Notes under the pieces: model-generated
Database searches by the model: none
What the model was told of the DNA's origin: nothing
Seen by the model: only the letters and a program-made list of their open reading frames with translations
From: an uncultured Acetobacteraceae bacterium
Lineage (GTDB): Bacteria; Pseudomonadota; Alphaproteobacteria; Acetobacterales; Acetobacteraceae
Direction of reading: 5' to 3'
Assembly (NCBI GenBank): GCA_903877125.1
Contig: CAIRCM010000003.1
Coordinates: 1 to 53,143, forward strand
Length of the DNA stretch: 53,143 nt
Translations under genes and position numbers: made by a program
Part shown: positions 1-53,143 of the stretch, one piece after another
How positions within the stretch are numbered: the stretch's first letter is position 1
Layout of the letters: every line of letters starts with the position of its first letter

Positions 1-2
1 AG

Positions 3-2288
3 GTGATCCCCCGCTTCACCGCCTCGGTGAACTCCCCCCTGGTGATCGACAGCACCGAAACCCCGGTGCTCGAAGCCGCGCTCAAACTCCACGGCGGCAA
101 GGCCATCATCAACTCCATCAACTTCGAGGACGGAGAACGCGCCGCCGCCGATCGCATGACTCTCGCCCGCCGCTTCGGCGCCGCGGTGATCGCCCTCACC
201 ATCGACGAAAAGGGCATGGCCAAAACCGCCCGGGAGAAGCTCGACGTCGCCGCCCGCCTGGTTGATTTCGCCTGCACCCAGCACGGCCTCCCGCAATCCG
301 ACCTGATGATCGACCCGCTGACCTTCACCATCGCCACCGGCAACGAGGACGACCGCAAGCTCGGCGAATGGACGCTCGACGGCATTCGCATGATCCGCGA
401 TCGCTTCCCCGATGTGCAGATCGTGCTGGGCCTCTCCAACATCTCCTTCGGCCTCAACCCCGCCGCTCGCGCTGTGCTGAACTCCGTCTTCCTCGATCAC
501 GCCGTCCGCGCCGGGATGACCGGGGCCATCGTCCACGTCTCGAAAATCCGCCCCCTCCACCAGATCGCCGCCGAAGAGGTGCAGGTCTGCGAAGACCTCA
601 TCTTCGATCGCCGCCGCGAGGGCTACGACCCCCTGCAACGCCTGCTCGAACTCTTCGCCGACCGCAAAGCCGCCGACGCGGTGAAGAAAAAGCGCGCCGA
701 GACCGTCGAGGGCCGCCTCAAGGACCGCATCGTCGACGGCGACCGCAAGGGCCTCGCCGACGAGCTCGACGAGGCGCTGAAAACCCATGCCCCTCTCGCC
801 ATCATCAACGACATCCTGCTCGACGGCATGAAGGTCGTCGGCGAGCTGTTCGGCGCCGGCAAAATGCAGCTCCCCTTCGTGCTGCAATCCGCCGAGACCA
901 TGAAGGCCGCCGTCGCCCATCTCGAACCCCTCATGGAGCGCGTCGAGGGCCAGGAACGCGGCACCATCGTGCTCGCCACCGTCCGCGGCGACGTGCATGA
1001 CATCGGCAAGAACCTGGTCGACATCATCCTCACCAATAACGGCTACCGGGTGATCAATCTCGGCATCAAGGTCCCACTGGCCGATATGCTCACCGCCGTG
1101 CGCGAGCACCGGGCCCACGCCATCGGCATGTCCGGCCTGCTGGTGAAATCCACCGTGGTGATGCGCGAGAATCTTGAGGAAATGTCCCGTCAGGGCCTCG
1201 ATGTTCCCGTGCTGCTCGGCGGCGCCGCGCTCACCCGCAACTACGTCGAGGATGCGTGCGTGGAGGCCTATGGCTCGGGCCGCGTCGCCTATGCTCGCGA
1301 TGCCTTCGACGGCCTGCACCTGATGGACCGCATCACCGGCAACGGCTTCGACGACTACCTCGCCGCGATCCAGGCCAAGCGCGCCGGCAAGGCCCGCAAC
1401 ACCACCCGCACCCTCGGCCAAGCCGACGCCAAAGCGTTCCAACCCGTCGATGTCCTCACCGTCCAGGCCCGTCGCCGCCGCCTGACCAGCGATATCCCGC
1501 CGGTGGAACCGCCCTTCTGGGGCCCGCGCATCATCGAAGCCCCGCCGAAAGCCATCGTTCCCTTCGTCAACGAGCGCAGCCTGTACCAATTCCAATGGGG
1601 CTTCCGGAAACAGGGACGCACGCTCGAAGATTTTCTCGGCTGGGCGAAGCAGGAACTGCGCCCGGTCATGCGCCGCATGCTGACCTTGTGCGAGGAACAG
1701 GACATCCTCAAACCCCAGGCCGCCTATGGCTACTGGAAGGCCGCCGGCCAGGGCAACGACCTGATCATCTTCGACGAGGACGGCCAAACCGAACTCGCCC
1801 GCTTCGCCCTGCCCCGCCAGCCGAAGGAGGACGGAGAATGCATCGCCGACTTCTTCCGGGATGTGGACGACGCACAACGCGATGTGATCGGCCTTCAGGT
1901 CGTCACCGTCGGCCAAAAAGCCTCCGATGTCGCTCGGGTATGGTTCGAGGAGAACCGCTACCAGGATTACCTCTACCTGCACGGCCTGTCGGTCGAAATG
2001 GCCGAGGCAATGGCCGAGTACACCCACAAGCGTATCCGAGCGGAACTTGGATTCGCGGCCGAGGACGACCGCGACATGGACAGGATGTTAAGCCAGGGTT
2101 ACCGCGGCAGCCGCTACTCGTTCGGCTACCCGGCCTGCCCACGCCTCGAAGATCAAGCACTTATCTTGAAGTTACTAAAGGCCGAACGGATCGGCGTGGA
2201 TCTGTCGGACGAATTTCAGCTTCATCCTGAACAATCGACAAGTGCTGTCGTGGTTTTGAACCCACGTGCCAAGTACTTCTCGGTTTAA
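3..2288 (+). CDS. metH: Cobalamin-dependent methionine synthase, C-terminal part (5' end outside window)
   Basis: Transfers the methyl group of 5-methyltetrahydrofolate to homocysteine via cobalamin, making methionine in the cytoplasm. The 761 visible residues start inside the pterin-binding TIM barrel (about 1-215, with INSINFEDGE), followed by the four-helix B12 cap (about 230-310). Next comes the B12-binding Rossmann domain with the DVHDIGKN motif, whose cobalt-ligating His is near residue 332, and the C-terminal AdoMet reactivation domain (about 490-761). The N-terminal homocysteine-binding domain is absent only because the window begins within the gene; the first codon read here (GTG at 3) is internal. 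The last 65 or so codons contain TTA and other AT-ending codons that are rare in the rest of the gene. Family assignment is certain. Confidence 0.96.
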   Translation: MIPRFTASVNSPLVIDSTETPVLEAALKLHGGKAIINSINFEDGERAAADRMTLARRFGAAVIALTIDEKGMAKTAREKLDVAARLVDFACTQHGLPQSDLMIDPLTFTIATGNEDDRKLGEWTLDGIRMIRDRFPDVQIVLGLSNISFGLNPAARAVLNSVFLDHAVRAGMTGAIVHVSKIRPLHQIAAEEVQVCEDLIFDRRREGYDPLQRLLELFADRKAADAVKKKRAETVEGRLKDRIVDGDRKGLADELDEALKTHAPLAIINDILLDGMKVVGELFGAGKMQLPFVLQSAETMKAAVAHLEPLMERVEGQERGTIVLATVRGDVHDIGKNLVDIILTNNGYRVINLGIKVPLADMLTAVREHRAHAIGMSGLLVKSTVVMRENLEEMSRQGLDVPVLLGGAALTRNYVEDACVEAYGSGRVAYARDAFDGLHLMDRITGNGFDDYLAAIQAKRAGKARNTTRTLGQADAKAFQPVDVLTVQARRRRLTSDIPPVEPPFWGPRIIEAPPKAIVPFVNERSLYQFQWGFRKQGRTLEDFLGWAKQELRPVMRRMLTLCEEQDILKPQAAYGYWKAAGQGNDLIIFDEDGQTELARFALPRQPKEDGECIADFFRDVDDAQRDVIGLQVVTVGQKASDVARVWFEENRYQDYLYLHGLSVEMAEAMAEYTHKRIRAELGFAAEDDRDMDRMLSQGYRGSRYSFGYPACPRLEDQALILKLLKAERIGVDLSDEFQLHPEQSTSAVVVLNPRAKYFSV

Positions 2289-2360
2289 TCGAAAGCAGGC
2301 TTCCCATCCCGCGCCGAAGCGCTATGTCTCCGCCACCGTTCACAACGAGGCTACCCAACC

Positions 2361-2789
2361 ATGACGATTCGCCGGCCCCTGACCCTGACCATCGCGTTCG
2401 CGAGCGTCGGCGTAATGCTGCAAGCCTGCGCGCCCACGCCGTCCGGTCCGTCCGTCCGTTTGTTCCATTCCGACTTCCAGGGCATCGCCAAGACCTGCGC
2501 GACACCGAAGGCCGATATGATCCCCGGCAAGGCCGTCGATGTATCCATGCGGGTCAGCAGCGACGCCGGCTGGTGCGGGCTGACGGTCAACAACGGCGGC
2601 CGTCCGTTCGATACGGAACTGCTGACCGCGCGCCCGGCGCACGGCAAGATCTATGCACACATCGTCGGCAACGACACGCGCATCGACTACACCCCGGACG
2701 CCGGCTTCGTCGGGACTGACACCTTCACGGTGAAGCTGCTGCCGGGGAACGCCGTCGTCAATGTGGCGGTCACCGCCGTCGCGCACTGA
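2361..2789 (+). CDS. Small predicted outer-membrane lipoprotein with Ig/cadherin-like fold
   Basis: 142 residues. A positively charged N-terminus and hydrophobic stretch lead to the lipobox LQAC, giving a lipidated Cys23; the +2 residue is Ala, not Asp, so outer-membrane sorting is expected. The C-terminal half has the pattern IDYTPDAGFVGTDTFTVK, typical of bacterial Ig-like or cadherin-like beta-sandwich repeats used in surface proteins. ATG at 2361 is preceded by a GAGG about 10 bases upstream. It stands alone 72 bp after metH, in the same direction, and is followed by hairpins and a dispersed repeat. No specific function can be assigned. Confidence 0.72.
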   Translation: MTIRRPLTLTIAFASVGVMLQACAPTPSGPSVRLFHSDFQGIAKTCATPKADMIPGKAVDVSMRVSSDAGWCGLTVNNGGRPFDTELLTARPAHGKIYAHIVGNDTRIDYTPDAGFVGTDTFTVKLLPGNAVVNVAVTAVAH

Positions 2790-2795
2790 CCCTGG

Positions 2796-2845
2796 GCCGG
2801 GATCCCGGCTCTCTCGACGTCATGGCCCGGCGCAGTCCGGGCCAT
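2796..2845 (+). terminator. Two hairpins after the lipoprotein gene, candidate terminator
   Basis: A perfect 14-base palindrome GCCGGGATCCCGGC (2796-2809) is followed by a 9-bp perfect stem ATGGCCCGG / CCGGGCCAT (2822-2830 with 2837-2845, loop of 6). No long T run follows, so intrinsic termination is only plausible; the structures could also stabilise the 3' end of the lipoprotein mRNA. Confidence 0.4.
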
Positions 2846-2848
2846 TCA

Positions 2849-2947
2849 TAGACCACGACAGGATCGGGTTGACCCTATCGTGATCTATAAATCCTTGTTT
2901 ATCGCGTGATTCACGCCGCCGTGTGGTTCCGCCTCTGGCGATCACGC
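2849..2947 (+). repeat. Dispersed REP-like repeat, copy 1 (long form)
   Basis: The core 44 bp lies at 2904-2947: it begins GCGTGAT, ends ATCACGC (inverted ends), and contains the small palindromes GCGTGATTCACGC and GTGG-TT-CCGC. It is preceded by an imperfect hairpin (TAGACCACGA... with ...TCGTGATCTA, 2849-2888). The segment from TTGACCCTATC to the core end is shared nearly base for base with copy 2 at 8735-8814. It sits in the gap between the lipoprotein gene (+) and a convergent small gene (-). Other copies are at 8771-8814, 42851-42885 and 53101-53143. Confidence 0.85.
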
Positions 2948-3007
2948 TTTTACGGCAGGTGCGCGATGCGGCGGGCAACCCCGAAGGGTCGCGCGCCGCA
3001 TTCGGTA

Positions 3008-3502
3008 TCAGCGATGCGCCGCCGGCCGCGGTGCGGCCTTGGGCGCGGTCCCGGGGCAGGCCTGCGCCGATGCCGGGATCAGGTCTTTGGCCGCCGCGTA
3101 TTCCGGCAGATCGTTGCCGGACGGCAATGCCATGACCTCGTTGAACATCAAACCGTCATGCGCGCAAAAATCGCTGCCCTGGCGGCTGGAATCGCCGGAC
3201 ATCGCATTCGTGAGGTCCGTCACGTACTGATCGTGCTCGAACTGCCCGCGCGCGCCGTAGCGCTTCTTGAACCACGCCGTCAGCGCCTGATCGTTCGCCA
3301 GCAGCGTGGCCTTGTACTTGCCCACGAAGGCCGAATAGGCGGCGTCGTTGGGGCAACCGGTCGCCAAAACAACGAAATGACTGCGTAACGCCTGAACCTC
3401 GAAAAGCGCCTGATCGGCGGGAGAGGCGCATTGCGTCACGGCCAGGGCGGGTTGGGCGGCGAAAGCGCCAAGAATCGCGAGAGTCGGAAGAAGACGGCGC
3501 AT
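3008..3502 (-). CDS. Secreted small protein of unknown function, signal peptide and four Cys
   Basis: 164 residues from ATG at 3502. This start is chosen because it gives a clean signal peptide (MRRLLPTLAILGAFAAQPALA, cleavage after residue 21); an upstream in-frame ATG at 3673 would bury the signal inside the protein. The mature part has four cysteines (near 25, 50, 110 and 148), suggesting two disulfides in the periplasm, and an Ala/Pro-rich tail. I do not recognise a named family. It is divergent from the neighbouring MFS gene and shares a promoter region of about 150 bp with it. Confidence 0.65.
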   Translation of the reverse strand: MRRLLPTLAILGAFAAQPALAVTQCASPADQALFEVQALRSHFVVLATGCPNDAAYSAFVGKYKATLLANDQALTAWFKKRYGARGQFEHDQYVTDLTNAMSGDSSRQGSDFCAHDGLMFNEVMALPSGNDLPEYAAAKDLIPASAQACPGTAPKAAPRPAAHR

Positions 3503-3654
3503 TGGGCACTCCGGATGGTGAAGGTGCGGAGGGGTAGCGCACACCGCCGCGCCGTCACAAGGGTTTCCGGTTGAAAAAAGCACCTTGGGTGAAAGCACAA
3601 TTGCCGCTAGACGTCGCCGCAAGCAAACAAGCAGACCGCAGGGGGGATTTGAAT

Positions 3655-4911
3655 TTGACCGATCCGTCGACACCGCCGCCGAAAGGCCGGTGGACCCAGC
3701 TGTGCCTGGGCGTATTGAGCATGATCCTCATCGCCAATCTCCAGTACGCCTGGACATTGTTCGTCGATCCCATGGATCGGACCCACCATTGGGGCCGCGC
3801 CGGAATCCAGCTCGCATTCAGCATTTTCGTCGCGACTGAGACTTGGCTGACGCCCTTCGCCGGTGCGTTCGTCGACCGGCTTGGCCCGCTCCGCGGCCCC
3901 CGAATCACCGTTGCGTTCGGTGGCGTGCTGGTTGCGATCGGCTGGATCCTGAACGCGTACGCCAATTCGCTCTTCTGGCTCTATATCGGATCGGCCATCA
4001 CCGGCACTGGCGGCGGCGCCATCTACGCCACCTGCGTCGGCAGCGCGGTCAAATGGTTCCCCGACCGCCGGGGCCTCGCCGTCGGCCTGACCGCCGCCGG
4101 CTTCGGCGCCGGCGCCGCGCTGACGATCCTGCCGATCAGTTGGACGATCGCCGCCTACGGCTACGAGTGAGCTTTTCTCTGGTTCGGCATCGGACAAGGC
4201 GCGATCCTGCTCCTCGTGTCCCAGTTGCTGCGCGGCCCCACAGCCGCCGACGTTCTGCCCAAAATTCCGTCCAACGCCGTCGCGCAATCGTCCCGCAGCT
4301 TCACGCCCGGACAGGTCCTCGCCTCCCCCGTTTTCTGGCTGATGTACGTCATGTTCGTCGCGATCTCCGCCAGCGGTCTCATGGCCACCGCGCAACTGGC
4401 GCCCATCGCCAAGGACTTCGGCATCGACAAGACCGTGCTTTTCCTCGGCGCCAGCCTGCTCAACGTCGCCTTGATCGTCGACAGCGTCCTCAACGGTCTG
4501 GCGCGGCCCTTCTTCGGTGCGGTCTCCGACAAGATCGGCCGAGAAGCCACGATGGCCATTGCCTTCGCCATTGGCGCGGCCAGCTATGGGCTGCTGGCAC
4601 AATTCGGCAGCTCGCCATGGTCGTTCGTACTCCTGGGCGGACTGATCTTCTTCACCTGGGGGGAGATTTTCTCCCTTTTCCCGTCCACTTGCACCGATAC
4701 CTTCGGCCCGAAATACGCGACCACCAACGCGGCCCTGCTCTACACCGCCAAGGGCACTTCGGCGTTTCTGGTGCCGCTGGCCAATGTGCTCAAGAACGGC
4801 ACCGGTGGCTGGGGGGCGGTATTCATGATAGCCGCCGCGGCCAACCTCATCGTGGTGGCGCTCGCGCTCTTCGCGCTGAAACCGCTGCGCACCCGTCTTA
4901 TGCGCGGATAA
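3655..4911 (+). pseudogene. OxlT-type oxalate/formate MFS antiporter interrupted by in-frame TGA
   Basis: A 12-helix major facilitator protein of the oxalate/formate antiporter group, recognised by IANLQYAWTLFVDPMD in helix 1, TWGEIFSLFPSTCTDTFG and the lysine-bearing YTAKGTSAF helix. A TGA at 4168-4170 splits it: the upstream half reads to YGYE and the downstream half continues in the same frame (AFLWFGIGQG), with a GTG at 4216 as the first possible restart. No base is missing, so one substitution explains it: a real nonsense mutation, a sequence error, or much less likely readthrough. The start is probably TTG 3655, behind a strong AGGGGGG; TTG 3571 and GTG 3589 are weaker options. No oxalate-degrading genes are nearby. 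Confidence 0.75.
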
Positions 4912-4950
4912 GGTTTCCGCCATCGTTCCAGGTCTGCTAGACGCCCGCAC

Positions 4951-5838
4951 ATGAGCCGCGGCGAACGCTTCGCGCTTGGCAGCATCGCCTTGGGCTGTCT
5001 GGTGCTAGGACTGAAGGGGGCTGCCTGGTGGCTCACCGGCAGTGCGGCACTGTACTCGGACGCCCTTGAAAGCACCGTCAACGTCGCCGCCGGCGTCGTC
5101 GCCCTCATCGCCCTTCGCTTCGCCGCGATGCCGGCCGACGCCAACCACCCCTACGGACACGACAAGGCCGAATTCTTCGCCGCGGTGATCGAGGGCGTGA
5201 TGATCGTCGTCGCCGCCTTATCGATCTTCGCGCATGCCTGGGACATCTGGCGCGCCCCTCACCCGCTCGCCTGGCCGATCCAGGGCCTGATCCTGAACGC
5301 TGTCGCGACCCTGATCAACGGCGGCTGGTCGCTGGTGCTGGGCGTGGTCGGCAAGCGCATCCGCTCCCCCGCGTTGGTGGCGGATGGCCGGCATTTGATG
5401 GCGGACGTGGTGACCTCGCTGGGCATCGCAGCCGGTCTCGCGGTATCGATCCTCTCGGGCGTTCTCATTTTGGACCCGGTCATCGCCGGACTGACCGGTC
5501 TCTATGTGCTGTGGTCGGGGATGCACATGATCTCCGGCTCGGTCGGCGGTCTGATGGATGCCGCGCCCGAACCCGCGGTGCTCGCCCGCATCCGCGAAAT
5601 CGTCGCCGAAGCCGCCGCCGGAGCCATCGAGGCCCATGACCTGCGCACCCGCAGCGCCGGCCGGCTGACCTTCCTGCAATTCGACCTTGTGGTCCCCGGC
5701 ATGATGACAGTCGCGGACTCGCACGAAATCTGCGACCGGATCGAGGAAAAACTCCGCGCCGAAATGCAGCATCTGGTCGTCACGATCCACGTCGAACCGG
5801 AGGAGAAAGCCCACCAGCGCGGCGTCCTGGTGCTGTGA
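4951..5838 (+). CDS. Cation diffusion facilitator metal exporter
   Basis: 295 residues. Inner-membrane proton-driven exporter of divalent metals (Zn, Fe, Co or Mn) of the CDF family. Visible marks are the first-helix metal region LYSDALESTVN, the family motif HPYGHDKAEFF (about 66-76), the second metal site HLMAD (an HxxxD motif near residues 149-153), and a cytoplasmic C-terminal domain ending in VTIHVEPEE. The first site is DxxxS, not the HxxxD/DxxxD of zinc-specific members, so specificity cannot be read. Its stop overlaps the start of the binding-protein gene by 4 bases (GTGA), so metal export and the following importer genes are co-transcribed. Confidence 0.9.
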   Translation: MSRGERFALGSIALGCLVLGLKGAAWWLTGSAALYSDALESTVNVAAGVVALIALRFAAMPADANHPYGHDKAEFFAAVIEGVMIVVAALSIFAHAWDIWRAPHPLAWPIQGLILNAVATLINGGWSLVLGVVGKRIRSPALVADGRHLMADVVTSLGIAAGLAVSILSGVLILDPVIAGLTGLYVLWSGMHMISGSVGGLMDAAPEPAVLARIREIVAEAAAGAIEAHDLRTRSAGRLTFLQFDLVVPGMMTVADSHEICDRIEEKLRAEMQHLVVTIHVEPEEKAHQRGVLVL

Positions 5839-6596
5839 TTCGCGCATCGGCGCTTCTCCTGCTGCTCCTCCTGGCCATAACCCCGGCTGGTGCCGCCGAA
5901 CGGGTGGTGTCCCTGAACCTCTGCACCGACCAGTTCGCGGTCCTCCTGGCCCCCGACAAAATCGTCGCCCTGTCGCAACTGTCCCGCGACCCAACCCTCT
6001 CCTTCGTCGCTCCCCAGGCCGTCCGCATCCCCCAAGTCCGCGCATCGGCCGAGGCCGTGCTCGCTTTGCACCCCGACCTCGTGCTCGCCGCCAGCTACGG
6101 CGCCCAGACCACCCTGACGCAGCTGGAACAGCGATCCATCCGCATCGAGCGTTTCGACTTGCCAGGCGACTTTCCCGGCATCGCCCGCCTGACCCGCGAC
6201 ATCGCGGCCGCGCTGGGCGCGCCCGAACGCGCCGACCCGCTTATCGCGGCGATGGACGCGACCTTGGCCGCGGTGCGCCAGCCGTCGCACCCCGTCACCG
6301 CGATCGCCTGGGAACCGCGAGGCTACACCGCCAGCGCCGACAGTCTGATGGGCGCCGTCCTGCGTGCCGCCGGCCTGACCAACGCCGCGACCGGCGACCG
6401 AATGGGGACCGAGGCCCTTCTGCATCGCAGACCCGACGTGCTGATCGTGCCCGACACGCCGGCCTTCCCCTCCTTGGCGACGGAGATGCTGCGGGCACCC
6501 GCACTCGCGGGCATCGCCCAACGCACGATCCCCCCCGCGCTGACGCTCTGCGCCGGACCGTTCACCGCGAGAGCTGTCGTGCTACTGGCGCCATGA
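5835..6596 (+). CDS. Periplasmic binding protein of BtuF/FecB type (cobalamin or iron-chelate importer)
   Basis: 253 residues from GTG 5835, which overlaps the CDF stop. A signal peptide (LLLLLLLAITPAGAAE, cleavage near 21) leads to a class III binding-protein fold: RVVSLNLCTDQFAVLL, then LHPDLVLAASYG at the first lobe and RRPDVLIVPD in the second. This family captures corrinoids or ferric siderophores for ABC import. No cobalamin riboswitch is visible upstream, so the ligand is open. The product is short but complete. The stop overlaps the permease ATG (ATGA). Confidence 0.82.
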   Translation: MIRASALLLLLLLAITPAGAAERVVSLNLCTDQFAVLLAPDKIVALSQLSRDPTLSFVAPQAVRIPQVRASAEAVLALHPDLVLAASYGAQTTLTQLEQRSIRIERFDLPGDFPGIARLTRDIAAALGAPERADPLIAAMDATLAAVRQPSHPVTAIAWEPRGYTASADSLMGAVLRAAGLTNAATGDRMGTEALLHRRPDVLIVPDTPAFPSLATEMLRAPALAGIAQRTIPPALTLCAGPFTARAVVLLAP

Positions 6597-7522
6597 CGTT
6601 CCGCCTGATGCTCCTGTTGGTCGTGCTGACGGCCGTATCGCTCCTGATCGGCGACGGCACGCTGGCACTGCCGGACCTGGCTATCCTGACGGAAATCCGA
6701 CTGCCCCGGACCTTGCTGGCACTGCTGATCGGCGGCGGCCTCGGCCTGAGCGGCGCGGTCCTGCAAGGGGCCCTGCGCAACCGCCTGGCGGACCCTGGCC
6801 TGCTGGGCATCACCGGCACCGCCGGCCTTGGTTCCGCAGTGATGTTCTACTGGGGCCTCGCCGCCGGCTTCGCACCCGCCCTCCCGTTGGGCGGCCTGGC
6901 TGGCGCCGGGGTCGGTGCCGCGCTGCTGCTGGGGTTTGCCGGCCGAGCACCGTCCGGCCCGTCGCTGATTCTGGCCGGGGTGGCGGTGTCGGCCATCGCC
7001 TCCGCCCTTCTCGCCCTGACCCTGAGCCTCGCCCCGAACCCCTTCGCCCTCGCCGAGATCACCTTCTGGCTGCTGGGTGGCCTCCAGGACCGCACCCTCT
7101 TCCACGTCGCCCTCGCCGCGCCTCCCATTCTGCTAGGCGTCGCCATCCTGCTGCGCCTGGGTCCGGGTCTGGATGCCCTCACGCTCGGCGAGGACACCGC
7201 CGCAAGCCTTGGCCAGCCCCCCGCCCGCACCTTGCGATGGGCATCCCTGGCCACCGCGCTCATCGCCGGCCCCGCCACCGCCGTCGCCGGGGGCATCGGC
7301 TTCGTCGGCCTCGCCGTCCCGCATCTGCTCCGCCCATTTCTGGGCGAGCGCCCGGGCGCTCTGCTCGCGGCATCGTTTCTCGGCGGCGCGGCGCTGCTGC
7401 TGCTCGCCGATATCGTCACCCGTCTCGCGCCCTTGGTGTTGCCGCAAGCGCCGCCATTGGGGGTCCTGACCGCCCTGATCGGCGCGCCCTATTTGATCGT
7501 GGTCGCGCGGCGGGGCGACTGA
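6593..7522 (+). CDS. FecCD/BtuC-family ABC permease
   Basis: 309 residues, almost wholly hydrophobic. Inner-membrane permease of the FecCD family that pairs with the upstream binding protein. Family marks are IRLPRTLLALLIGGGLGLSG, LQGALRNRLADPGLLGI, FWLLGGLQ and the ATPase-contact region GGIGFVGLAVPHLLRP near the end. It is slightly shorter than typical members (320-350). An ATPase gene normally follows, but only about 45 bases with ATPase-like coding remain here, so this transporter lacks its motor locally and is either non-functional or borrows an ATPase encoded elsewhere. Confidence 0.88.
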   Translation: MTFRLMLLLVVLTAVSLLIGDGTLALPDLAILTEIRLPRTLLALLIGGGLGLSGAVLQGALRNRLADPGLLGITGTAGLGSAVMFYWGLAAGFAPALPLGGLAGAGVGAALLLGFAGRAPSGPSLILAGVAVSAIASALLALTLSLAPNPFALAEITFWLLGGLQDRTLFHVALAAPPILLGVAILLRLGPGLDALTLGEDTAASLGQPPARTLRWASLATALIAGPATAVAGGIGFVGLAVPHLLRPFLGERPGALLAASFLGGAALLLLADIVTRLAPLVLPQAPPLGVLTALIGAPYLIVVARRGD

Positions 7523-7627
7523 CGCTGGACGGACGCCCCTGCGTTTTGGAACCCGCCTTGCCATTTCCGGCCTGTCCCGAGGCCCGGGCCCGTTACCAGC
7601 CGCAGTCCCAACATTCACCGATGCAAA
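7523..7627 (+). pseudogene. Possible remnant of the missing ABC ATPase gene
   Basis: Directly after the permease stop, one frame reads LTLDGRPCVLEPALPFP, which resembles the first strand region of FecE/BtuD-type ATPases (LTLDG...VLDG..L.LP). It then diverges with no Walker A, Q-loop or signature motif, and it has no usable start codon. I infer the ATPase gene was deleted up to the edge of the decayed vapBC locus. The similarity is short and could be chance. Confidence 0.35.
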
Positions 7628-7931
7628 TCACCGGCTGTCCCACACCGAGAGCGGCACGACCATTTTAGCGATGGTCCGATCCGGGTGCGTCCGTATCGCG
7701 CGCACGAATGCGGCGTCTGCCGCTATGACCTTGTCCGCCCCCATCGCGGGCCTCCCATGGCAGCAGCAGTTTTCGTCTCACCTGCAGCCACAGACCGTTG
7801 CAGGCTTCGTTCAACCAGAAATCCGGAAGCAGAAGGTGCTCACCGCTCTGCGTCAATCGATCGGCAGCGGTGCTGTCGGGTTCCTTCAGGAACCACTTCA
7901 GACCAACCGATGCGTCGACCACCAACGCCAT
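7628..7931 (-). pseudogene. vapC-type PIN-domain toxin, internally deleted and frameshifted
   Basis: From ATG 7931 the product starts as a normal PIN toxin (MALVVDASVGLKWFLKEP, with the first catalytic Asp, and LPDFWLNEACNGLW with the second acidic site), then runs out of frame and stops at 7665. A second frame read from about 7730 to the stop at 7628 gives ADKVIAADAAFVRAIRTHP followed by KMVVPL, the C-terminal signature of the same family. The middle of the domain, about 40-50 residues including a catalytic acidic position, is missing between the two. The toxin is therefore dead. Its start lies one base after the end of the antitoxin reading frame, as in intact vapBC operons. Confidence 0.75.
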
Positions 7932-7932
7932 C

Positions 7933-8207
7933 TCAGGTATCCGGACCCGCCAGACTTTCCAACCGCTCGGCGCGTGATTCCGCCAACAACGCCGACCCGT
8001 CGGGCGACCCGCGGCCAGACGTCCGCTCCCGAAACGCTGCCAGACGAGCGAGAGCCTCTTGCCGGGTCAAACCCGCTCCTCACCGAGAAGGGCTGCCCGC
8101 AAAATCTCACGGTGCTCCGCTTCGGCTGAGCGGCCATGTTCGGCGGCACGAATGCGCAAACGCATTACGACCGCGTCGTCGAGGTTCCTGACGGTCAACG
8201 TCGCCAT
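7933..8207 (-). pseudogene. vapB/FitA-type antitoxin, frameshifted
   Basis: ATG 8207 opens a ribbon-helix-helix antitoxin (MATLTVRNLDDAVVMRLRI, then AAEHGRSAEAEHREILRAAL), but it hits a TGA at 8067 after 46 residues. The normal C-terminal toxin-binding tail is encoded in the adjacent frame (GLTRQEALARLAAFRERT, ending LESLAGPDT at the TGA 7935-7933), adjoining the vapC start. A one-base slip near 8070-8075 explains the break. The truncated product keeps its DNA-binding half and could still bind an operator, but not the toxin. Confidence 0.75.
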
Positions 8208-8405
8208 GGGTGCCATCCGCATCGCTGTCATTGCAGCGATCAGCAGCATCGCACGACCGGGCGTTCATTGAACACTGGAAAGTGGAACAGCAGATGAACG
8301 GTCACCAGAACATTCCTGTTGACCTTGCTCATCCACGGCTGCGATTGGTCTCCTTGGCAACATCCCGTGCCGGGTAGACCCGTCATGGCCTCACCGGAGC
8401 ACCCC

Positions 8406-8717
8406 ATGGCCCTCCAACTCCGTCCGAACTGCGAATGGTGCGACCGCGATCTCCCGCCGGACTCCACAATCGCCCGCATCTGCTCCTACGAGTGCACCTT
8501 CTGTGCGGAATGCGTGGACACCGAGCTGCGCAACGTCTGTCCGAACTGCGGCGGGGGTTTCACGCCCCGCCCCATCCGTCCCAAGACCGCGCGCCGCCCG
8601 GGGGTGTCCCTTGCCCACCAGCCAGCATCGGAAAAGCGGGTCCACCTCAAATACAGTCAGGCGGACGTCCGGACCTTCGCCGCCGAGGTGCGCGCCATCC
8701 CGCCGGAGGCGCGTTAG
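8406..8717 (+). CDS. DUF1272 zinc-ribbon protein
   Basis: 103 residues from ATG 8406. This start is preferred over ATG 8385 and the farther upstream start because GGAG lies 7-8 bases before it and family members begin MALxLRPNCE. Cysteine clusters CEWCDRDLP, CSYECTFCAECVD and VCPNCGGGF form a zinc-binding core of about 60 residues, followed by RPIRP and a basic, less conserved tail. The function of the family is unknown; it is cytoplasmic. Its TAG stop is the first three bases of a 39-base perfect palindrome, and a dispersed repeat separates it from the convergent hydratase-like gene. Confidence 0.85.
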   Translation: MALQLRPNCEWCDRDLPPDSTIARICSYECTFCAECVDTELRNVCPNCGGGFTPRPIRPKTARRPGVSLAHQPASEKRVHLKYSQADVRTFAAEVRAIPPEAR

Positions 8718-8753
8718 AGCAAGATAGGGTCAAGTTGACCCTATCTTGCTCTA
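8715..8753 (+). terminator. Perfect 39-base palindrome at the DUF1272 stop
   Basis: Arms of 19 bases (8715-8733 and 8735-8753) are exact reverse complements around a single central base; the left arm begins with the stop codon TAG. The arms contain AGATAGGGTCAA / TTGACCCTATCT. The stem is AT-richer than the surroundings and is followed by AACTCTTTGTTT, so it can serve as a bidirectional terminator between convergent genes. It is also the first half of the long form of the dispersed repeat seen at 2849-2947. Confidence 0.6.
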
Positions 8754-8770
8754 TAACTCTTTGTTTGACC

Positions 8771-8814
8771 GCGTGATTCACGCCGCCGTGTGGTTCCACC
8801 TTTGGCGATCACGC
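8771..8814 (+). repeat. Dispersed REP-like repeat, copy 2
   Basis: 44 bp beginning GCGTGAT and ending ATCACGC, identical to copy 1 (2904-2947) except at two positions, and ending one base short of the stop codon of the convergent hydratase-like gene (8816-8818). The preceding 36 bases also match copy 1. Confidence 0.88.
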
Positions 8815-8815
8815 T

Positions 8816-9610
8816 CTAGCGCCCGACGAAAACGGGCCGGCGCTTTTCCATGAAGGAGCGAGTCGCTTCCTTGAAATCCTCGCTCTTCTCGGCTTCCCGC
8901 TGCATCGCGTCCATCCGGGCGTAATCGCGTTCCGCCCGTTCCAGACCAAGCTGGTTGATGAAATATTTCGACGCCCGCATCGACAGTGGCGCGTTCGCCG
9001 CCAGCACTTCGGCATAGGCGATCGTCTCTTTCTCCAACTCCTCGGCGTCCACTACCCGGTTGACCAACCCGATCCGCAGCGCCTCATCCGATTTCAGCCG
9101 CCGCGCGGAGAACATGATGTCCTTCGCCGCGCTCGGCCCCACCACATCGACCAGCTGCTTCAGACCCTCCGGCGCATACGCCACACCGCGATGCGCGGCA
9201 GGGATGCCAAACTGCGAGTCGGTCGACGCGAACCGCATATCCGCGTTCAGCGCCATGCCCATGCCGCCGCCGAGGCAGTAGCCATAGATCATCGCGATCA
9301 GCGGCTTTTCCAGATCGATCAGCATCCGCCGCAGCGTCGACGGTGCCACCTGCGCCGCCTTCGTCGCCTCGGGCGAGGAACGCGTCTTGTTGAAGCTGGA
9401 AATGTCGGCGCCCGAGATGAACGCCCGGCGCCCCGCCCCGCGCATCACCACGACCTTGATCGAGTCCGTCGCCGCGAAGGTCTTGATGACCTCGATCGCG
9501 TCTTCATACATCCCAGGGGACAGCGCGTTCAATTTCGATTGGTTGTCCCAGATCAGCCAGCCGATGGAGCCAGTGACTTCCGCGCCTACGAGGCCCGAGG
9601 TGAGGTTCAT
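8816..9610 (-). CDS. Enoyl-CoA hydratase/isomerase family protein lacking canonical catalytic Glu
   Basis: 264 residues, crotonase fold. Oxyanion-hole motifs are present: AFISGADISSF (about 63-73) and GYCLGGGMGMALNADMRFA (about 110-128). In classical hydratase, two glutamates lie in GGGCEL and PExxxG; here the first is GGGMGM and the second region reads FGIPAAHRGVAYAPEG, so both are absent. The protein binds an acyl-CoA, but the reaction is probably not standard enoyl-CoA hydration; isomerase, lyase or decarboxylase-like chemistry is possible. It is transcribed alone, 17 bp downstream of the divergently unrelated amidohydrolase gene on the same strand, so the two may form an operon (10659 to 8816). 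Confidence 0.85.
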   Translation of the reverse strand: MNLTSGLVGAEVTGSIGWLIWDNQSKLNALSPGMYEDAIEVIKTFAATDSIKVVVMRGAGRRAFISGADISSFNKTRSSPEATKAAQVAPSTLRRMLIDLEKPLIAMIYGYCLGGGMGMALNADMRFASTDSQFGIPAAHRGVAYAPEGLKQLVDVVGPSAAKDIMFSARRLKSDEALRIGLVNRVVDAEELEKETIAYAEVLAANAPLSMRASKYFINQLGLERAERDYARMDAMQREAEKSEDFKEATRSFMEKRRPVFVGR

Positions 9611-9627
9611 TGCCGTATTACCTTCTG

Positions 9628-10659
9628 TTAGCCGCCGAGCCCGTCGAGAAACCGTGTCAACAGCCCGCCGATGACATCCACGTTATAGCCACCCTCTTGC
9701 ACGATCGCGGCCGGCAGGCCAAGCGCCTTGATCGCCGCACCCGCGCGCGAAAACCCGTCCGGCGTCACCGAAAGCGCGTTCAGCGGCTCATCGACCGACG
9801 CGTCGAACCCCAGACTGATCACCAAAGCCTCCGCCCCGTAGGCCCGGATGGCCGAAACCCCAGCCTCGACCGCCGCGACCCAGCCGTCGTCCCCCGTCCC
9901 CATCGGCAGCGGAAAATTCAGATTGCATCCCGCCCCATCCCCGCCGCCGCGTTCCGTCGCGTGCCCGGTGAACCAGGGGTAGTAGCCGTTCGGGTCCCCA
10001 TGCACCGAGACGAACAGCACGTCCGGCCGGTCCCAGAAAATCCCCTGCGTGCCATTGCCGTGATGGCTGTCGATATCGATGACCGCCACCCGCTCGGCGC
10101 CCCGCACCAGCAGCCGCTCGGCCGCCACCGCCGCGTTGTTCAGGTAGCAGTGCCCGCCCGCCCGCGCCTTGAACGCGTGATGGCCCGGGGGGCGAGCCAG
10201 CGCGTAGGCGCTGTCCCCCCGCGCCGCTTCGTCGGCCGCGGCGGCCGCCCCGGCGGCGGCGTGAAACGCGGCCTCCCACGTATGCGGCCCGATCGGACAG
10301 GCGGCATCCGCCGCGAACCACCCGGCCTGTCCCACGATATGCGCCGGCACCCGAGCGCCATTGGCCATCATCTCCGGGGAGGGATGGTGGTTGGCGACGA
10401 TCTCCGGTCCGGCATCCGGCAGTGCCGACCACGCCGCGTAGCCGTCACGCAGGAATGCCAGATACCCGGGGTCATGCACCGCCAGCAGCGCGGCGATATC
10501 CACCGGCGGCGGCGCCTGCACCGTCAGGCCCATCGCCCGGCAGGCCGCCAACAGCGCCTCGGCGCGCACCGGCACCTCAAAATTCGGCCGAACCTTGCCC
10601 TTGGCCAGGAAGAACGCGGGGGCGTGGGCAAGCTGTGCTGGGTTCCAGAAGACTTTCAT
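9628..10659 (-). CDS. Histone-deacetylase-family zinc amidohydrolase (acetylpolyamine deacetylase-like)
   Basis: 343 residues from ATG 10659; a farther ATG at 10710 adds 17 atypical residues. Arginase/deacetylase fold: RPPGHHA (about 155-161) gives the catalytic His pair, DIDSHHGNGTQG (about 193-204) gives zinc-ligand Asp and His, GFDASVDEP (about 285) gives the second zinc Asp, and EGGYN lies near the C-terminus. Bacterial members remove acetyl groups from acetylated polyamines or related short amides in the cytoplasm. The third zinc motif is GFDAS, where most members have GFDAH. It is divergent from the MFS_3 exporter gene with 72 bp between starts. Confidence 0.9.
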   Translation of the reverse strand: MKVFWNPAQLAHAPAFFLAKGKVRPNFEVPVRAEALLAACRAMGLTVQAPPPVDIAALLAVHDPGYLAFLRDGYAAWSALPDAGPEIVANHHPSPEMMANGARVPAHIVGQAGWFAADAACPIGPHTWEAAFHAAAGAAAAADEAARGDSAYALARPPGHHAFKARAGGHCYLNNAAVAAERLLVRGAERVAVIDIDSHHGNGTQGIFWDRPDVLFVSVHGDPNGYYPWFTGHATERGGGDGAGCNLNFPLPMGTGDDGWVAAVEAGVSAIRAYGAEALVISLGFDASVDEPLNALSVTPDGFSRAGAAIKALGLPAAIVQEGGYNVDVIGGLLTRFLDGLGG

Positions 10660-10731
10660 AACACGACTTTCCCATGAATTCGCCGCGATTGCATCGTATA
10701 ACGACCGCATGGCAACCCGAACGATCGTCTG

Positions 10732-12324
10732 ATGGCGCTTCCCGCCGCCCTGGTCCCCCTGCGGAACCGCACCTTCCGCACGCTGTGGGGCGCGGGCGTT
10801 GTCGCTTGGCTGGGAATGTGGCTACAGAACACCGGTGCCGGCTGGCTGATGACCACGCTCGCGCCGGACCCGCTGATCGTGTCGATGGTGCAGGCCGCGA
10901 CCATCATGCCAGTGTTCCTGCTCGCGATCCCCGGCGGCGCCATGGCCGATATCGTCGATCGCCGGCTTTTCCTCATCGGATGCCAGGTCTGGATTTGCGC
11001 GGCCGCCGCGCTGCTCGCCGTGCTCACGCTGTCCGGCGCGATGACCGCGTCCTGGCTGTTGATTCTCACGTTTGCCATCGGCATCGGCACCGCGCTCAAC
11101 AACCCGGCCTGGAGTGCGGTCGTCCCGGAACTGGTACCGCGCGAGGACCTGGTGCAGGCCATCGCCCTGAACGGCATCGGCTTCAACCTGACCCGCGCCG
11201 TGGGGCCCGCGCTGGCCGGCTTTCTGATCCTGCTGGGCGGGCCGAGCCTGGCGTTCAGCTTGTACGCCTTGTCGATCGGGGTGGTGATCACGGCGCTGAT
11301 CACCTGGCGACGCAACGTCCGGCATTTCACCGGACTGCCGCGCGAGCACCTGCTCTCGGCGATGCGGGCCGGCATGCGCTTCGTGAAGAACACCCCGGCG
11401 ATCCGCTCGGCGATGATGCGCACGATCGCCTATTCGATCCCCTGCGCCGCCCCCTGGGGCCTGCTGCCGTTGTTCGTGCGGCAGGAGCTGGGGCTGGGTG
11501 CCGGCATGTACGGCGTGATCCTTGGGGCGATGGGCGCCGGCGGGGTCGCATCCGGCATGCTGTTGCCGAAGTTCCGGACGCGATTCAGCCGCGGGCGCAC
11601 GGTGCTGATCTGCACGATGTCGTCCTGCACGGGCATGGCGCTGCTGTCGTTCTCCCACCACTGGGCCTTGGCCGCCTTCGGGATGCTGCTCTTCGGCATG
11701 GGCTGGACCGCCGCTTATGCGACCATGCAGGCCTCCGCCCAGCTCGCCTGCCCGCCCTGGGTGCGGGCGCGTGCTTTGTCGATCTATCAGTTGGCGCAGA
11801 ACGGCGCCCTGACCATTGGCTCCTTCGCCTGGGGCTGGCTCGCCGGCCATGTCGGAATGCCGCTCACCCTCGCTGTCGCCGCCGGCATCGGCGCACTCCT
11901 CGCCGTCGCGGCGCTCGGCTTTCGGATCGAGGCGTTCGTGCCCCCCGCCGCACCCGCCCCCAGCGACCACGCTTTGGCCCCCGAGGCACCCGCCGCCGAA
12001 CTGGTCCCGCTGCTGCGCAATGCGCGCGGGCGGGTGATGGAGACCGCGCATTACAGCGTCACCCCGGCGGAGAGGGATGCGTTCATGGCGATCATGCGGG
12101 AAATCCGCCTGCTGCGTGGCCGCACCGGCGCACAGTTCTGGCAGCTTTACGAAAACGTTGCCCACCCCGAGGGTTGGGTCGAAATCTGGTCGATGGAAAG
12201 CTGGACGGATCACCTGCGGGAAGCCGGCCGCCTGTCGGACAGCGACCGCGCGGTCCTGGCCCGCGTGGCGGCCTTTCAGCACGAAACAAACCGGCCCGCG
12301 CGCTATCTGGCGGTCGATCCGTAG
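10732..12324 (+). CDS. MFS_3-type exporter with C-terminal monooxygenase-like domain
   Basis: 530 residues. The first 400 or so form a 12-helix major facilitator protein of the EntS-like transmembrane effector group (FRTLWGAGVVAWLGMWLQNTG at the start, IPGGAMADIVDRRLFL after helix 2). The last 105 or so form a soluble domain (METAHYSVTPAERDAFMAIM, FWQLYENVAHPEGWVEIW) resembling antibiotic-biosynthesis-monooxygenase ferredoxin-like folds, a fusion typical of this subfamily. It probably exports a small metabolite; the substrate is unknown. It is convergent with the chemoreceptor gene, stop codons only 9 bases apart. Confidence 0.88.
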   Translation: MALPAALVPLRNRTFRTLWGAGVVAWLGMWLQNTGAGWLMTTLAPDPLIVSMVQAATIMPVFLLAIPGGAMADIVDRRLFLIGCQVWICAAAALLAVLTLSGAMTASWLLILTFAIGIGTALNNPAWSAVVPELVPREDLVQAIALNGIGFNLTRAVGPALAGFLILLGGPSLAFSLYALSIGVVITALITWRRNVRHFTGLPREHLLSAMRAGMRFVKNTPAIRSAMMRTIAYSIPCAAPWGLLPLFVRQELGLGAGMYGVILGAMGAGGVASGMLLPKFRTRFSRGRTVLICTMSSCTGMALLSFSHHWALAAFGMLLFGMGWTAAYATMQASAQLACPPWVRARALSIYQLAQNGALTIGSFAWGWLAGHVGMPLTLAVAAGIGALLAVAALGFRIEAFVPPAAPAPSDHALAPEAPAAELVPLLRNARGRVMETAHYSVTPAERDAFMAIMREIRLLRGRTGAQFWQLYENVAHPEGWVEIWSMESWTDHLREAGRLSDSDRAVLARVAAFQHETNRPARYLAVDP

Positions 12325-12333
12325 CGCCAGGGG

Positions 12334-14445
12334 CTACGCCACCTTAACCTCCCGGATGAACGTCGTGACCGCCCGGTTCAACGCTTCCGCCTGCTGACTG
12401 AGTGCCCCCGCCGCGTTCAGAACCTCGTTGGCCGCCGTGTCGGTACTCGTCGCCCCCGCGCCAACCCCCGCGATGTTCGAAGTGACCGACTGCGTGCCGA
12501 CCGAGGCCTGCTGCACATTCCGGGCGATTTCCCGTGTCGCCGCGCCCTGCTCCTCGACCGCGGCGGCAATCGCCGAGGTAATGGCGCTGACTTCCCCAAT
12601 GGTCGCGCCGATCGACTGGATCGAGGTCACGGCTTCGTTTGTCGAGCCCTGGATCTGCGCGATCTGGCGACCGATATCCTCGGTCGCCTTGGCGGTCTGG
12701 GTCGCGAGGCTTTTCACCTCGCTGGCGACCACGGCGAAGCCTTTTCCGGCGTCCCCGGCCCGCGCCGCCTCGATCGTCGCGTTCAGCGCCAGAAGATTGG
12801 TCTGTCCCGCGATGTTGCTGATGAGATCGACGACATCGCCGATCTTCCGCGCGCCCTCGGCCAAATCTCGCACCACCGCATCGGTGTGGCGCGCGTCCTC
12901 GACCGCCTTGCCCGCGACCTTGGCCGATTGCGCGACCTGCCGCGTGATCTCCCCGATCGACGCCGCCAGTTCCTCCGCGGCGGAGGCAACCATCTGCACG
13001 TTGGCGCTGGCTTCCTCGGCCGCGGACGCGACATTGGCCGCCTGCTGCGTCGTGTCGCTGGCGGTGCCGGTCATCGTGCGGGCCGTGAGCTGTAGTTGCG
13101 ACGCGGCCGAGGACACCAGACCGACCAGGCCGCCCACCTGTCCCTCGAACCCGCCCGTCAGGCTATCCAGACGTTGCGCCCGGGCCTCGGTCGCCGTCTG
13201 CGCGGCCGCCCGTTCCGCCGTCAGCCGGTCAGCCCGGATCATGCCGTCGCGAAACACCGCGACCGTCGCGGCCATGTGGGCGATTTCATCGTCGTCGCGG
13301 GATCGCGCCGCTTCGGCCGTCAGGTCGCCCTGCGACAGGCGGACCATCGTCCCGTTCAGCGCCACGACCCTGGCCACCAGATTACGGCCGATGTAAAGCC
13401 AGCCGATCAACACCGACAGGGTCACACCGACCACCGCCAAACCCGTCATGATCGACAGTCCCAGGCCGATCCGCGCATCCGACTCGGCGGTTGACGCGGC
13501 AATGGCCTTTTGTCCCGCGGCGACCTCGGCATCGACTTCCGCTGCCAGTCGCGCGGCCTCCTCGCTTGCGTCACCCAATGCCTGACGACCAGCGGTCAGC
13601 GCCCCCAACTCGGCCTCCCGCCTCGTGAAAACGTTGTCCGGTTTCGTTCCGAATCCAATGAGCGCGTCCACCGCCGACCGCAACCCTGGCGTCGATTTCA
13701 GCGTCTCCGCCGTGTCGATGCGTTCCTGCAGCCGCTGTACCAGCGCATCCATGTCCGAGCGCAGCTTCGACAGCTCTCCAGTGGTGGGAACCTGTCTGGC
13801 ACGCAGCAGCAGGCCGAGCATGGCATTACTGTCCGATGAGAGGTCCGCCATGGCCTGGGACAGGGGGATATCGTTCGAGACCAGCTGCAGAAGCGCCTTG
13901 GTGACTTCTTCGTTGGTCCCCCCGATATTCATCGACGCCGTATCGATGTCGCCGCGTACGAGATCCCAGGCCGGGGTCAATACTGTCAGCACGTCGGCCC
14001 GCGCCTTCTCGGCCGCGGCCAATGTTGCCTCCAGCCGCGCCGCCGCCGCCAGGCGTTGCACCACCACCGCATCCAGCCGGTCGAGCTGTTCGTTGAGCTT
14101 GCCCACCCGCTCCCGCAGCGCCGGAACCGCACCGACCTCGGACAGCGATCGCGCGACATCGTCCCGGGCCTTCGCCAGATCGTCGCGCCGTTGCTGGCGT
14201 TGCTGCTGATCGGCGACCAACAGCAAACCGCGCGCCTGGGAGGCCAACGCCTGTGCCCGCGCAGCCAACGCCATCCCATGCACCGCTTGCGGCACATCCC
14301 GCTGCGTGATGGCGTGCATCGTCGCATCGACCCCCGCCAGCACCAGATACGCCGCGAGGCTGGCCGCGACCGTAAGGCCGGCGATCGCCCCAAACGCCAG
14401 ATACAGCCGCGCTCGGATGCCCCAGGTGCGAAGGGAGAGGTTCAT
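12334..14445 (-). CDS. Methyl-accepting chemotaxis protein
   Basis: 703 residues, a complete transmembrane chemoreceptor. The first membrane helix (about 10-32) is followed by a long periplasmic helical sensor with many Ala and heptad patterns (about 33-325), a second helix (about 330-352), and a HAMP domain. The cytoplasmic signalling coiled coil has the highly conserved hairpin tip [20 protein letters not shown] near 550-570. The sensor is roughly 290 residues, consistent with a doubled four-helix bundle; the ligand cannot be read. The C-terminus (FIREVKVA) has no NWETF-like CheR tether. It carries a CtrA-box-like motif about 100-125 bp upstream and no che genes nearby. Confidence 0.95.
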
Positions 14446-14542
14446 GCGGCACGCCCCCCATGGATCGATGGGGCGCGCACTGGCGCGCGGGTCGACACGG
14501 TCGTCATGGCTTCGGTCTCCGTCAGTATCGGGTGTTACTATC

Positions 14543-14568
14543 GGGAGAGAAGGTTAAGAAAAGGTTTA
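14543..14568 (-). promoter_or_regulatory. CtrA-box-like motif upstream of the chemoreceptor gene
   Basis: Read on the minus strand the site is TAAACCTTTTCTTAACCTTC, close to the alphaproteobacterial CtrA consensus TTAA-N7-TTAA (first half TAAA, second half a perfect TTAACC). An almost identical block lies before the diguanylate cyclase gene at 43415-43439. It is about 100 bp from the chemoreceptor ATG, in the only AT-rich part of the 168-bp gap. Confidence 0.5.
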
Positions 14569-14613
14569 CAAAACGGGCCGCGGCGAGATTTTTTCATCGG
14601 GGGGCTCAGCGTT

Positions 14614-15045
14614 TCAGCCCGGTTCGCCGGACTGCCACGGGTCGATCACCGGAATGCCAATCGCGATAAACGGCGCGGTATCCCTCGTCGCGACCGAAAA
14701 GCCTCGGACCCCGGCAATGGCCGCGATCTGCCCATCGGCAACGCCGATCCCATGACCGGCGGCGCGCGCCCGGGCAACCAGGACGGCGAACAACCGGGCG
14801 GCCGGCTCATCGAAGCCGAGGATTCGCCGCACGCCAAAACTTGCTATGACCTCGGATATCCGCGCCTCGAGCCGCGACCGACGCTTCCCGAGCGGCAGAA
14901 GCGCTACGCCGAGCAGCAGTTCGGCGATGTTCACGGTCGTCAGATACAGCGTCTCGGTCCGCTGCCGGTCCAGCCAAGCCGCCACCGCTTGGTGACCGTC
15001 CCGCCGCATGGGTTCGTACAGCACGTTGGTATCGAGAACGATCAT
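14614..15045 (-). CDS. VapC-type PIN-domain ribonuclease toxin
   Basis: 143 residues, full-length PIN domain. Acidic residues for Mg-dependent RNA cleavage are in place: Asp5 (VLDTNVL), Glu42 (NIAELL), Asp104 (GVADGQIAA) and Asp122 (ATRDTAPF). It cleaves RNA when not held by its antitoxin. The gene starts inside the end of the antitoxin gene (4-base ATGA overlap), the standard vapBC arrangement. In contrast to the vapBC remnant at 7.6-8.2 kb, nothing is broken here. Confidence 0.92.
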   Translation of the reverse strand: MIVLDTNVLYEPMRRDGHQAVAAWLDRQRTETLYLTTVNIAELLLGVALLPLGKRRSRLEARISEVIASFGVRRILGFDEPAARLFAVLVARARAAGHGIGVADGQIAAIAGVRGFSVATRDTAPFIAIGIPVIDPWQSGEPG

Positions 15046-15281
15046 TCGAACGTGGCAGGTTCAGGCTCCGTCCTGTCGCGGACGACATCCAGTTCGACGC
15101 CCCCGAAATCGCGACCGATGGCGGCGAGCATCGACCCAAGGCCACGCTGCTTCGCGGGATTGACCGCGTCATCCAGAATGACCCGAATCTCGGCCTCGAC
15201 GCTGCGACCGTGCGCCGCCGCACGCATGCGCAGGGCTTTGTGGGTTTCGTCGGACAGGTTTCGGACGTTGAGCGCGGCCAT
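15042..15281 (-). CDS. VapB/FitA-type ribbon-helix-helix antitoxin
   Basis: 79 residues. The N-terminal RHH DNA-binding part is MAALNVRNLSDETHKALRM, followed by AAAHGRSVEAEIRVILDDAV, which matches FitA/VapB proteins; the C-terminal 30 residues should wrap the toxin. It neutralises the downstream toxin and, as in the family, probably represses its own operon. Upstream, two direct repeats GATGTCA spaced 20 bp apart are candidate operator half-sites. Confidence 0.9.
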   Translation of the reverse strand: MAALNVRNLSDETHKALRMRAAAHGRSVEAEIRVILDDAVNPAKQRGLGSMLAAIGRDFGGVELDVVRDRTEPEPATFE

Positions 15282-15325
15282 GAGAGTCCCCGCGTGACAG
15301 CAATTTATCGCGATATGGCCCCGAT

Positions 15326-15353
15326 GATGTCATTTTTTCTATATCGATGTCAA
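15326..15353 (-). promoter_or_regulatory. Candidate vapBC promoter/operator
   Basis: AT-rich segment with two direct repeats GATGTCA (15326-15332 and 15346-15352), two helical turns apart. On the coding strand it includes TTGACA (15353-15348), which can act as a -35 element for the vapBC operon starting at 15281. Repeats spaced by two turns suit a tetrameric VapBC repressor. This is inferred from pattern only. Confidence 0.4.
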
Positions 15354-15405
15354 TCATGCGCTCGACGCGGCCGGCCACCGAACTGTCCACCTCCGCAAAT
15401 ATCCG

Positions 15406-16275
15406 CTACCCCACCACAATCCGTATCGGCCCCGCCGCGTCCGTCACCGTCAGCGGAATAAACCCCGCTTTGTCCCCGTCCGTCTGTGCCGGCACCGCCG
15501 TGTTGCCGGGGAACTCCACCACCCCGGCCCGCACATGCCGCACCCCTGGCGCGCGCCCCAGCCGGTGCAGCGGCAGCGCCGCGCCATACAGCAGGGTGAT
15601 CCCCGGCCCCCCACGCTCGAACAGCACGACGGAAAATCCCGGCTCCCCAGGCCTGGCATCCGGCGCCAATCGAAAATTACCGCCGTAAAGGCACCCTTTG
15701 CTGACGATCACGCTTGCCGCCTGCACATCCTGCCCATCGAGCCGGACGGCGATTTTCGCGTAATCGTATTGCGGCAACTGCCGCAGCGTCTGGACCACGT
15801 ACGCCCCCCGCCCCAGCGCGCGCTTCAACCGCAGCGGCAGCGTGTGCACGATATGCGCGTCGAACCCGACGCCCAGCATCTGCACGAACAGCCGCGACAG
15901 CGCCCCGTTGCGCGCCACCCCCGGCCAGATCGTCTGTGTCCGCCCGAACGCCAAGGCCCCGGCCACCGCCTTCGGCGCGAACGGCAGCCCCAGCTCATGC
16001 GCCAGCACGTTCGCGGTTCCAAGCGGAATCACCCCCAGAACGGTTTCGCTTCCGATCAGCCCGTTGGCGACTTCCGCGATCGTGCCATCGCCGCCGGCCG
16101 CGACCACCAGCCGTTCCCCCCGCGAAGCCGCCTCCCGCGCGAGTTCCTCGGCGTGCCCCGCATGGTTGGTTTCCATGAGATCGAGCCGCACGCCATTGGC
16201 GACGAGCACGTCGAGCACGCGCCACAGCAACGCCGCGCGCCGACGCCCGGCGGTGGGATTGAAGACGATCAGCAT
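15406..16275 (-). CDS. Diacylglycerol kinase family lipid kinase
   Basis: 289 residues. ATP-dependent phosphorylation of diacylglycerol or a related lipid at the inner membrane face. It carries the DAGK catalytic fold: nucleotide loop NPTAGRRR (6-13), GGDGTIAEVANGL (61-73, with the catalytic-region GGDGT) and PLGTANVLAHELGLP (84-98). The C-terminal beta domain contains GCLYGGNFRLAPDA and ends normally. Soluble YegS/BmrU-type members, unlike DgkA, have this architecture. The start at 16275 faces the plcP-like gene; a Pho-box-like array on this strand lies 72-100 bp upstream. In context it would recycle diacylglycerol released by the neighbouring phospholipase back to phosphatidate. Confidence 0.9.
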   Translation of the reverse strand: MLIVFNPTAGRRRAALLWRVLDVLVANGVRLDLMETNHAGHAEELAREAASRGERLVVAAGGDGTIAEVANGLIGSETVLGVIPLGTANVLAHELGLPFAPKAVAGALAFGRTQTIWPGVARNGALSRLFVQMLGVGFDAHIVHTLPLRLKRALGRGAYVVQTLRQLPQYDYAKIAVRLDGQDVQAASVIVSKGCLYGGNFRLAPDARPGEPGFSVVLFERGGPGITLLYGAALPLHRLGRAPGVRHVRAGVVEFPGNTAVPAQTDGDKAGFIPLTVTDAAGPIRIVVG

Positions 16276-16346
16276 GACGGTGCCTCGGAGAGCTTACGAA
16301 TCGGACGTTTCCTCCCTGTCAAAACGCGGCTTTTGCCCCGGATTTC

Positions 16347-16375
16347 GTGACAGATACGCGTCAGATTCATGACCG
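16347..16375 (-). promoter_or_regulatory. Tandem Pho-box-like array between dagK-like and plcP-like genes
   Basis: On the minus strand three 7-base units CGGTCAT, CTGACGC and CTGTCAC follow each other with exactly 4 bases between (11-bp period). This is the geometry of PhoB sites (CTGTCAT-N4-CTGTCAC). Each adjacent pair matches about 14 of 18 consensus positions by my hand count. The array points toward the diacylglycerol kinase gene and lies 94-122 bp from the plcP-like start, so it could serve both directions. Confidence 0.6.
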
Positions 16376-16468
16376 CTCAATAATATTCACGCCGCGACGG
16401 AAATGTCCGCACCGTAATCCAACCTTCATTTTGTTCAGACGGATTCGGGACTATTTCAATGCCCTCGC

Positions 16469-17287
16469 ATGAACGCCATTCACAAATCGCCCTCCGGGCA
16501 CGCCTATCGCTGCGTATTCATCTCCGATACGCATCTTGGGACCCGTGGTTGCCGCGGTGACTTCCTGGTGGATTTTCTGCGCCAGACGTCCTGCGACCAA
16601 CTCTATCTGGTCGGCGACATCATCGACGGATGGCGCCTGCGGAAATCCTGGTACTGGGATGAAAGCCACGATGAGGTGCTGCGGCAGATTTTGCTGAAAG
16701 CCCGCAACGGGACCGACGTCACCTACATCCCTGGCAACCATGATGAGATGTTCCGCGCCTGGCTGCCGATGGGCCTGGAAATCGCGAACATCAAGCTGCG
16801 CGCCGAGGCAACCCACGTCACCGCGGCCGGCCTGCGCCTGCTGGTGACCCATGGCGACGCTTTCGACAGCGTCGTCCGGTATGCCAAATTCCTCGCCGTG
16901 CTCGGTGACAGCGCCTACACGTTCGCCCTGGTGACCAACCGCTGGTTCAACGCCATTCGGCGTCAGTTCGGCTACCCCTACTGGTCGCTGTCCGCCTGGC
17001 TGAAACGCCAGGTCAAGGGCGCGGTCAAGGCGATCGATCGTTTCGAAGCCGCGCTTGCCAACGAAGCCCGCCGCCGCGGCTTCGACGGCGTGGTCTGCGG
17101 CCACATCCATCATGCGGAAATGCGCGAGGTCAATGGCGTGTTGTACCTGAACGACGGCGACTGGGTCGAAAGCTGCACTGCCCTGGTCGAACATCACGAC
17201 GGCCGCCTGGAACTGATAGACTGGGCCGAACTGAACCGCCTTTCATTCTTCGAACCGACCACCACCCGGGTTCCGGCCGCTGCCTGA
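16469..17287 (+). CDS. plcP: PlcP-like metallophosphoesterase (phospholipase C of lipid remodelling; LpxH-related)
   Basis: 272 residues with the complete two-metal phosphoesterase set: SDTHLG (Asp20, His22), GDIIDGW (Asp50), GNHDE (Asn90, His91), VTHGD, and CGHIHHAEM (His212, His214). General annotation would be UDP-2,3-diacylglucosamine hydrolase-like, but the sequence and the adjacent glycosyltransferase match the PlcP group known from Sinorhizobium and marine bacteria. PlcP cleaves phosphatidylcholine or phosphatidylethanolamine to diacylglycerol under phosphate limitation. True LpxH activity in lipid A synthesis is the alternative. No signal peptide, so it acts at the cytoplasmic membrane face. 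No clear Shine-Dalgarno; the ATG was chosen for alignment with the first motif. 37 bp precede the next gene. Confidence 0.82.
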   Translation: MNAIHKSPSGHAYRCVFISDTHLGTRGCRGDFLVDFLRQTSCDQLYLVGDIIDGWRLRKSWYWDESHDEVLRQILLKARNGTDVTYIPGNHDEMFRAWLPMGLEIANIKLRAEATHVTAAGLRLLVTHGDAFDSVVRYAKFLAVLGDSAYTFALVTNRWFNAIRRQFGYPYWSLSAWLKRQVKGAVKAIDRFEAALANEARRRGFDGVVCGHIHHAEMREVNGVLYLNDGDWVESCTALVEHHDGRLELIDWAELNRLSFFEPTTTRVPAAA

Positions 17288-17324
17288 CATAGTCCCGCAT
17301 CACGCAATCGCCGGCCTCGACGAT

Positions 17325-18380
17325 ATGTTGCCGCCCGCGCCCTCCCACCGGATCCTGATCATTTCGGACGCCTGGCAACCCCAGGTGAACGGGGTGGTAC
17401 GCACTCTCACCACCCTCGTCGGCGAATTGAAGGACATGGGGCATGAGGTCGACGTGATCGGCCCCAACCGCTTCCGCACCATCCCCTGCCCGACCTATCC
17501 CGATATCGCGCTGTCGCTGCTGCCCGGTCGCCGCCTGATCCGCATGATCGAGGCGTTTCGCCCCGACGCCCTCCACATCGCCACCGAAGGCCCGCTGGGT
17601 CTCGCTGCCCGTCGGTGGGCACGCCGCACCGGCTTCGCCTTCACCACCGCATTCCATACCCGCTTCGCCGAATACGTGAAGGCGCGGACCGGCATCCCCG
17701 TGCGGCCGATCTATGCCTGGATGCGCCGCTTTCACGGCGCCGGCGCCGGCACGATGGTCGCCACCGCCTCCCTGCGCGACGAACTCGCCCAACGTGGCTT
17801 TCGCAACATCCGCTCCTGGTCCCGCGGCGTCGATCTCGCACTGTTCAAACCCGAACCGCGCGAGGATTTCGGCCTTCCCCGCCCGATCTTCATCCATGTC
17901 GGCCGGATCGCGGTGGAGAAGAACATCGCCGCGTTCCTCGACCTCGATCTGCCCGGATCGAAAGTCGTCGTCGGCGGTGGCCCGATGCTGGCGAAATTCC
18001 AGCGCGATTACAAAGATGTTCATTTCACAGGGCCGAAGCACGGCGAAGCCCTGGCGCGCGCCTATGCCGGCGCCGACGTCTTCGTCTTTCCGTCCTTGAC
18101 CGACACCTTCGGGCTGGTCATCCTCGAATCCCTGGCTTGCGGCACACCCGTCGCGGCCTACCCAGTGACGGGGCCGAAAGACGTCCTCGCGGGCGCCGAC
18201 GGGTTGATCGGGGCGGTGGATACGGATTTACGTTCGGCGGCGCTCAAGGCGCTGCACGCAGACCGGCAGGCTTGCCGGCGGCATGCCGAAACCTATTCCT
18301 GGCGCGCCTGCGCCGAGACATTTCTTTCGCATCTGGTCCCCCTTATGGCGGGCCAAGAAGGCATTGTGGGGGATCCATGA
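17325..18380 (+). CDS. agt: GT4 glycosyltransferase, Agt-like diacylglycerol glycosyltransferase
   Basis: 351 residues, GT-B fold of family GT4. The N-terminal acceptor domain starts ILIISDAWQPQVNGVVRTL; the C-terminal nucleotide-sugar domain has FIHVGRIAVEKNI and the E-x7-E region FPSLTDTFGLVILESLACG (about 256-274). The family also includes mannosyltransferases, but pairing with plcP is characteristic of Agt enzymes, which add glucose or glucuronate to diacylglycerol and make phosphorus-free membrane lipids. The sugar donor cannot be read. The stop overlaps the methyltransferase ATG by 4 bases, so the three genes form one operon. Confidence 0.82.
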   Translation: MLPPAPSHRILIISDAWQPQVNGVVRTLTTLVGELKDMGHEVDVIGPNRFRTIPCPTYPDIALSLLPGRRLIRMIEAFRPDALHIATEGPLGLAARRWARRTGFAFTTAFHTRFAEYVKARTGIPVRPIYAWMRRFHGAGAGTMVATASLRDELAQRGFRNIRSWSRGVDLALFKPEPREDFGLPRPIFIHVGRIAVEKNIAAFLDLDLPGSKVVVGGGPMLAKFQRDYKDVHFTGPKHGEALARAYAGADVFVFPSLTDTFGLVILESLACGTPVAAYPVTGPKDVLAGADGLIGAVDTDLRSAALKALHADRQACRRHAETYSWRACAETFLSHLVPLMAGQEGIVGDP

Positions 18381-18961
18381 CAGGCACTTTTATCGATCGC
18401 GCCGCCCCGAACGGCGTACCCTTGTTCCTCAGCCGCTGGCTGGCGCACCCCCTCCGCATGGGTTCCGTTGTCCCCTCCTCGAAGACCCTATGCCGCCACA
18501 TGGCCCGCCGTGCCTGGCCCGAGGATGACGGCGTGGTGCTCGAACTCGGCGCCGGCACCGGCGTGATCTCCAGGGCATTCCTCGAAGCCGGGCTGCCGCC
18601 GGAACGGCTGGTGACGCTGGAAATCGACCCCGATCTGGCCAACCATCTGCGCGGCACGCTGCGCGGGGTGGAGGTGCTGGAATGCGACGCCCGCAAGCTG
18701 ACCGAGCACCTGCCGGAACGGTTCAAGGGCCGCATTTCGTCGGTTGTTTGTGGCATTCCGTTGGTGCTGCTGCCGCTGGAGGAACAGCGCCGCTTCGTCG
18801 CCGCCATGGATGCCGTCGCCCCCGGTCGCGGCTTCCGCCTCTTCACCTACTGCATCACCTCGCCTTTGCCCGAGAAGAAGCTCGGCCTTAAGGGCACGCG
18901 GGAAGTCTGGACCCCGATGAACCTGCCCCCCGCCAGCGTTTGGCGCTACATGCCGGTGTGA
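18377..18961 (+). CDS. PmtA-like phospholipid N-methyltransferase family protein
   Basis: 194 residues, class I SAM methyltransferase related to rRNA adenine dimethylases. The N-terminus FLSRWLAHPLRMGSVVPSSK is the membrane-interacting hallmark of Sinorhizobium-type PmtA; SAM-binding VLELGAGTGVISRAF lies near 54-68. PmtA methylates phosphatidylethanolamine toward phosphatidylcholine; related enzymes methylate ornithine lipids. Translational coupling to the Agt-like gene (ATGA overlap) suggests a role in the same membrane-lipid programme, either restoring phosphatidylcholine or methylating a substitute lipid. Substrate is not determinable from sequence. Confidence 0.78.
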   Translation: MTGTFIDRAAPNGVPLFLSRWLAHPLRMGSVVPSSKTLCRHMARRAWPEDDGVVLELGAGTGVISRAFLEAGLPPERLVTLEIDPDLANHLRGTLRGVEVLECDARKLTEHLPERFKGRISSVVCGIPLVLLPLEEQRRFVAAMDAVAPGRGFRLFTYCITSPLPEKKLGLKGTREVWTPMNLPPASVWRYMPV

Positions 18962-19035
18962 TCAGAGCTGGCGAAACCCTGTTGCCATGACTCCCGGCCC
19001 GATTGTAGCTTGCGGGCGAAGTGTGGGAACAGAGT

Positions 19036-21072
19036 ATGAACGACCTGTTTGGAACCGGTTCCGACAAACCAGCGCCGAAGAAACCGGCCAAGGCGGCGCA
19101 ACCCGTTGCACCGCCGCGCGCCGCCACACCCGCCGTCCCTGACAGCAGCGACTATTCGGCAAAGGATATCGAGGTCCTGGAAGGCCTCGAACCCGTCCGC
19201 CGCCGCCCCGGCATGTATATCGGCGGCACCGACGAAAACGCCCTGCACCATCTCGCGGCGGAAATCCTCGACAACTCGATGGACGAAGCCGTCGCCGGCC
19301 ACGCGAGCTTCATCGAGGTCACGCTCGAACCCAACAACTTCCTCACCATCCGCGACAACGGCCGCGGCATCCCGGTCGATGCCCATCCGAAGTTCAAACA
19401 CCTGAGCGCGCTCGAGGTCATCCTCACCACCCTGCATTCCGGTGGCAAATTCAGCGGCAAGGCCTACGAAACCTCTGGCGGCCTGCACGGCGTCGGCAGT
19501 TCGGTGGTCAACGCGCTGTCGGAAACGATGGAGGTCGAGGTCGCCCGCGATCGTGTGCTTTGGAAGCAGGCCTACGCATTGGGCAAACCGTTGACCAAGC
19601 TGGTCAACGCCGGCCCGGTGCATAATCGGCGCGGAACGACCATCCGCTTCAAGCCCGACCAATCCATTTTCGGCCCCCTGCAATTCTCCGCCGCTCGGCT
19701 GTACCGCCTGTGCCGGTCCAAGGCCTATTTGTTCCGTGGCGTGGAAATCCGCTGGTCCTGCGACCCCAGCCTGATCGTCGGCGACACCCCGGCCGCCGCC
19801 GTGCTGCATTTTCCCGGCGGCCTGCGCGACAGTCTGGAAGCCGATATCAACGGGACCGCCAAGGTCCTGCCGCAGATCTGGTCGGGCGAGGCCAACCTGC
19901 CCGGCGAGTCCACTGGCCGAATGGAATGGGCCGCGGTCTGGCTGGAGGCCGGGGATGGCTTCATCCACTCCTACTGCAACACCGTGCCCACGCCCTCGGG
20001 CGGCACGCACGAAACCGGATACCGCAACGCCTTGGTCAAAGGCCTGCGGGCCTGGGGCGAACAGCGGGGTAACAAGCGCGCCGCACAGATCACCGCCGAC
20101 GATGTGCTCGAACCCATGGCGTCGAAGCTTTCGGTCTTCCTGCGCGATCCCCAGTTCCAAGGCCAGACCAAGGAAAAACTGACCAGCCCCGAGGCCACGC
20201 GCCTTGTCGAAACCGCGCTGCGCGACCGTTTCGACCATTATCTCGCTGGCGATCCCGCCAACGCGGACAACCTGCTCGCTTTCGTCATCGAACGGGCGGA
20301 GGAAAGAATCCGCCGGAAGGAAAGCAAGGACACCGCGCGAAAATCGCCAACGAGGCGCCTGCGCCTGCCCGGCAAACTGACCGACTGCACCCGCACCAAC
20401 GTCGCGGAAACCGAGATTTTCCTGGTCGAGGGCGATTCCGCCGGCGGTTCCGCCAAACAGGCCCGCAACCGCGAAACCCAGGCGGTGCTGCCCCTACGGG
20501 GCAAAATCCTGAACGTCGCCAGTGCTTCGGCCGACAAGCTGCGGCAGAACCAGGAACTGAAGGACCTGATCGAGGCGCTGGGCTGCGGCGTGGGCGACCG
20601 GTTCGATCGCGCCAAGCTGCGCTACGGCCGCGTGATCATCATGACCGACGCCGATGTCGACGGCGCCCACATCGCGTCGCTGCTGATGACGTTCTTCTAC
20701 CGGGAACTGCCGGAGTTGGTCCGGAACGGCCACATCTATCTCGCCCAACCGCCGCTGTACCGCCTCACCCAGGGTGCCAAATCCGTCTACGCCATGGACG
20801 ACGCGGACCTGCAACGCAAAACCAAGCGCGAGTTCAAGGCTGGGTCGAAGGTCGACGTCAGCCGCTTCAAGGGTCTGGGCGAAATGCCCCCGGCCCAGTT
20901 GAAGGAAACCACCATGGACCCGTCCAAGCGCACCCTGCTGAAGGTCATGGCGGCGCCCGAGGACCGGGCCGCGACCAACAATCTGGTGGAAAACCTGATG
21001 GGCCGCCGACCGGAGTTACGCTTTGCCTTCATCCAGGAACACGCGAAATCCGTGACCGAGGTCGATGTCTGA
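19036..21072 (+). CDS. parE: DNA topoisomerase IV subunit B
   Basis: 678 residues from ATG 19036 (an in-frame GTG at 19021 would add five). ATPase subunit of the type IIA enzyme that decatenates replicated chromosomes with ParC. GHKL ATPase motifs: LDNSMDEAVAG (about 78-88), DNGRGIPVD and SGGLHGVGSSVVNALS; TOPRIM motifs: EGDSAGGSAKQARNR (about 464) and DADVDGAHI (about 537). Length fits ParE and lacks the GyrB-specific insertion. It is convergent with prs, 34 bp apart. Confidence 0.96.
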   Translation: MNDLFGTGSDKPAPKKPAKAAQPVAPPRAATPAVPDSSDYSAKDIEVLEGLEPVRRRPGMYIGGTDENALHHLAAEILDNSMDEAVAGHASFIEVTLEPNNFLTIRDNGRGIPVDAHPKFKHLSALEVILTTLHSGGKFSGKAYETSGGLHGVGSSVVNALSETMEVEVARDRVLWKQAYALGKPLTKLVNAGPVHNRRGTTIRFKPDQSIFGPLQFSAARLYRLCRSKAYLFRGVEIRWSCDPSLIVGDTPAAAVLHFPGGLRDSLEADINGTAKVLPQIWSGEANLPGESTGRMEWAAVWLEAGDGFIHSYCNTVPTPSGGTHETGYRNALVKGLRAWGEQRGNKRAAQITADDVLEPMASKLSVFLRDPQFQGQTKEKLTSPEATRLVETALRDRFDHYLAGDPANADNLLAFVIERAEERIRRKESKDTARKSPTRRLRLPGKLTDCTRTNVAETEIFLVEGDSAGGSAKQARNRETQAVLPLRGKILNVASASADKLRQNQELKDLIEALGCGVGDRFDRAKLRYGRVIIMTDADVDGAHIASLLMTFFYRELPELVRNGHIYLAQPPLYRLTQGAKSVYAMDDADLQRKTKREFKAGSKVDVSRFKGLGEMPPAQLKETTMDPSKRTLLKVMAAPEDRAATNNLVENLMGRRPELRFAFIQEHAKSVTEVDV

Positions 21073-21106
21073 CCGGCGACCGCGCGCCCCCCGACCGAAC
21101 CGGTTG

Positions 21107-22042
21107 TTAATCGAACAGCGAACTGACCGACGTTTCCTCCGACGTGCGCTTGATCGCCTCGGCCAGCAGCGGCGCGATCGCCAACTGCCGGATATTGGGC
21201 GACCGAGCCACCGCTTCCGTCGCCTGGATCGAGTCGGTGATCGTCATCGTCTTGATCGGCGAATCCGCGATCCGCGCCACCGCCCCACCTGAGAGCACGC
21301 CATGCGTCACGTACGCGCTGGCCGACCGCGCGCCCCGCTTCATCAGCGCATCCGCCGCGTTGCAATGCGTGCCGCCGGAGTCCACGAGGTCGTCGATCAG
21401 GATGCAATCCCGCCCCGCGACGTCACCGATGACGTTCATCACCTCCGACACCCCGGCCCGGGGCCGGCGTTTGTCGATAATCGCGAGGTCGCTGTTCAGC
21501 CGAGTCGCGATCGCCCGCGCCCGCACCACACCGCCCACGTCGGGCGACACGATCAGGAGGTTCCCCGGATCGGGGTAGGTTTCCTTGATGTGCCGGGCAA
21601 AGGTCGGTGCGGCGAACAGATTGTCCACCGGGATGTCGAAAAAGCCCTGAATCTGGTCCGCGTGCAGATCCAGCGTCAGCACCCGGTTGGCACCCGCCGT
21701 GGTGATCAGATTGGCCACCAGCTTGGCGCTGATCGGGGTTCGGGACCCGGATTTGCGGTCCTGGCGAGCATAGCCGAAATACGGAATGACCGTCGTGATC
21801 CGCCGGGCCGAGGCGCGCCGCAGCGCATCGAGCGTGATCAGCAGTTCCATCAGGTTGTCGTTCGCCGGGAACGACGTGGATTGCACCACGAACACGTCCT
21901 GCCCGCGCACGTTTTCCTGAATCTCGACGAACACCTCATTATCCGCGAACCGGCGGATCAACGCCCTGGTCAACGGCAGGTCCAACGTGTGCGCCACCGC
22001 CTCGGCCAGGGGGCGGTTGCTGTTGCAAGCGACAATCTTCAT
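21107..22042 (-). CDS. prs: Ribose-phosphate pyrophosphokinase (PRPP synthase)
   Basis: 311 residues from ATG 22042; the longer frame to 22141 adds 33 residues with no family match. Makes PRPP from ribose 5-phosphate and ATP for purine, pyrimidine, His, Trp and NAD synthesis. Marks: [17 protein letters not shown], the ATP-binding loop [20 protein letters not shown], catalytic [20 protein letters not shown], and the PRPP loop [17 protein letters not shown]. Standard hexameric class I length. It is divergent from mreB with a gap of 181 bp. Confidence 0.97.
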
Positions 22043-22178
22043 GGGGGCCTGCCAAGGAAAAAAATGGGAACGGCGGGGGCGATTCCAGACGCGGCGACTT
22101 CTATCAACCGGTCTATCGCCTGTCCATGAAGACCATGTCATGAACCGCCCCCTTGTTTACCCGGGGCCACAGGTCTAA

Positions 22179-23270
<1,092 letters not shown>

Positions 23271-23287
23271 GCCCCGGTAAATCGCCC

Positions 23288-23316
23288 GTCGGGGTGGGGT
23301 TCGGCCCCACGCCGAC
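23288..23316 (+). other. Hairpin in the mreB-mreC gap
   Basis: A 12-bp stem with one mismatch, GTCGGGGTGGGG pairing with CCCCACGCCGAC around the loop TTCGG, 18 bases after the mreB stop. No T run follows. It may protect the mreB message or attenuate expression of mreC and later genes relative to the more abundant MreB. Confidence 0.5.
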
Positions 23317-23413
23317 ATGGGGGCGCGGCCAGCCTCCAAATATGATACCACCCGTAAATTCGCACTCCCCCATCGCGCGGTGAGGCATTTCGGGCTAACA
23401 TGCCGCTGATCTC

Positions 23414-24271
23414 ATGATTCGACTCTCAATCCCCGCGCGTCAGGCGCTGTCGAAACTCACGCTCCCGGTGCTCGTCATCGCGGCGTTCGGCCTGATGCTG
23501 CTGGGCAAGGCGGATACCATCCTCGCCGAACGAGCCCGCATGGCGCTCAACGACTCCCTCGGCCCCATCTACGCCGTACTCGCCGAACCCCTCGGCGCGA
23601 TCCGCAAGGCGGTCAACGATGTCGGAGATATGTGGAATCTGCGCGCGGAAAACGCCAAACTGCGCGAGCAGAATGAATATCTCCGCCGCTGGCAATCCAT
23701 CGCGCTGGCCCTCGATGCCGAGAATACGCGCTTGAAGGCCAGCCTGAACTGGATCCCCGACCCCACCGCCAACTACGTCACCGCGCGCGTGGTCGCCGAC
23801 GCCGGCGGCGTCTACGCCCGCGCCGCACTGCTGGAAATCGGCCCCAACCATTCGATCAAAAAAGGGGAAATCGCGCTGGACGAACGCGGCCTCGTCGGCC
23901 GCGTCACCGAGGTCGGCAGCCGCACCGCCCGCGTCCTGCTGATCACCGATCTGAACAGCCGCATCCCCGTCATCATGGAAACCTCCCGTGCGCGCGCCAT
24001 ATTGGTAGGCACGAATGGACCCCGCCCCCGGCTGCTGTACTGGCCCGAAGGCGTCCAACCGCAGGAAGGTGAACGCATCGTGACCAGCGCCGAGGCCAAT
24101 GCCTTCCCCGCCAATCTGCCGATCGGCACCGTTACCCATACAGCCAATGGCGTGCCGGAAGTGCAGCCCTTCGCGCTGCTGAACCGGCTGGAGGTGGTGC
24201 GCATCTTCGACTACGGGATGGGCGGCGTCACCGCGCCCGAGGCTGAGCGGCACACCCCAGGGCGCCACTGA
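23414..24271 (+). CDS. mreC: Rod-shape-determining protein MreC
   Basis: 285 residues. Bitopic inner-membrane protein: basic N-terminus, one helix (about 15-35, LTLPVLVIAAFGLMLLGKA), a short periplasmic coiled coil (about 70-110, NLRAENAKLREQNEYLRRW), then the beta-rich MreC core (SIKKGEIALDERGLVGRVTE; VLLITDLNSRIPV). It links MreB to PBP2 and RodA in the elongasome. The stop overlaps the mreD ATG by one base. Confidence 0.95.
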   Translation: MIRLSIPARQALSKLTLPVLVIAAFGLMLLGKADTILAERARMALNDSLGPIYAVLAEPLGAIRKAVNDVGDMWNLRAENAKLREQNEYLRRWQSIALALDAENTRLKASLNWIPDPTANYVTARVVADAGGVYARAALLEIGPNHSIKKGEIALDERGLVGRVTEVGSRTARVLLITDLNSRIPVIMETSRARAILVGTNGPRPRLLYWPEGVQPQEGERIVTSAEANAFPANLPIGTVTHTANGVPEVQPFALLNRLEVVRIFDYGMGGVTAPEAERHTPGRH

Positions 24272-24825
24272 TGGCACTGCGCCACCGCAATCCCGGCATC
24301 CGGCCGCGCCAGACGCTGGGCGGGCGACTCGATCATGCCGCCAGGGTTGGCTTTCCGGCGACCTGCACCATCCTGCTGATGCTGGCGACGCAGGCCCCCT
24401 TCGGCATCGCCGGACAGGCGATCATGCTGCCTGCCATCACCTTGGCCTGCGTCTGGTTCTGGTCGCTGTTTCGGCCGGCCTCCATGCCGCCAGCCGCCGT
24501 CTTCGGGATCGGCGTCCTCCTCGATCTCCTCGGCTACATGCCGCTGGGCGTCAGCGTCCTCGTGCTGCTCGTAGCGCACGGCATCGCCCGGCGTTGGCGC
24601 CGCTTCCTCGGCCAGCAGGGTTTCGCCATGACATGGCTGGCCTTCGCCCCGGTCGCGGCCGGCGCCGCGCTCGTCGCCTGGGCGCTGGTGGTGGCCTTGA
24701 CCCTCCGGTTCATGCCGCCCGGCGTCGCGATCTTTCAAGCCGTGCTGACCGCCGCCTTCTACCCCGTCCTCGCGATCCCCCTCGCCTGGGCTCACCGCGC
24801 CGTGCCGGAAGCGGAGGCCATCTGA
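24271..24825 (+). CDS. mreD: Rod-shape-determining protein MreD
   Basis: 184 residues, five or six membrane helices, placed between mreC and mrdA with one-base overlaps on both sides (TGATG at each junction). Sequence is poorly conserved in this family; the assignment rests on membrane topology, length, FGIGVLLDLLGYMPLGVSVLVLL (split here across helices 3-4), and position. It is part of the elongation machinery at the inner membrane. Confidence 0.92.
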   Translation: MALRHRNPGIRPRQTLGGRLDHAARVGFPATCTILLMLATQAPFGIAGQAIMLPAITLACVWFWSLFRPASMPPAAVFGIGVLLDLLGYMPLGVSVLVLLVAHGIARRWRRFLGQQGFAMTWLAFAPVAAGAALVAWALVVALTLRFMPPGVAIFQAVLTAAFYPVLAIPLAWAHRAVPEAEAI

Positions 24826-26690
24826 TGCGCCGCGATACCCGCCGCACCGGTGTCTTCACCCGCCGAGCCCTGCTGGTCATGGGCGGACAGGTCGCCGTGC
24901 TCGGCGGGCTGGCCGCGAGGCTCTATCAGGTGCAGGTCGTCGAGGGCTCGCATTTCGAAACTCTCGCGAACGAAAACCGCATCAGCGCGCGTATGATCGC
25001 ACCCCCGCGCGGACGCATTCTCGATCGCTTCGGCGTCCCGGTCGCCGGCAGCCGTATCAACTGGCGCGCGTTGCTGATCTCCGAACAGACCACCGATGTG
25101 AAGGCGACGCTCGACGCGTTTTCCCGCATCGTGCCGCTGACCGATTACGAACGCGCCCGCATCGACCGGGAAATCCACAAGCACCGGCATTTCATCCCCG
25201 TCATGGTGCGCGAATTCCTCAGTTGGCAGGACATGGCCGCGATCGAGGTCAACGCCCCCGACCTCCCCGGCGTCCTGGTCGATGTCGGCACCACCCGCAT
25301 TTACCCATACAGCAGCCACCTTTCGCACATCGTCGGCTATGTCGCGCCACCGAATGAATCCGATGTCGCCAACGACCCCGTGCTGGCCCTCCCCGGACTG
25401 CGCATCGGCCGGGCGGGCATGGAAAAATACCACGATCTCGCCCTGCGCGGCCGCCCCGGCGCGGTGCAGCTGGAGGTCAATGCCGTCGGCCGCGTGATCC
25501 GCGAACTCGACCGGACCGAGGGGATACAAGGCGACGAAGTCGGCCTGACGATCGACGCCGGCCTGCAGGAAATGGTCGTCTCCAGGCTGGGCGACGAAAG
25601 CGCGAGCGCCATGGTCATGGACTGCCGCAATGGCGAGGTCCTGGCGATGGCCACCAACCCCAGCTTCGACCCAACGGTGTTCAACGCGGGCGTATCGCAG
25701 GCGCAGTGGCTGGAATGGACCCGCGACCGCCGCACCCCCCTGATCAACAAGGCGACGTCCGGCCTCTATGCGCCGGGCTCGACGTTCAAGATGGCCGTCG
25801 CGCTGGCTGGACTGGAATCCAAGGCGCTGTCGCCGAACGACCGGATCAGCTGCCCCGGCTACCTCGACCTCGGCGACACCCGCTTCCATTGCTGGAGCAA
25901 GGGTGGACACGGCAACCTCGACCTTCGTGGCGGCCTGAAGAACAGCTGCGACGTCTTCTTTTATGAGGCCGCCCGACGCACCGGCATCGACAAGGTCGCC
26001 GCGATGGCGAACCGCATGGGGCTGGGCACCGAATTGGAACTCGACCTCCCAGGCCAGCGCATCGGCCTGATCCCAACGCGCGAGTGGCGCATGGCGCAGG
26101 GCAAGGCCTGGAATATCGGCGATACCATCGTCAGCGGCATCGGTCAGGGCTACATCCAGGTCACACCGCTGCAACTCGCGACCTACTGCGCCCGCATCGC
26201 CAGCGGCCGGATGGTTCAGCCGCATCTGACCCGCAGCCTCGGCGGCGTGATCCAACCCGGCGCCTTGCCCGAGGATTGGCCCACCGTCGACCTGCCCGAC
26301 AAATTCCTCCACGCCGTGCGCGAAGGCATGTGGGCCGTCGTGAATGAGGCCGGGGGCACCGCGGCAGGCGCCAAGCTGCCCGACCCCAAAATCCAGCTCG
26401 CCGGCAAGACCGGCTCCGCCCAGGTCCGCCGGGTATCCCGCGAACTGCGCGAAAGCGGCACGTTCGACAGCGCCAAGCTCCCGTGGGAATACCGCCCGCA
26501 CGCGCTGTTCGTCTGCTTCGCCCCCTATGATGCCCCGCGCTACGCCGTGTCGGTCGTCATCGAGCACGGCAACGCCGGCGCCGCCGCCGCCGCCCCGCTC
26601 GCCCGCGACATCATGGTCGACACGCTGGCCCGCGACCCCGCCAATCGCACCGAACCGCCCGGGGCCAAACTCGCGGCAACCACGAAATGA
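24825..26690 (+). CDS. mrdA: Penicillin-binding protein 2 (elongasome transpeptidase)
   Basis: 621 residues from ATG 24825, which overlaps the mreD stop. Monofunctional class B transpeptidase that cross-links peptidoglycan during elongation. One N-terminal membrane helix (about 15-40), the pedestal domain with PPRGRILDRFGVPVAGS, then the transpeptidase domain: APGSTFKM with active Ser near 318, SCD near 373 in the SxN position, and KTGSAQ near 527. The SxN motif reads S-C-D, as in many PBP2 proteins. The stop overlaps the rodA start. Confidence 0.97.
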   Translation: MRRDTRRTGVFTRRALLVMGGQVAVLGGLAARLYQVQVVEGSHFETLANENRISARMIAPPRGRILDRFGVPVAGSRINWRALLISEQTTDVKATLDAFSRIVPLTDYERARIDREIHKHRHFIPVMVREFLSWQDMAAIEVNAPDLPGVLVDVGTTRIYPYSSHLSHIVGYVAPPNESDVANDPVLALPGLRIGRAGMEKYHDLALRGRPGAVQLEVNAVGRVIRELDRTEGIQGDEVGLTIDAGLQEMVVSRLGDESASAMVMDCRNGEVLAMATNPSFDPTVFNAGVSQAQWLEWTRDRRTPLINKATSGLYAPGSTFKMAVALAGLESKALSPNDRISCPGYLDLGDTRFHCWSKGGHGNLDLRGGLKNSCDVFFYEAARRTGIDKVAAMANRMGLGTELELDLPGQRIGLIPTREWRMAQGKAWNIGDTIVSGIGQGYIQVTPLQLATYCARIASGRMVQPHLTRSLGGVIQPGALPEDWPTVDLPDKFLHAVREGMWAVVNEAGGTAAGAKLPDPKIQLAGKTGSAQVRRVSRELRESGTFDSAKLPWEYRPHALFVCFAPYDAPRYAVSVVIEHGNAGAAAAAPLARDIMVDTLARDPANRTEPPGAKLAATTK

Positions 26691-27832
26691 TGGAACGGCG
26701 CCTCTGGCGGGAAGCCTCCTTCGACCTCACCGGTAAGATCCTGCGGATCAACTGGCTTTACGTGCTGCTGCTCTGTGCCCTCGCCGGCGTTGGGTACACC
26801 GCGCTGTTCAGCGCCGCCGGCGGCGCGGTCGAACCTTATGCCGGGCGCCACCTCGTACGGTTCTGCATCGGCCTGATCCTCATGCTGGGGATTGCCCTGA
26901 TCGATATCAGAGTGATCCAGCGCCTGTCCTGGGTCGCCTACGCCGGCGGAATCGGGCTGCTGGTTCTGGTTATGCGCATGGGCCACGTCGGCAAAGGCGC
27001 CCAACGCTGGATCGAGCTCGGCGGGCTGCAGCTGCAACCCTCCGAATTGATGAAGATCGCCTTGGTCCTGGCGCTCGCCTCCTGGTTTCATAAGGCCACG
27101 TGGGAGCGGATCGGCAACCCGCTGTTTCTGATCCCGGCCATCGTGGCGATCCTGGTTCCCGTCGGCCTGATCCTGAAGGAGCCCAATCTGGGCACCGCCG
27201 CGATCACCGGCATCGTCGGCTCCGTCGTGTTATTCGCCGCCGGCGTCCGCTGGTGGAAGTTCGCGCTGGTCATGCTGCCGATCCCCTTCGCCGCGAAATT
27301 CGTCTACGAACACCTCCACGACTATCAGCGCGCCCGCATCGACACGTTTATGCACCCGGAGAACGATCCCCTCGGCGCCGGTTACAATATCCTGCAATCG
27401 AAAATCGCCCTGGGATCGGGCGGCATGTGGGGCAAGGGCTTTCTACAGGGCACCCAAGGCCATCTGGACTTCCTGCCCGAAAAACAGACCGACTTCATCT
27501 ACACCATGATCGGCGAGGAATTCGGCTGGGTCGGCGCCGTTGCCGTACTCGGCCTGCTCGCCATGATCGTGCTTGGCGGCATGCTGATCGCACTGCGCTG
27601 CCGCAACCAGTTCGGCCGGCTGGTGGCGCTTGGCATCTCCTTCAATTTCTTCATGTATGTGTTCGTGAACATCGCGATGGTGATGGGCGCAATCCCGGTC
27701 GGCGGCGTACCCCTGCCGATGGTCTCCCACGGCGGTTCGGCGATGCTGACGGTGATGCTGGGCTTCGGCATTCTGATGTCGGTCCACGTCCACCGGGACA
27801 CCGAATTCGAAGGCGCGCAAGACGACCGATGA
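26687..27832 (+). CDS. rodA: Peptidoglycan glycosyltransferase RodA (SEDS family)
   Basis: 381 residues, about ten membrane helices. Polymerises lipid II into glycan strands together with PBP2. SEDS motifs: GKGAQRWIELGGLQLQPSEL (catalytic-loop region), DFIYTMIGEEFGWVGAV and GGVPLPMVSHGGSAML near the C-terminus. ATGATG at 26687-26692 offers two starts; the first overlaps the mrdA stop. The gene overlaps the DUF3293 start by 4 bases. Confidence 0.97.
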   Translation: MMERRLWREASFDLTGKILRINWLYVLLLCALAGVGYTALFSAAGGAVEPYAGRHLVRFCIGLILMLGIALIDIRVIQRLSWVAYAGGIGLLVLVMRMGHVGKGAQRWIELGGLQLQPSELMKIALVLALASWFHKATWERIGNPLFLIPAIVAILVPVGLILKEPNLGTAAITGIVGSVVLFAAGVRWWKFALVMLPIPFAAKFVYEHLHDYQRARIDTFMHPENDPLGAGYNILQSKIALGSGGMWGKGFLQGTQGHLDFLPEKQTDFIYTMIGEEFGWVGAVAVLGLLAMIVLGGMLIALRCRNQFGRLVALGISFNFFMYVFVNIAMVMGAIPVGGVPLPMVSHGGSAMLTVMLGFGILMSVHVHRDTEFEGAQDDR

Positions 27833-28227
27833 CCCCCCGGCTGCTGCGCGCCTATCGGTGGACGCGCTACGAAGCCGCCGGAATCCCGGTGTTCGTCGGA
27901 CGACGATCCCTCGCGATGGACGCCCTGCTGCGCCAGCATCGCGCGAAAGCCGGGGTCTTCGTCACCGCCTGGAACCCCTGTTCGCGCCTGATGCCGGCGG
28001 GCTGGAACGACCGGCAACAGCGCGCCCTGCTGGCCCGCCTGCGACGCTGGATCGCGTTGCCCGGCGGCGGAACCTTGGGCCGCTGGCACGAGGCCCACGT
28101 CCTGGCGCTGGCCCCGCCGGCGTTGGTCACCCGGTTGGCCCGCTCGTTTCGCCAGAACGCGGTGGTGGAGGTGCGGGCGGGGCGGAAGGCGGTCCTGCGG
28201 CCGGTCGCTGCGCCTGCATCCCCATGA
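27829..28227 (+). CDS. DUF3293 family protein
   Basis: 132 residues, soluble. The recognisable family core is FVTAWNPCSRLMPAGWNDRQQ around residue 43-63, preceded by an N-terminal strand-turn-strand region. Function unknown. Its ATG overlaps the rodA stop (ATGA), so it is the last gene of the shape operon here. The final 101 bases overlap the 3' end of the convergent membrane-protein gene, so both proteins have low-complexity Ala/Pro/Arg-rich tails encoded by the same DNA. Confidence 0.8.
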   Translation: MTPRLLRAYRWTRYEAAGIPVFVGRRSLAMDALLRQHRAKAGVFVTAWNPCSRLMPAGWNDRQQRALLARLRRWIALPGGGTLGRWHEAHVLALAPPALVTRLARSFRQNAVVEVRAGRKAVLRPVAAPASP

Positions 28228-29038
28228 ACCCCTGGATCGTCTCGATCATCCGGTTCATCACCGCGATCACCAACGGCGTGCTGAACCCGTACACGAACGG
28301 CGTAATCAGATACACTGTCGCATCCTTCGTGTCGGCCGACTTCTGCAGCCACTCCCACGGCCTGTCGCCGGCGTGCGGCAGGATCGTGGGCAGCCCCAGC
28401 ACGAAGCCGAACAGGCAACCGATGATGATCCGCATCAGCACGAACCCCGGGTCGGACACGTCGACCGTGCGATCGACCTCGATCGACAGCGCGTTGATGT
28501 AGAGCGAAACAATCGCCCCGAGCCCCCCAAGACCGATCGTCCAACCGATCACCCCAACCAGGAACCACGCGCTTGGTATCTCGTTCGGATCGCCGGGCAC
28601 CGGCTTGTTGAACAGCCACGTACCGAAGGACCAGGTGGGCGGCAGGTACATGACGCACAGACAAAACACGATCGCCGCCGCGAATAGGGCCGGCAGATAG
28701 AACAGAAACTTCGGCGCCAGCCGCAACTGAAACCGCGTCAGCCGATCGCCCGTGAGATACCCGCTCAGCGCGAACCGCGTCGCGTCCACGTTGCGCCAGT
28801 CCTCGTTCGTCGGATCGGCCGCGTTCCTGTTGTATTTCAGGGAATTGAGATAGGCATTCATAGCCAGGACGTCCCTATCCGGATCCTGGAGCTTCACCCC
28901 CGACTGAATCAAAAACCCCTTCATCCGACGCAAATTATCGACCTGTGCGATGAAATCCGGATCGTTCCGTTGGAACGGTGTTTCATCGGTGCTGGGCCGC
29001 TTGCGCGGCGACCGATCGGTTCGCTTGAACAATTCCAT
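28127..29038 (-). CDS. Multi-pass membrane protein of unknown function
   Basis: 303 residues from ATG 29038, which has GGGGAGAG just upstream; the longer frame to 29131 lacks a ribosome site. An N-terminal soluble region of about 110 residues with polar helices is followed by four membrane segments: FYLPALFAAAIVFCLCVMYL, WFLVGVIGWTIGLGGLGAIV, FVLMRIIIGCLFGFVLGLP and VYLITPFVYGFSTPLVIAVM. A Pro/Ala-rich tail ends the protein. I do not recognise the family. The 3' end overlaps the DUF3293 gene by 101 bp, tail to tail. Confidence 0.72.
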   Translation of the reverse strand: MELFKRTDRSPRKRPSTDETPFQRNDPDFIAQVDNLRRMKGFLIQSGVKLQDPDRDVLAMNAYLNSLKYNRNAADPTNEDWRNVDATRFALSGYLTGDRLTRFQLRLAPKFLFYLPALFAAAIVFCLCVMYLPPTWSFGTWLFNKPVPGDPNEIPSAWFLVGVIGWTIGLGGLGAIVSLYINALSIEVDRTVDVSDPGFVLMRIIIGCLFGFVLGLPTILPHAGDRPWEWLQKSADTKDATVYLITPFVYGFSTPLVIAVMNRMIETIQGFMGMQAQRPAAGPPSAPPAPPPPRSGETSGPTG

Positions 29039-29115
29039 TGCTCTCCCCGCTGACCAACGCCGCACGCACCAACCGCCGTCCGTTACCGGACCGACCTGAA
29101 CATTACCATAGCACG

Positions 29116-29856
29116 TTATCTTACTTCGCAATACGGTCTATGGAAATCGCGGATCGTCGACGCTTCCTGCATGAACGTCATGTTGACCAGTTGGATGGTT
29201 TTTTTGTCGCCATTGACGCCCGCCCGGCCGAATGTGGTCAGGCAATCGATCGGTCCGACACCGTCCCAGGTAATGCGTTCCTGAATGACAACCTTGCCGC
29301 CGCTTTCCGCCACCAGATTTGCGACATCCCGGCCGGAAACCGAGCGGGCGCGCTCATGATTGGCGGCGCCGTCGGGATTGTCGAAGCCTTTCAGGTTGGA
29401 GTGATGCAGAAACGCCATCCCCGACGGCGTCAGCTTGCGCAGCAACTGCGGAACATAGGCGCGGAATACATCGATCTCGGCATGCACCAGCGAATCGAAG
29501 GAAAACACGAAATCGACACTCGAATCCGGGACCTCGTCCAGCGCAACGCCGTCGTTTCGGATAAACCGGGCATGCGGGCTGCCGGCGAAGCGTTTGCGGC
29601 AGGCGTCGATGCAGGTTGCTGACAAATCGACGCCCAGATAGTCCGAACAGGCCGGGATCAGGAACCTGGTCCACCGCCCAAACCCCGGCGCGATCTCAAG
29701 AATGCGGCGGGTTGGCAACAACCGGTGCAGACGGGGATAGAGCGCGCCGAACCACTGTGCCTCGCTGCCGCCCCAAGGGGCGCTCCACTCCTCCCCGCCC
29801 GCCTGCCAATTGTAGTCGCGGTCGAAGACCGTCCTGTTCCAATCCAAGTCCGGCAT
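29116..29856 (-). CDS. Class I SAM-dependent methyltransferase
   Basis: 246 residues from ATG 29856. The Rossmann SAM site is RRILEIAPGFGRWTRFLI (about 58-75), followed by YLGVDLSATCIDACRKRF and the acidic-loop region SSVDFVFSFDSLVHAEIDVF. It resembles stand-alone methyltransferases found in polysaccharide or natural-product clusters, but no such cluster is present and the substrate is unknown. Divergent from the flavin monooxygenase gene with 133 bp between starts. Confidence 0.82.
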   Translation of the reverse strand: MPDLDWNRTVFDRDYNWQAGGEEWSAPWGGSEAQWFGALYPRLHRLLPTRRILEIAPGFGRWTRFLIPACSDYLGVDLSATCIDACRKRFAGSPHARFIRNDGVALDEVPDSSVDFVFSFDSLVHAEIDVFRAYVPQLLRKLTPSGMAFLHHSNLKGFDNPDGAANHERARSVSGRDVANLVAESGGKVVIQERITWDGVGPIDCLTTFGRAGVNGDKKTIQLVNMTFMQEASTIRDFHRPYCEVR

Positions 29857-29989
29857 CCGTCTGTCCTTTTCGCCGCCCAGGTCCCCAACCACGATGCCTT
29901 GTTCGGGACCGCGCGAAAAGCCGCCAGACTTCCCCCCCTCCGGACAGGCGCCTAAGCTCCCCCCGACCGAGAACAAGGGACGGACAAAC

Positions 29990-31336
29990 ATGCGCCAGAT
30001 GGCTCTGGTGGGCTTCCTGCAAGCCCAGAACTGCACCAATTTCGTTGGCTCCTGGCGGCATCCGCAGGCCGCGCCGGACTTCACCTCCGCCGAATACTAC
30101 CGCCGCATCGGGCGGGCGCTGGAGGCCGGCAAATTCCACCTCGGCTTTTTCGACGATCGTTTGGCGATGCCCGACCTCTTCGGCGGCGATCATGCCGAGG
30201 TTGTCGCCAACGGCATCCGTTGCGTGAAAATGGACCCGCTGACCATCCTCACCGTCATGGGCATGGCGACGGAGCGCCTGGGCCTCGGTTCCACCTTGTC
30301 CACCACCTATTTCGAACCTTTCCACGCCGCCCGCGTTTTCCAGACCCTCGACCTGATGACCGACGGCCGCGCGGCCTGGAACGTCGTGACCTCCATGAAC
30401 GACGGCGAGGCCCGCAACATGGGCCATAATTCCCATCAGGGGCACGATCGTCGTTACGATCGCGCCGACGAGTTCATGGAGGTCGTCATGGGCCACTGGG
30501 ACACCTGGGATGACGGCGCCATCGTTGCCGACAAGGCCACCGGCCTGTTCGCGCATCCCGAGAAAGTCAAACGCCTGGACTACAAAGGCGAATTCTTCCA
30601 GTCCCGCGGCCCCTTCACCGTCCCCCGCTCCGCCCAGGGCCACCCGGTCATCATCCAGGCCGGCCAATCCGGCCGGGGCACCACCTTCGCCGCCCGCTGG
30701 GCCGAATGCGTGTTCGTCAATTACCACAGCCTGGAACAGGCACGCCGCGATTACGCCGCGTTCAAAACCAAAGTGACCGAGGCCGGCCGCGATCCCGAAA
30801 AGGTCTTCGTCTGCGCCGGCGTCTACCCCATCGTCGCCGAAACCCGCGCGGAAGCCGAGGACAAGGTCGCCCTGATCGATAAACTCCCCAAGGAAATCGA
30901 CAGCCTCGCTTTGCTGTCCGAAGTGCTGAACTTCGACTTCAAGAAACAGCCGATCGACGAGCCCTTTACTCAGGCCGAAATGGACAGCTGGACCGGCGTG
31001 CAGGGCATGCGCGACCGCATCAAACGCGAACTCGGCAACCGCCTGCCCACGCCGCGGGATTTCATCAACATCACCCGCCGCGGCACGTTCCACGACCATC
31101 CCCGCTTCGTCGGTTCCCCAAAAGACGTGGCGGATGGGCTGGAGGAATGGTTTTCGACCCGCGCCTGCGACGGTTTCGTCATCGCCGCCGCCCACGTTCC
31201 CGGCTCGTATGAGGAATTCAGCAAGCTCGTGGTCCCGGAACTGCAACGACGCGGCATCTTCCACCAGGACTACGCCGGCCCGACGTTGCGCGAAAACCTG
31301 GGCCTGGACCGGCCGGCGGTGGGGGCTTGGAGGTAG
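29990..31336 (+). CDS. NtaA/SnaA/DszA-family FMN-dependent monooxygenase
   Basis: 448 residues from ATG 29990 behind AAGGGA. Bacterial-luciferase-like TIM barrel of the nitrilotriacetate monooxygenase class, which uses FMNH2 and O2 to oxidise small organic substrates. Marks: QNCTNFVGSWRHP near the start, AWNVVTSMNDGEARNMG (about 133-150), HPVIIQAGQSGRGTTFAARW and the C-terminal CDGFVIAAAHVPGSYEEF. These enzymes need a flavin reductase, and none is adjacent. Substrate cannot be assigned. Confidence 0.9.
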   Translation: MRQMALVGFLQAQNCTNFVGSWRHPQAAPDFTSAEYYRRIGRALEAGKFHLGFFDDRLAMPDLFGGDHAEVVANGIRCVKMDPLTILTVMGMATERLGLGSTLSTTYFEPFHAARVFQTLDLMTDGRAAWNVVTSMNDGEARNMGHNSHQGHDRRYDRADEFMEVVMGHWDTWDDGAIVADKATGLFAHPEKVKRLDYKGEFFQSRGPFTVPRSAQGHPVIIQAGQSGRGTTFAARWAECVFVNYHSLEQARRDYAAFKTKVTEAGRDPEKVFVCAGVYPIVAETRAEAEDKVALIDKLPKEIDSLALLSEVLNFDFKKQPIDEPFTQAEMDSWTGVQGMRDRIKRELGNRLPTPRDFINITRRGTFHDHPRFVGSPKDVADGLEEWFSTRACDGFVIAAAHVPGSYEEFSKLVVPELQRRGIFHQDYAGPTLRENLGLDRPAVGAWR

Positions 31337-31456
31337 CGCCCCCCCCAACCGATAGGGGTCGGCTCGTCCGGGCCACCGATGCCGGCACCGGCCCCACACG
31401 GGGAGGCCAGACCAGCTGGTCACGCCCCCCCCGGGCGCCGACAAACCACCTCGACA
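31337..31456. other. Non-coding GC-rich stretch after the monooxygenase gene
   Basis: The 480-bp gap 31337-31816 has no convincing gene. This first part is C/G-rich with short inverted runs (GGCACCGGCC and similar) and could hold a Rho-dependent or weak intrinsic terminator; nothing more can be supported. The centre (31457-31582) is a large palindrome, listed separately, and the rest (31583-31816) shows no recognisable coding or RNA signal apart from the GST ribosome site. Confidence 0.4.
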
Positions 31457-31582
31457 GACCGCGTTTTCACCACCAAGACCACCAAGAACCACCAAGCATG
31501 CACAAAGGGGTTTCCGTCCTGCTCACAACCTTTGTGCATCCTTGGTGCTTCATCGTGTCCTTCGTGGTGAAAAAAAGCGGTC
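31457..31582. repeat. Long imperfect palindrome of CACCAAG-type repeats
   Basis: About 50-base arms: the left begins GACCGCGTTTTCACCACCAAG and contains three CACCAAG/ACCAAG units ending GCATGCACAAAGG; the right is its inverse (CCTTTGTGCATCCTTGGTG, ending GTGGTGAAAAAAAGCGGTC). The loop is about 20 bases (31509-31526). Such CACCAAGA-rich palindromes recur in many GC-rich genomes between genes. The left arm here is AT-richer than its flanks. A diverged right arm occurs alone at 47083-47132. Confidence 0.75.
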
Positions 31583-31816
31583 CATCAAGCAGCAACGCCG
31601 GTCCGACATAATCGCACCGCCTCCCCCGCTGGACTCCGCCACGCCCCCGCCGCATCATAAAGCCAACCCCAGGATAAGACGCCTCCAATGCGGGACCACG
31701 TGATCGCAGTCACGGTTTCCAGCACGTTCCGCGATCTGACCGAGGCCTGCTGACCAACTCCTTCAAAATGGTCGACGAATCCGACATCTACCCAGCCCAA
31801 AGCGGAGACCCCAACC

Positions 31817-32431
31817 ATGAAACTCTACTACGCCCCCGGCGTCTGCTCGATCGGCATCCATGTCCTGCTCGAGGAAATCGGCAAGCCCTATGAGCTGGAG
31901 GCCATCAACCTTCGCGAGGGCGCCCAGTACAAGCCCGAATACACCGCCGTGAACCCCAAATCCAAAGTCCCCGCCCTGCTGCGCGACGACGGCACGCTGC
32001 AGACCGAATACCCCGCCATCGCCTACTGGCTCGCCCGCACCAACCCGTTCAGCAACCTGCTGCCCGACAACATCGACCTCCAGGCCCGCGCGCTGGAAAT
32101 CATGGATTACTGCGTCGCCACCGTGCACATGCAGGGTTTCACCCGCATCTTCCGTCCCGGCAATTTCTCCCCCGACCCCGCGCAGGAGGAAGCCGTCAAA
32201 GCCCGCGGCAAGGAAATCGTCCAGAAAGGCTTCGAATCCCTCAGCGCGTCCCTTGGCGACAAACAATACGCGGTCGGCAACTTCTCCATTGCCGATTCCG
32301 CGATGTTCTACGTCGAATTCTGGGCCGCGCGGGTCGGCATTCCGTTGCCCGCGAACCTCGCCGCCCACTTCGACCGCATGAAAGCCCGCCCCGCCGTGCA
32401 GCGGACGCTGCAACAGGAAGGCGTGGCCTGA
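31817..32431 (+). CDS. Beta-class glutathione S-transferase
   Basis: 204 residues. Thioredoxin-like N-terminal domain starting MKLYYAPGVCSIGIHVLLEE, with the Cys10 region typical of beta-class GSTs, and TEYPAIAYWLA (glutathione gamma-Glu contact region); C-terminal all-helical domain with VGNFSIADSAMFY. Conjugates or reduces substrates with glutathione in the cytoplasm. GGAG lies just before the ATG. The next gene starts 4 bases after its stop, so the two are co-transcribed. Confidence 0.92.
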   Translation: MKLYYAPGVCSIGIHVLLEEIGKPYELEAINLREGAQYKPEYTAVNPKSKVPALLRDDGTLQTEYPAIAYWLARTNPFSNLLPDNIDLQARALEIMDYCVATVHMQGFTRIFRPGNFSPDPAQEEAVKARGKEIVQKGFESLSASLGDKQYAVGNFSIADSAMFYVEFWAARVGIPLPANLAAHFDRMKARPAVQRTLQQEGVA

Positions 32432-32435
32432 TCGC

Positions 32436-32987
32436 ATGGACTTCGCCCCTCTCATCCAGACCCCGTTCTGGTATCTCCGCCACGGCGAAACCGACTGGAA
32501 CGCGCAGGGCGTGTCGCAAGGCAGCGTCGACATCCCCCTGAACCCCACCGGCATCGCCCAGGCGAAGGACGCCGCGCAACAACTGCGCAACCGCGGCATC
32601 CGCACCATCGTCGCCTCCCCCCTGTCCCGAGCCAGGGTCACCGCCGAAATCGTCGCAGAGGTGCTGGACCTGCCGGTCCGCATCGACCCCGACCTCCGCG
32701 AAGTCAGTTGGGGCGTGCAGGAGGGGCAGCCGATGGCCGACTGGTTCCACGCCTGGATCATCGGCGGCCCCGCGCCCGCGGGCGGGGAAACCTTCGCCGA
32801 ACTCCGCCACCGCGCCACCGCCGGCGTCAACCGCGCGCTGGTCGAACCGGCCCCCGTCCTTCTGGTCGCCCACGGCGCCCTGTTCAGGGCGATCCGAGCC
32901 GCGATGGGCATCGAACCGGACCGGCGGACGAAAAACGGCGTTCCGATGTGGTGCGCCCCTGGCGAAGGCGGCTGGACGATCGACTGA
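32436..32987 (+). CDS. Histidine phosphatase family protein (phosphoglycerate-mutase-like)
   Basis: 183 residues. Branch-1 histidine phosphatase: catalytic YLRHGETDWN (RHGE near 15-18), SQGSVDIPLNPTGIAQA, SPLSRARVTAEI, acidic DLREVSWGVQEGQPM, and the second catalytic His in VLLVAHGALFRAI. Function ranges from sugar-phosphate to cofactor phosphatases; the substrate is unknown. It is short relative to metabolic phosphoglycerate mutase, arguing against that role. The glycine riboswitch follows. Confidence 0.88.
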   Translation: MDFAPLIQTPFWYLRHGETDWNAQGVSQGSVDIPLNPTGIAQAKDAAQQLRNRGIRTIVASPLSRARVTAEIVAEVLDLPVRIDPDLREVSWGVQEGQPMADWFHAWIIGGPAPAGGETFAELRHRATAGVNRALVEPAPVLLVAHGALFRAIRAAMGIEPDRRTKNGVPMWCAPGEGGWTID

Positions 32988-33075
32988 CACGACCATGCGG
33001 GCGGGGCATGACCCTACCCATACGCCCATTGCCACGCGCCCCCGCTTCCGCCATGGTGCCCAAGTCCCAGCCACC

Positions 33076-33252
33076 CGGCGCGGGAGAGAGCGGGCCACAC
33101 CCCGCCGCCGAAGGCGCAACCGGCCCCCGGAAACGCTCAGGTAACAGGGACCGCGCGGGGAACAGGGATCTCTGGAAAGCCGATGGCGCAAGCCATCGCA
33201 CCGACGGAGAAAGGCGTCCGCGCCGAATCTCTCAGGTACCGCGACAGAGGGG
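33076..33252 (+). ncRNA. Tandem glycine riboswitch controlling gcvTHP
   Basis: Two consecutive glycine aptamers. The first contains GCGCGGGAGAGAGCG, CCGCCGAAGGCGCAACC, and CGGAAACGCTCAGGTAACAG followed by GGACCGCGC. The second contains GGGATCTCTGGAAAGC, CACCGACGGAGAAAGG, GAATCTCTCAGGTACCGCGA and CAGAGGGG. The order and the conserved CTCAGGTA, GAAGG.GCAA and CTCTGGA signatures match the known class. Glycine binding is expected to switch on the glycine cleavage genes that start at 33307. It starts about 90 bp after the phosphatase gene. Confidence 0.95.
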
Positions 33253-33287
33253 GGTCACCTTCCATCGGCAACCGCCGATGGGTGACC
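33253..33287 (+). promoter_or_regulatory. Hairpin after the glycine riboswitch, candidate expression platform
   Basis: Stem of 7 plus 7 bp: GGTCACC (33253-33259) with GGTGACC (33281-33287), and CATCGGC (33263-33269) with GCCGATG (33274-33280), loop AACC. It lies between aptamer 2 and the ribosome site GCGGAG (33294-33299) of gcvT. No U tract follows, so translational or Rho-linked control is more likely than an intrinsic terminator. Confidence 0.6.
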
Positions 33288-33306
33288 TTGTGCGCGGAGA
33301 ACCCGA

Positions 33307-34407
33307 GTGGACCCCACCCTTCTGACCACCCCGCTGGACGCTTGGCACCGGAGCCTCGGCGCCCGCATGGTGCCCTTCGCCGGCTACGCCATGCCCGTGC
33401 AATACGACTTCACCGGCACCATGGCCGAACGCTGCCGCGGCGGCGTGCTGTCCGAACATTTGCACTGCCGGGCAAAGGCAGCGCTGTTCGATGTCTCCCA
33501 CATGGGCCAGGCGATGCTGGAAGGCCCCGGCGCGGCGGCGGCGTTGGAACGCCTCGTCCCCGGCGACATCATCGGCCTCAAACCCGGCCGCCAGCGCTAC
33601 ACCTTGCTGACCAATGCACAGGGCGGCATCGTCGATGACCTGATGGTCGCCAACCTCGGCGACGACCGGCTGTTCCTCGTCGTCAACGCCAGCCGCAAAC
33701 ACGTCGATTTCCCGCTGATCGCCGCGGCGTTGCCCCCAGGCGTCACCCTGCGCCCCCTGCCCGACCGCGCGCTCCTCGCCCTGCAAGGCCCCGCCGCGGC
33801 ATCCATTCTCGACGGCCCAAAATCCTTCATGGGCGTCGCGACCATGCCGGTCGAGGGCATTGAATGCATGGTCTCTCGCTCCGGCTACACCGGGGAAGAC
33901 GGGTTCGAAATCTCCGTCCCCGCGACCGAGGCCGAAACCCTCGCCAACCGCCTGCTCGCCCACGACGAAGTGATCCCCGCCGGCCTCGGCGCCCGCGACT
34001 CCTTGAGGCTCGAAGCCGGCCTGTGCCTTTACGGCAACGATCTCGACGAAACCACCACGCCGATCGAGGCCGGGCTGACCTGGGTCATCGGCAAGCGCCG
34101 CAAAATGGACTGGGATTTCCCCGGCGGCTCGGTCATCCGCGACCAGTTGGACAACGGCGCGCCGCGCCTGCGCGTTGGAATCCGCCCGGATGGACGCACC
34201 CCCGCACGGGCCGGAACGGTGGTCGAAAACGCCGGCATCGTCACCTCCGGCGGGTTTTCGCCAACGTTGAACACACCGATCGCGATGGGCTACGTCGGAC
34301 GCGCGGTCGCCGGTGACGGCACCGCGCTCATCCTGACAGTACGCGGCAAGGCCCTGCCCGCAACCGTGGTTCCCGTGCCGTTCGTACCCCATCGCTATGC
34401 CCGCTAG
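33307..34407 (+). CDS. gcvT: Glycine cleavage system T protein (aminomethyltransferase)
   Basis: 366 residues from GTG 33307, with GCGGAG seven bases upstream. Transfers the methylene group from aminomethyl-lipoyl GcvH to tetrahydrofolate, releasing ammonia. Visible: LGARMVPFAGYAMPVQY at the N-terminus, DVSHMGQ, VEGIECMVSRSGYTGEDGFE (folate-binding region), GLGARDSLRLEAGLCLYGND, and the C-terminal barrel. Operon gcvT-gcvH-gcvP, spacing 11 bp to gcvH; regulated by the upstream riboswitch. Confidence 0.96.
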   Translation: MDPTLLTTPLDAWHRSLGARMVPFAGYAMPVQYDFTGTMAERCRGGVLSEHLHCRAKAALFDVSHMGQAMLEGPGAAAALERLVPGDIIGLKPGRQRYTLLTNAQGGIVDDLMVANLGDDRLFLVVNASRKHVDFPLIAAALPPGVTLRPLPDRALLALQGPAAASILDGPKSFMGVATMPVEGIECMVSRSGYTGEDGFEISVPATEAETLANRLLAHDEVIPAGLGARDSLRLEAGLCLYGNDLDETTTPIEAGLTWVIGKRRKMDWDFPGGSVIRDQLDNGAPRLRVGIRPDGRTPARAGTVVENAGIVTSGGFSPTLNTPIAMGYVGRAVAGDGTALILTVRGKALPATVVPVPFVPHRYAR

Positions 34408-34418
34408 GAGGAACTCCC

Positions 34419-34805
34419 ATGGCCAAGAAAAACGCCGACCGACGTTACACCAAAGATCATGAATGGATCGATCTGGACGGCGATATCGCCACCATCGGCA
34501 TCACCGACCACGCGCAGGAGCAACTGGGCGACATCGTCCATGTCGAGCTCCCCGATCTCGAACGCATCGTCGCCGCGAATGAAGCCTGCTCGGTCGTCGA
34601 AAGCGTGAAGGCGGCATCGGACGTCTATGCCCCGCTCGCCGGCACCGTCGTCGAAATCAACGAAACCATCGTCGAAGACCCCGCCATCGTGAACAACGAC
34701 GCCGAGGGCGAAGGCTGGTTCTTCAAGATCGAACTCGACGACACCGATACGTTCGAAGAACTGATGGACGAAGACGCCTACGAAGAATATCTGGAGACCT
34801 TGTAA
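34419..34805 (+). CDS. gcvH: Glycine cleavage system H protein (lipoyl carrier)
   Basis: 128 residues with GGAGG just upstream. Carries the aminomethyl intermediate between P, T and L proteins on lipoyl-lysine, here Lys64 in [16 protein letters not shown]. The remaining hybrid-motif fold ([20 protein letters not shown] at the start) is normal. The very acidic tail is typical. gcvP begins 2 bases after its stop. Confidence 0.97.
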
Positions 34806-34807
34806 CG

Positions 34808-37647
<2,840 letters not shown>

Positions 37648-37651
<4 letters not shown>

Positions 37652-37782
37652 CGGGGGCACACCAGGACAGGCGCCCCGTCGGCGGGCGATTTCTGTCCCG
37701 ACCGCAGACCGTTGCGCAGCGCGGTGCCGATCGCACCGGCCGCGCCCGTGATCAGCACACGGTCGTTAGCCGGATCGATCAT
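37648..37782 (-). pseudogene. Truncated NAD-dependent epimerase/SDR, N-terminal stub
   Basis: ATG 37782 overlaps the stop of the upstream LLM gene (ATGA), as a genuine operon gene would. The first 28 residues are a classic dinucleotide-binding start (RVLITGAAGAIGTALRNGL, with the GxxGxxG pattern), then 15 unrelated residues follow to TAA at 37648. A complete epimerase needs about 270 more. The rest was lost at the junction with gcvP, whose stop codon overlaps the stub. The stub could still be translated but cannot be an enzyme. Confidence 0.6.
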
Positions 37783-38642
37783 GTATCGGCCAGTTCGATC
37801 AGAATACGATCCCGAGCGGCGATGTCGCCATCGTCGTGAACGGGCTGGATGGCGACATGGGTCGCGCCGGCGGCGAAATGGGCGCGCAGCCCGGCTTTTA
37901 CCGCCTCGGCATCGCCCCACAGGCACATCTGATCGATGAAATCGTCCGATCCGCCGTTCGCCAGATCGGCCTCGCTGAACCCGATCCGCAGGAAGTTGTT
38001 CCGGTAATTATCCAACGTCAGGTACCGCGCCAGCTCCTTCCGCCCGAGTGCGCGGGCCTTCGCCGGATCGGTTTCCAGCGTCACCTTCTGCTCGATCGCC
38101 AGCCACTTGTTCGGCCCGAGGATTTTCGCCGCCTCGGCGGTGTGCCTCGGGTTCGTGTTGTACGGGATCGCCCCCTGGGTCATTTCCCCTGACAGCTTCA
38201 TCATCAGCGGCCCGAGCGCGGCGACACAGATCGGCCAGTCCGCGGCGCCGGCTTCGTTCTGCACGATCCCCCGCAGGTAGTTTCGCATCGCCGGGATCGG
38301 CTTCTCGTAGACGTGCCCGCGCAGCCCCTCCACCATCGGCGGATGGCTCACGCCCAGCCCGAGGATGAAACGATCCCCATAAAGCTGGTTCAGCGTGATC
38401 ATACCCCGTTTCGACGTGAAGGCATCGCGCGCGTAGATTGACGCGATCGAGCTGCCGATTTTCAACTTCGATGTGCAGGACAGCATGAATCCCGCAACCG
38501 AGAACGATTCGTTGCCGCGCGATTCGGGATACCACAACACGTCGTATCCCAGCTTTTCCACCGTCCCCGCGAATTCCCGGATCTGCGCGGGACCGGTGAG
38601 TTTATCGGTGCCATACCAGGCGCCAAGACGTCCAAGTTTCAT
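37779..38642 (-). CDS. LLM-class (F420- or flavin-dependent) oxidoreductase
   Basis: 287 residues, luciferase-like TIM barrel: MKLGRLGAWYGTDKLTGPAQ, LGYDVLWYPESRGNESFSVA, FILGLGVSHPPMVEGLRGH. It belongs to the TIGR03620-like group of small LLM proteins usually called F420-dependent; F420 synthesis is not shown in the window, so FMN is equally possible. It lies 12 bp after the HMG-CoA lyase gene and overlaps the epimerase stub. Substrate unknown. Confidence 0.85.
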   Translation of the reverse strand: MKLGRLGAWYGTDKLTGPAQIREFAGTVEKLGYDVLWYPESRGNESFSVAGFMLSCTSKLKIGSSIASIYARDAFTSKRGMITLNQLYGDRFILGLGVSHPPMVEGLRGHVYEKPIPAMRNYLRGIVQNEAGAADWPICVAALGPLMMKLSGEMTQGAIPYNTNPRHTAEAAKILGPNKWLAIEQKVTLETDPAKARALGRKELARYLTLDNYRNNFLRIGFSEADLANGGSDDFIDQMCLWGDAEAVKAGLRAHFAAGATHVAIQPVHDDGDIAARDRILIELADT

Positions 38643-38654
38643 CGCCAGTACTCC

Positions 38655-39614
38655 TTAATGAATCGCGCGCCGGAACGCATCCAAACTGCCCGCATGGATC
38701 AATTCGCTCGGCAACTGATGCCCAACGATGTCCTCGGCCATCCGTCCGACCTCGATCAGATGATCCAGATCGACACCGGTCTCGATTCCCATTTCCTCGC
38801 ACAGCAACACCAACTCTTCCGTGCAGATATTGCCCGCCGCCTTCGGCTGACCGGCAAACGGGCAGCCGCCCAATCCACCGACCGTCGAATCGAACTGGCT
38901 CACGCCCATCTTCAGTGCGGCATGCGCATTGGCGACCGCCAGGCCCCGCGTATCGTGCAGATGCAGGGAAATCTTCATGTCCGGCCAGCGGTTGCGAACC
39001 TCCCCGATCACCTTCTCGATCCGGTGCGGCGCGCCCCACCCCATGGTGTCGGCCAACGAGAACACCGTGATCTCCGCACCGGTTTCGGACGCGATCTTCA
39101 TCCCGTCTTCCAATGTCGAAACGACCGTCGCCGGCGCGATATCGCCCTGATAGTTGCAGCCGAACGCCGCCATCACGCCCAACCGGTTCACCGGGATGCC
39201 GCGCGAAAGATGCAACTCCGTCTGCCGGCGCATCGCCGCGATATTTTCCTCCGGCGTGCGGTTGAGGTTCTTCTTCGTGAACCCGGCCGAGGCGGTCAGC
39301 GAGATCGAACCGGTGATCGTCAGCTTGTCCTTGAACGCCAGCGCGCGATCCATGCCGTTGCCGTTGAAATAAAGGCCGGTGTAGTGGATGCCCGGCTTGG
39401 CGGTGAAGCCTTCGACGACCTTTTCCGCGTCCGCCCAGCCCGGCACCAGCCGCGGATTGACGAACGAGCACGCCTGCACGTGATGCAAACCGGTTTCCGC
39501 CAAAGCCTCGATCAGCTTGATCTTGTCCGCCGTCGGGATCGGCCCGGGCTCGATCTGGAAGCCCTCGCGCGGGCCTTCTTCGTGGATATCGACGTGGCGG
39601 GGCAGGTCGGACAT
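38655..39614 (-). CDS. Hydroxymethylglutaryl-CoA lyase family protein
   Basis: 319 residues from ATG 39614, with AGGAGAA upstream; the ATG at 39650 is less likely. DRE-TIM metallolyase: the first strand carries HVDIHEEGPREGFQ (metal Asp/Glu region), later SLHLHDTRGLAVANAHAAL (metal His pair) and GGLGGCPFAGQPKAAGN with the catalytic Cys. It cleaves 3-hydroxy-3-methylglutaryl-CoA or a homologue (leucine breakdown); the N-terminal motif is EEGPREG where most lyases have DVGPRDG, so a related acyl-CoA is possible. Confidence 0.88.
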   Translation of the reverse strand: MSDLPRHVDIHEEGPREGFQIEPGPIPTADKIKLIEALAETGLHHVQACSFVNPRLVPGWADAEKVVEGFTAKPGIHYTGLYFNGNGMDRALAFKDKLTITGSISLTASAGFTKKNLNRTPEENIAAMRRQTELHLSRGIPVNRLGVMAAFGCNYQGDIAPATVVSTLEDGMKIASETGAEITVFSLADTMGWGAPHRIEKVIGEVRNRWPDMKISLHLHDTRGLAVANAHAALKMGVSQFDSTVGGLGGCPFAGQPKAAGNICTEELVLLCEEMGIETGVDLDHLIEVGRMAEDIVGHQLPSELIHAGSLDAFRRAIH

Positions 39615-39665
39615 GGCGGGTTCTCCTCTAGGTTGTCCCGACGCTAGCACCGCCGCGGCAACCTG

Positions 39666-40412
39666 TCATGACGCGTGGGCGATCGCGCAGGCGTGGTCCT
39701 GCAACGCCTCCCCCGAACCGAAATCGCCGGCCAGGCGATCGACCTGTCCGTCCAGCAGCAGGAACCCGTTCCGGCCGTCCGCGAACGTCTCCCCCACAAC
39801 GACCAGCGTGTGCTGGTCCATGTCCCTGACGGCCAGAAGCCGAAACGGGTCGATATCCACCATCGTCTCCCCATCCACCCGCATCGCACGATACGAATGC
39901 CCCGCCAGCGCGACCGGGAACGGCGCCCAAGCCCGCCCCACCCCCGCGACATGCGCCCGGATCGCCGCCAGCACGTCCTGCCGCACGCAATCGACATGGA
40001 TATGCAACTGATCCTGCGTCCGCCCGTAAGGGGAGTTGATCGCCAACGATATCTCGTCCCGTTTCAAGGAGGTTTTCAGTCGGGCCTCGACGGCTGCCCG
40101 CGCCTGCCACGCCGGCGCCCAATAATTGACCGCGTCCGGTTTCAGGATCGCCGGATCCTCGATCCCGCTGATCCGGGCGGTGGGCATGACCAGGAACTGG
40201 GCGATGCCGTTGATGTCTTTCATCAGTACCCACCCATTCGCCCTCCCCCGCGCGATATCCACCGTGACGCAGGGGCTTGGGTCGTTGTGCGCCAGTTGGT
40301 TCGGCACGCATTTGCCATCGATGATGTGCCACAGCGCGGACGGATCGGCCCGCGCCACCCCCGGCACCAACACCGCCATCAGCCAAAATCCGAGAACCGC
40401 CAATCGTGCCAT
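39666..40412 (-). CDS. cdh: CDP-diacylglycerol pyrophosphatase
   Basis: 248 residues from ATG 40412, chosen because it opens a signal peptide (MARLAVLGFWLMAVLVPGVARA). HIT-like fold with NSPYGRTQDQLHIHVDCV (about 132-149), the His-rich catalytic motif of Cdh. Cleaves CDP-diacylglycerol to CMP and phosphatidate at the envelope side of the inner membrane. Downstream on the same strand is the HMG-CoA lyase gene, across 51 bp. Together with the dagK-like and plcP-like genes, it is a second lipid-phosphate enzyme in this window, without any sign of shared control. Confidence 0.85.
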   Translation of the reverse strand: MARLAVLGFWLMAVLVPGVARADPSALWHIIDGKCVPNQLAHNDPSPCVTVDIARGRANGWVLMKDINGIAQFLVMPTARISGIEDPAILKPDAVNYWAPAWQARAAVEARLKTSLKRDEISLAINSPYGRTQDQLHIHVDCVRQDVLAAIRAHVAGVGRAWAPFPVALAGHSYRAMRVDGETMVDIDPFRLLAVRDMDQHTLVVVGETFADGRNGFLLLDGQVDRLAGDFGSGEALQDHACAIAHAS

Positions 40413-40541
40413 GGCTCTGAAACCTCCGTGGGGTGGGGAGCACGGTTTACACCGGACCGCATGGCGCGGGGAGGGCGCCTCGGTTGAAACACAGCCCACC
40501 AGTGCTACGCTAAGGTCCGAACAAGCAGAAGGAACCAATCC

Positions 40542-40919
40542 ATGCCCACCACCCTGCAAGACATGCTCGCCGTCGCCCACGCCGCCGTGCCCATGATCAG
40601 CCCGGCCGACGCCGCCGCGCTGGTGAAGGACGCCGGTGCGGTCATCGTCGATATCCGCGACGGCACCGAGGTCGCCGCCACCGGCAAAGCCAAGGGCGCG
40701 ATCACGATCCCCCGAGGCTCGCTCGAATCCCGTGCCTGCCCGACCTCCGCCACCTATGTCCCCGCGCTGCGCCAGGACAAGCCGGTCATTTTGTATTGCG
40801 CCGGCGGCAACCGCGCGGCGTTGGCGGGCAAGACCCTCCTGGACCTGGGCTACACGGATGTGCGTAACCTCGGCGGCTTCCGCGACTGGGTCGCCGGCGG
40901 CGGCGAGGTGGAGAAATAA
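40542..40919 (+). CDS. Rhodanese-domain protein
   Basis: 125 residues, single rhodanese domain. The active loop ILYCAGGNRAALAG has the sulfur-carrying Cys86; DIRDGTEVAATGKAKGAI is the conserved N-terminal strand. It likely moves sulfane sulfur in the cytoplasm; no signal peptide. It starts 129 bp from the divergent cdh gene and is not in an obvious operon. The loop CAGGNRA has six residues, as in sulfurtransferases and not phosphatases. Confidence 0.9.
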   Translation: MPTTLQDMLAVAHAAVPMISPADAAALVKDAGAVIVDIRDGTEVAATGKAKGAITIPRGSLESRACPTSATYVPALRQDKPVILYCAGGNRAALAGKTLLDLGYTDVRNLGGFRDWVAGGGEVEK

Positions 40920-40982
40920 CGCAAAAATTTCAGCCGCCGGTTACGGCGGACTATGCGTGAAGGAACGCGCGGCGGTGCTGCT

Positions 40983-41423
40983 TCAAGCACCGCCGCCCGA
41001 AAAATCCCCCCAGCCCAAAACCCGGGAAATCCGGATCGCGATCACCGGCAAGGACCCGATATCCATGGCCCGATACTGCGGATAACGCCCACGCAACCGC
41101 GCCTGCGCCGCGTCATGCTCCGCCCCGCCCGCCAAAATCTCCGCATCCCCGCGCAGCATGACCCAGGCCAGACGCGACCAGTCCTCATCCCATCGGTCCA
41201 CCGTCAAAGCCACCGCCGGATTGACCTGAATGTTCCGGATCCGTTTCAATGGAATATCCGTCCGCTTCGGCTTCTCATCGACCGTGATATAGGCCGACAG
41301 TCCTTCCACCGCGTAACACACCGGCACCAGATGCGGCACGCCGCGCCCGTCGGCCGTCGCCAGACGGCCCACGCGGCTGGTTTCCAGGAAGCGGTATTGC
41401 GCATCGGTCAACATGCCGGCCAT
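40983..41423 (-). CDS. Pyridoxamine-5'-phosphate-oxidase-like (PPOX-class) flavoprotein
   Basis: 146 residues from ATG 41423; ATG 41414 and 41426 are near-equal choices and none has a good ribosome site. Split-barrel flavin fold: FLETSRVGRLATADGRGVPH, PVCYAVEGLSAYI, RIRNIQVNPAVALTVDRW. It belongs to the TIGR03668-like group that binds F420 or FMN. Given the LLM proteins nearby, F420 use is possible but not shown. Divergent from the dioxygenase gene; starts are about 36 bp apart. Confidence 0.82.
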   Translation of the reverse strand: MAGMLTDAQYRFLETSRVGRLATADGRGVPHLVPVCYAVEGLSAYITVDEKPKRTDIPLKRIRNIQVNPAVALTVDRWDEDWSRLAWVMLRGDAEILAGGAEHDAAQARLRGRYPQYRAMDIGSLPVIAIRISRVLGWGDFSGGGA

Positions 41424-41458
41424 CATAGGCCAACCCATCCAACCAAAGGAAACGTGGC

Positions 41459-42013
41459 ATGGCCGATGCCGAGACTCTCCCCCGCACGCCCCCCCAGATT
41501 CTGGGGCCATTCTACCCCTTCATGCACAAGCCCATCGAAAACGGAGATCTCACGAGCGGCGGCAAGGCGATCGGCACCGTGCTGCACCTCTCCGGCCGCA
41601 TCCTCACCGACGACGGCGCCCCCATCGTCAACGCTCGGGTCGAAATCTGGCAGGCCAACGCCAATGGCCGCTACGCCCATCCGAACGACACCACCGAACC
41701 GGCGCTGGACCCGGCGTTCCACGGCTTCGCGGTCGTCCATACCGACAGCGAAGGCCGCTACGCCGTCACCACGATCCGCCCGCGCGCCTACCAGGTCACG
41801 CCCGGCCGCTGGCGCCCCGCCCACATCCACTTCCAGGTGGACAGCTCCAGCGAGCGGCTCGTCACCCAGATGTATTTCGCCGGCGATCAATACAACGACA
41901 TCGATCCCTGGCGGAACAGCACCGCCCGCGCCGACGCCCTGACCGTCGATCCCGTCACCCGCCCCGATGGCAGCCAGGAGGCGACGTTCGACATCGTGAT
42001 GATGCGTGCCTGA
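41459..42013 (+). CDS. Intradiol ring-cleavage dioxygenase
   Basis: 184 residues. Non-haem Fe(III) enzyme of the protocatechuate 3,4-dioxygenase type. N-terminal PQILGPFYPF; Fe-binding Tyr in NGRYAHPN, and RPAHIHFQV with two ligand His. These enzymes open catechol or hydroxyquinol rings between the hydroxyls. It is short and single-subunit, suggesting a catechol- or hydroxyquinol-like role, not the alpha/beta protocatechuate pair. The stop lies 8 bases past the TauD-like start, so the two are translationally coupled. Confidence 0.88.
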   Translation: MADAETLPRTPPQILGPFYPFMHKPIENGDLTSGGKAIGTVLHLSGRILTDDGAPIVNARVEIWQANANGRYAHPNDTTEPALDPAFHGFAVVHTDSEGRYAVTTIRPRAYQVTPGRWRPAHIHFQVDSSSERLVTQMYFAGDQYNDIDPWRNSTARADALTVDPVTRPDGSQEATFDIVMMRA

Positions 42014-42851
42014 TCCGACCTTCACCAACCTCGGCGGCCACATGGCCACGGCCGTCGAGGGCGTGGACCTCAACACCCCGCCCACACCCGAACTGGCCGC
42101 GACGTTGCGCAAGGCCCTGTGGGACAATCAGGTGCTCTGCATCCGCGGCCAATCCATCGGCCCCGGCGCATATCTCACCGCGATCAGCGCTTTTGGCGAA
42201 CCCCAGATCCGCCCGGAAATCCCCCACGTGGACGGCTTCCCCGCGGTCACCACCCTGTCCAGCGAGGACCGTGACACCAAAGGCGACGGCAAACGCCTCG
42301 TCGCCGGTGCCACCTGGCACTCCGACGACAGCTTCATGGCTCGGCCAAGCGCCCTGACCGCGCTCTATGGTATCGTGGTCCCGGACGAGGGCGGCGACAC
42401 CCAATACGCCAATATGTACGCCGCCTACGAAGCATTGCCGGAAGATAAACGCCGCCACCTCGACACGCTCCAGGTCGTGCACACGATGAAGCCGGCGCGT
42501 GAGGGCCTCGGCCGCACACGGTCGATCGACCCGGCGATTCTCGCGCAGCGCCCGCCATCCACCCACCCGCTGATCCGCACCCACCCCGAGACCGGGCGCA
42601 AGGCGCTCTACATCAGCCGCAACCGGATGGACCACATCGTCGGGATGGACCGCGCGGAGGGACACAGACTGATCGACGAACTCGTCGAACACGCGATCCA
42701 GCCCCAGTTCACCTACCGCCACAAATGGCGCCAGGGCGATATCGTGATCTGGGACAACCGCTGCCTGATGCACAAAGCCAACGGCGACTACCCCGAAGGC
42801 GCCCGCCGTTTCATGCAACGGATCATCGTCGCCGGAGAAGTGCCGGTCTAA
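42006..42851 (+). CDS. TauD/TfdA-family Fe(II)/2-oxoglutarate dioxygenase
   Basis: 281 residues from GTG 42006. Jelly-roll fold with the facial triad: TWHSDDSFM supplies His and Asp (near residue 105), and IWDNRCLMHKANGDY supplies the distal His (near 255); ARRFMQRIIV has the 2-oxoglutarate Arg. Members hydroxylate taurine, phenoxyacetates and other substrates, often releasing the substituent. The link to an intradiol dioxygenase suggests aromatic breakdown (as with TfdA plus catechol cleavage). Its TAA overlaps dispersed repeat copy 3. Confidence 0.88.
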   Translation: MPDPTFTNLGGHMATAVEGVDLNTPPTPELAATLRKALWDNQVLCIRGQSIGPGAYLTAISAFGEPQIRPEIPHVDGFPAVTTLSSEDRDTKGDGKRLVAGATWHSDDSFMARPSALTALYGIVVPDEGGDTQYANMYAAYEALPEDKRRHLDTLQVVHTMKPAREGLGRTRSIDPAILAQRPPSTHPLIRTHPETGRKALYISRNRMDHIVGMDRAEGHRLIDELVEHAIQPQFTYRHKWRQGDIVIWDNRCLMHKANGDYPEGARRFMQRIIVAGEVPV

Positions 42852-42885
42852 CGCCGCCGTGTGATTCCACCTCCGGCGATCACGC
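42851..42885 (+). repeat. Dispersed REP-like repeat, copy 3 (left end missing)
   Basis: 35 bases matching positions 10-44 of the repeat, beginning at the last base of the TauD stop and ending ATCACGC, 1 base before the convergent thioesterase stop. It lacks GCGTGATTC; the middle has GTGTGATTCC, the variant also seen in copy 4. Confidence 0.85.
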
Positions 42886-42886
42886 C

Positions 42887-43324
42887 CTAACCGGCCCGAA
42901 TCCCCTCCAAAACAGCGCGAGACTCCTCCGGAATCACCACCGGTTTCTGCGACCCGCGCTCGACGAACACGTGCACGAAATGCCCCTCGGCCGCCGCGAC
43001 ATCCTCGTCGTTGCGGAACACCCCGATCTCGTACCGCACCGAAGACCGCCCGATATGCGCGACCCGGATGCCCACCGCCACCCGGTCGGGAAACGCGAGG
43101 GAGCTGTGATACCGGCACGCCACCTCGGCCACCACGCAATGCGTCGGCCCTTCGAACAGCCCGACCACTTTTTCCGTCATCTCGTAATAAGTGACCGCCG
43201 TGTCGAAGTACGAGAAATAATTGACGTTGTTCACATGCTGGAACACGTCGTTGTCCATCCACCGCGTCGTCAGCGCATGGAACCAGCGGTAATCGGCGCG
43301 GCGGCCAGGCGGCGGGCGGCTCAT
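42887..43324 (-). CDS. Hotdog-fold acyl-CoA thioesterase (4HBT family)
   Basis: 145 residues from ATG 43324; the upstream extension is not family-like. Hotdog fold: RWMDNDVFQHVNNVNYFSYFD (split across the first strand and helix; catalytic Asp in the WMDND region) and VAEVACRYHSSLAFPDRV. It hydrolyses acyl-CoA thioesters; chain length unknown. Divergent from the diguanylate cyclase, convergent with the TauD gene across repeat copy 3. Confidence 0.9.
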   Translation of the reverse strand: MSRPPPGRRADYRWFHALTTRWMDNDVFQHVNNVNYFSYFDTAVTYYEMTEKVVGLFEGPTHCVVAEVACRYHSSLAFPDRVAVGIRVAHIGRSSVRYEIGVFRNDEDVAAAEGHFVHVFVERGSQKPVVIPEESRAVLEGIRAG

Positions 43325-43414
43325 GACAGACACTCCAGATAATCGGGAGCCCGGTTCAACCGCATCCGCCCCCGCCCGTCCAGCCACAAAAAAACACCGG
43401 GAAACGCCGCGCTG

Positions 43415-43439
43415 GAAACCTTTCGTTAACCTTTCTCCG
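43415..43439 (+). promoter_or_regulatory. CtrA-box-like motif upstream of the diguanylate cyclase
   Basis: AAACCTTTCGTTAACCTTTC on the plus strand, nearly identical to the motif before the chemoreceptor (14543-14568, minus strand). It fits a half-degenerate TTAA-N7-TTAA site and lies 37-61 bp upstream of ATG 43476, a position suited to direct activation. Confidence 0.5.
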
Positions 43440-43475
43440 TCATGCTGCGCCCAAACACCACGAGACGCGAAACGC

Positions 43476-44900
43476 ATGACCGAAACCAAGCCCCCTGGAG
43501 ACATTCAAGTGCATGCAGCGCGGTTCTTCCCCGCCGCGGCCGAACGACTGCGCGGCGCCCTGCTGGACAGCCGGCAACGCTGGCGCGAGCTGGTCGGCCT
43601 GAGCGCCGATCTCGCCTTCGAAACCGACAATCTGGGCCGCCTCACCTTTCTCTATCCAGACCCCGCCTTGGGCTGGCCGGCCGGGGCGATGATCGGCGGC
43701 GACGCCTCGGCCCTGCTGGCCGATGGCGGCGACGGCGCGGGGTTCGATCCCTTCCGCGTCACCGTGCGCGTACGCCACCGTCGAGCCTGGCTGCGTCGTG
43801 GCGACGGCGGCGTCGTCTGCCTCGCCTTCAGCGCCGAGCCGATGCTGGACTCCCTCGGCCATATCACCGGGGTACGCGGGGTTGGCACCGATGTCACCGC
43901 GTTGGACGCCCCGGCGGCCAAACTGGCGGGGGCACAGCGCCTGGGCGATGCGCTCGACCATATTCTCTCGCGCATGGGGCAGGAGGTGTTGGCCCCCAAA
44001 ATGCTGCGTGCCGCGCTCGATGCGATGGCCAAAACCCTGGGGGCGGAGGGCGCGGCGGCGATCATGCTGCCCAATGAGATTCTGCCCCCCGGCCAACAGA
44101 CAGCGATCCTCGCCCACCGCGCCGGCACCGGCGCCGACGCGATCCTCGCCGATGCCGCCGCGCTGCTGGCGGAACACACCGACGCCCCGCTGCAAACCTC
44201 GGGGGTGGACGGGCGGCGCATCCTCGTCGATATCTGCCAGACCCGCTTCGGCGCACAGACCGGCCTCGCCGCCTGGCGCGCCGCCGACGGCCGAGCATGG
44301 GACCAGGACGACATCCGCCTGATCGCCGCCGCCGGAAAAATCGTCCGCATGGCCCTCGACCATGAATCGATCCAGCGGGAGATGATGCGCCAGGCCCGCA
44401 CCGATCCGCTCACCGGCCTGCTCAACCGACGCGCCTTCCGGGAGGAAGTGTTGCGCCACACCGACCGCGCCGACCGGGAAGGCCTGCCGAGCACCCTGAT
44501 GTTCGTGGATCTGGATCATTTCAAGTCGGTGAACGACCGCCTGGGGCATGAGGTCGGCGATCAGGTGCTCGTCCGCACCGCCACCGTCCTGCGCGACATC
44601 GTCCGCCCCGCCGACCTCGTCTCCCGTCTCGGCGGCGACGAATTCGCCCTCTGGCTCGGCGGCGCCGACCACATGACAGCAGCCGAACGGGCGGAGGCAT
44701 TGCGCACCGGCGTGCCCAAGGCGCTCGATGAATTCACCGGCGGCAACCCGCGGATCACTTTGTCCATCGGCATCGCCACCCGCGCGGTCCGGGCGGACGA
44801 AGACATCGACGGCCTGATCCGGCGCGCCGACGAAGCGATGTACGAGGCCAAACGCAACGGGCGCGGGCATTGGCGGGTGTCGCTGATGGAGGCCGGATGA
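43476..44900 (+). CDS. Diguanylate cyclase with PAS- and GAF-like sensor
   Basis: 474 residues from ATG 43476; the earlier ATG at 43323 is unlikely because the added residues are low complexity. The N-terminal 120 or so residues resemble PAS (LSADLAFETDNLGRLTFLYP), the middle 140-290 is GAF-like, and the C-terminal 165 are a GGDEF domain. The active site GGDEF is at 386-390 and the product-inhibition site RPAD lies five residues before it, so c-di-GMP synthesis with feedback inhibition is expected. No membrane helix: a cytosolic sensor. It overlaps the DUF2336 gene by 4 bases. Confidence 0.93.
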   Translation: MTETKPPGDIQVHAARFFPAAAERLRGALLDSRQRWRELVGLSADLAFETDNLGRLTFLYPDPALGWPAGAMIGGDASALLADGGDGAGFDPFRVTVRVRHRRAWLRRGDGGVVCLAFSAEPMLDSLGHITGVRGVGTDVTALDAPAAKLAGAQRLGDALDHILSRMGQEVLAPKMLRAALDAMAKTLGAEGAAAIMLPNEILPPGQQTAILAHRAGTGADAILADAAALLAEHTDAPLQTSGVDGRRILVDICQTRFGAQTGLAAWRAADGRAWDQDDIRLIAAAGKIVRMALDHESIQREMMRQARTDPLTGLLNRRAFREEVLRHTDRADREGLPSTLMFVDLDHFKSVNDRLGHEVGDQVLVRTATVLRDIVRPADLVSRLGGDEFALWLGGADHMTAAERAEALRTGVPKALDEFTGGNPRITLSIGIATRAVRADEDIDGLIRRADEAMYEAKRNGRGHWRVSLMEAG

Positions 44901-45928
44901 TGCAAACCGACGGGCTGGTCCGCGATCTCCTCGCTCAGAAACTGGCCACGCTGACGAACGGGCTGCCGGACGAGGCGCAGGCCCGTCTGCGCCAGCAGGC
45001 GTACGAAGCCCTCACCCGGCTGGTCGCCGATGAGGCCGAACGGGTCCGCGCCGCCATCGCCAACGCGGTCAAGGACCTGCCGGACGTGCCGCATAAGCTG
45101 ATCATGGCGCTCGCTCATGACAGTTCAGTTATGGTCGCGGAACCGGTGATTCTGTTCTCCCCGCTCCTGAGCAGCGAGGATCTTATCGCCCTGGTCTCGG
45201 CCGCGCCCTCGCCCGGCACGGTCGCCGCCGTCGCCCGGCGGCCGGGCATCGACGAAGGTGTTTCCGACGCGGTCGTCGCGTCGGACAACCCCGATGCGAT
45301 CCTGGCGCTCCTGGACAATCCCTCCGCCCAGATCCGGGAGGCCGCGCTGGATATCCTGGCCGCCGCCTCGGCCGACCATCCGGCCTGGCAGGAACCCCTG
45401 GTGCGCCGCCCGATGCTGCCGCCGAAAGCGGCGCGCGCCTTGTCCGAAATCGTATCCTCGCATCTGCTGGCCACGCTGGCGGCACGGACCGATCTGGACC
45501 GGACCTGCGCACGCCGGCTCGCCGCCCGTCTGTCCGCTGCCCCGGCCGCCACGGGCAACGAGATGCCGGCGGCGCTGGCGCTGACCGAAGCGCGGCGCCT
45601 GTCGCACGCTGGCCTGTTGAGCGAGCAGTCGCTCCTGGGCGCGGTGCGGCGCGGCGATGCGACAATGGTGACGGCCCTGCTGGCCGTCGCGGCCGACGTG
45701 CCGGTGCCCGTGGTCGAACGTGCGGCCACGCTGCGCAGTGCCAAGGGGCTGGTGAGCCTGGTCTGGCAAGCCGGCTTCACCATGCGCGCCGGTGCCGCGG
45801 TGCAGAGTCTGCTCGGCCTCTTGCCCCCGGGCGAAGCGCTGGCCGCCGGGCCGGGCGGCGGTTTCCCGCTTTCGCCCGAGGAACTGCGCTGGCAGATGAC
45901 ATTCCTGAACACGGACAGCCTGCCCTGA
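44897..45928 (+). CDS. DUF2336 protein, helical repeat
   Basis: 343 residues. All-helical, Ala/Leu-rich, with repeating motifs (VSDAVVASDNPDAILALLDN, IREAALDILAAASADHP) typical of DUF2336 HEAT-like proteins of alphaproteobacteria; function unknown. ATG 44897 overlaps the diguanylate cyclase stop (ATGA), so translation is coupled; ATG 44900 is the alternative. It may act as a protein partner or effector in the c-di-GMP output. The upstream frame to 44870 is unlikely. Confidence 0.85.
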   Translation: MMQTDGLVRDLLAQKLATLTNGLPDEAQARLRQQAYEALTRLVADEAERVRAAIANAVKDLPDVPHKLIMALAHDSSVMVAEPVILFSPLLSSEDLIALVSAAPSPGTVAAVARRPGIDEGVSDAVVASDNPDAILALLDNPSAQIREAALDILAAASADHPAWQEPLVRRPMLPPKAARALSEIVSSHLLATLAARTDLDRTCARRLAARLSAAPAATGNEMPAALALTEARRLSHAGLLSEQSLLGAVRRGDATMVTALLAVAADVPVPVVERAATLRSAKGLVSLVWQAGFTMRAGAAVQSLLGLLPPGEALAAGPGGGFPLSPEELRWQMTFLNTDSLP

Positions 45929-46003
45929 CGACGTTTGTCGGGAGATTTTACACCTCCGCCACAGGTGCCGGGAATTACCGCCTTATGTCAGTGCATTAAC
46001 GGA

Positions 46004-46018
46004 TGGCATGCACTTTGC
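46004..46018 (+). promoter_or_regulatory. Sigma-54 promoter (-24/-12) for the PEP-CTERM gene
   Basis: TGGCATG-N4-TTGC with the GG and GC exactly 12 bases apart, matching TGGCAC-N5-TTGC at all key positions except one. It lies about 80 bp before ATG 46099, in an otherwise GC-poor gap. A sigma-54 gene must be activated by an enhancer-binding protein; sites for it should lie further upstream. Confidence 0.65.
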
Positions 46019-46098
46019 GTATAAGCCCGCAGAACTTATAAACGTCGGGCTGGCACTCGATTCGGCGTGACGACCGGAACAAAACAGGGGATTTTGCA

Positions 46099-46941
46099 AT
46101 GCGGTTCACGTTGAAAGTGGCTGTGGGTATCGCGGCGGCGATGACGGCAGCGGGACATGCGAAGGCCCAGAGCAATGGGAGCCCCGTGAATCCCGTCCCG
46201 GGAACCACGGTCGTTTTCGACGCAAACGCCAACAGCACCGCGACCGCTTTCGAAACCAACGCCAGCAACGTCGGTGTGTATCAGACATTCACCGTCAATT
46301 TTACGGCAACCGCCACCACGTCGACGATCACTTTCGCCATGCGGAATGATCCTGGCTACTTCGCGCTGGACAACGTCTCGGCGGTCGATGCGACCACCAG
46401 CTCCTCCCTGAACCTCATTCAAAACGGCAACTTCGGCTCCGGCGGGACCGGCCTGGCGTCGGTCAGCGCGCCATTCTCCGCGGCGCCGGGCTGGACTTTC
46501 TTCCAGGATCCCGCGATCTCCGGCCAATCTTATAACAGCGGCGTGCAGACCACCGCCTCGTTGAATGCCGACACGATCGCTTTCTCGAACTACGACGGCA
46601 GCGCGCCAAACCTCAAGCCTTACGGCACCGCGACGCAGATGTGGGTCGACGGATCGGTATACGGCTACGACTATCTGGCCCAAACGTTCAACACCGCCAT
46701 CGGCGATACTTACAATCTCACTTTTTCGTTCACGAACAGCACCAACCTCCCCTACAGCCAGACCGATACGAGCGGTTACACCGCCAATAGCTCCACGGGC
46801 AACGGCATCGACTTCCTGGTCTATGCCTCCCAGCAGGTCGCCTTCGAGCCGATCCAGTCGACCCCGGAACCGGGAACGCTGGCGGTCCTCGGCCTCGGTC
46901 TCGCGGGCCTCGGCCTGACCCGCAAGCGCCGGCAGGCCTAA
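46099..46941 (+). CDS. PEP-CTERM sorted secreted protein
   Basis: 280 residues. Signal peptide 1-23 (VAVGIAAAMTAAGHAKA) and C-terminal sorting signal STPEPGTLAVLGLGLAGLGL followed by TRKRRQA: PEP motif, membrane helix, basic tail. The exosortase (EpsH) cuts such signals when proteins enter the extracellular matrix. The body is Thr/Ser/Asn-rich and beta-like, with NLIQNGNFGSGG (galactose-binding-like) and little charge. It is probably a matrix or floc component. AGGGGATTTTGC precedes the ATG. No exosortase gene is in the window. Confidence 0.9.
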   Translation: MRFTLKVAVGIAAAMTAAGHAKAQSNGSPVNPVPGTTVVFDANANSTATAFETNASNVGVYQTFTVNFTATATTSTITFAMRNDPGYFALDNVSAVDATTSSSLNLIQNGNFGSGGTGLASVSAPFSAAPGWTFFQDPAISGQSYNSGVQTTASLNADTIAFSNYDGSAPNLKPYGTATQMWVDGSVYGYDYLAQTFNTAIGDTYNLTFSFTNSTNLPYSQTDTSGYTANSSTGNGIDFLVYASQQVAFEPIQSTPEPGTLAVLGLGLAGLGLTRKRRQA

Positions 46942-46993
46942 CCCGCAAAGGGGCTGTCGAAAAACTTTACACCACGGGTTGACACAAAAATCG

Positions 46994-47029
46994 GGGGGCG
47001 GTGCCACATGGTGCCGCCCTTTCCGTTTC
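46994..47029 (+). terminator. Stem-loop terminator after the PEP-CTERM gene
   Basis: GGGCGGTGCC pairs with GGTGCCGCCC around ACAT (two wobble pairs), followed by TTTCCGTTT. It is the only good intrinsic-terminator candidate in the 381-bp gap that separates the PEP-CTERM gene from the CoA-transferase operon. Confidence 0.5.
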
Positions 47030-47082
47030 AGCCCGGTTTCACCGGAACCGTCGAGATCGATGTGCCGCATTCGTCCGACCCT

Positions 47083-47132
47083 CCGTGCATCCTCCGTGCA
47101 AGCTTGATGTGCTTCGTGCTGAAAACGCGGTC
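47083..47132. repeat. Diverged half-copy of the CACCAAG palindrome
   Basis: CCGTGCATCCTCCGTGCAAG, then GATGTGCTTCGTGCTGAAAAC and GCGGTC, aligns along its length with the right arm of the palindrome at 31531-31582 (about 70 per cent by eye). The matching left arm is missing. The rest of the gap 46942-47322 holds a terminator hairpin and no gene that I can support. Confidence 0.5.
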
Positions 47133-47322
47133 TGCCGATCCGGCTTGTCGCCGGGTGGGCGTGCGGGGGCGGCCAAGTCACTCCATAGCGAAAAAGTAAC
47201 AACACAGCCGCGTCGGGCGCCATCGGCGATCCCCGACCGCACAGGGAGGACGACCTTGCCCCCCCCCCACCCACACGCTAAACCTTCCCCCGAGCAAACA
47301 CCCCCCGGAGGGAACCCGAAGC

Positions 47323-48006
47323 ATGATCAACAAGATCGTCCAGTCCATGGCCGACGCCATGGCGGGCATCAAGGACGGCGCCACCGTTCTCCTGGCCGGA
47401 TTCGGCTCCGTCGGCCAGCCCAACGCGCTGATCGACGGCCTGATCGAACACGGCGCCAAGGACCTCACCGTCGCCGCCAACAACGCCGGCAACGGCCATG
47501 TCGGGCTCGCCCGCCTCATGGAGCTCGGACGCGTCCGCAAAATCATCTGCTCCTTCCCCCGCTCCTCCGACCCCGTGGTGTTCGAGACGCTCTACAAAGC
47601 CGGCAAGATCGAGCTGGAGATCGTCCCCCAGGGCACCATCGCCGAACGCATCCGCGCCGCCGGCGCCGGCGTCCCGCAGTTCTTCACCGCCACCGGTGTC
47701 GGCACCAAGATGGCCGTGGGCAAGGAACACCGCGAAATCGACGGCCGCATGTACATCCGCGAAGACGCCCTGCACGGCGATGTCGGCCTGGTCGAAGCGT
47801 GGGAGGCTGACCGCTGGGGCAACCTCACCTACAAACTCGCCGGACGGAACTTCAATCCGATCGTCGCGATGGCCTCGAACCTCACGATCGTGCAAACCCA
47901 GCACGTCCGCGACCTCGGCGAGATCCATCCCGACCACGTCCACACGCCCGGCATCTTCGTCAACCGCGTGCTCCACATCCCCTACGGCGATCCCGGCGGA
48001 TTCTGA
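47323..48006 (+). CDS. 3-oxoacid/3-oxoadipate CoA-transferase subunit A
   Basis: 227 residues. Family I CoA-transferase alpha subunit: KDGATVLLAGFGSVGQPNAL (the AGFG loop), then TGVGTKMAVGKEHREIDGRMY. With subunit B it moves CoA from succinyl-CoA to a 3-oxoacid, for example 3-oxoadipate or acetoacetate. GGAGGGAACCCGAAGC precedes ATG 47323. Thirteen bases separate it from subunit B. The class includes both SCOT and PcaI; the intradiol dioxygenase 5 kb away favours aromatic breakdown, but only weakly. Confidence 0.93.
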   Translation: MINKIVQSMADAMAGIKDGATVLLAGFGSVGQPNALIDGLIEHGAKDLTVAANNAGNGHVGLARLMELGRVRKIICSFPRSSDPVVFETLYKAGKIELEIVPQGTIAERIRAAGAGVPQFFTATGVGTKMAVGKEHREIDGRMYIREDALHGDVGLVEAWEADRWGNLTYKLAGRNFNPIVAMASNLTIVQTQHVRDLGEIHPDHVHTPGIFVNRVLHIPYGDPGGF

Positions 48007-48019
48007 GAAGGAGAGACCC

Positions 48020-48670
48020 ATGGCCGACTTCACCCCCTTCAACCGCGTCCAGATGGCCCAGAACGCCGCCGCGGACATCCCCGAGGGCTGGTACGTCAAC
48101 CTCGGCATCGGCATTCCCACGTTGGTCGCCGATCACGTCCCCCTGGACCGGGAAGTGATCTTCCATTCCGAGAATGGCATCCTCGGCATGGGACCCGCGC
48201 CGGCGAAGGAAAATATCGAGCCCTGGCTGATCAATGCCGGCAAGCAATACATCACCTTGCGCGACGGCGGCAGCATCTGCCACCACGCCGACAGCTTCGC
48301 CATGATCCGCGGCGGACACCTCGATCTTTGCGTGCTCGGAGCATTCCAGGTCGCCGATAACGGCGATATCGCCAACTGGGCCACGTCCGACAACGACACC
48401 GCCCCGGCCGTCGGCGGCGCGATGGACCTCGCGGCCGGTGCCAAGCGCCTCTGGGTGATCATGGATCACACCACCAAAAGCGGGGAGGCCAAGCTGGTCA
48501 CCAAATGCTCCTACCCGCTGACCGCCCAGACCTGCGTGAAGCGCGTCTACACCAACCTCGCGACCCTCGACGTCACGGACCGCGGCTTCGTCGTCCTCGG
48601 CATGGCCCCCGGCCTGACCCTGGAAAACCTCCAGGCCCGCACCGAGGCGAAGCTGCATCTCCCGGCCTGA
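48020..48670 (+). CDS. 3-oxoacid/3-oxoadipate CoA-transferase subunit B
   Basis: 216 residues from ATG 48020 behind AGAAGGAGAG. Beta subunit with the catalytic Glu in the SENGILGMGP motif (Glu near 51) and VNLGIGIPTLVADHV. It also has GGHLDLCVLGAFQVA and KCSYPLTAQTCVKRVYT. Completes a heterodimeric CoA-transferase with the upstream gene. Normal length. Confidence 0.94.
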   Translation: MADFTPFNRVQMAQNAAADIPEGWYVNLGIGIPTLVADHVPLDREVIFHSENGILGMGPAPAKENIEPWLINAGKQYITLRDGGSICHHADSFAMIRGGHLDLCVLGAFQVADNGDIANWATSDNDTAPAVGGAMDLAAGAKRLWVIMDHTTKSGEAKLVTKCSYPLTAQTCVKRVYTNLATLDVTDRGFVVLGMAPGLTLENLQARTEAKLHLPA

Positions 48671-48700
48671 TATCCGACAGACAAGCGGGGCGGCCGGCGC

Positions 48701-49057
48701 CTAAATGCCGGCCCGCCCCCGAGCCCGCCGAACCGTCAACACCCCGACAACCAGCACGGCCAAAATTCCGCCGCCCACCGGCCACCGGTACCGGCTGACA
48801 AAACGCCGCGCATCCCGCATGGCTTGCTCCCGGGGAAACCGCGCCGCCGCCGCGAAATCCGGTGCTGGACAATCCACCCCGAAATGCGTCGCCCACGGCA
48901 CATGCGCGCCGGCCCGCAGATATCGCGCATATAACGCCGCCGCCGCCGCGCGATCCTGATTCATCACATATCCCGTCGCCGCGCACAGCACCGCCGCGAA
49001 GGCCTGCGACCGAGCCGGCAGCAGGTCCGCCGCCCGGCTGGCCTCCAACGCCGCCAC
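48701..49057 (-). pseudogene. C-terminal part of the TPR protein gene, cut off by an in-frame stop
   Basis: 118 residues if started from the GTG at 49057, immediately after the TAA that ends the upstream part; the frame is the same. It continues the helical repeats (VAALEASRAADLLPARSQAF, AAALYARYLRAGAHVPWATH) and ends with a membrane helix WPVGGGILAVLVVGVLTVRR and a short basic tail. The junction RYHYR-stop-VAAL reads as one protein with one sense codon changed. As a separate gene it has no ribosome site. Without this part the product loses its membrane anchor. Confidence 0.6.
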
Positions 49058-50821
49058 TTACCTGTAGTGGTAGCGCTTGTCCGGCTGCGCCCCGCTGGCG
49101 GCAAACCGGGTCTTCTCGCCTTCGGTGATGAACGGCCCTTCCAGCTTCGCCTGCGCCACGCAGCAGGTGTAGTTGCCACCCACCACGGACCGATCCGGCG
49201 GCCCCTCCATCCCCATGATCTCCATGCCATGGTCCCGCGCGATCGCCGAGGCATCGAACCACGCCTTGGCCCGATCCACCGCCCACCACCGATCCGTCGT
49301 GTCGTGCATCGCCTGGGCATAGGACCGCGCCCAATCCCGTACCGGCGGATCGGCCGACGCGGGGAAATACGCCAAAGCCTCCTCAAACCGCCCCGTCCGC
49401 ACCAGCCGGCGGCCGAGCAGGGCGCGCAACTGCGCCTGGGGGTCGTTGATCAGGACGATGTCGGCATCGCCGGTCGCATGCGGTGCCTCCGTTTCCACAT
49501 GCGTATCCACGAACGCCTTCAGCTCATCCACCGTCAGCACCCGCTCGGCGATATGCGCGACATCGCCCCAATACGTCGCGGCCACCGGATAGAGCTGCGT
49601 CAGCGCCCCGACATAATCCCCCCGCGCGAGGGTCAGCGTCCCCTGTTCCCCCTGCAGCAGCGTGCGGTTCGCATCGTCCAGCGGCACATCGGGAAACGCC
49701 CGCGACGCCTCGGCATAGGCCGCCGCGGCGGCGTCCATATCGCCACGATGCAATGCCAGCTTGGCCTTGACCCAGGCCGCCAGCGGCCCCTCGGCGGCGG
49801 CGGCCAGCTTCTCCGCCAGATCGAACCGGCCCACCCGGTAACACAACGCCGCCAGCCGATCCGCCCCCGCCGGATGATCCAGTTTCCGATCCTCGATCGC
49901 CGCGACCAGTCGCACCAGGAGCGGGTTGGCTCCGGGCTCCGGCGAGTCATCATCGATCCGCGCCAACGCATAGGCCACCAACAGCCGCTGCACCGTCGGA
50001 TCCCCGATCGCCGCCGGCAAGGCCGCGTCGTTCGTCGGCGGATCGTCCCGGCCCAACAGCGTCTGGGCGACCATCCGCAGCGATTCCACCGCGATCCGAG
50101 ACCCAAGCGCCGCCTGCCGCGCGTACAGCCCCACCGCCGCCGCCATCTCCTTCCCATAAACCGCGTCGAACGCCCGCCCATGGGCGGCGTTCAGATGCAG
50201 CCGCGCTTCCTCCCCATAACTTGCCACCCCCAACGCCAGGGGATCGGGTGCGCCTCCGGCCGCCAGCGCGCGCGTCCGGCCGAAAGCCTCGGCAGCCGCA
50301 CCGATATCGCCCGCCTCCGCCGCGATCCGCCCCAACATATACGACGCCCACGTCGCTCGGCGGTTGGGCGCCTGGTCCACCAGAGCCAGCACAGCCCGGA
50401 AATGCGCCGCCGCATGGTGCATATCGCCGCGCCGGTAATCCGCCGCGCCCACGGTGTACAGCCCGACATCCGCCGGCAGCTCTTTGGCCAAGGCCATCGC
50501 CGAGGCATCATCCGCGGCAGCCCGCACCTGACCGAGGCGCGCCTCCTGCGCTTCGCTCAGCCCATCCGTTTCCGCCTTGATCCGGGCGTTGTCCTGCTCC
50601 TCATCCGGTGCGTTGAAGCCCGGCTCGAAAGCACGCGGCGCATCCGCCGGGACCGTGACCAGATGGGTGGCTTCCCAGGCGAAACTGTTGTTCGGCGTGG
50701 CCTTCAGCGTCGCCGCCCGGTCGTCCAGCAACTGCCAGGGAAAAAACGGCCCGCAGGCAAACCCCACGGATGTCGCGACAACCAGCCCCAGCGCGGCACC
50801 GACGAGATTACGGGTTCGCAT
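49058..50821 (-). CDS. TPR-rich exported protein, N-terminal part (interrupted by TAA)
   Basis: 587 residues from ATG 50821, which opens a signal peptide or anchor (LVGAALGLVVATSVGFACG). The body is many helical pairs of TPR or Sel1 type (LYTVGAADYRRGDMHHAAAH, YMLGRIAAEAGDIGAAAEAF, LKAKLALHRGDMDAAAAAYA-like). It ends at TAA 49058-49060 in the middle of the pattern; the following 118 residues in frame continue it. The ATG overlaps the 3' end of the DUF3142 gene by 14 bp, so the two are translationally coupled. Function unknown; probably a periplasmic scaffold. Confidence 0.7.
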   Translation of the reverse strand: MRTRNLVGAALGLVVATSVGFACGPFFPWQLLDDRAATLKATPNNSFAWEATHLVTVPADAPRAFEPGFNAPDEEQDNARIKAETDGLSEAQEARLGQVRAAADDASAMALAKELPADVGLYTVGAADYRRGDMHHAAAHFRAVLALVDQAPNRRATWASYMLGRIAAEAGDIGAAAEAFGRTRALAAGGAPDPLALGVASYGEEARLHLNAAHGRAFDAVYGKEMAAAVGLYARQAALGSRIAVESLRMVAQTLLGRDDPPTNDAALPAAIGDPTVQRLLVAYALARIDDDSPEPGANPLLVRLVAAIEDRKLDHPAGADRLAALCYRVGRFDLAEKLAAAAEGPLAAWVKAKLALHRGDMDAAAAAYAEASRAFPDVPLDDANRTLLQGEQGTLTLARGDYVGALTQLYPVAATYWGDVAHIAERVLTVDELKAFVDTHVETEAPHATGDADIVLINDPQAQLRALLGRRLVRTGRFEEALAYFPASADPPVRDWARSYAQAMHDTTDRWWAVDRAKAWFDASAIARDHGMEIMGMEGPPDRSVVGGNYTCCVAQAKLEGPFITEGEKTRFAASGAQPDKRYHYR

Positions 50822-51971
50822 GCGTTTGCTCCGGCACACAGCGGGTCCAACCGACAGCCAAGCTCTGGTGCGCGCGCAACAACCCCGCCTGAGCACGCCG
50901 CAGCCGCCCGCCGTCCTCCAGCGCATAGCCGTTCAGCCCATCGGCCGCCGCGCAGGCACTGGGCAGCACCAGGGATGCCGGCAACGGCGCGTCGATATCG
51001 CCATTATTCTCCACCACCATATCGCGTGTCCCCGGCGTCTCGCCCGCCCGCATCGCCACGCGGACCGTCGGCACCACCGGATCGCCCCGCACCACCGCGC
51101 GCCACGTCGCCGGGCTCCATGCCCGCACATCGTCCTCGGTCGGCAAGCGGAACCACACGACCCCCGCCAGATGGGCCGGAGGATCGCGCTGCAAGCCCCG
51201 CATGAATGCCGCGATATCGGTGGGCGAGGCCATCAGCTCCGTCGCCGTGCCCCCCGCCAACAAAGGCCGTTCGCTCTCCACCGCCACCAGCCGCCCATCC
51301 GAACCCCAGCTCACCCGCGCCCCATAGGCCGGCAACGCCAGCCAAAAGGGCTTACCCGAGCGCCGGCCCATCGCATCGGCCCAACGGCGTGCCTGCACCG
51401 GATCGAACAGCCCCACGCGCGGGTTCTGTACCGCATGCACCTGCAGCACCGCGTCGGAAACCGGCGCCAGCACCGCATCCAGCCCGGGAGCATGCAGCCA
51501 ATCCGGCAGCATCGTGATCGACAGCGGCACTGTGGCCGGCAGTTCCGCCCGAATCGTCGTCAGCAGACGCGCATAGGCCGCCAAGGACCCCGTCCCGCAA
51601 TCGTGGTCGATCTCCACCCCCGCGATCGGCCCGGGATGCGTTCGGATCAGCGCCCCGATCCGCGCCGGCACCGTGTCCAGCGCGCTTGCTGTCAGGCGCC
51701 CATCCAGCCGTACCACCAGCACCGCCGGCCGCGTGACCTCGGCCCAATGCACATCCACGACCCGCCAATGCCCGGTCGCATCTTCCTCCGCCACCAACAC
51801 CCGCCAATCCCGCACCAGCGGCGCGCCATCCCGCAAGGCTCGCGTCAACGCCGGCGACCACTGGAACTGCCAGACATACGCGTCCGACGGCAAAATCCAC
51901 CCGCGCGCCGCTGAACCCGAAACCAGGGCGGCACAGAGCAACGTCAACAACCGCCCCCACCCCGATCTCAT
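50808..51971 (-). CDS. DUF3142 exported protein
   Basis: 387 residues from ATG 51971, which gives a signal peptide (LLTLLCAALVSGSAARG). The following region (AYVWQFQWSPALTRALRD, VEIDHDCGTGSLAAYARLL, SITMLPDWLHAPGLDAV) resembles glycoside-hydrolase-like TIM barrels and is DUF3142, function unknown. D-x-D-C around IDHDCGTG and the ML-PDW segment lie where catalytic acids sit in such barrels. It precedes the TPR gene with a 14-bp overlap. Divergent from the acyl-CoA dehydrogenase gene, with 75 bp between starts. Confidence 0.82.
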   Translation of the reverse strand: MRSGWGRLLTLLCAALVSGSAARGWILPSDAYVWQFQWSPALTRALRDGAPLVRDWRVLVAEEDATGHWRVVDVHWAEVTRPAVLVVRLDGRLTASALDTVPARIGALIRTHPGPIAGVEIDHDCGTGSLAAYARLLTTIRAELPATVPLSITMLPDWLHAPGLDAVLAPVSDAVLQVHAVQNPRVGLFDPVQARRWADAMGRRSGKPFWLALPAYGARVSWGSDGRLVAVESERPLLAGGTATELMASPTDIAAFMRGLQRDPPAHLAGVVWFRLPTEDDVRAWSPATWRAVVRGDPVVPTVRVAMRAGETPGTRDMVVENNGDIDAPLPASLVLPSACAAADGLNGYALEDGGRLRRAQAGLLRAHQSLAVGWTRCVPEQTHANP

Positions 51972-52046
51972 GAAAGAATCCCCGCTCAAGCTTGACCCCG
52001 GCGCGTCCCAGGGCAACGATCATGACAACGATGGAGACGTCCTACC

Positions 52047-53099
52047 ATGACCAACGCTGACGATCTGCGCATGATCCGCGAAAGCGCGGCCGGCATCGCC
52101 CCGCGCACCAGCGATCTGAAACGAATCCGCGCCCTGCGCTTCTCCGAACCCGGCTTCGACCGCCCAGTCTGGCGCGAAATGTGCAACATGGGCTGGCTCG
52201 GCCTCCTCGCGCCGGAGGATCGCGGCGGCTCCGGCCTGGGCGTGCAGGAATTCTGCGCCCTGACCGAGGAACTCGGCGCCGCCCTCATCCCCGAACCCCT
52301 GATCCCCGCCGCGATGGCCGCACTGCTGCTGCCGGCCGACCAACTGGCCGAAGCGATGACCGGCGAACGAATCATCCTGCCCGCTTGGCAGGAAACGCCG
52401 CTGAGCATCGACCTCGCCGCCGGCAACACCACCTTCGCGAACGGCAAGCTGACCGGCAAAAAAATCTTCGTCCCCATGGCCGCCGGGGCCGACGCGTTCC
52501 TGGTCACCGTCCCCGGCGGACTGGCCCTGGTTGAGCGCAACGGACCGGGCGTGCACCTGACCTGCCAAACCACCCAGGACGGCGGCAACGCCGGCACCCT
52601 GACGCTCGACAACGCCCCGGCCACCTGGATCGACGGCGATCCCGCCCCCGCCTTCGAAATCGCCTGCATGGCGACCTCGGCCTATCTGCTCGGCGCCATG
52701 GACCGGGTCTTCGGGATAACCATCGAATATCTGAAAACCCGCGAGCAGTTCGGCCGCAAGATCGGGTCCTTCCAGGCCCTGCAACACCGCTCCGCCGACC
52801 TGAAAATCCAAGTCTCCCTCGCCCGTGCCGCGGTCGACGCGGCGGCCCGCATCCAGGACCGATCCACCGACCCCGCCACCCGCAAGGCCGCCGTGTCCCG
52901 CGCGAAAGCCCGAGCGTCCAACGCCGCATCGATCGTGACGCGGGGCTGCATCCAGCTTCACGGCGGCATCGGTTACACCGACGCCGCCGATCCCGGTCTG
53001 TTCCTGCGCAAGGTCATGGTGCTGGCCCCCGCCTACGGGTCCGAGGCACTGCACCGCGCGCGGTTCCGAGATCTGGCGCCGATGGAGGACGAGGACTAA
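52047..53099 (+). CDS. Acyl-CoA dehydrogenase family protein
   Basis: 350 residues. Flavin-dependent dehydrogenase fold: MGWLGLLAPEDRGGSGLG, then TREQFGRKIGSFQALQHR (FAD/dimer region) and CIQLHGGIGYTDAADPGLF near the end. The usual catalytic Glu in a YEGTxE-type C-terminal motif is not visible, and the protein is about 30 residues short of typical enzymes. It may be one subunit of a two-gene acyl-CoA dehydrogenase whose partner lies beyond the window. Its stop is followed by repeat copy 4. Confidence 0.85.
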   Translation: MTNADDLRMIRESAAGIAPRTSDLKRIRALRFSEPGFDRPVWREMCNMGWLGLLAPEDRGGSGLGVQEFCALTEELGAALIPEPLIPAAMAALLLPADQLAEAMTGERIILPAWQETPLSIDLAAGNTTFANGKLTGKKIFVPMAAGADAFLVTVPGGLALVERNGPGVHLTCQTTQDGGNAGTLTLDNAPATWIDGDPAPAFEIACMATSAYLLGAMDRVFGITIEYLKTREQFGRKIGSFQALQHRSADLKIQVSLARAAVDAAARIQDRSTDPATRKAAVSRAKARASNAASIVTRGCIQLHGGIGYTDAADPGLFLRKVMVLAPAYGSEALHRARFRDLAPMEDED

Positions 53100-53100
53100 C

Positions 53101-53143
53101 GCGTGATCGCCAGAGGTGGAATCACACGGCGGCGTGAATCACG
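53101..53143 (-). repeat. Dispersed REP-like repeat, copy 4 (at window edge)
   Basis: GCGTGATCGCCAGAGGTGGA onwards reads as the reverse complement of the repeat; 43 of 44 bases are in the window. It begins one base after the acyl-CoA dehydrogenase stop. Inverted relative to copies 1-3. Confidence 0.88.

Follow-up and report, generated by a model that had tools for sequence, protein, structure and literature searches.

PlcP-Agt lipid remodelling, by which bacteria short of phosphate replace membrane phospholipids with glycolipids, is already known. In Methylosinus trichosporium OB3b, plcP likewise lies immediately upstream of agt, and deletion of plcP-agt leaves cells that no longer make the glycolipid GADG (PMC9239053). 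The lipid-remodelling proteins listed as enriched at phosphate depletion in P. putida BIRD-1 include both PlcP and DagK. The available text of that study names PlcP and OlsAB, and not DagK, among the proteins absent from the phoBR mutant, and its discussion calls all four proteins (PlcP, OlsAB and DagK) PHO-dependent (PMC5082522). Here we describe a locus from a Rhodopila-like Acetobacteraceae genome, analysed within a contig stretch of 53,143 nucleotides (the window). From its sequence, the locus is likely to be a PhoB-controlled PlcP-Agt remodelling unit whose divergent lipid kinase answers to the same regulator.

The locus holds four genes. A dagK-like kinase of the YegS/Rv2252/BmrU family (289 aa) is encoded on the minus strand at 15406-16275, and the other three genes follow divergently on the plus strand: a PlcP-like metallophosphoesterase (272 aa, 16469-17287), an Agt-like GT4 glycosyltransferase (351 aa, 17325-18380) and a PmtA-like class I methyltransferase (194 aa, 18377-18961). 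Gene calls and protein families agree with the preliminary description on this order. The plus-strand genes had also been called one coupled operon, which fits the GT4 and methyltransferase genes, as the methyltransferase ATG overlaps the GT4 stop codon (ATGA); plcP is separated from the GT4 gene by 37 bp. The phosphoesterase matches Metallophos families with its metal-site motifs conserved. The GT4 protein matches Glyco_transf_4 and Glyco_trans_1_4; no NCBIfam model reaches its cut-off on it, and we name it Agt because its gene is located after plcP. A plcP gene directly upstream of a GT4 agt is the arrangement of a PlcP-Agt cassette.

The phosphoesterase could in principle be a UDP-diacylglucosamine hydrolase (LpxH), with the cluster serving lipid A, and LpxH models are indeed its best NCBIfam matches. 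However, those matches score 39.1 and 33.3 bits, far below the LpxH cut-offs of 134 and 190.35. LpxH carries the motif GNRD, whereas the protein here has GNHD, and its gene is preceded by a pstS-type box. The genome also encodes LpxI (163 bits, over its cut-off), so LpxH is not needed. We reject the LpxH reading as very improbable, and treat the protein as a predicted PlcP.

The kinase falls within its family, with 99.1 bits to DAGK_cat, 49.5 bits to YegS_C and 120.5 bits to TIGR00147 (NCBIfam cut-off 118.65). Its GGDGT motif is found in all of the 80 nearest kinase loci as well. The third motif reads GTANVLA, with Val at the position equivalent to DgkB Asp97, a residue that contacts Mg2+ via water in DgkB (PMC7864038). 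By third-motif comparison the kinase thus lacks the DgkB-type Asp97, a point against the reading preferred below, and Val occupies this position in 80/80 nearest kinase loci and in 19/19 loci from across the class. The lipid it phosphorylates may be diacylglycerol (DAG) or another.

The identity of the methyltransferase is less sharply defined by family scores, which lie below the curated cut-offs of both PmtA (NF045881, 98.8 bits against 250) and OlsG (NF041658, 78.7 bits against 350). Like Agrobacterium PmtA and planctomycete OlsG, it is a class I methyltransferase. Its predicted fold (mean pLDDT 69.8) is closest to A. tumefaciens PmtA (PDB 9ko3, E 3.4e-11; next different protein 1.7e-6), and by this model it has a PmtA fold. 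A betaine lipid route was considered and rejected: the BtaA family of betaine lipid synthesis, PF11899, was not found in the genome, so a role as BtaB partner is unlikely for the methyltransferase. The contig that carries pst also has one Acetyltransf_5 gene (PF13444, a family that includes OlsB). This gene does not establish ornithine lipid synthesis, since the E. coli control genome also matches the family, and within its 3.3-kb locus the pstS matrix described below scores nothing higher than 3.6.

One indication of phosphate control is an element absent from the preliminary description. The sequence CCGTAATCCAACCTTCAT (16412-16429, plus strand) lies upstream of plcP, faces it, and consists of tandem CTGTCAT-like half-sites at 11 bp, as in the pstS box. 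Across the 5.15 Mb genome, the pattern GTMATNNAAYCTTCAY, composed after inspection of the plcP and pstS sites, finds these two sites and nothing else; the reversed pattern, used as a control, finds none. A second, differently written pattern, TGTCAYNNWAHNNTCAY, has three matches, one at pstS and two at places where no phosphate genes are evident; it does not match the plcP box, which reads GTAAT. Among 20 fetched pst stretches, pstS could be located in 15, and all 15 carry the box, with 11-13 of 13 fixed letters, beginning 83-102 bases before the start (starts placed by tblastn). A matrix built from these 15 sites gives the plcP box a score of 20.1, the best in the window. At a threshold set at 99% of shuffles, this matrix is passed on the plcP strand by 49 of 79 intergenic regions and on the kinase strand by 34; without the linker, the counts are 27/79 and 32/79. 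The genome has a PhoB gene (326.4 bits against a curated cut-off of 296.2) that adjoins phoU and pst genes, and PhoB would be the protein that binds the box.

Two further conserved elements emerge from the intergenic alignment. A TAT element at 16452-16457 (plus strand), whose columns 16452-16454 carry 1.6-1.8 bits, is a candidate -10 of plcP; it lies 22 bp from the plcP box, not at the spacing of 10 read for pstS, a discrepancy that tells against the preferred reading. Upstream of the kinase, a CGAATCG block containing GANTC (16297-16303) stands out by column conservation among 28 aligned intergenic regions.

The second control element faces the kinase. The preliminary description had located three 7-base half-sites at an 11-bp period at 16347-16375, and both position and period are exact. 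On the minus strand they read CGGTCAT-GAAT-CTGACGC-GTAT-CTGTCAC, or 16/21 letters of the CTGTCAT consensus, and none of 2000 dinucleotide-shuffled versions of the intergenic region (193 bases) does as well. With a fourth and weaker unit, the array reaches 16386 (20/28 letters, again 0/2000 shuffles). The best pair of half-sites by itself gives p 0.036, and with the E. coli consensus alone both pair tests in the window give p of about 0.04. We base the argument on the array of three and four units, likeness to pstS sites and conservation. Scored with the genus pstS matrix, the array of this genome falls short: its best score without the linker is 8.1, and the 99% shuffle threshold in the window is 10.8. 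It is significant only as an array. The description of "one Pho array" needs correction: there are two elements of opposite orientation, and the array faces the kinase, not plcP. Taken together, gene families, box matches and the array test point, as first proposed, to a phosphate-starvation cassette of PlcP-Agt type with PhoB-type sites.

Alternatively, some regulator besides PhoB might bind the array, the kinase being a housekeeping neighbour without phosphate control. In many relatives, although not in the window, array elements also fit an inverted repeat, TGTCA-N6-TGACA, which makes another regulator possible. The failure of the array on the pstS matrix in this genome points the same way, as do the weakness of boxes outside near relatives and the occurrence of the GTANVLA kinase subfamily away from plcP as well (11 loci fetched). 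We nevertheless consider this reading somewhat unlikely, given the 34 kinase-strand boxes that pass the pstS-trained matrix and the 67 of 79 intergenic regions that pass the four-unit test at the 11-bp period (p<=0.05, kinase strand). Beyond the near relatives, among 19 further plcP-kinase pairs from the class, the best boxes reach p<=0.05 in only 3 (plus strand) and 7 (minus strand); the signal for class-wide Pho boxes between the two genes is weak, and we do not claim them.

The preferred reading is that PhoB governs both sides. Under phosphate limitation, PhoB would bind the pstS-type box and turn on plcP, agt and the methyltransferase gene. PlcP would release DAG from phospholipids, Agt would glycosylate it, and the PmtA-like enzyme would N-methylate an amino-headgroup lipid, either phosphatidylethanolamine or ornithine lipid. 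Through the minus-strand array the kinase would come under the same regulator, probably being co-induced with the plcP operon, and would convert DAG left by Agt to phosphatidate. The reversible switch of the preliminary description is carried forward only as an inference. The sign of kinase control could also be the opposite: PhoB might activate plcP-agt and repress the kinase via the array, a one-way gate that would withhold DAG from phosphatidate while phosphate is scarce and return it only once phosphate is restored. Such a gate would suit the run of four half-sites that separates the two genes, a most pstS-like box that faces plcP only, and a kinase side that, as read, has no clear -10 at a pstS-like distance. 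However, the array edge lies 71 bp from the kinase ATG, close to the distance for the pstS box in this genome (72 bp), and DagK is listed as enriched at phosphate depletion in P. putida BIRD-1 (PMC5082522). We regard the gate as unlikely.

Co-induction would concern a gene pair that is by no means peculiar to this genome. Of the 80 nearest kinase loci, 78 have the kinase divergent from plcP and 74 have it divergent from both plcP and agt; in a class-wide sample, 20 of 40 plcP-bearing genomes have the divergent pair. The cultured relative Rhodopila globiformis DSM 161 also has the kinase-plcP-agt set (locus L114). The pairing thus appears old and common. The kinase had been presented as an extension of the cassette made here; it is instead the usual divergent partner of plcP. 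Novelty had also been suggested for the kinase-plus-methyltransferase arrangement, and the comparative search for gene order proposed at that time separates its two parts: the kinase pairing is widespread, and only the methyltransferase is clade-limited. Among 33 genomes of the genus, the methyltransferase gene is beside agt in 9, elsewhere in 14 and not found in 10; it is the variable part of the cassette. In a protein tree of PlcP plus Agt (29 loci holding both, plus locus L044), carriers of an agt-adjacent methyltransferase gene group in a single clade of 7, together with genome G031, whose placement has a support of 0.202. Gains were not counted because G007, also agt-adjacent, is outside the tree. 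A Pho-type box at p<=0.01 lies within 300 bases upstream, on either strand, in 9/15 dispersed and 0/9 agt-adjacent methyltransferase copies. We give this count no weight, as it is inflated: a half-site overlaps the start codon (ATGAC...) in copies beside a PleD-like gene, and a few bases coding for the N-terminus fall within the stretch taken as upstream. Loci L190 and L192 have boxes without this overlap (plus strand, 16.4).

Among published arrangements, the locus resembles type 2 of the marine heterotrophs, in which plcP occurs with agt and predicted Pho boxes, as here (PMC4796936). That study names six arrangement types, and the words "kinase" and "methyltransferase" occur nowhere in its main text, figures apart; the same holds for the main text of the OB3b study (PMC9239053). 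The P. putida BIRD-1 study, in its available text, describes no divergent gene pair and does not state the DagK family (PMC5082522). In the literature searched we found no description of a conserved divergent kinase-plcP pairing, and the portions of the PlcP-Agt literature covered do not describe how cells prevent DAG build-up or rebuild phospholipid when phosphate returns. A kinase that diverges from plcP in half of the plcP-bearing genomes of the class sample, and that in near relatives shares with plcP an intergenic region carrying phosphate-type sites towards either gene, is a concrete candidate gene for such a DAG role. We tentatively suggest, as a possibility rather than an expectation, that plcP and the GTANVLA-subfamily kinase make up a DAG valve, ancient in Alphaproteobacteria and governed by PhoB, a control point that text searches did not find in the published PlcP-Agt scheme: one arm would make DAG from phospholipid, the other would phosphorylate lipid, and a wandering methyltransferase, possibly phosphate-linked elsewhere too, would have been recruited into the DAG arm in one Rhodopila-like clade. 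P. putida BIRD-1 offers a published parallel, in that PlcP and a DagK are both listed there as phosphate-responsive lipid-remodelling proteins (PMC5082522).

The window lies on contig C3 of a 5.15 Mb draft genome (G000). Its nearest relatives with names carry the titles Acetobacteraceae, Rhodopila or Rhodospirillales; a few metagenome bins among them are oddly labelled. At 15406-18961, three plus-strand genes, for a metallophosphoesterase (plcP, 16469-17287), a GT4 glycosyltransferase (agt-like, 17325-18380) and a methyltransferase (18377-18961, its ATG overlapping the GT4 stop), diverge from a minus-strand kinase gene (15406-16275). Gene calls and families agree on this arrangement, as the preliminary description had it. 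The kinase matches DAGK_cat/YegS_C and, barely above the cut-off, TIGR00147; the phosphoesterase belongs to the calcineurin-like family, with LpxH models from NCBIfam scoring far under their cut-off on it, and the glycosyltransferase is assigned to GT4 (Pfam, NCBIfam). Directly downstream of the kinase (14614-15281, minus strand) lie a FitA-like ribbon-helix-helix gene and a PIN/VapC-like gene. A search of 32 related cassette loci gave no match to the PIN protein at E<=1e-10, so this pair looks private to the genome's own locus.

The divergent kinase-plcP pair is widespread. Among the best 80 of 323 kinase relatives, which were picked for their likeness to the kinase irrespective of plcP, a divergent plcP lies 157-420 bp upstream of the kinase in 78. 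The other two have only 188 bp of contig there (L177) or 6000 bp without plcP (L163). In the same best 80, agt follows plcP in 74; in the four further misses (L115, L142, L161, L178) the contig ends within 1085 bp upstream. The kinase was also seen in 28 of the 30 loci of the cassette set, which shares several genomes with the 80; it was not seen in L026 or in L029, the latter having about 1 kb of contig on that side. A class-wide sample of 115 genomes gave a PlcP match in 40 and a kinase match in 41, and by comparison of coordinates by eye the kinase diverges from plcP in 20 of the 40, our own included. Both genes were found again in the 19 other pairs when these were fetched, 174-681 bp apart. 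Neither plcP nor agt was found in stretches of 5.6-8 kb around 11 kinases of the same kind located away from plcP. The kinase is thus an old and common, but not obligate, partner of plcP. It is not an extension made here, as had been proposed; the pairing is shared by 78 of the best 80 of 323 loci and 20 of 40 class genomes.

The third motif of the kinase reads GTANVLA. In an alignment with Staphylococcus aureus DgkB, N-D stands at the N-V of our kinase, and the available text of one report has DgkB Asp97 coordinating Mg2+ via water (PMC7864038). Val occupies this position in all of the best 80 of 323 loci and all 19 class loci, which makes it a subfamily trait rather than decay. Kinases away from plcP also have Val in 9 of 11 cases, and Ala and Ile in the other two. 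Because the Asp97 equivalent is replaced, and Val occurs in plcP-free kinases too, diacylglycerol can be put forward only as the presumed substrate. By analogy with Caulobacter CpgB, whose substrate is ceramide in the accessible part of its description (PMC10331486), ceramide may be an alternative substrate for the window kinase.

The region between the presumed diacylglycerol kinase and plcP carries two elements. Three half-sites at 16347-16375, on the minus strand and facing the kinase, match 16 of 21 letters of CTGTCAT at an 11-bp period, exactly where they had been placed, and a fourth unit (to 16386) brings the match to 20 of 28. In the window, neither the three-unit nor the four-unit value was equalled by any of 2000 dinucleotide shuffles. 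Across 79 intergenic regions (the window plus the 78 with plcP beside the kinase from the best 80 of 323 relatives), p<=0.05 was reached on the kinase strand and the plcP strand, respectively, by 67 and 19 regions with four units, 60 and 22 with three, and 44 and 10 with two. A CGAATCG block containing a GANTC site (16297-16303), near the kinase start, is among the best conserved of the intergenic region.

A single Pho array had been described; the minus-strand array stands, but a second block on the plus strand, closer to plcP, was overlooked and forms the other half of the observation. Its consensus in an alignment of 28 related intergenic regions is GCGTCATCGAATCTTCACT. In the same genome, a pst operon (L081; best family matches PstS, PstC, PstA, PstB and PhoU, with phoB adjoining) has CTGTCATCCAACCTTCAC before pstS. 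The pattern GTMATNNAAYCTTCAY, composed after both sites had been inspected, matches nothing in the 5.15 Mb beyond the plcP and pstS sites, and its reversed control gave no match in the genome. In 15 of 20 pst stretches fetched, pstS could be located, and each time the box precedes it, agreeing in 11-13 of the 13 fixed letters. On a matrix of these 15 boxes, our own pstS among them, 16412-16429 scores highest in the window (20.1; runner-up 11.4). The kinase-facing array reached 8.1 in the no-linker form against a threshold of 10.8; these sites are significant in the window as an array only. At the 99% shuffle threshold, the 79 regions (window plus loci from the best 80 of 323) yield 49 passes on the plcP strand against 34 on the kinase strand; with the linker left out, these counts become 27 and 32. 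Elsewhere in the genome, a pstS-like box, CTGTCATCGTATGATCAT (L243:892-909, on G000:C97), scores 15.5 on the pstS matrix and lies between the end of an ORF that we take from its sequence to be PNPase-like and one presumably nitropropane-dioxygenase-like.

The methyltransferase is less constant, and the gene order searched for in relatives holds for kinase-plcP-agt but includes the methyltransferase by the cassette in only 7 of the best 80 of 323 kinase loci. Among 33 genus genomes, our own included, within 59 searched, it adjoins agt in nine (G000, G001, G003, G007, G009, G011, G026, G028, G031), and lies on another contig in 14 (in two pieces in G004). The remaining 10, some of which are incomplete assemblies, gave no match of similar strength. 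It is a clade-level variation of the cassette. In 6 of 14 larger stretches (L244-L246, L248, L252, L253) the dispersed gene diverges from what we recognize as a PleD-like response regulator. Those of these six that were inspected have two ATGAC-like half-sites spaced by 11 bp, and the start codon of the methyltransferase overlaps one of them. For the window methyltransferase, the nearest models, PmtA (98.8 bits, cut-off 250) and OlsG (78.7, cut-off 350), both fall under cut-off. A predicted structure (8 sequences, mean pLDDT 69.8) has the Agrobacterium PmtA crystal structure as its first match (E 3.4e-11), with other methyltransferases at 1.7e-6 and weaker. A second, more distant PmtA/OlsG-family gene (L241, G000:C32:3117-3668) scores 78.6 bits to the PmtA model. 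BtaA was not found in the genome and an Acetyltransf_5 gene is present, so phosphatidylethanolamine and ornithine lipid, alike in standing, are the leading candidate substrates.

The pathway itself is already known: remodelling by PlcP and Agt, with the Pho boxes that go with it, is established in the portions available of PMC9239053, PMC4796936, PMC3972451, PMC8528852, PMC5082522, PMC11828411, PMC10331486, PMC7864038, PMC6445935, PMC7828035 and PMC12493201. In searches of open-licence literature text, the conserved divergent arrangement of kinase and plcP was not found described, though figures of these papers may show it. For Pseudomonas putida, in the available text, PlcP and DagK are jointly phosphate-responsive proteins; the list of proteins absent from a phoBR mutant has PlcP and not DagK, and the discussion calls both PHO-dependent (PMC5082522).
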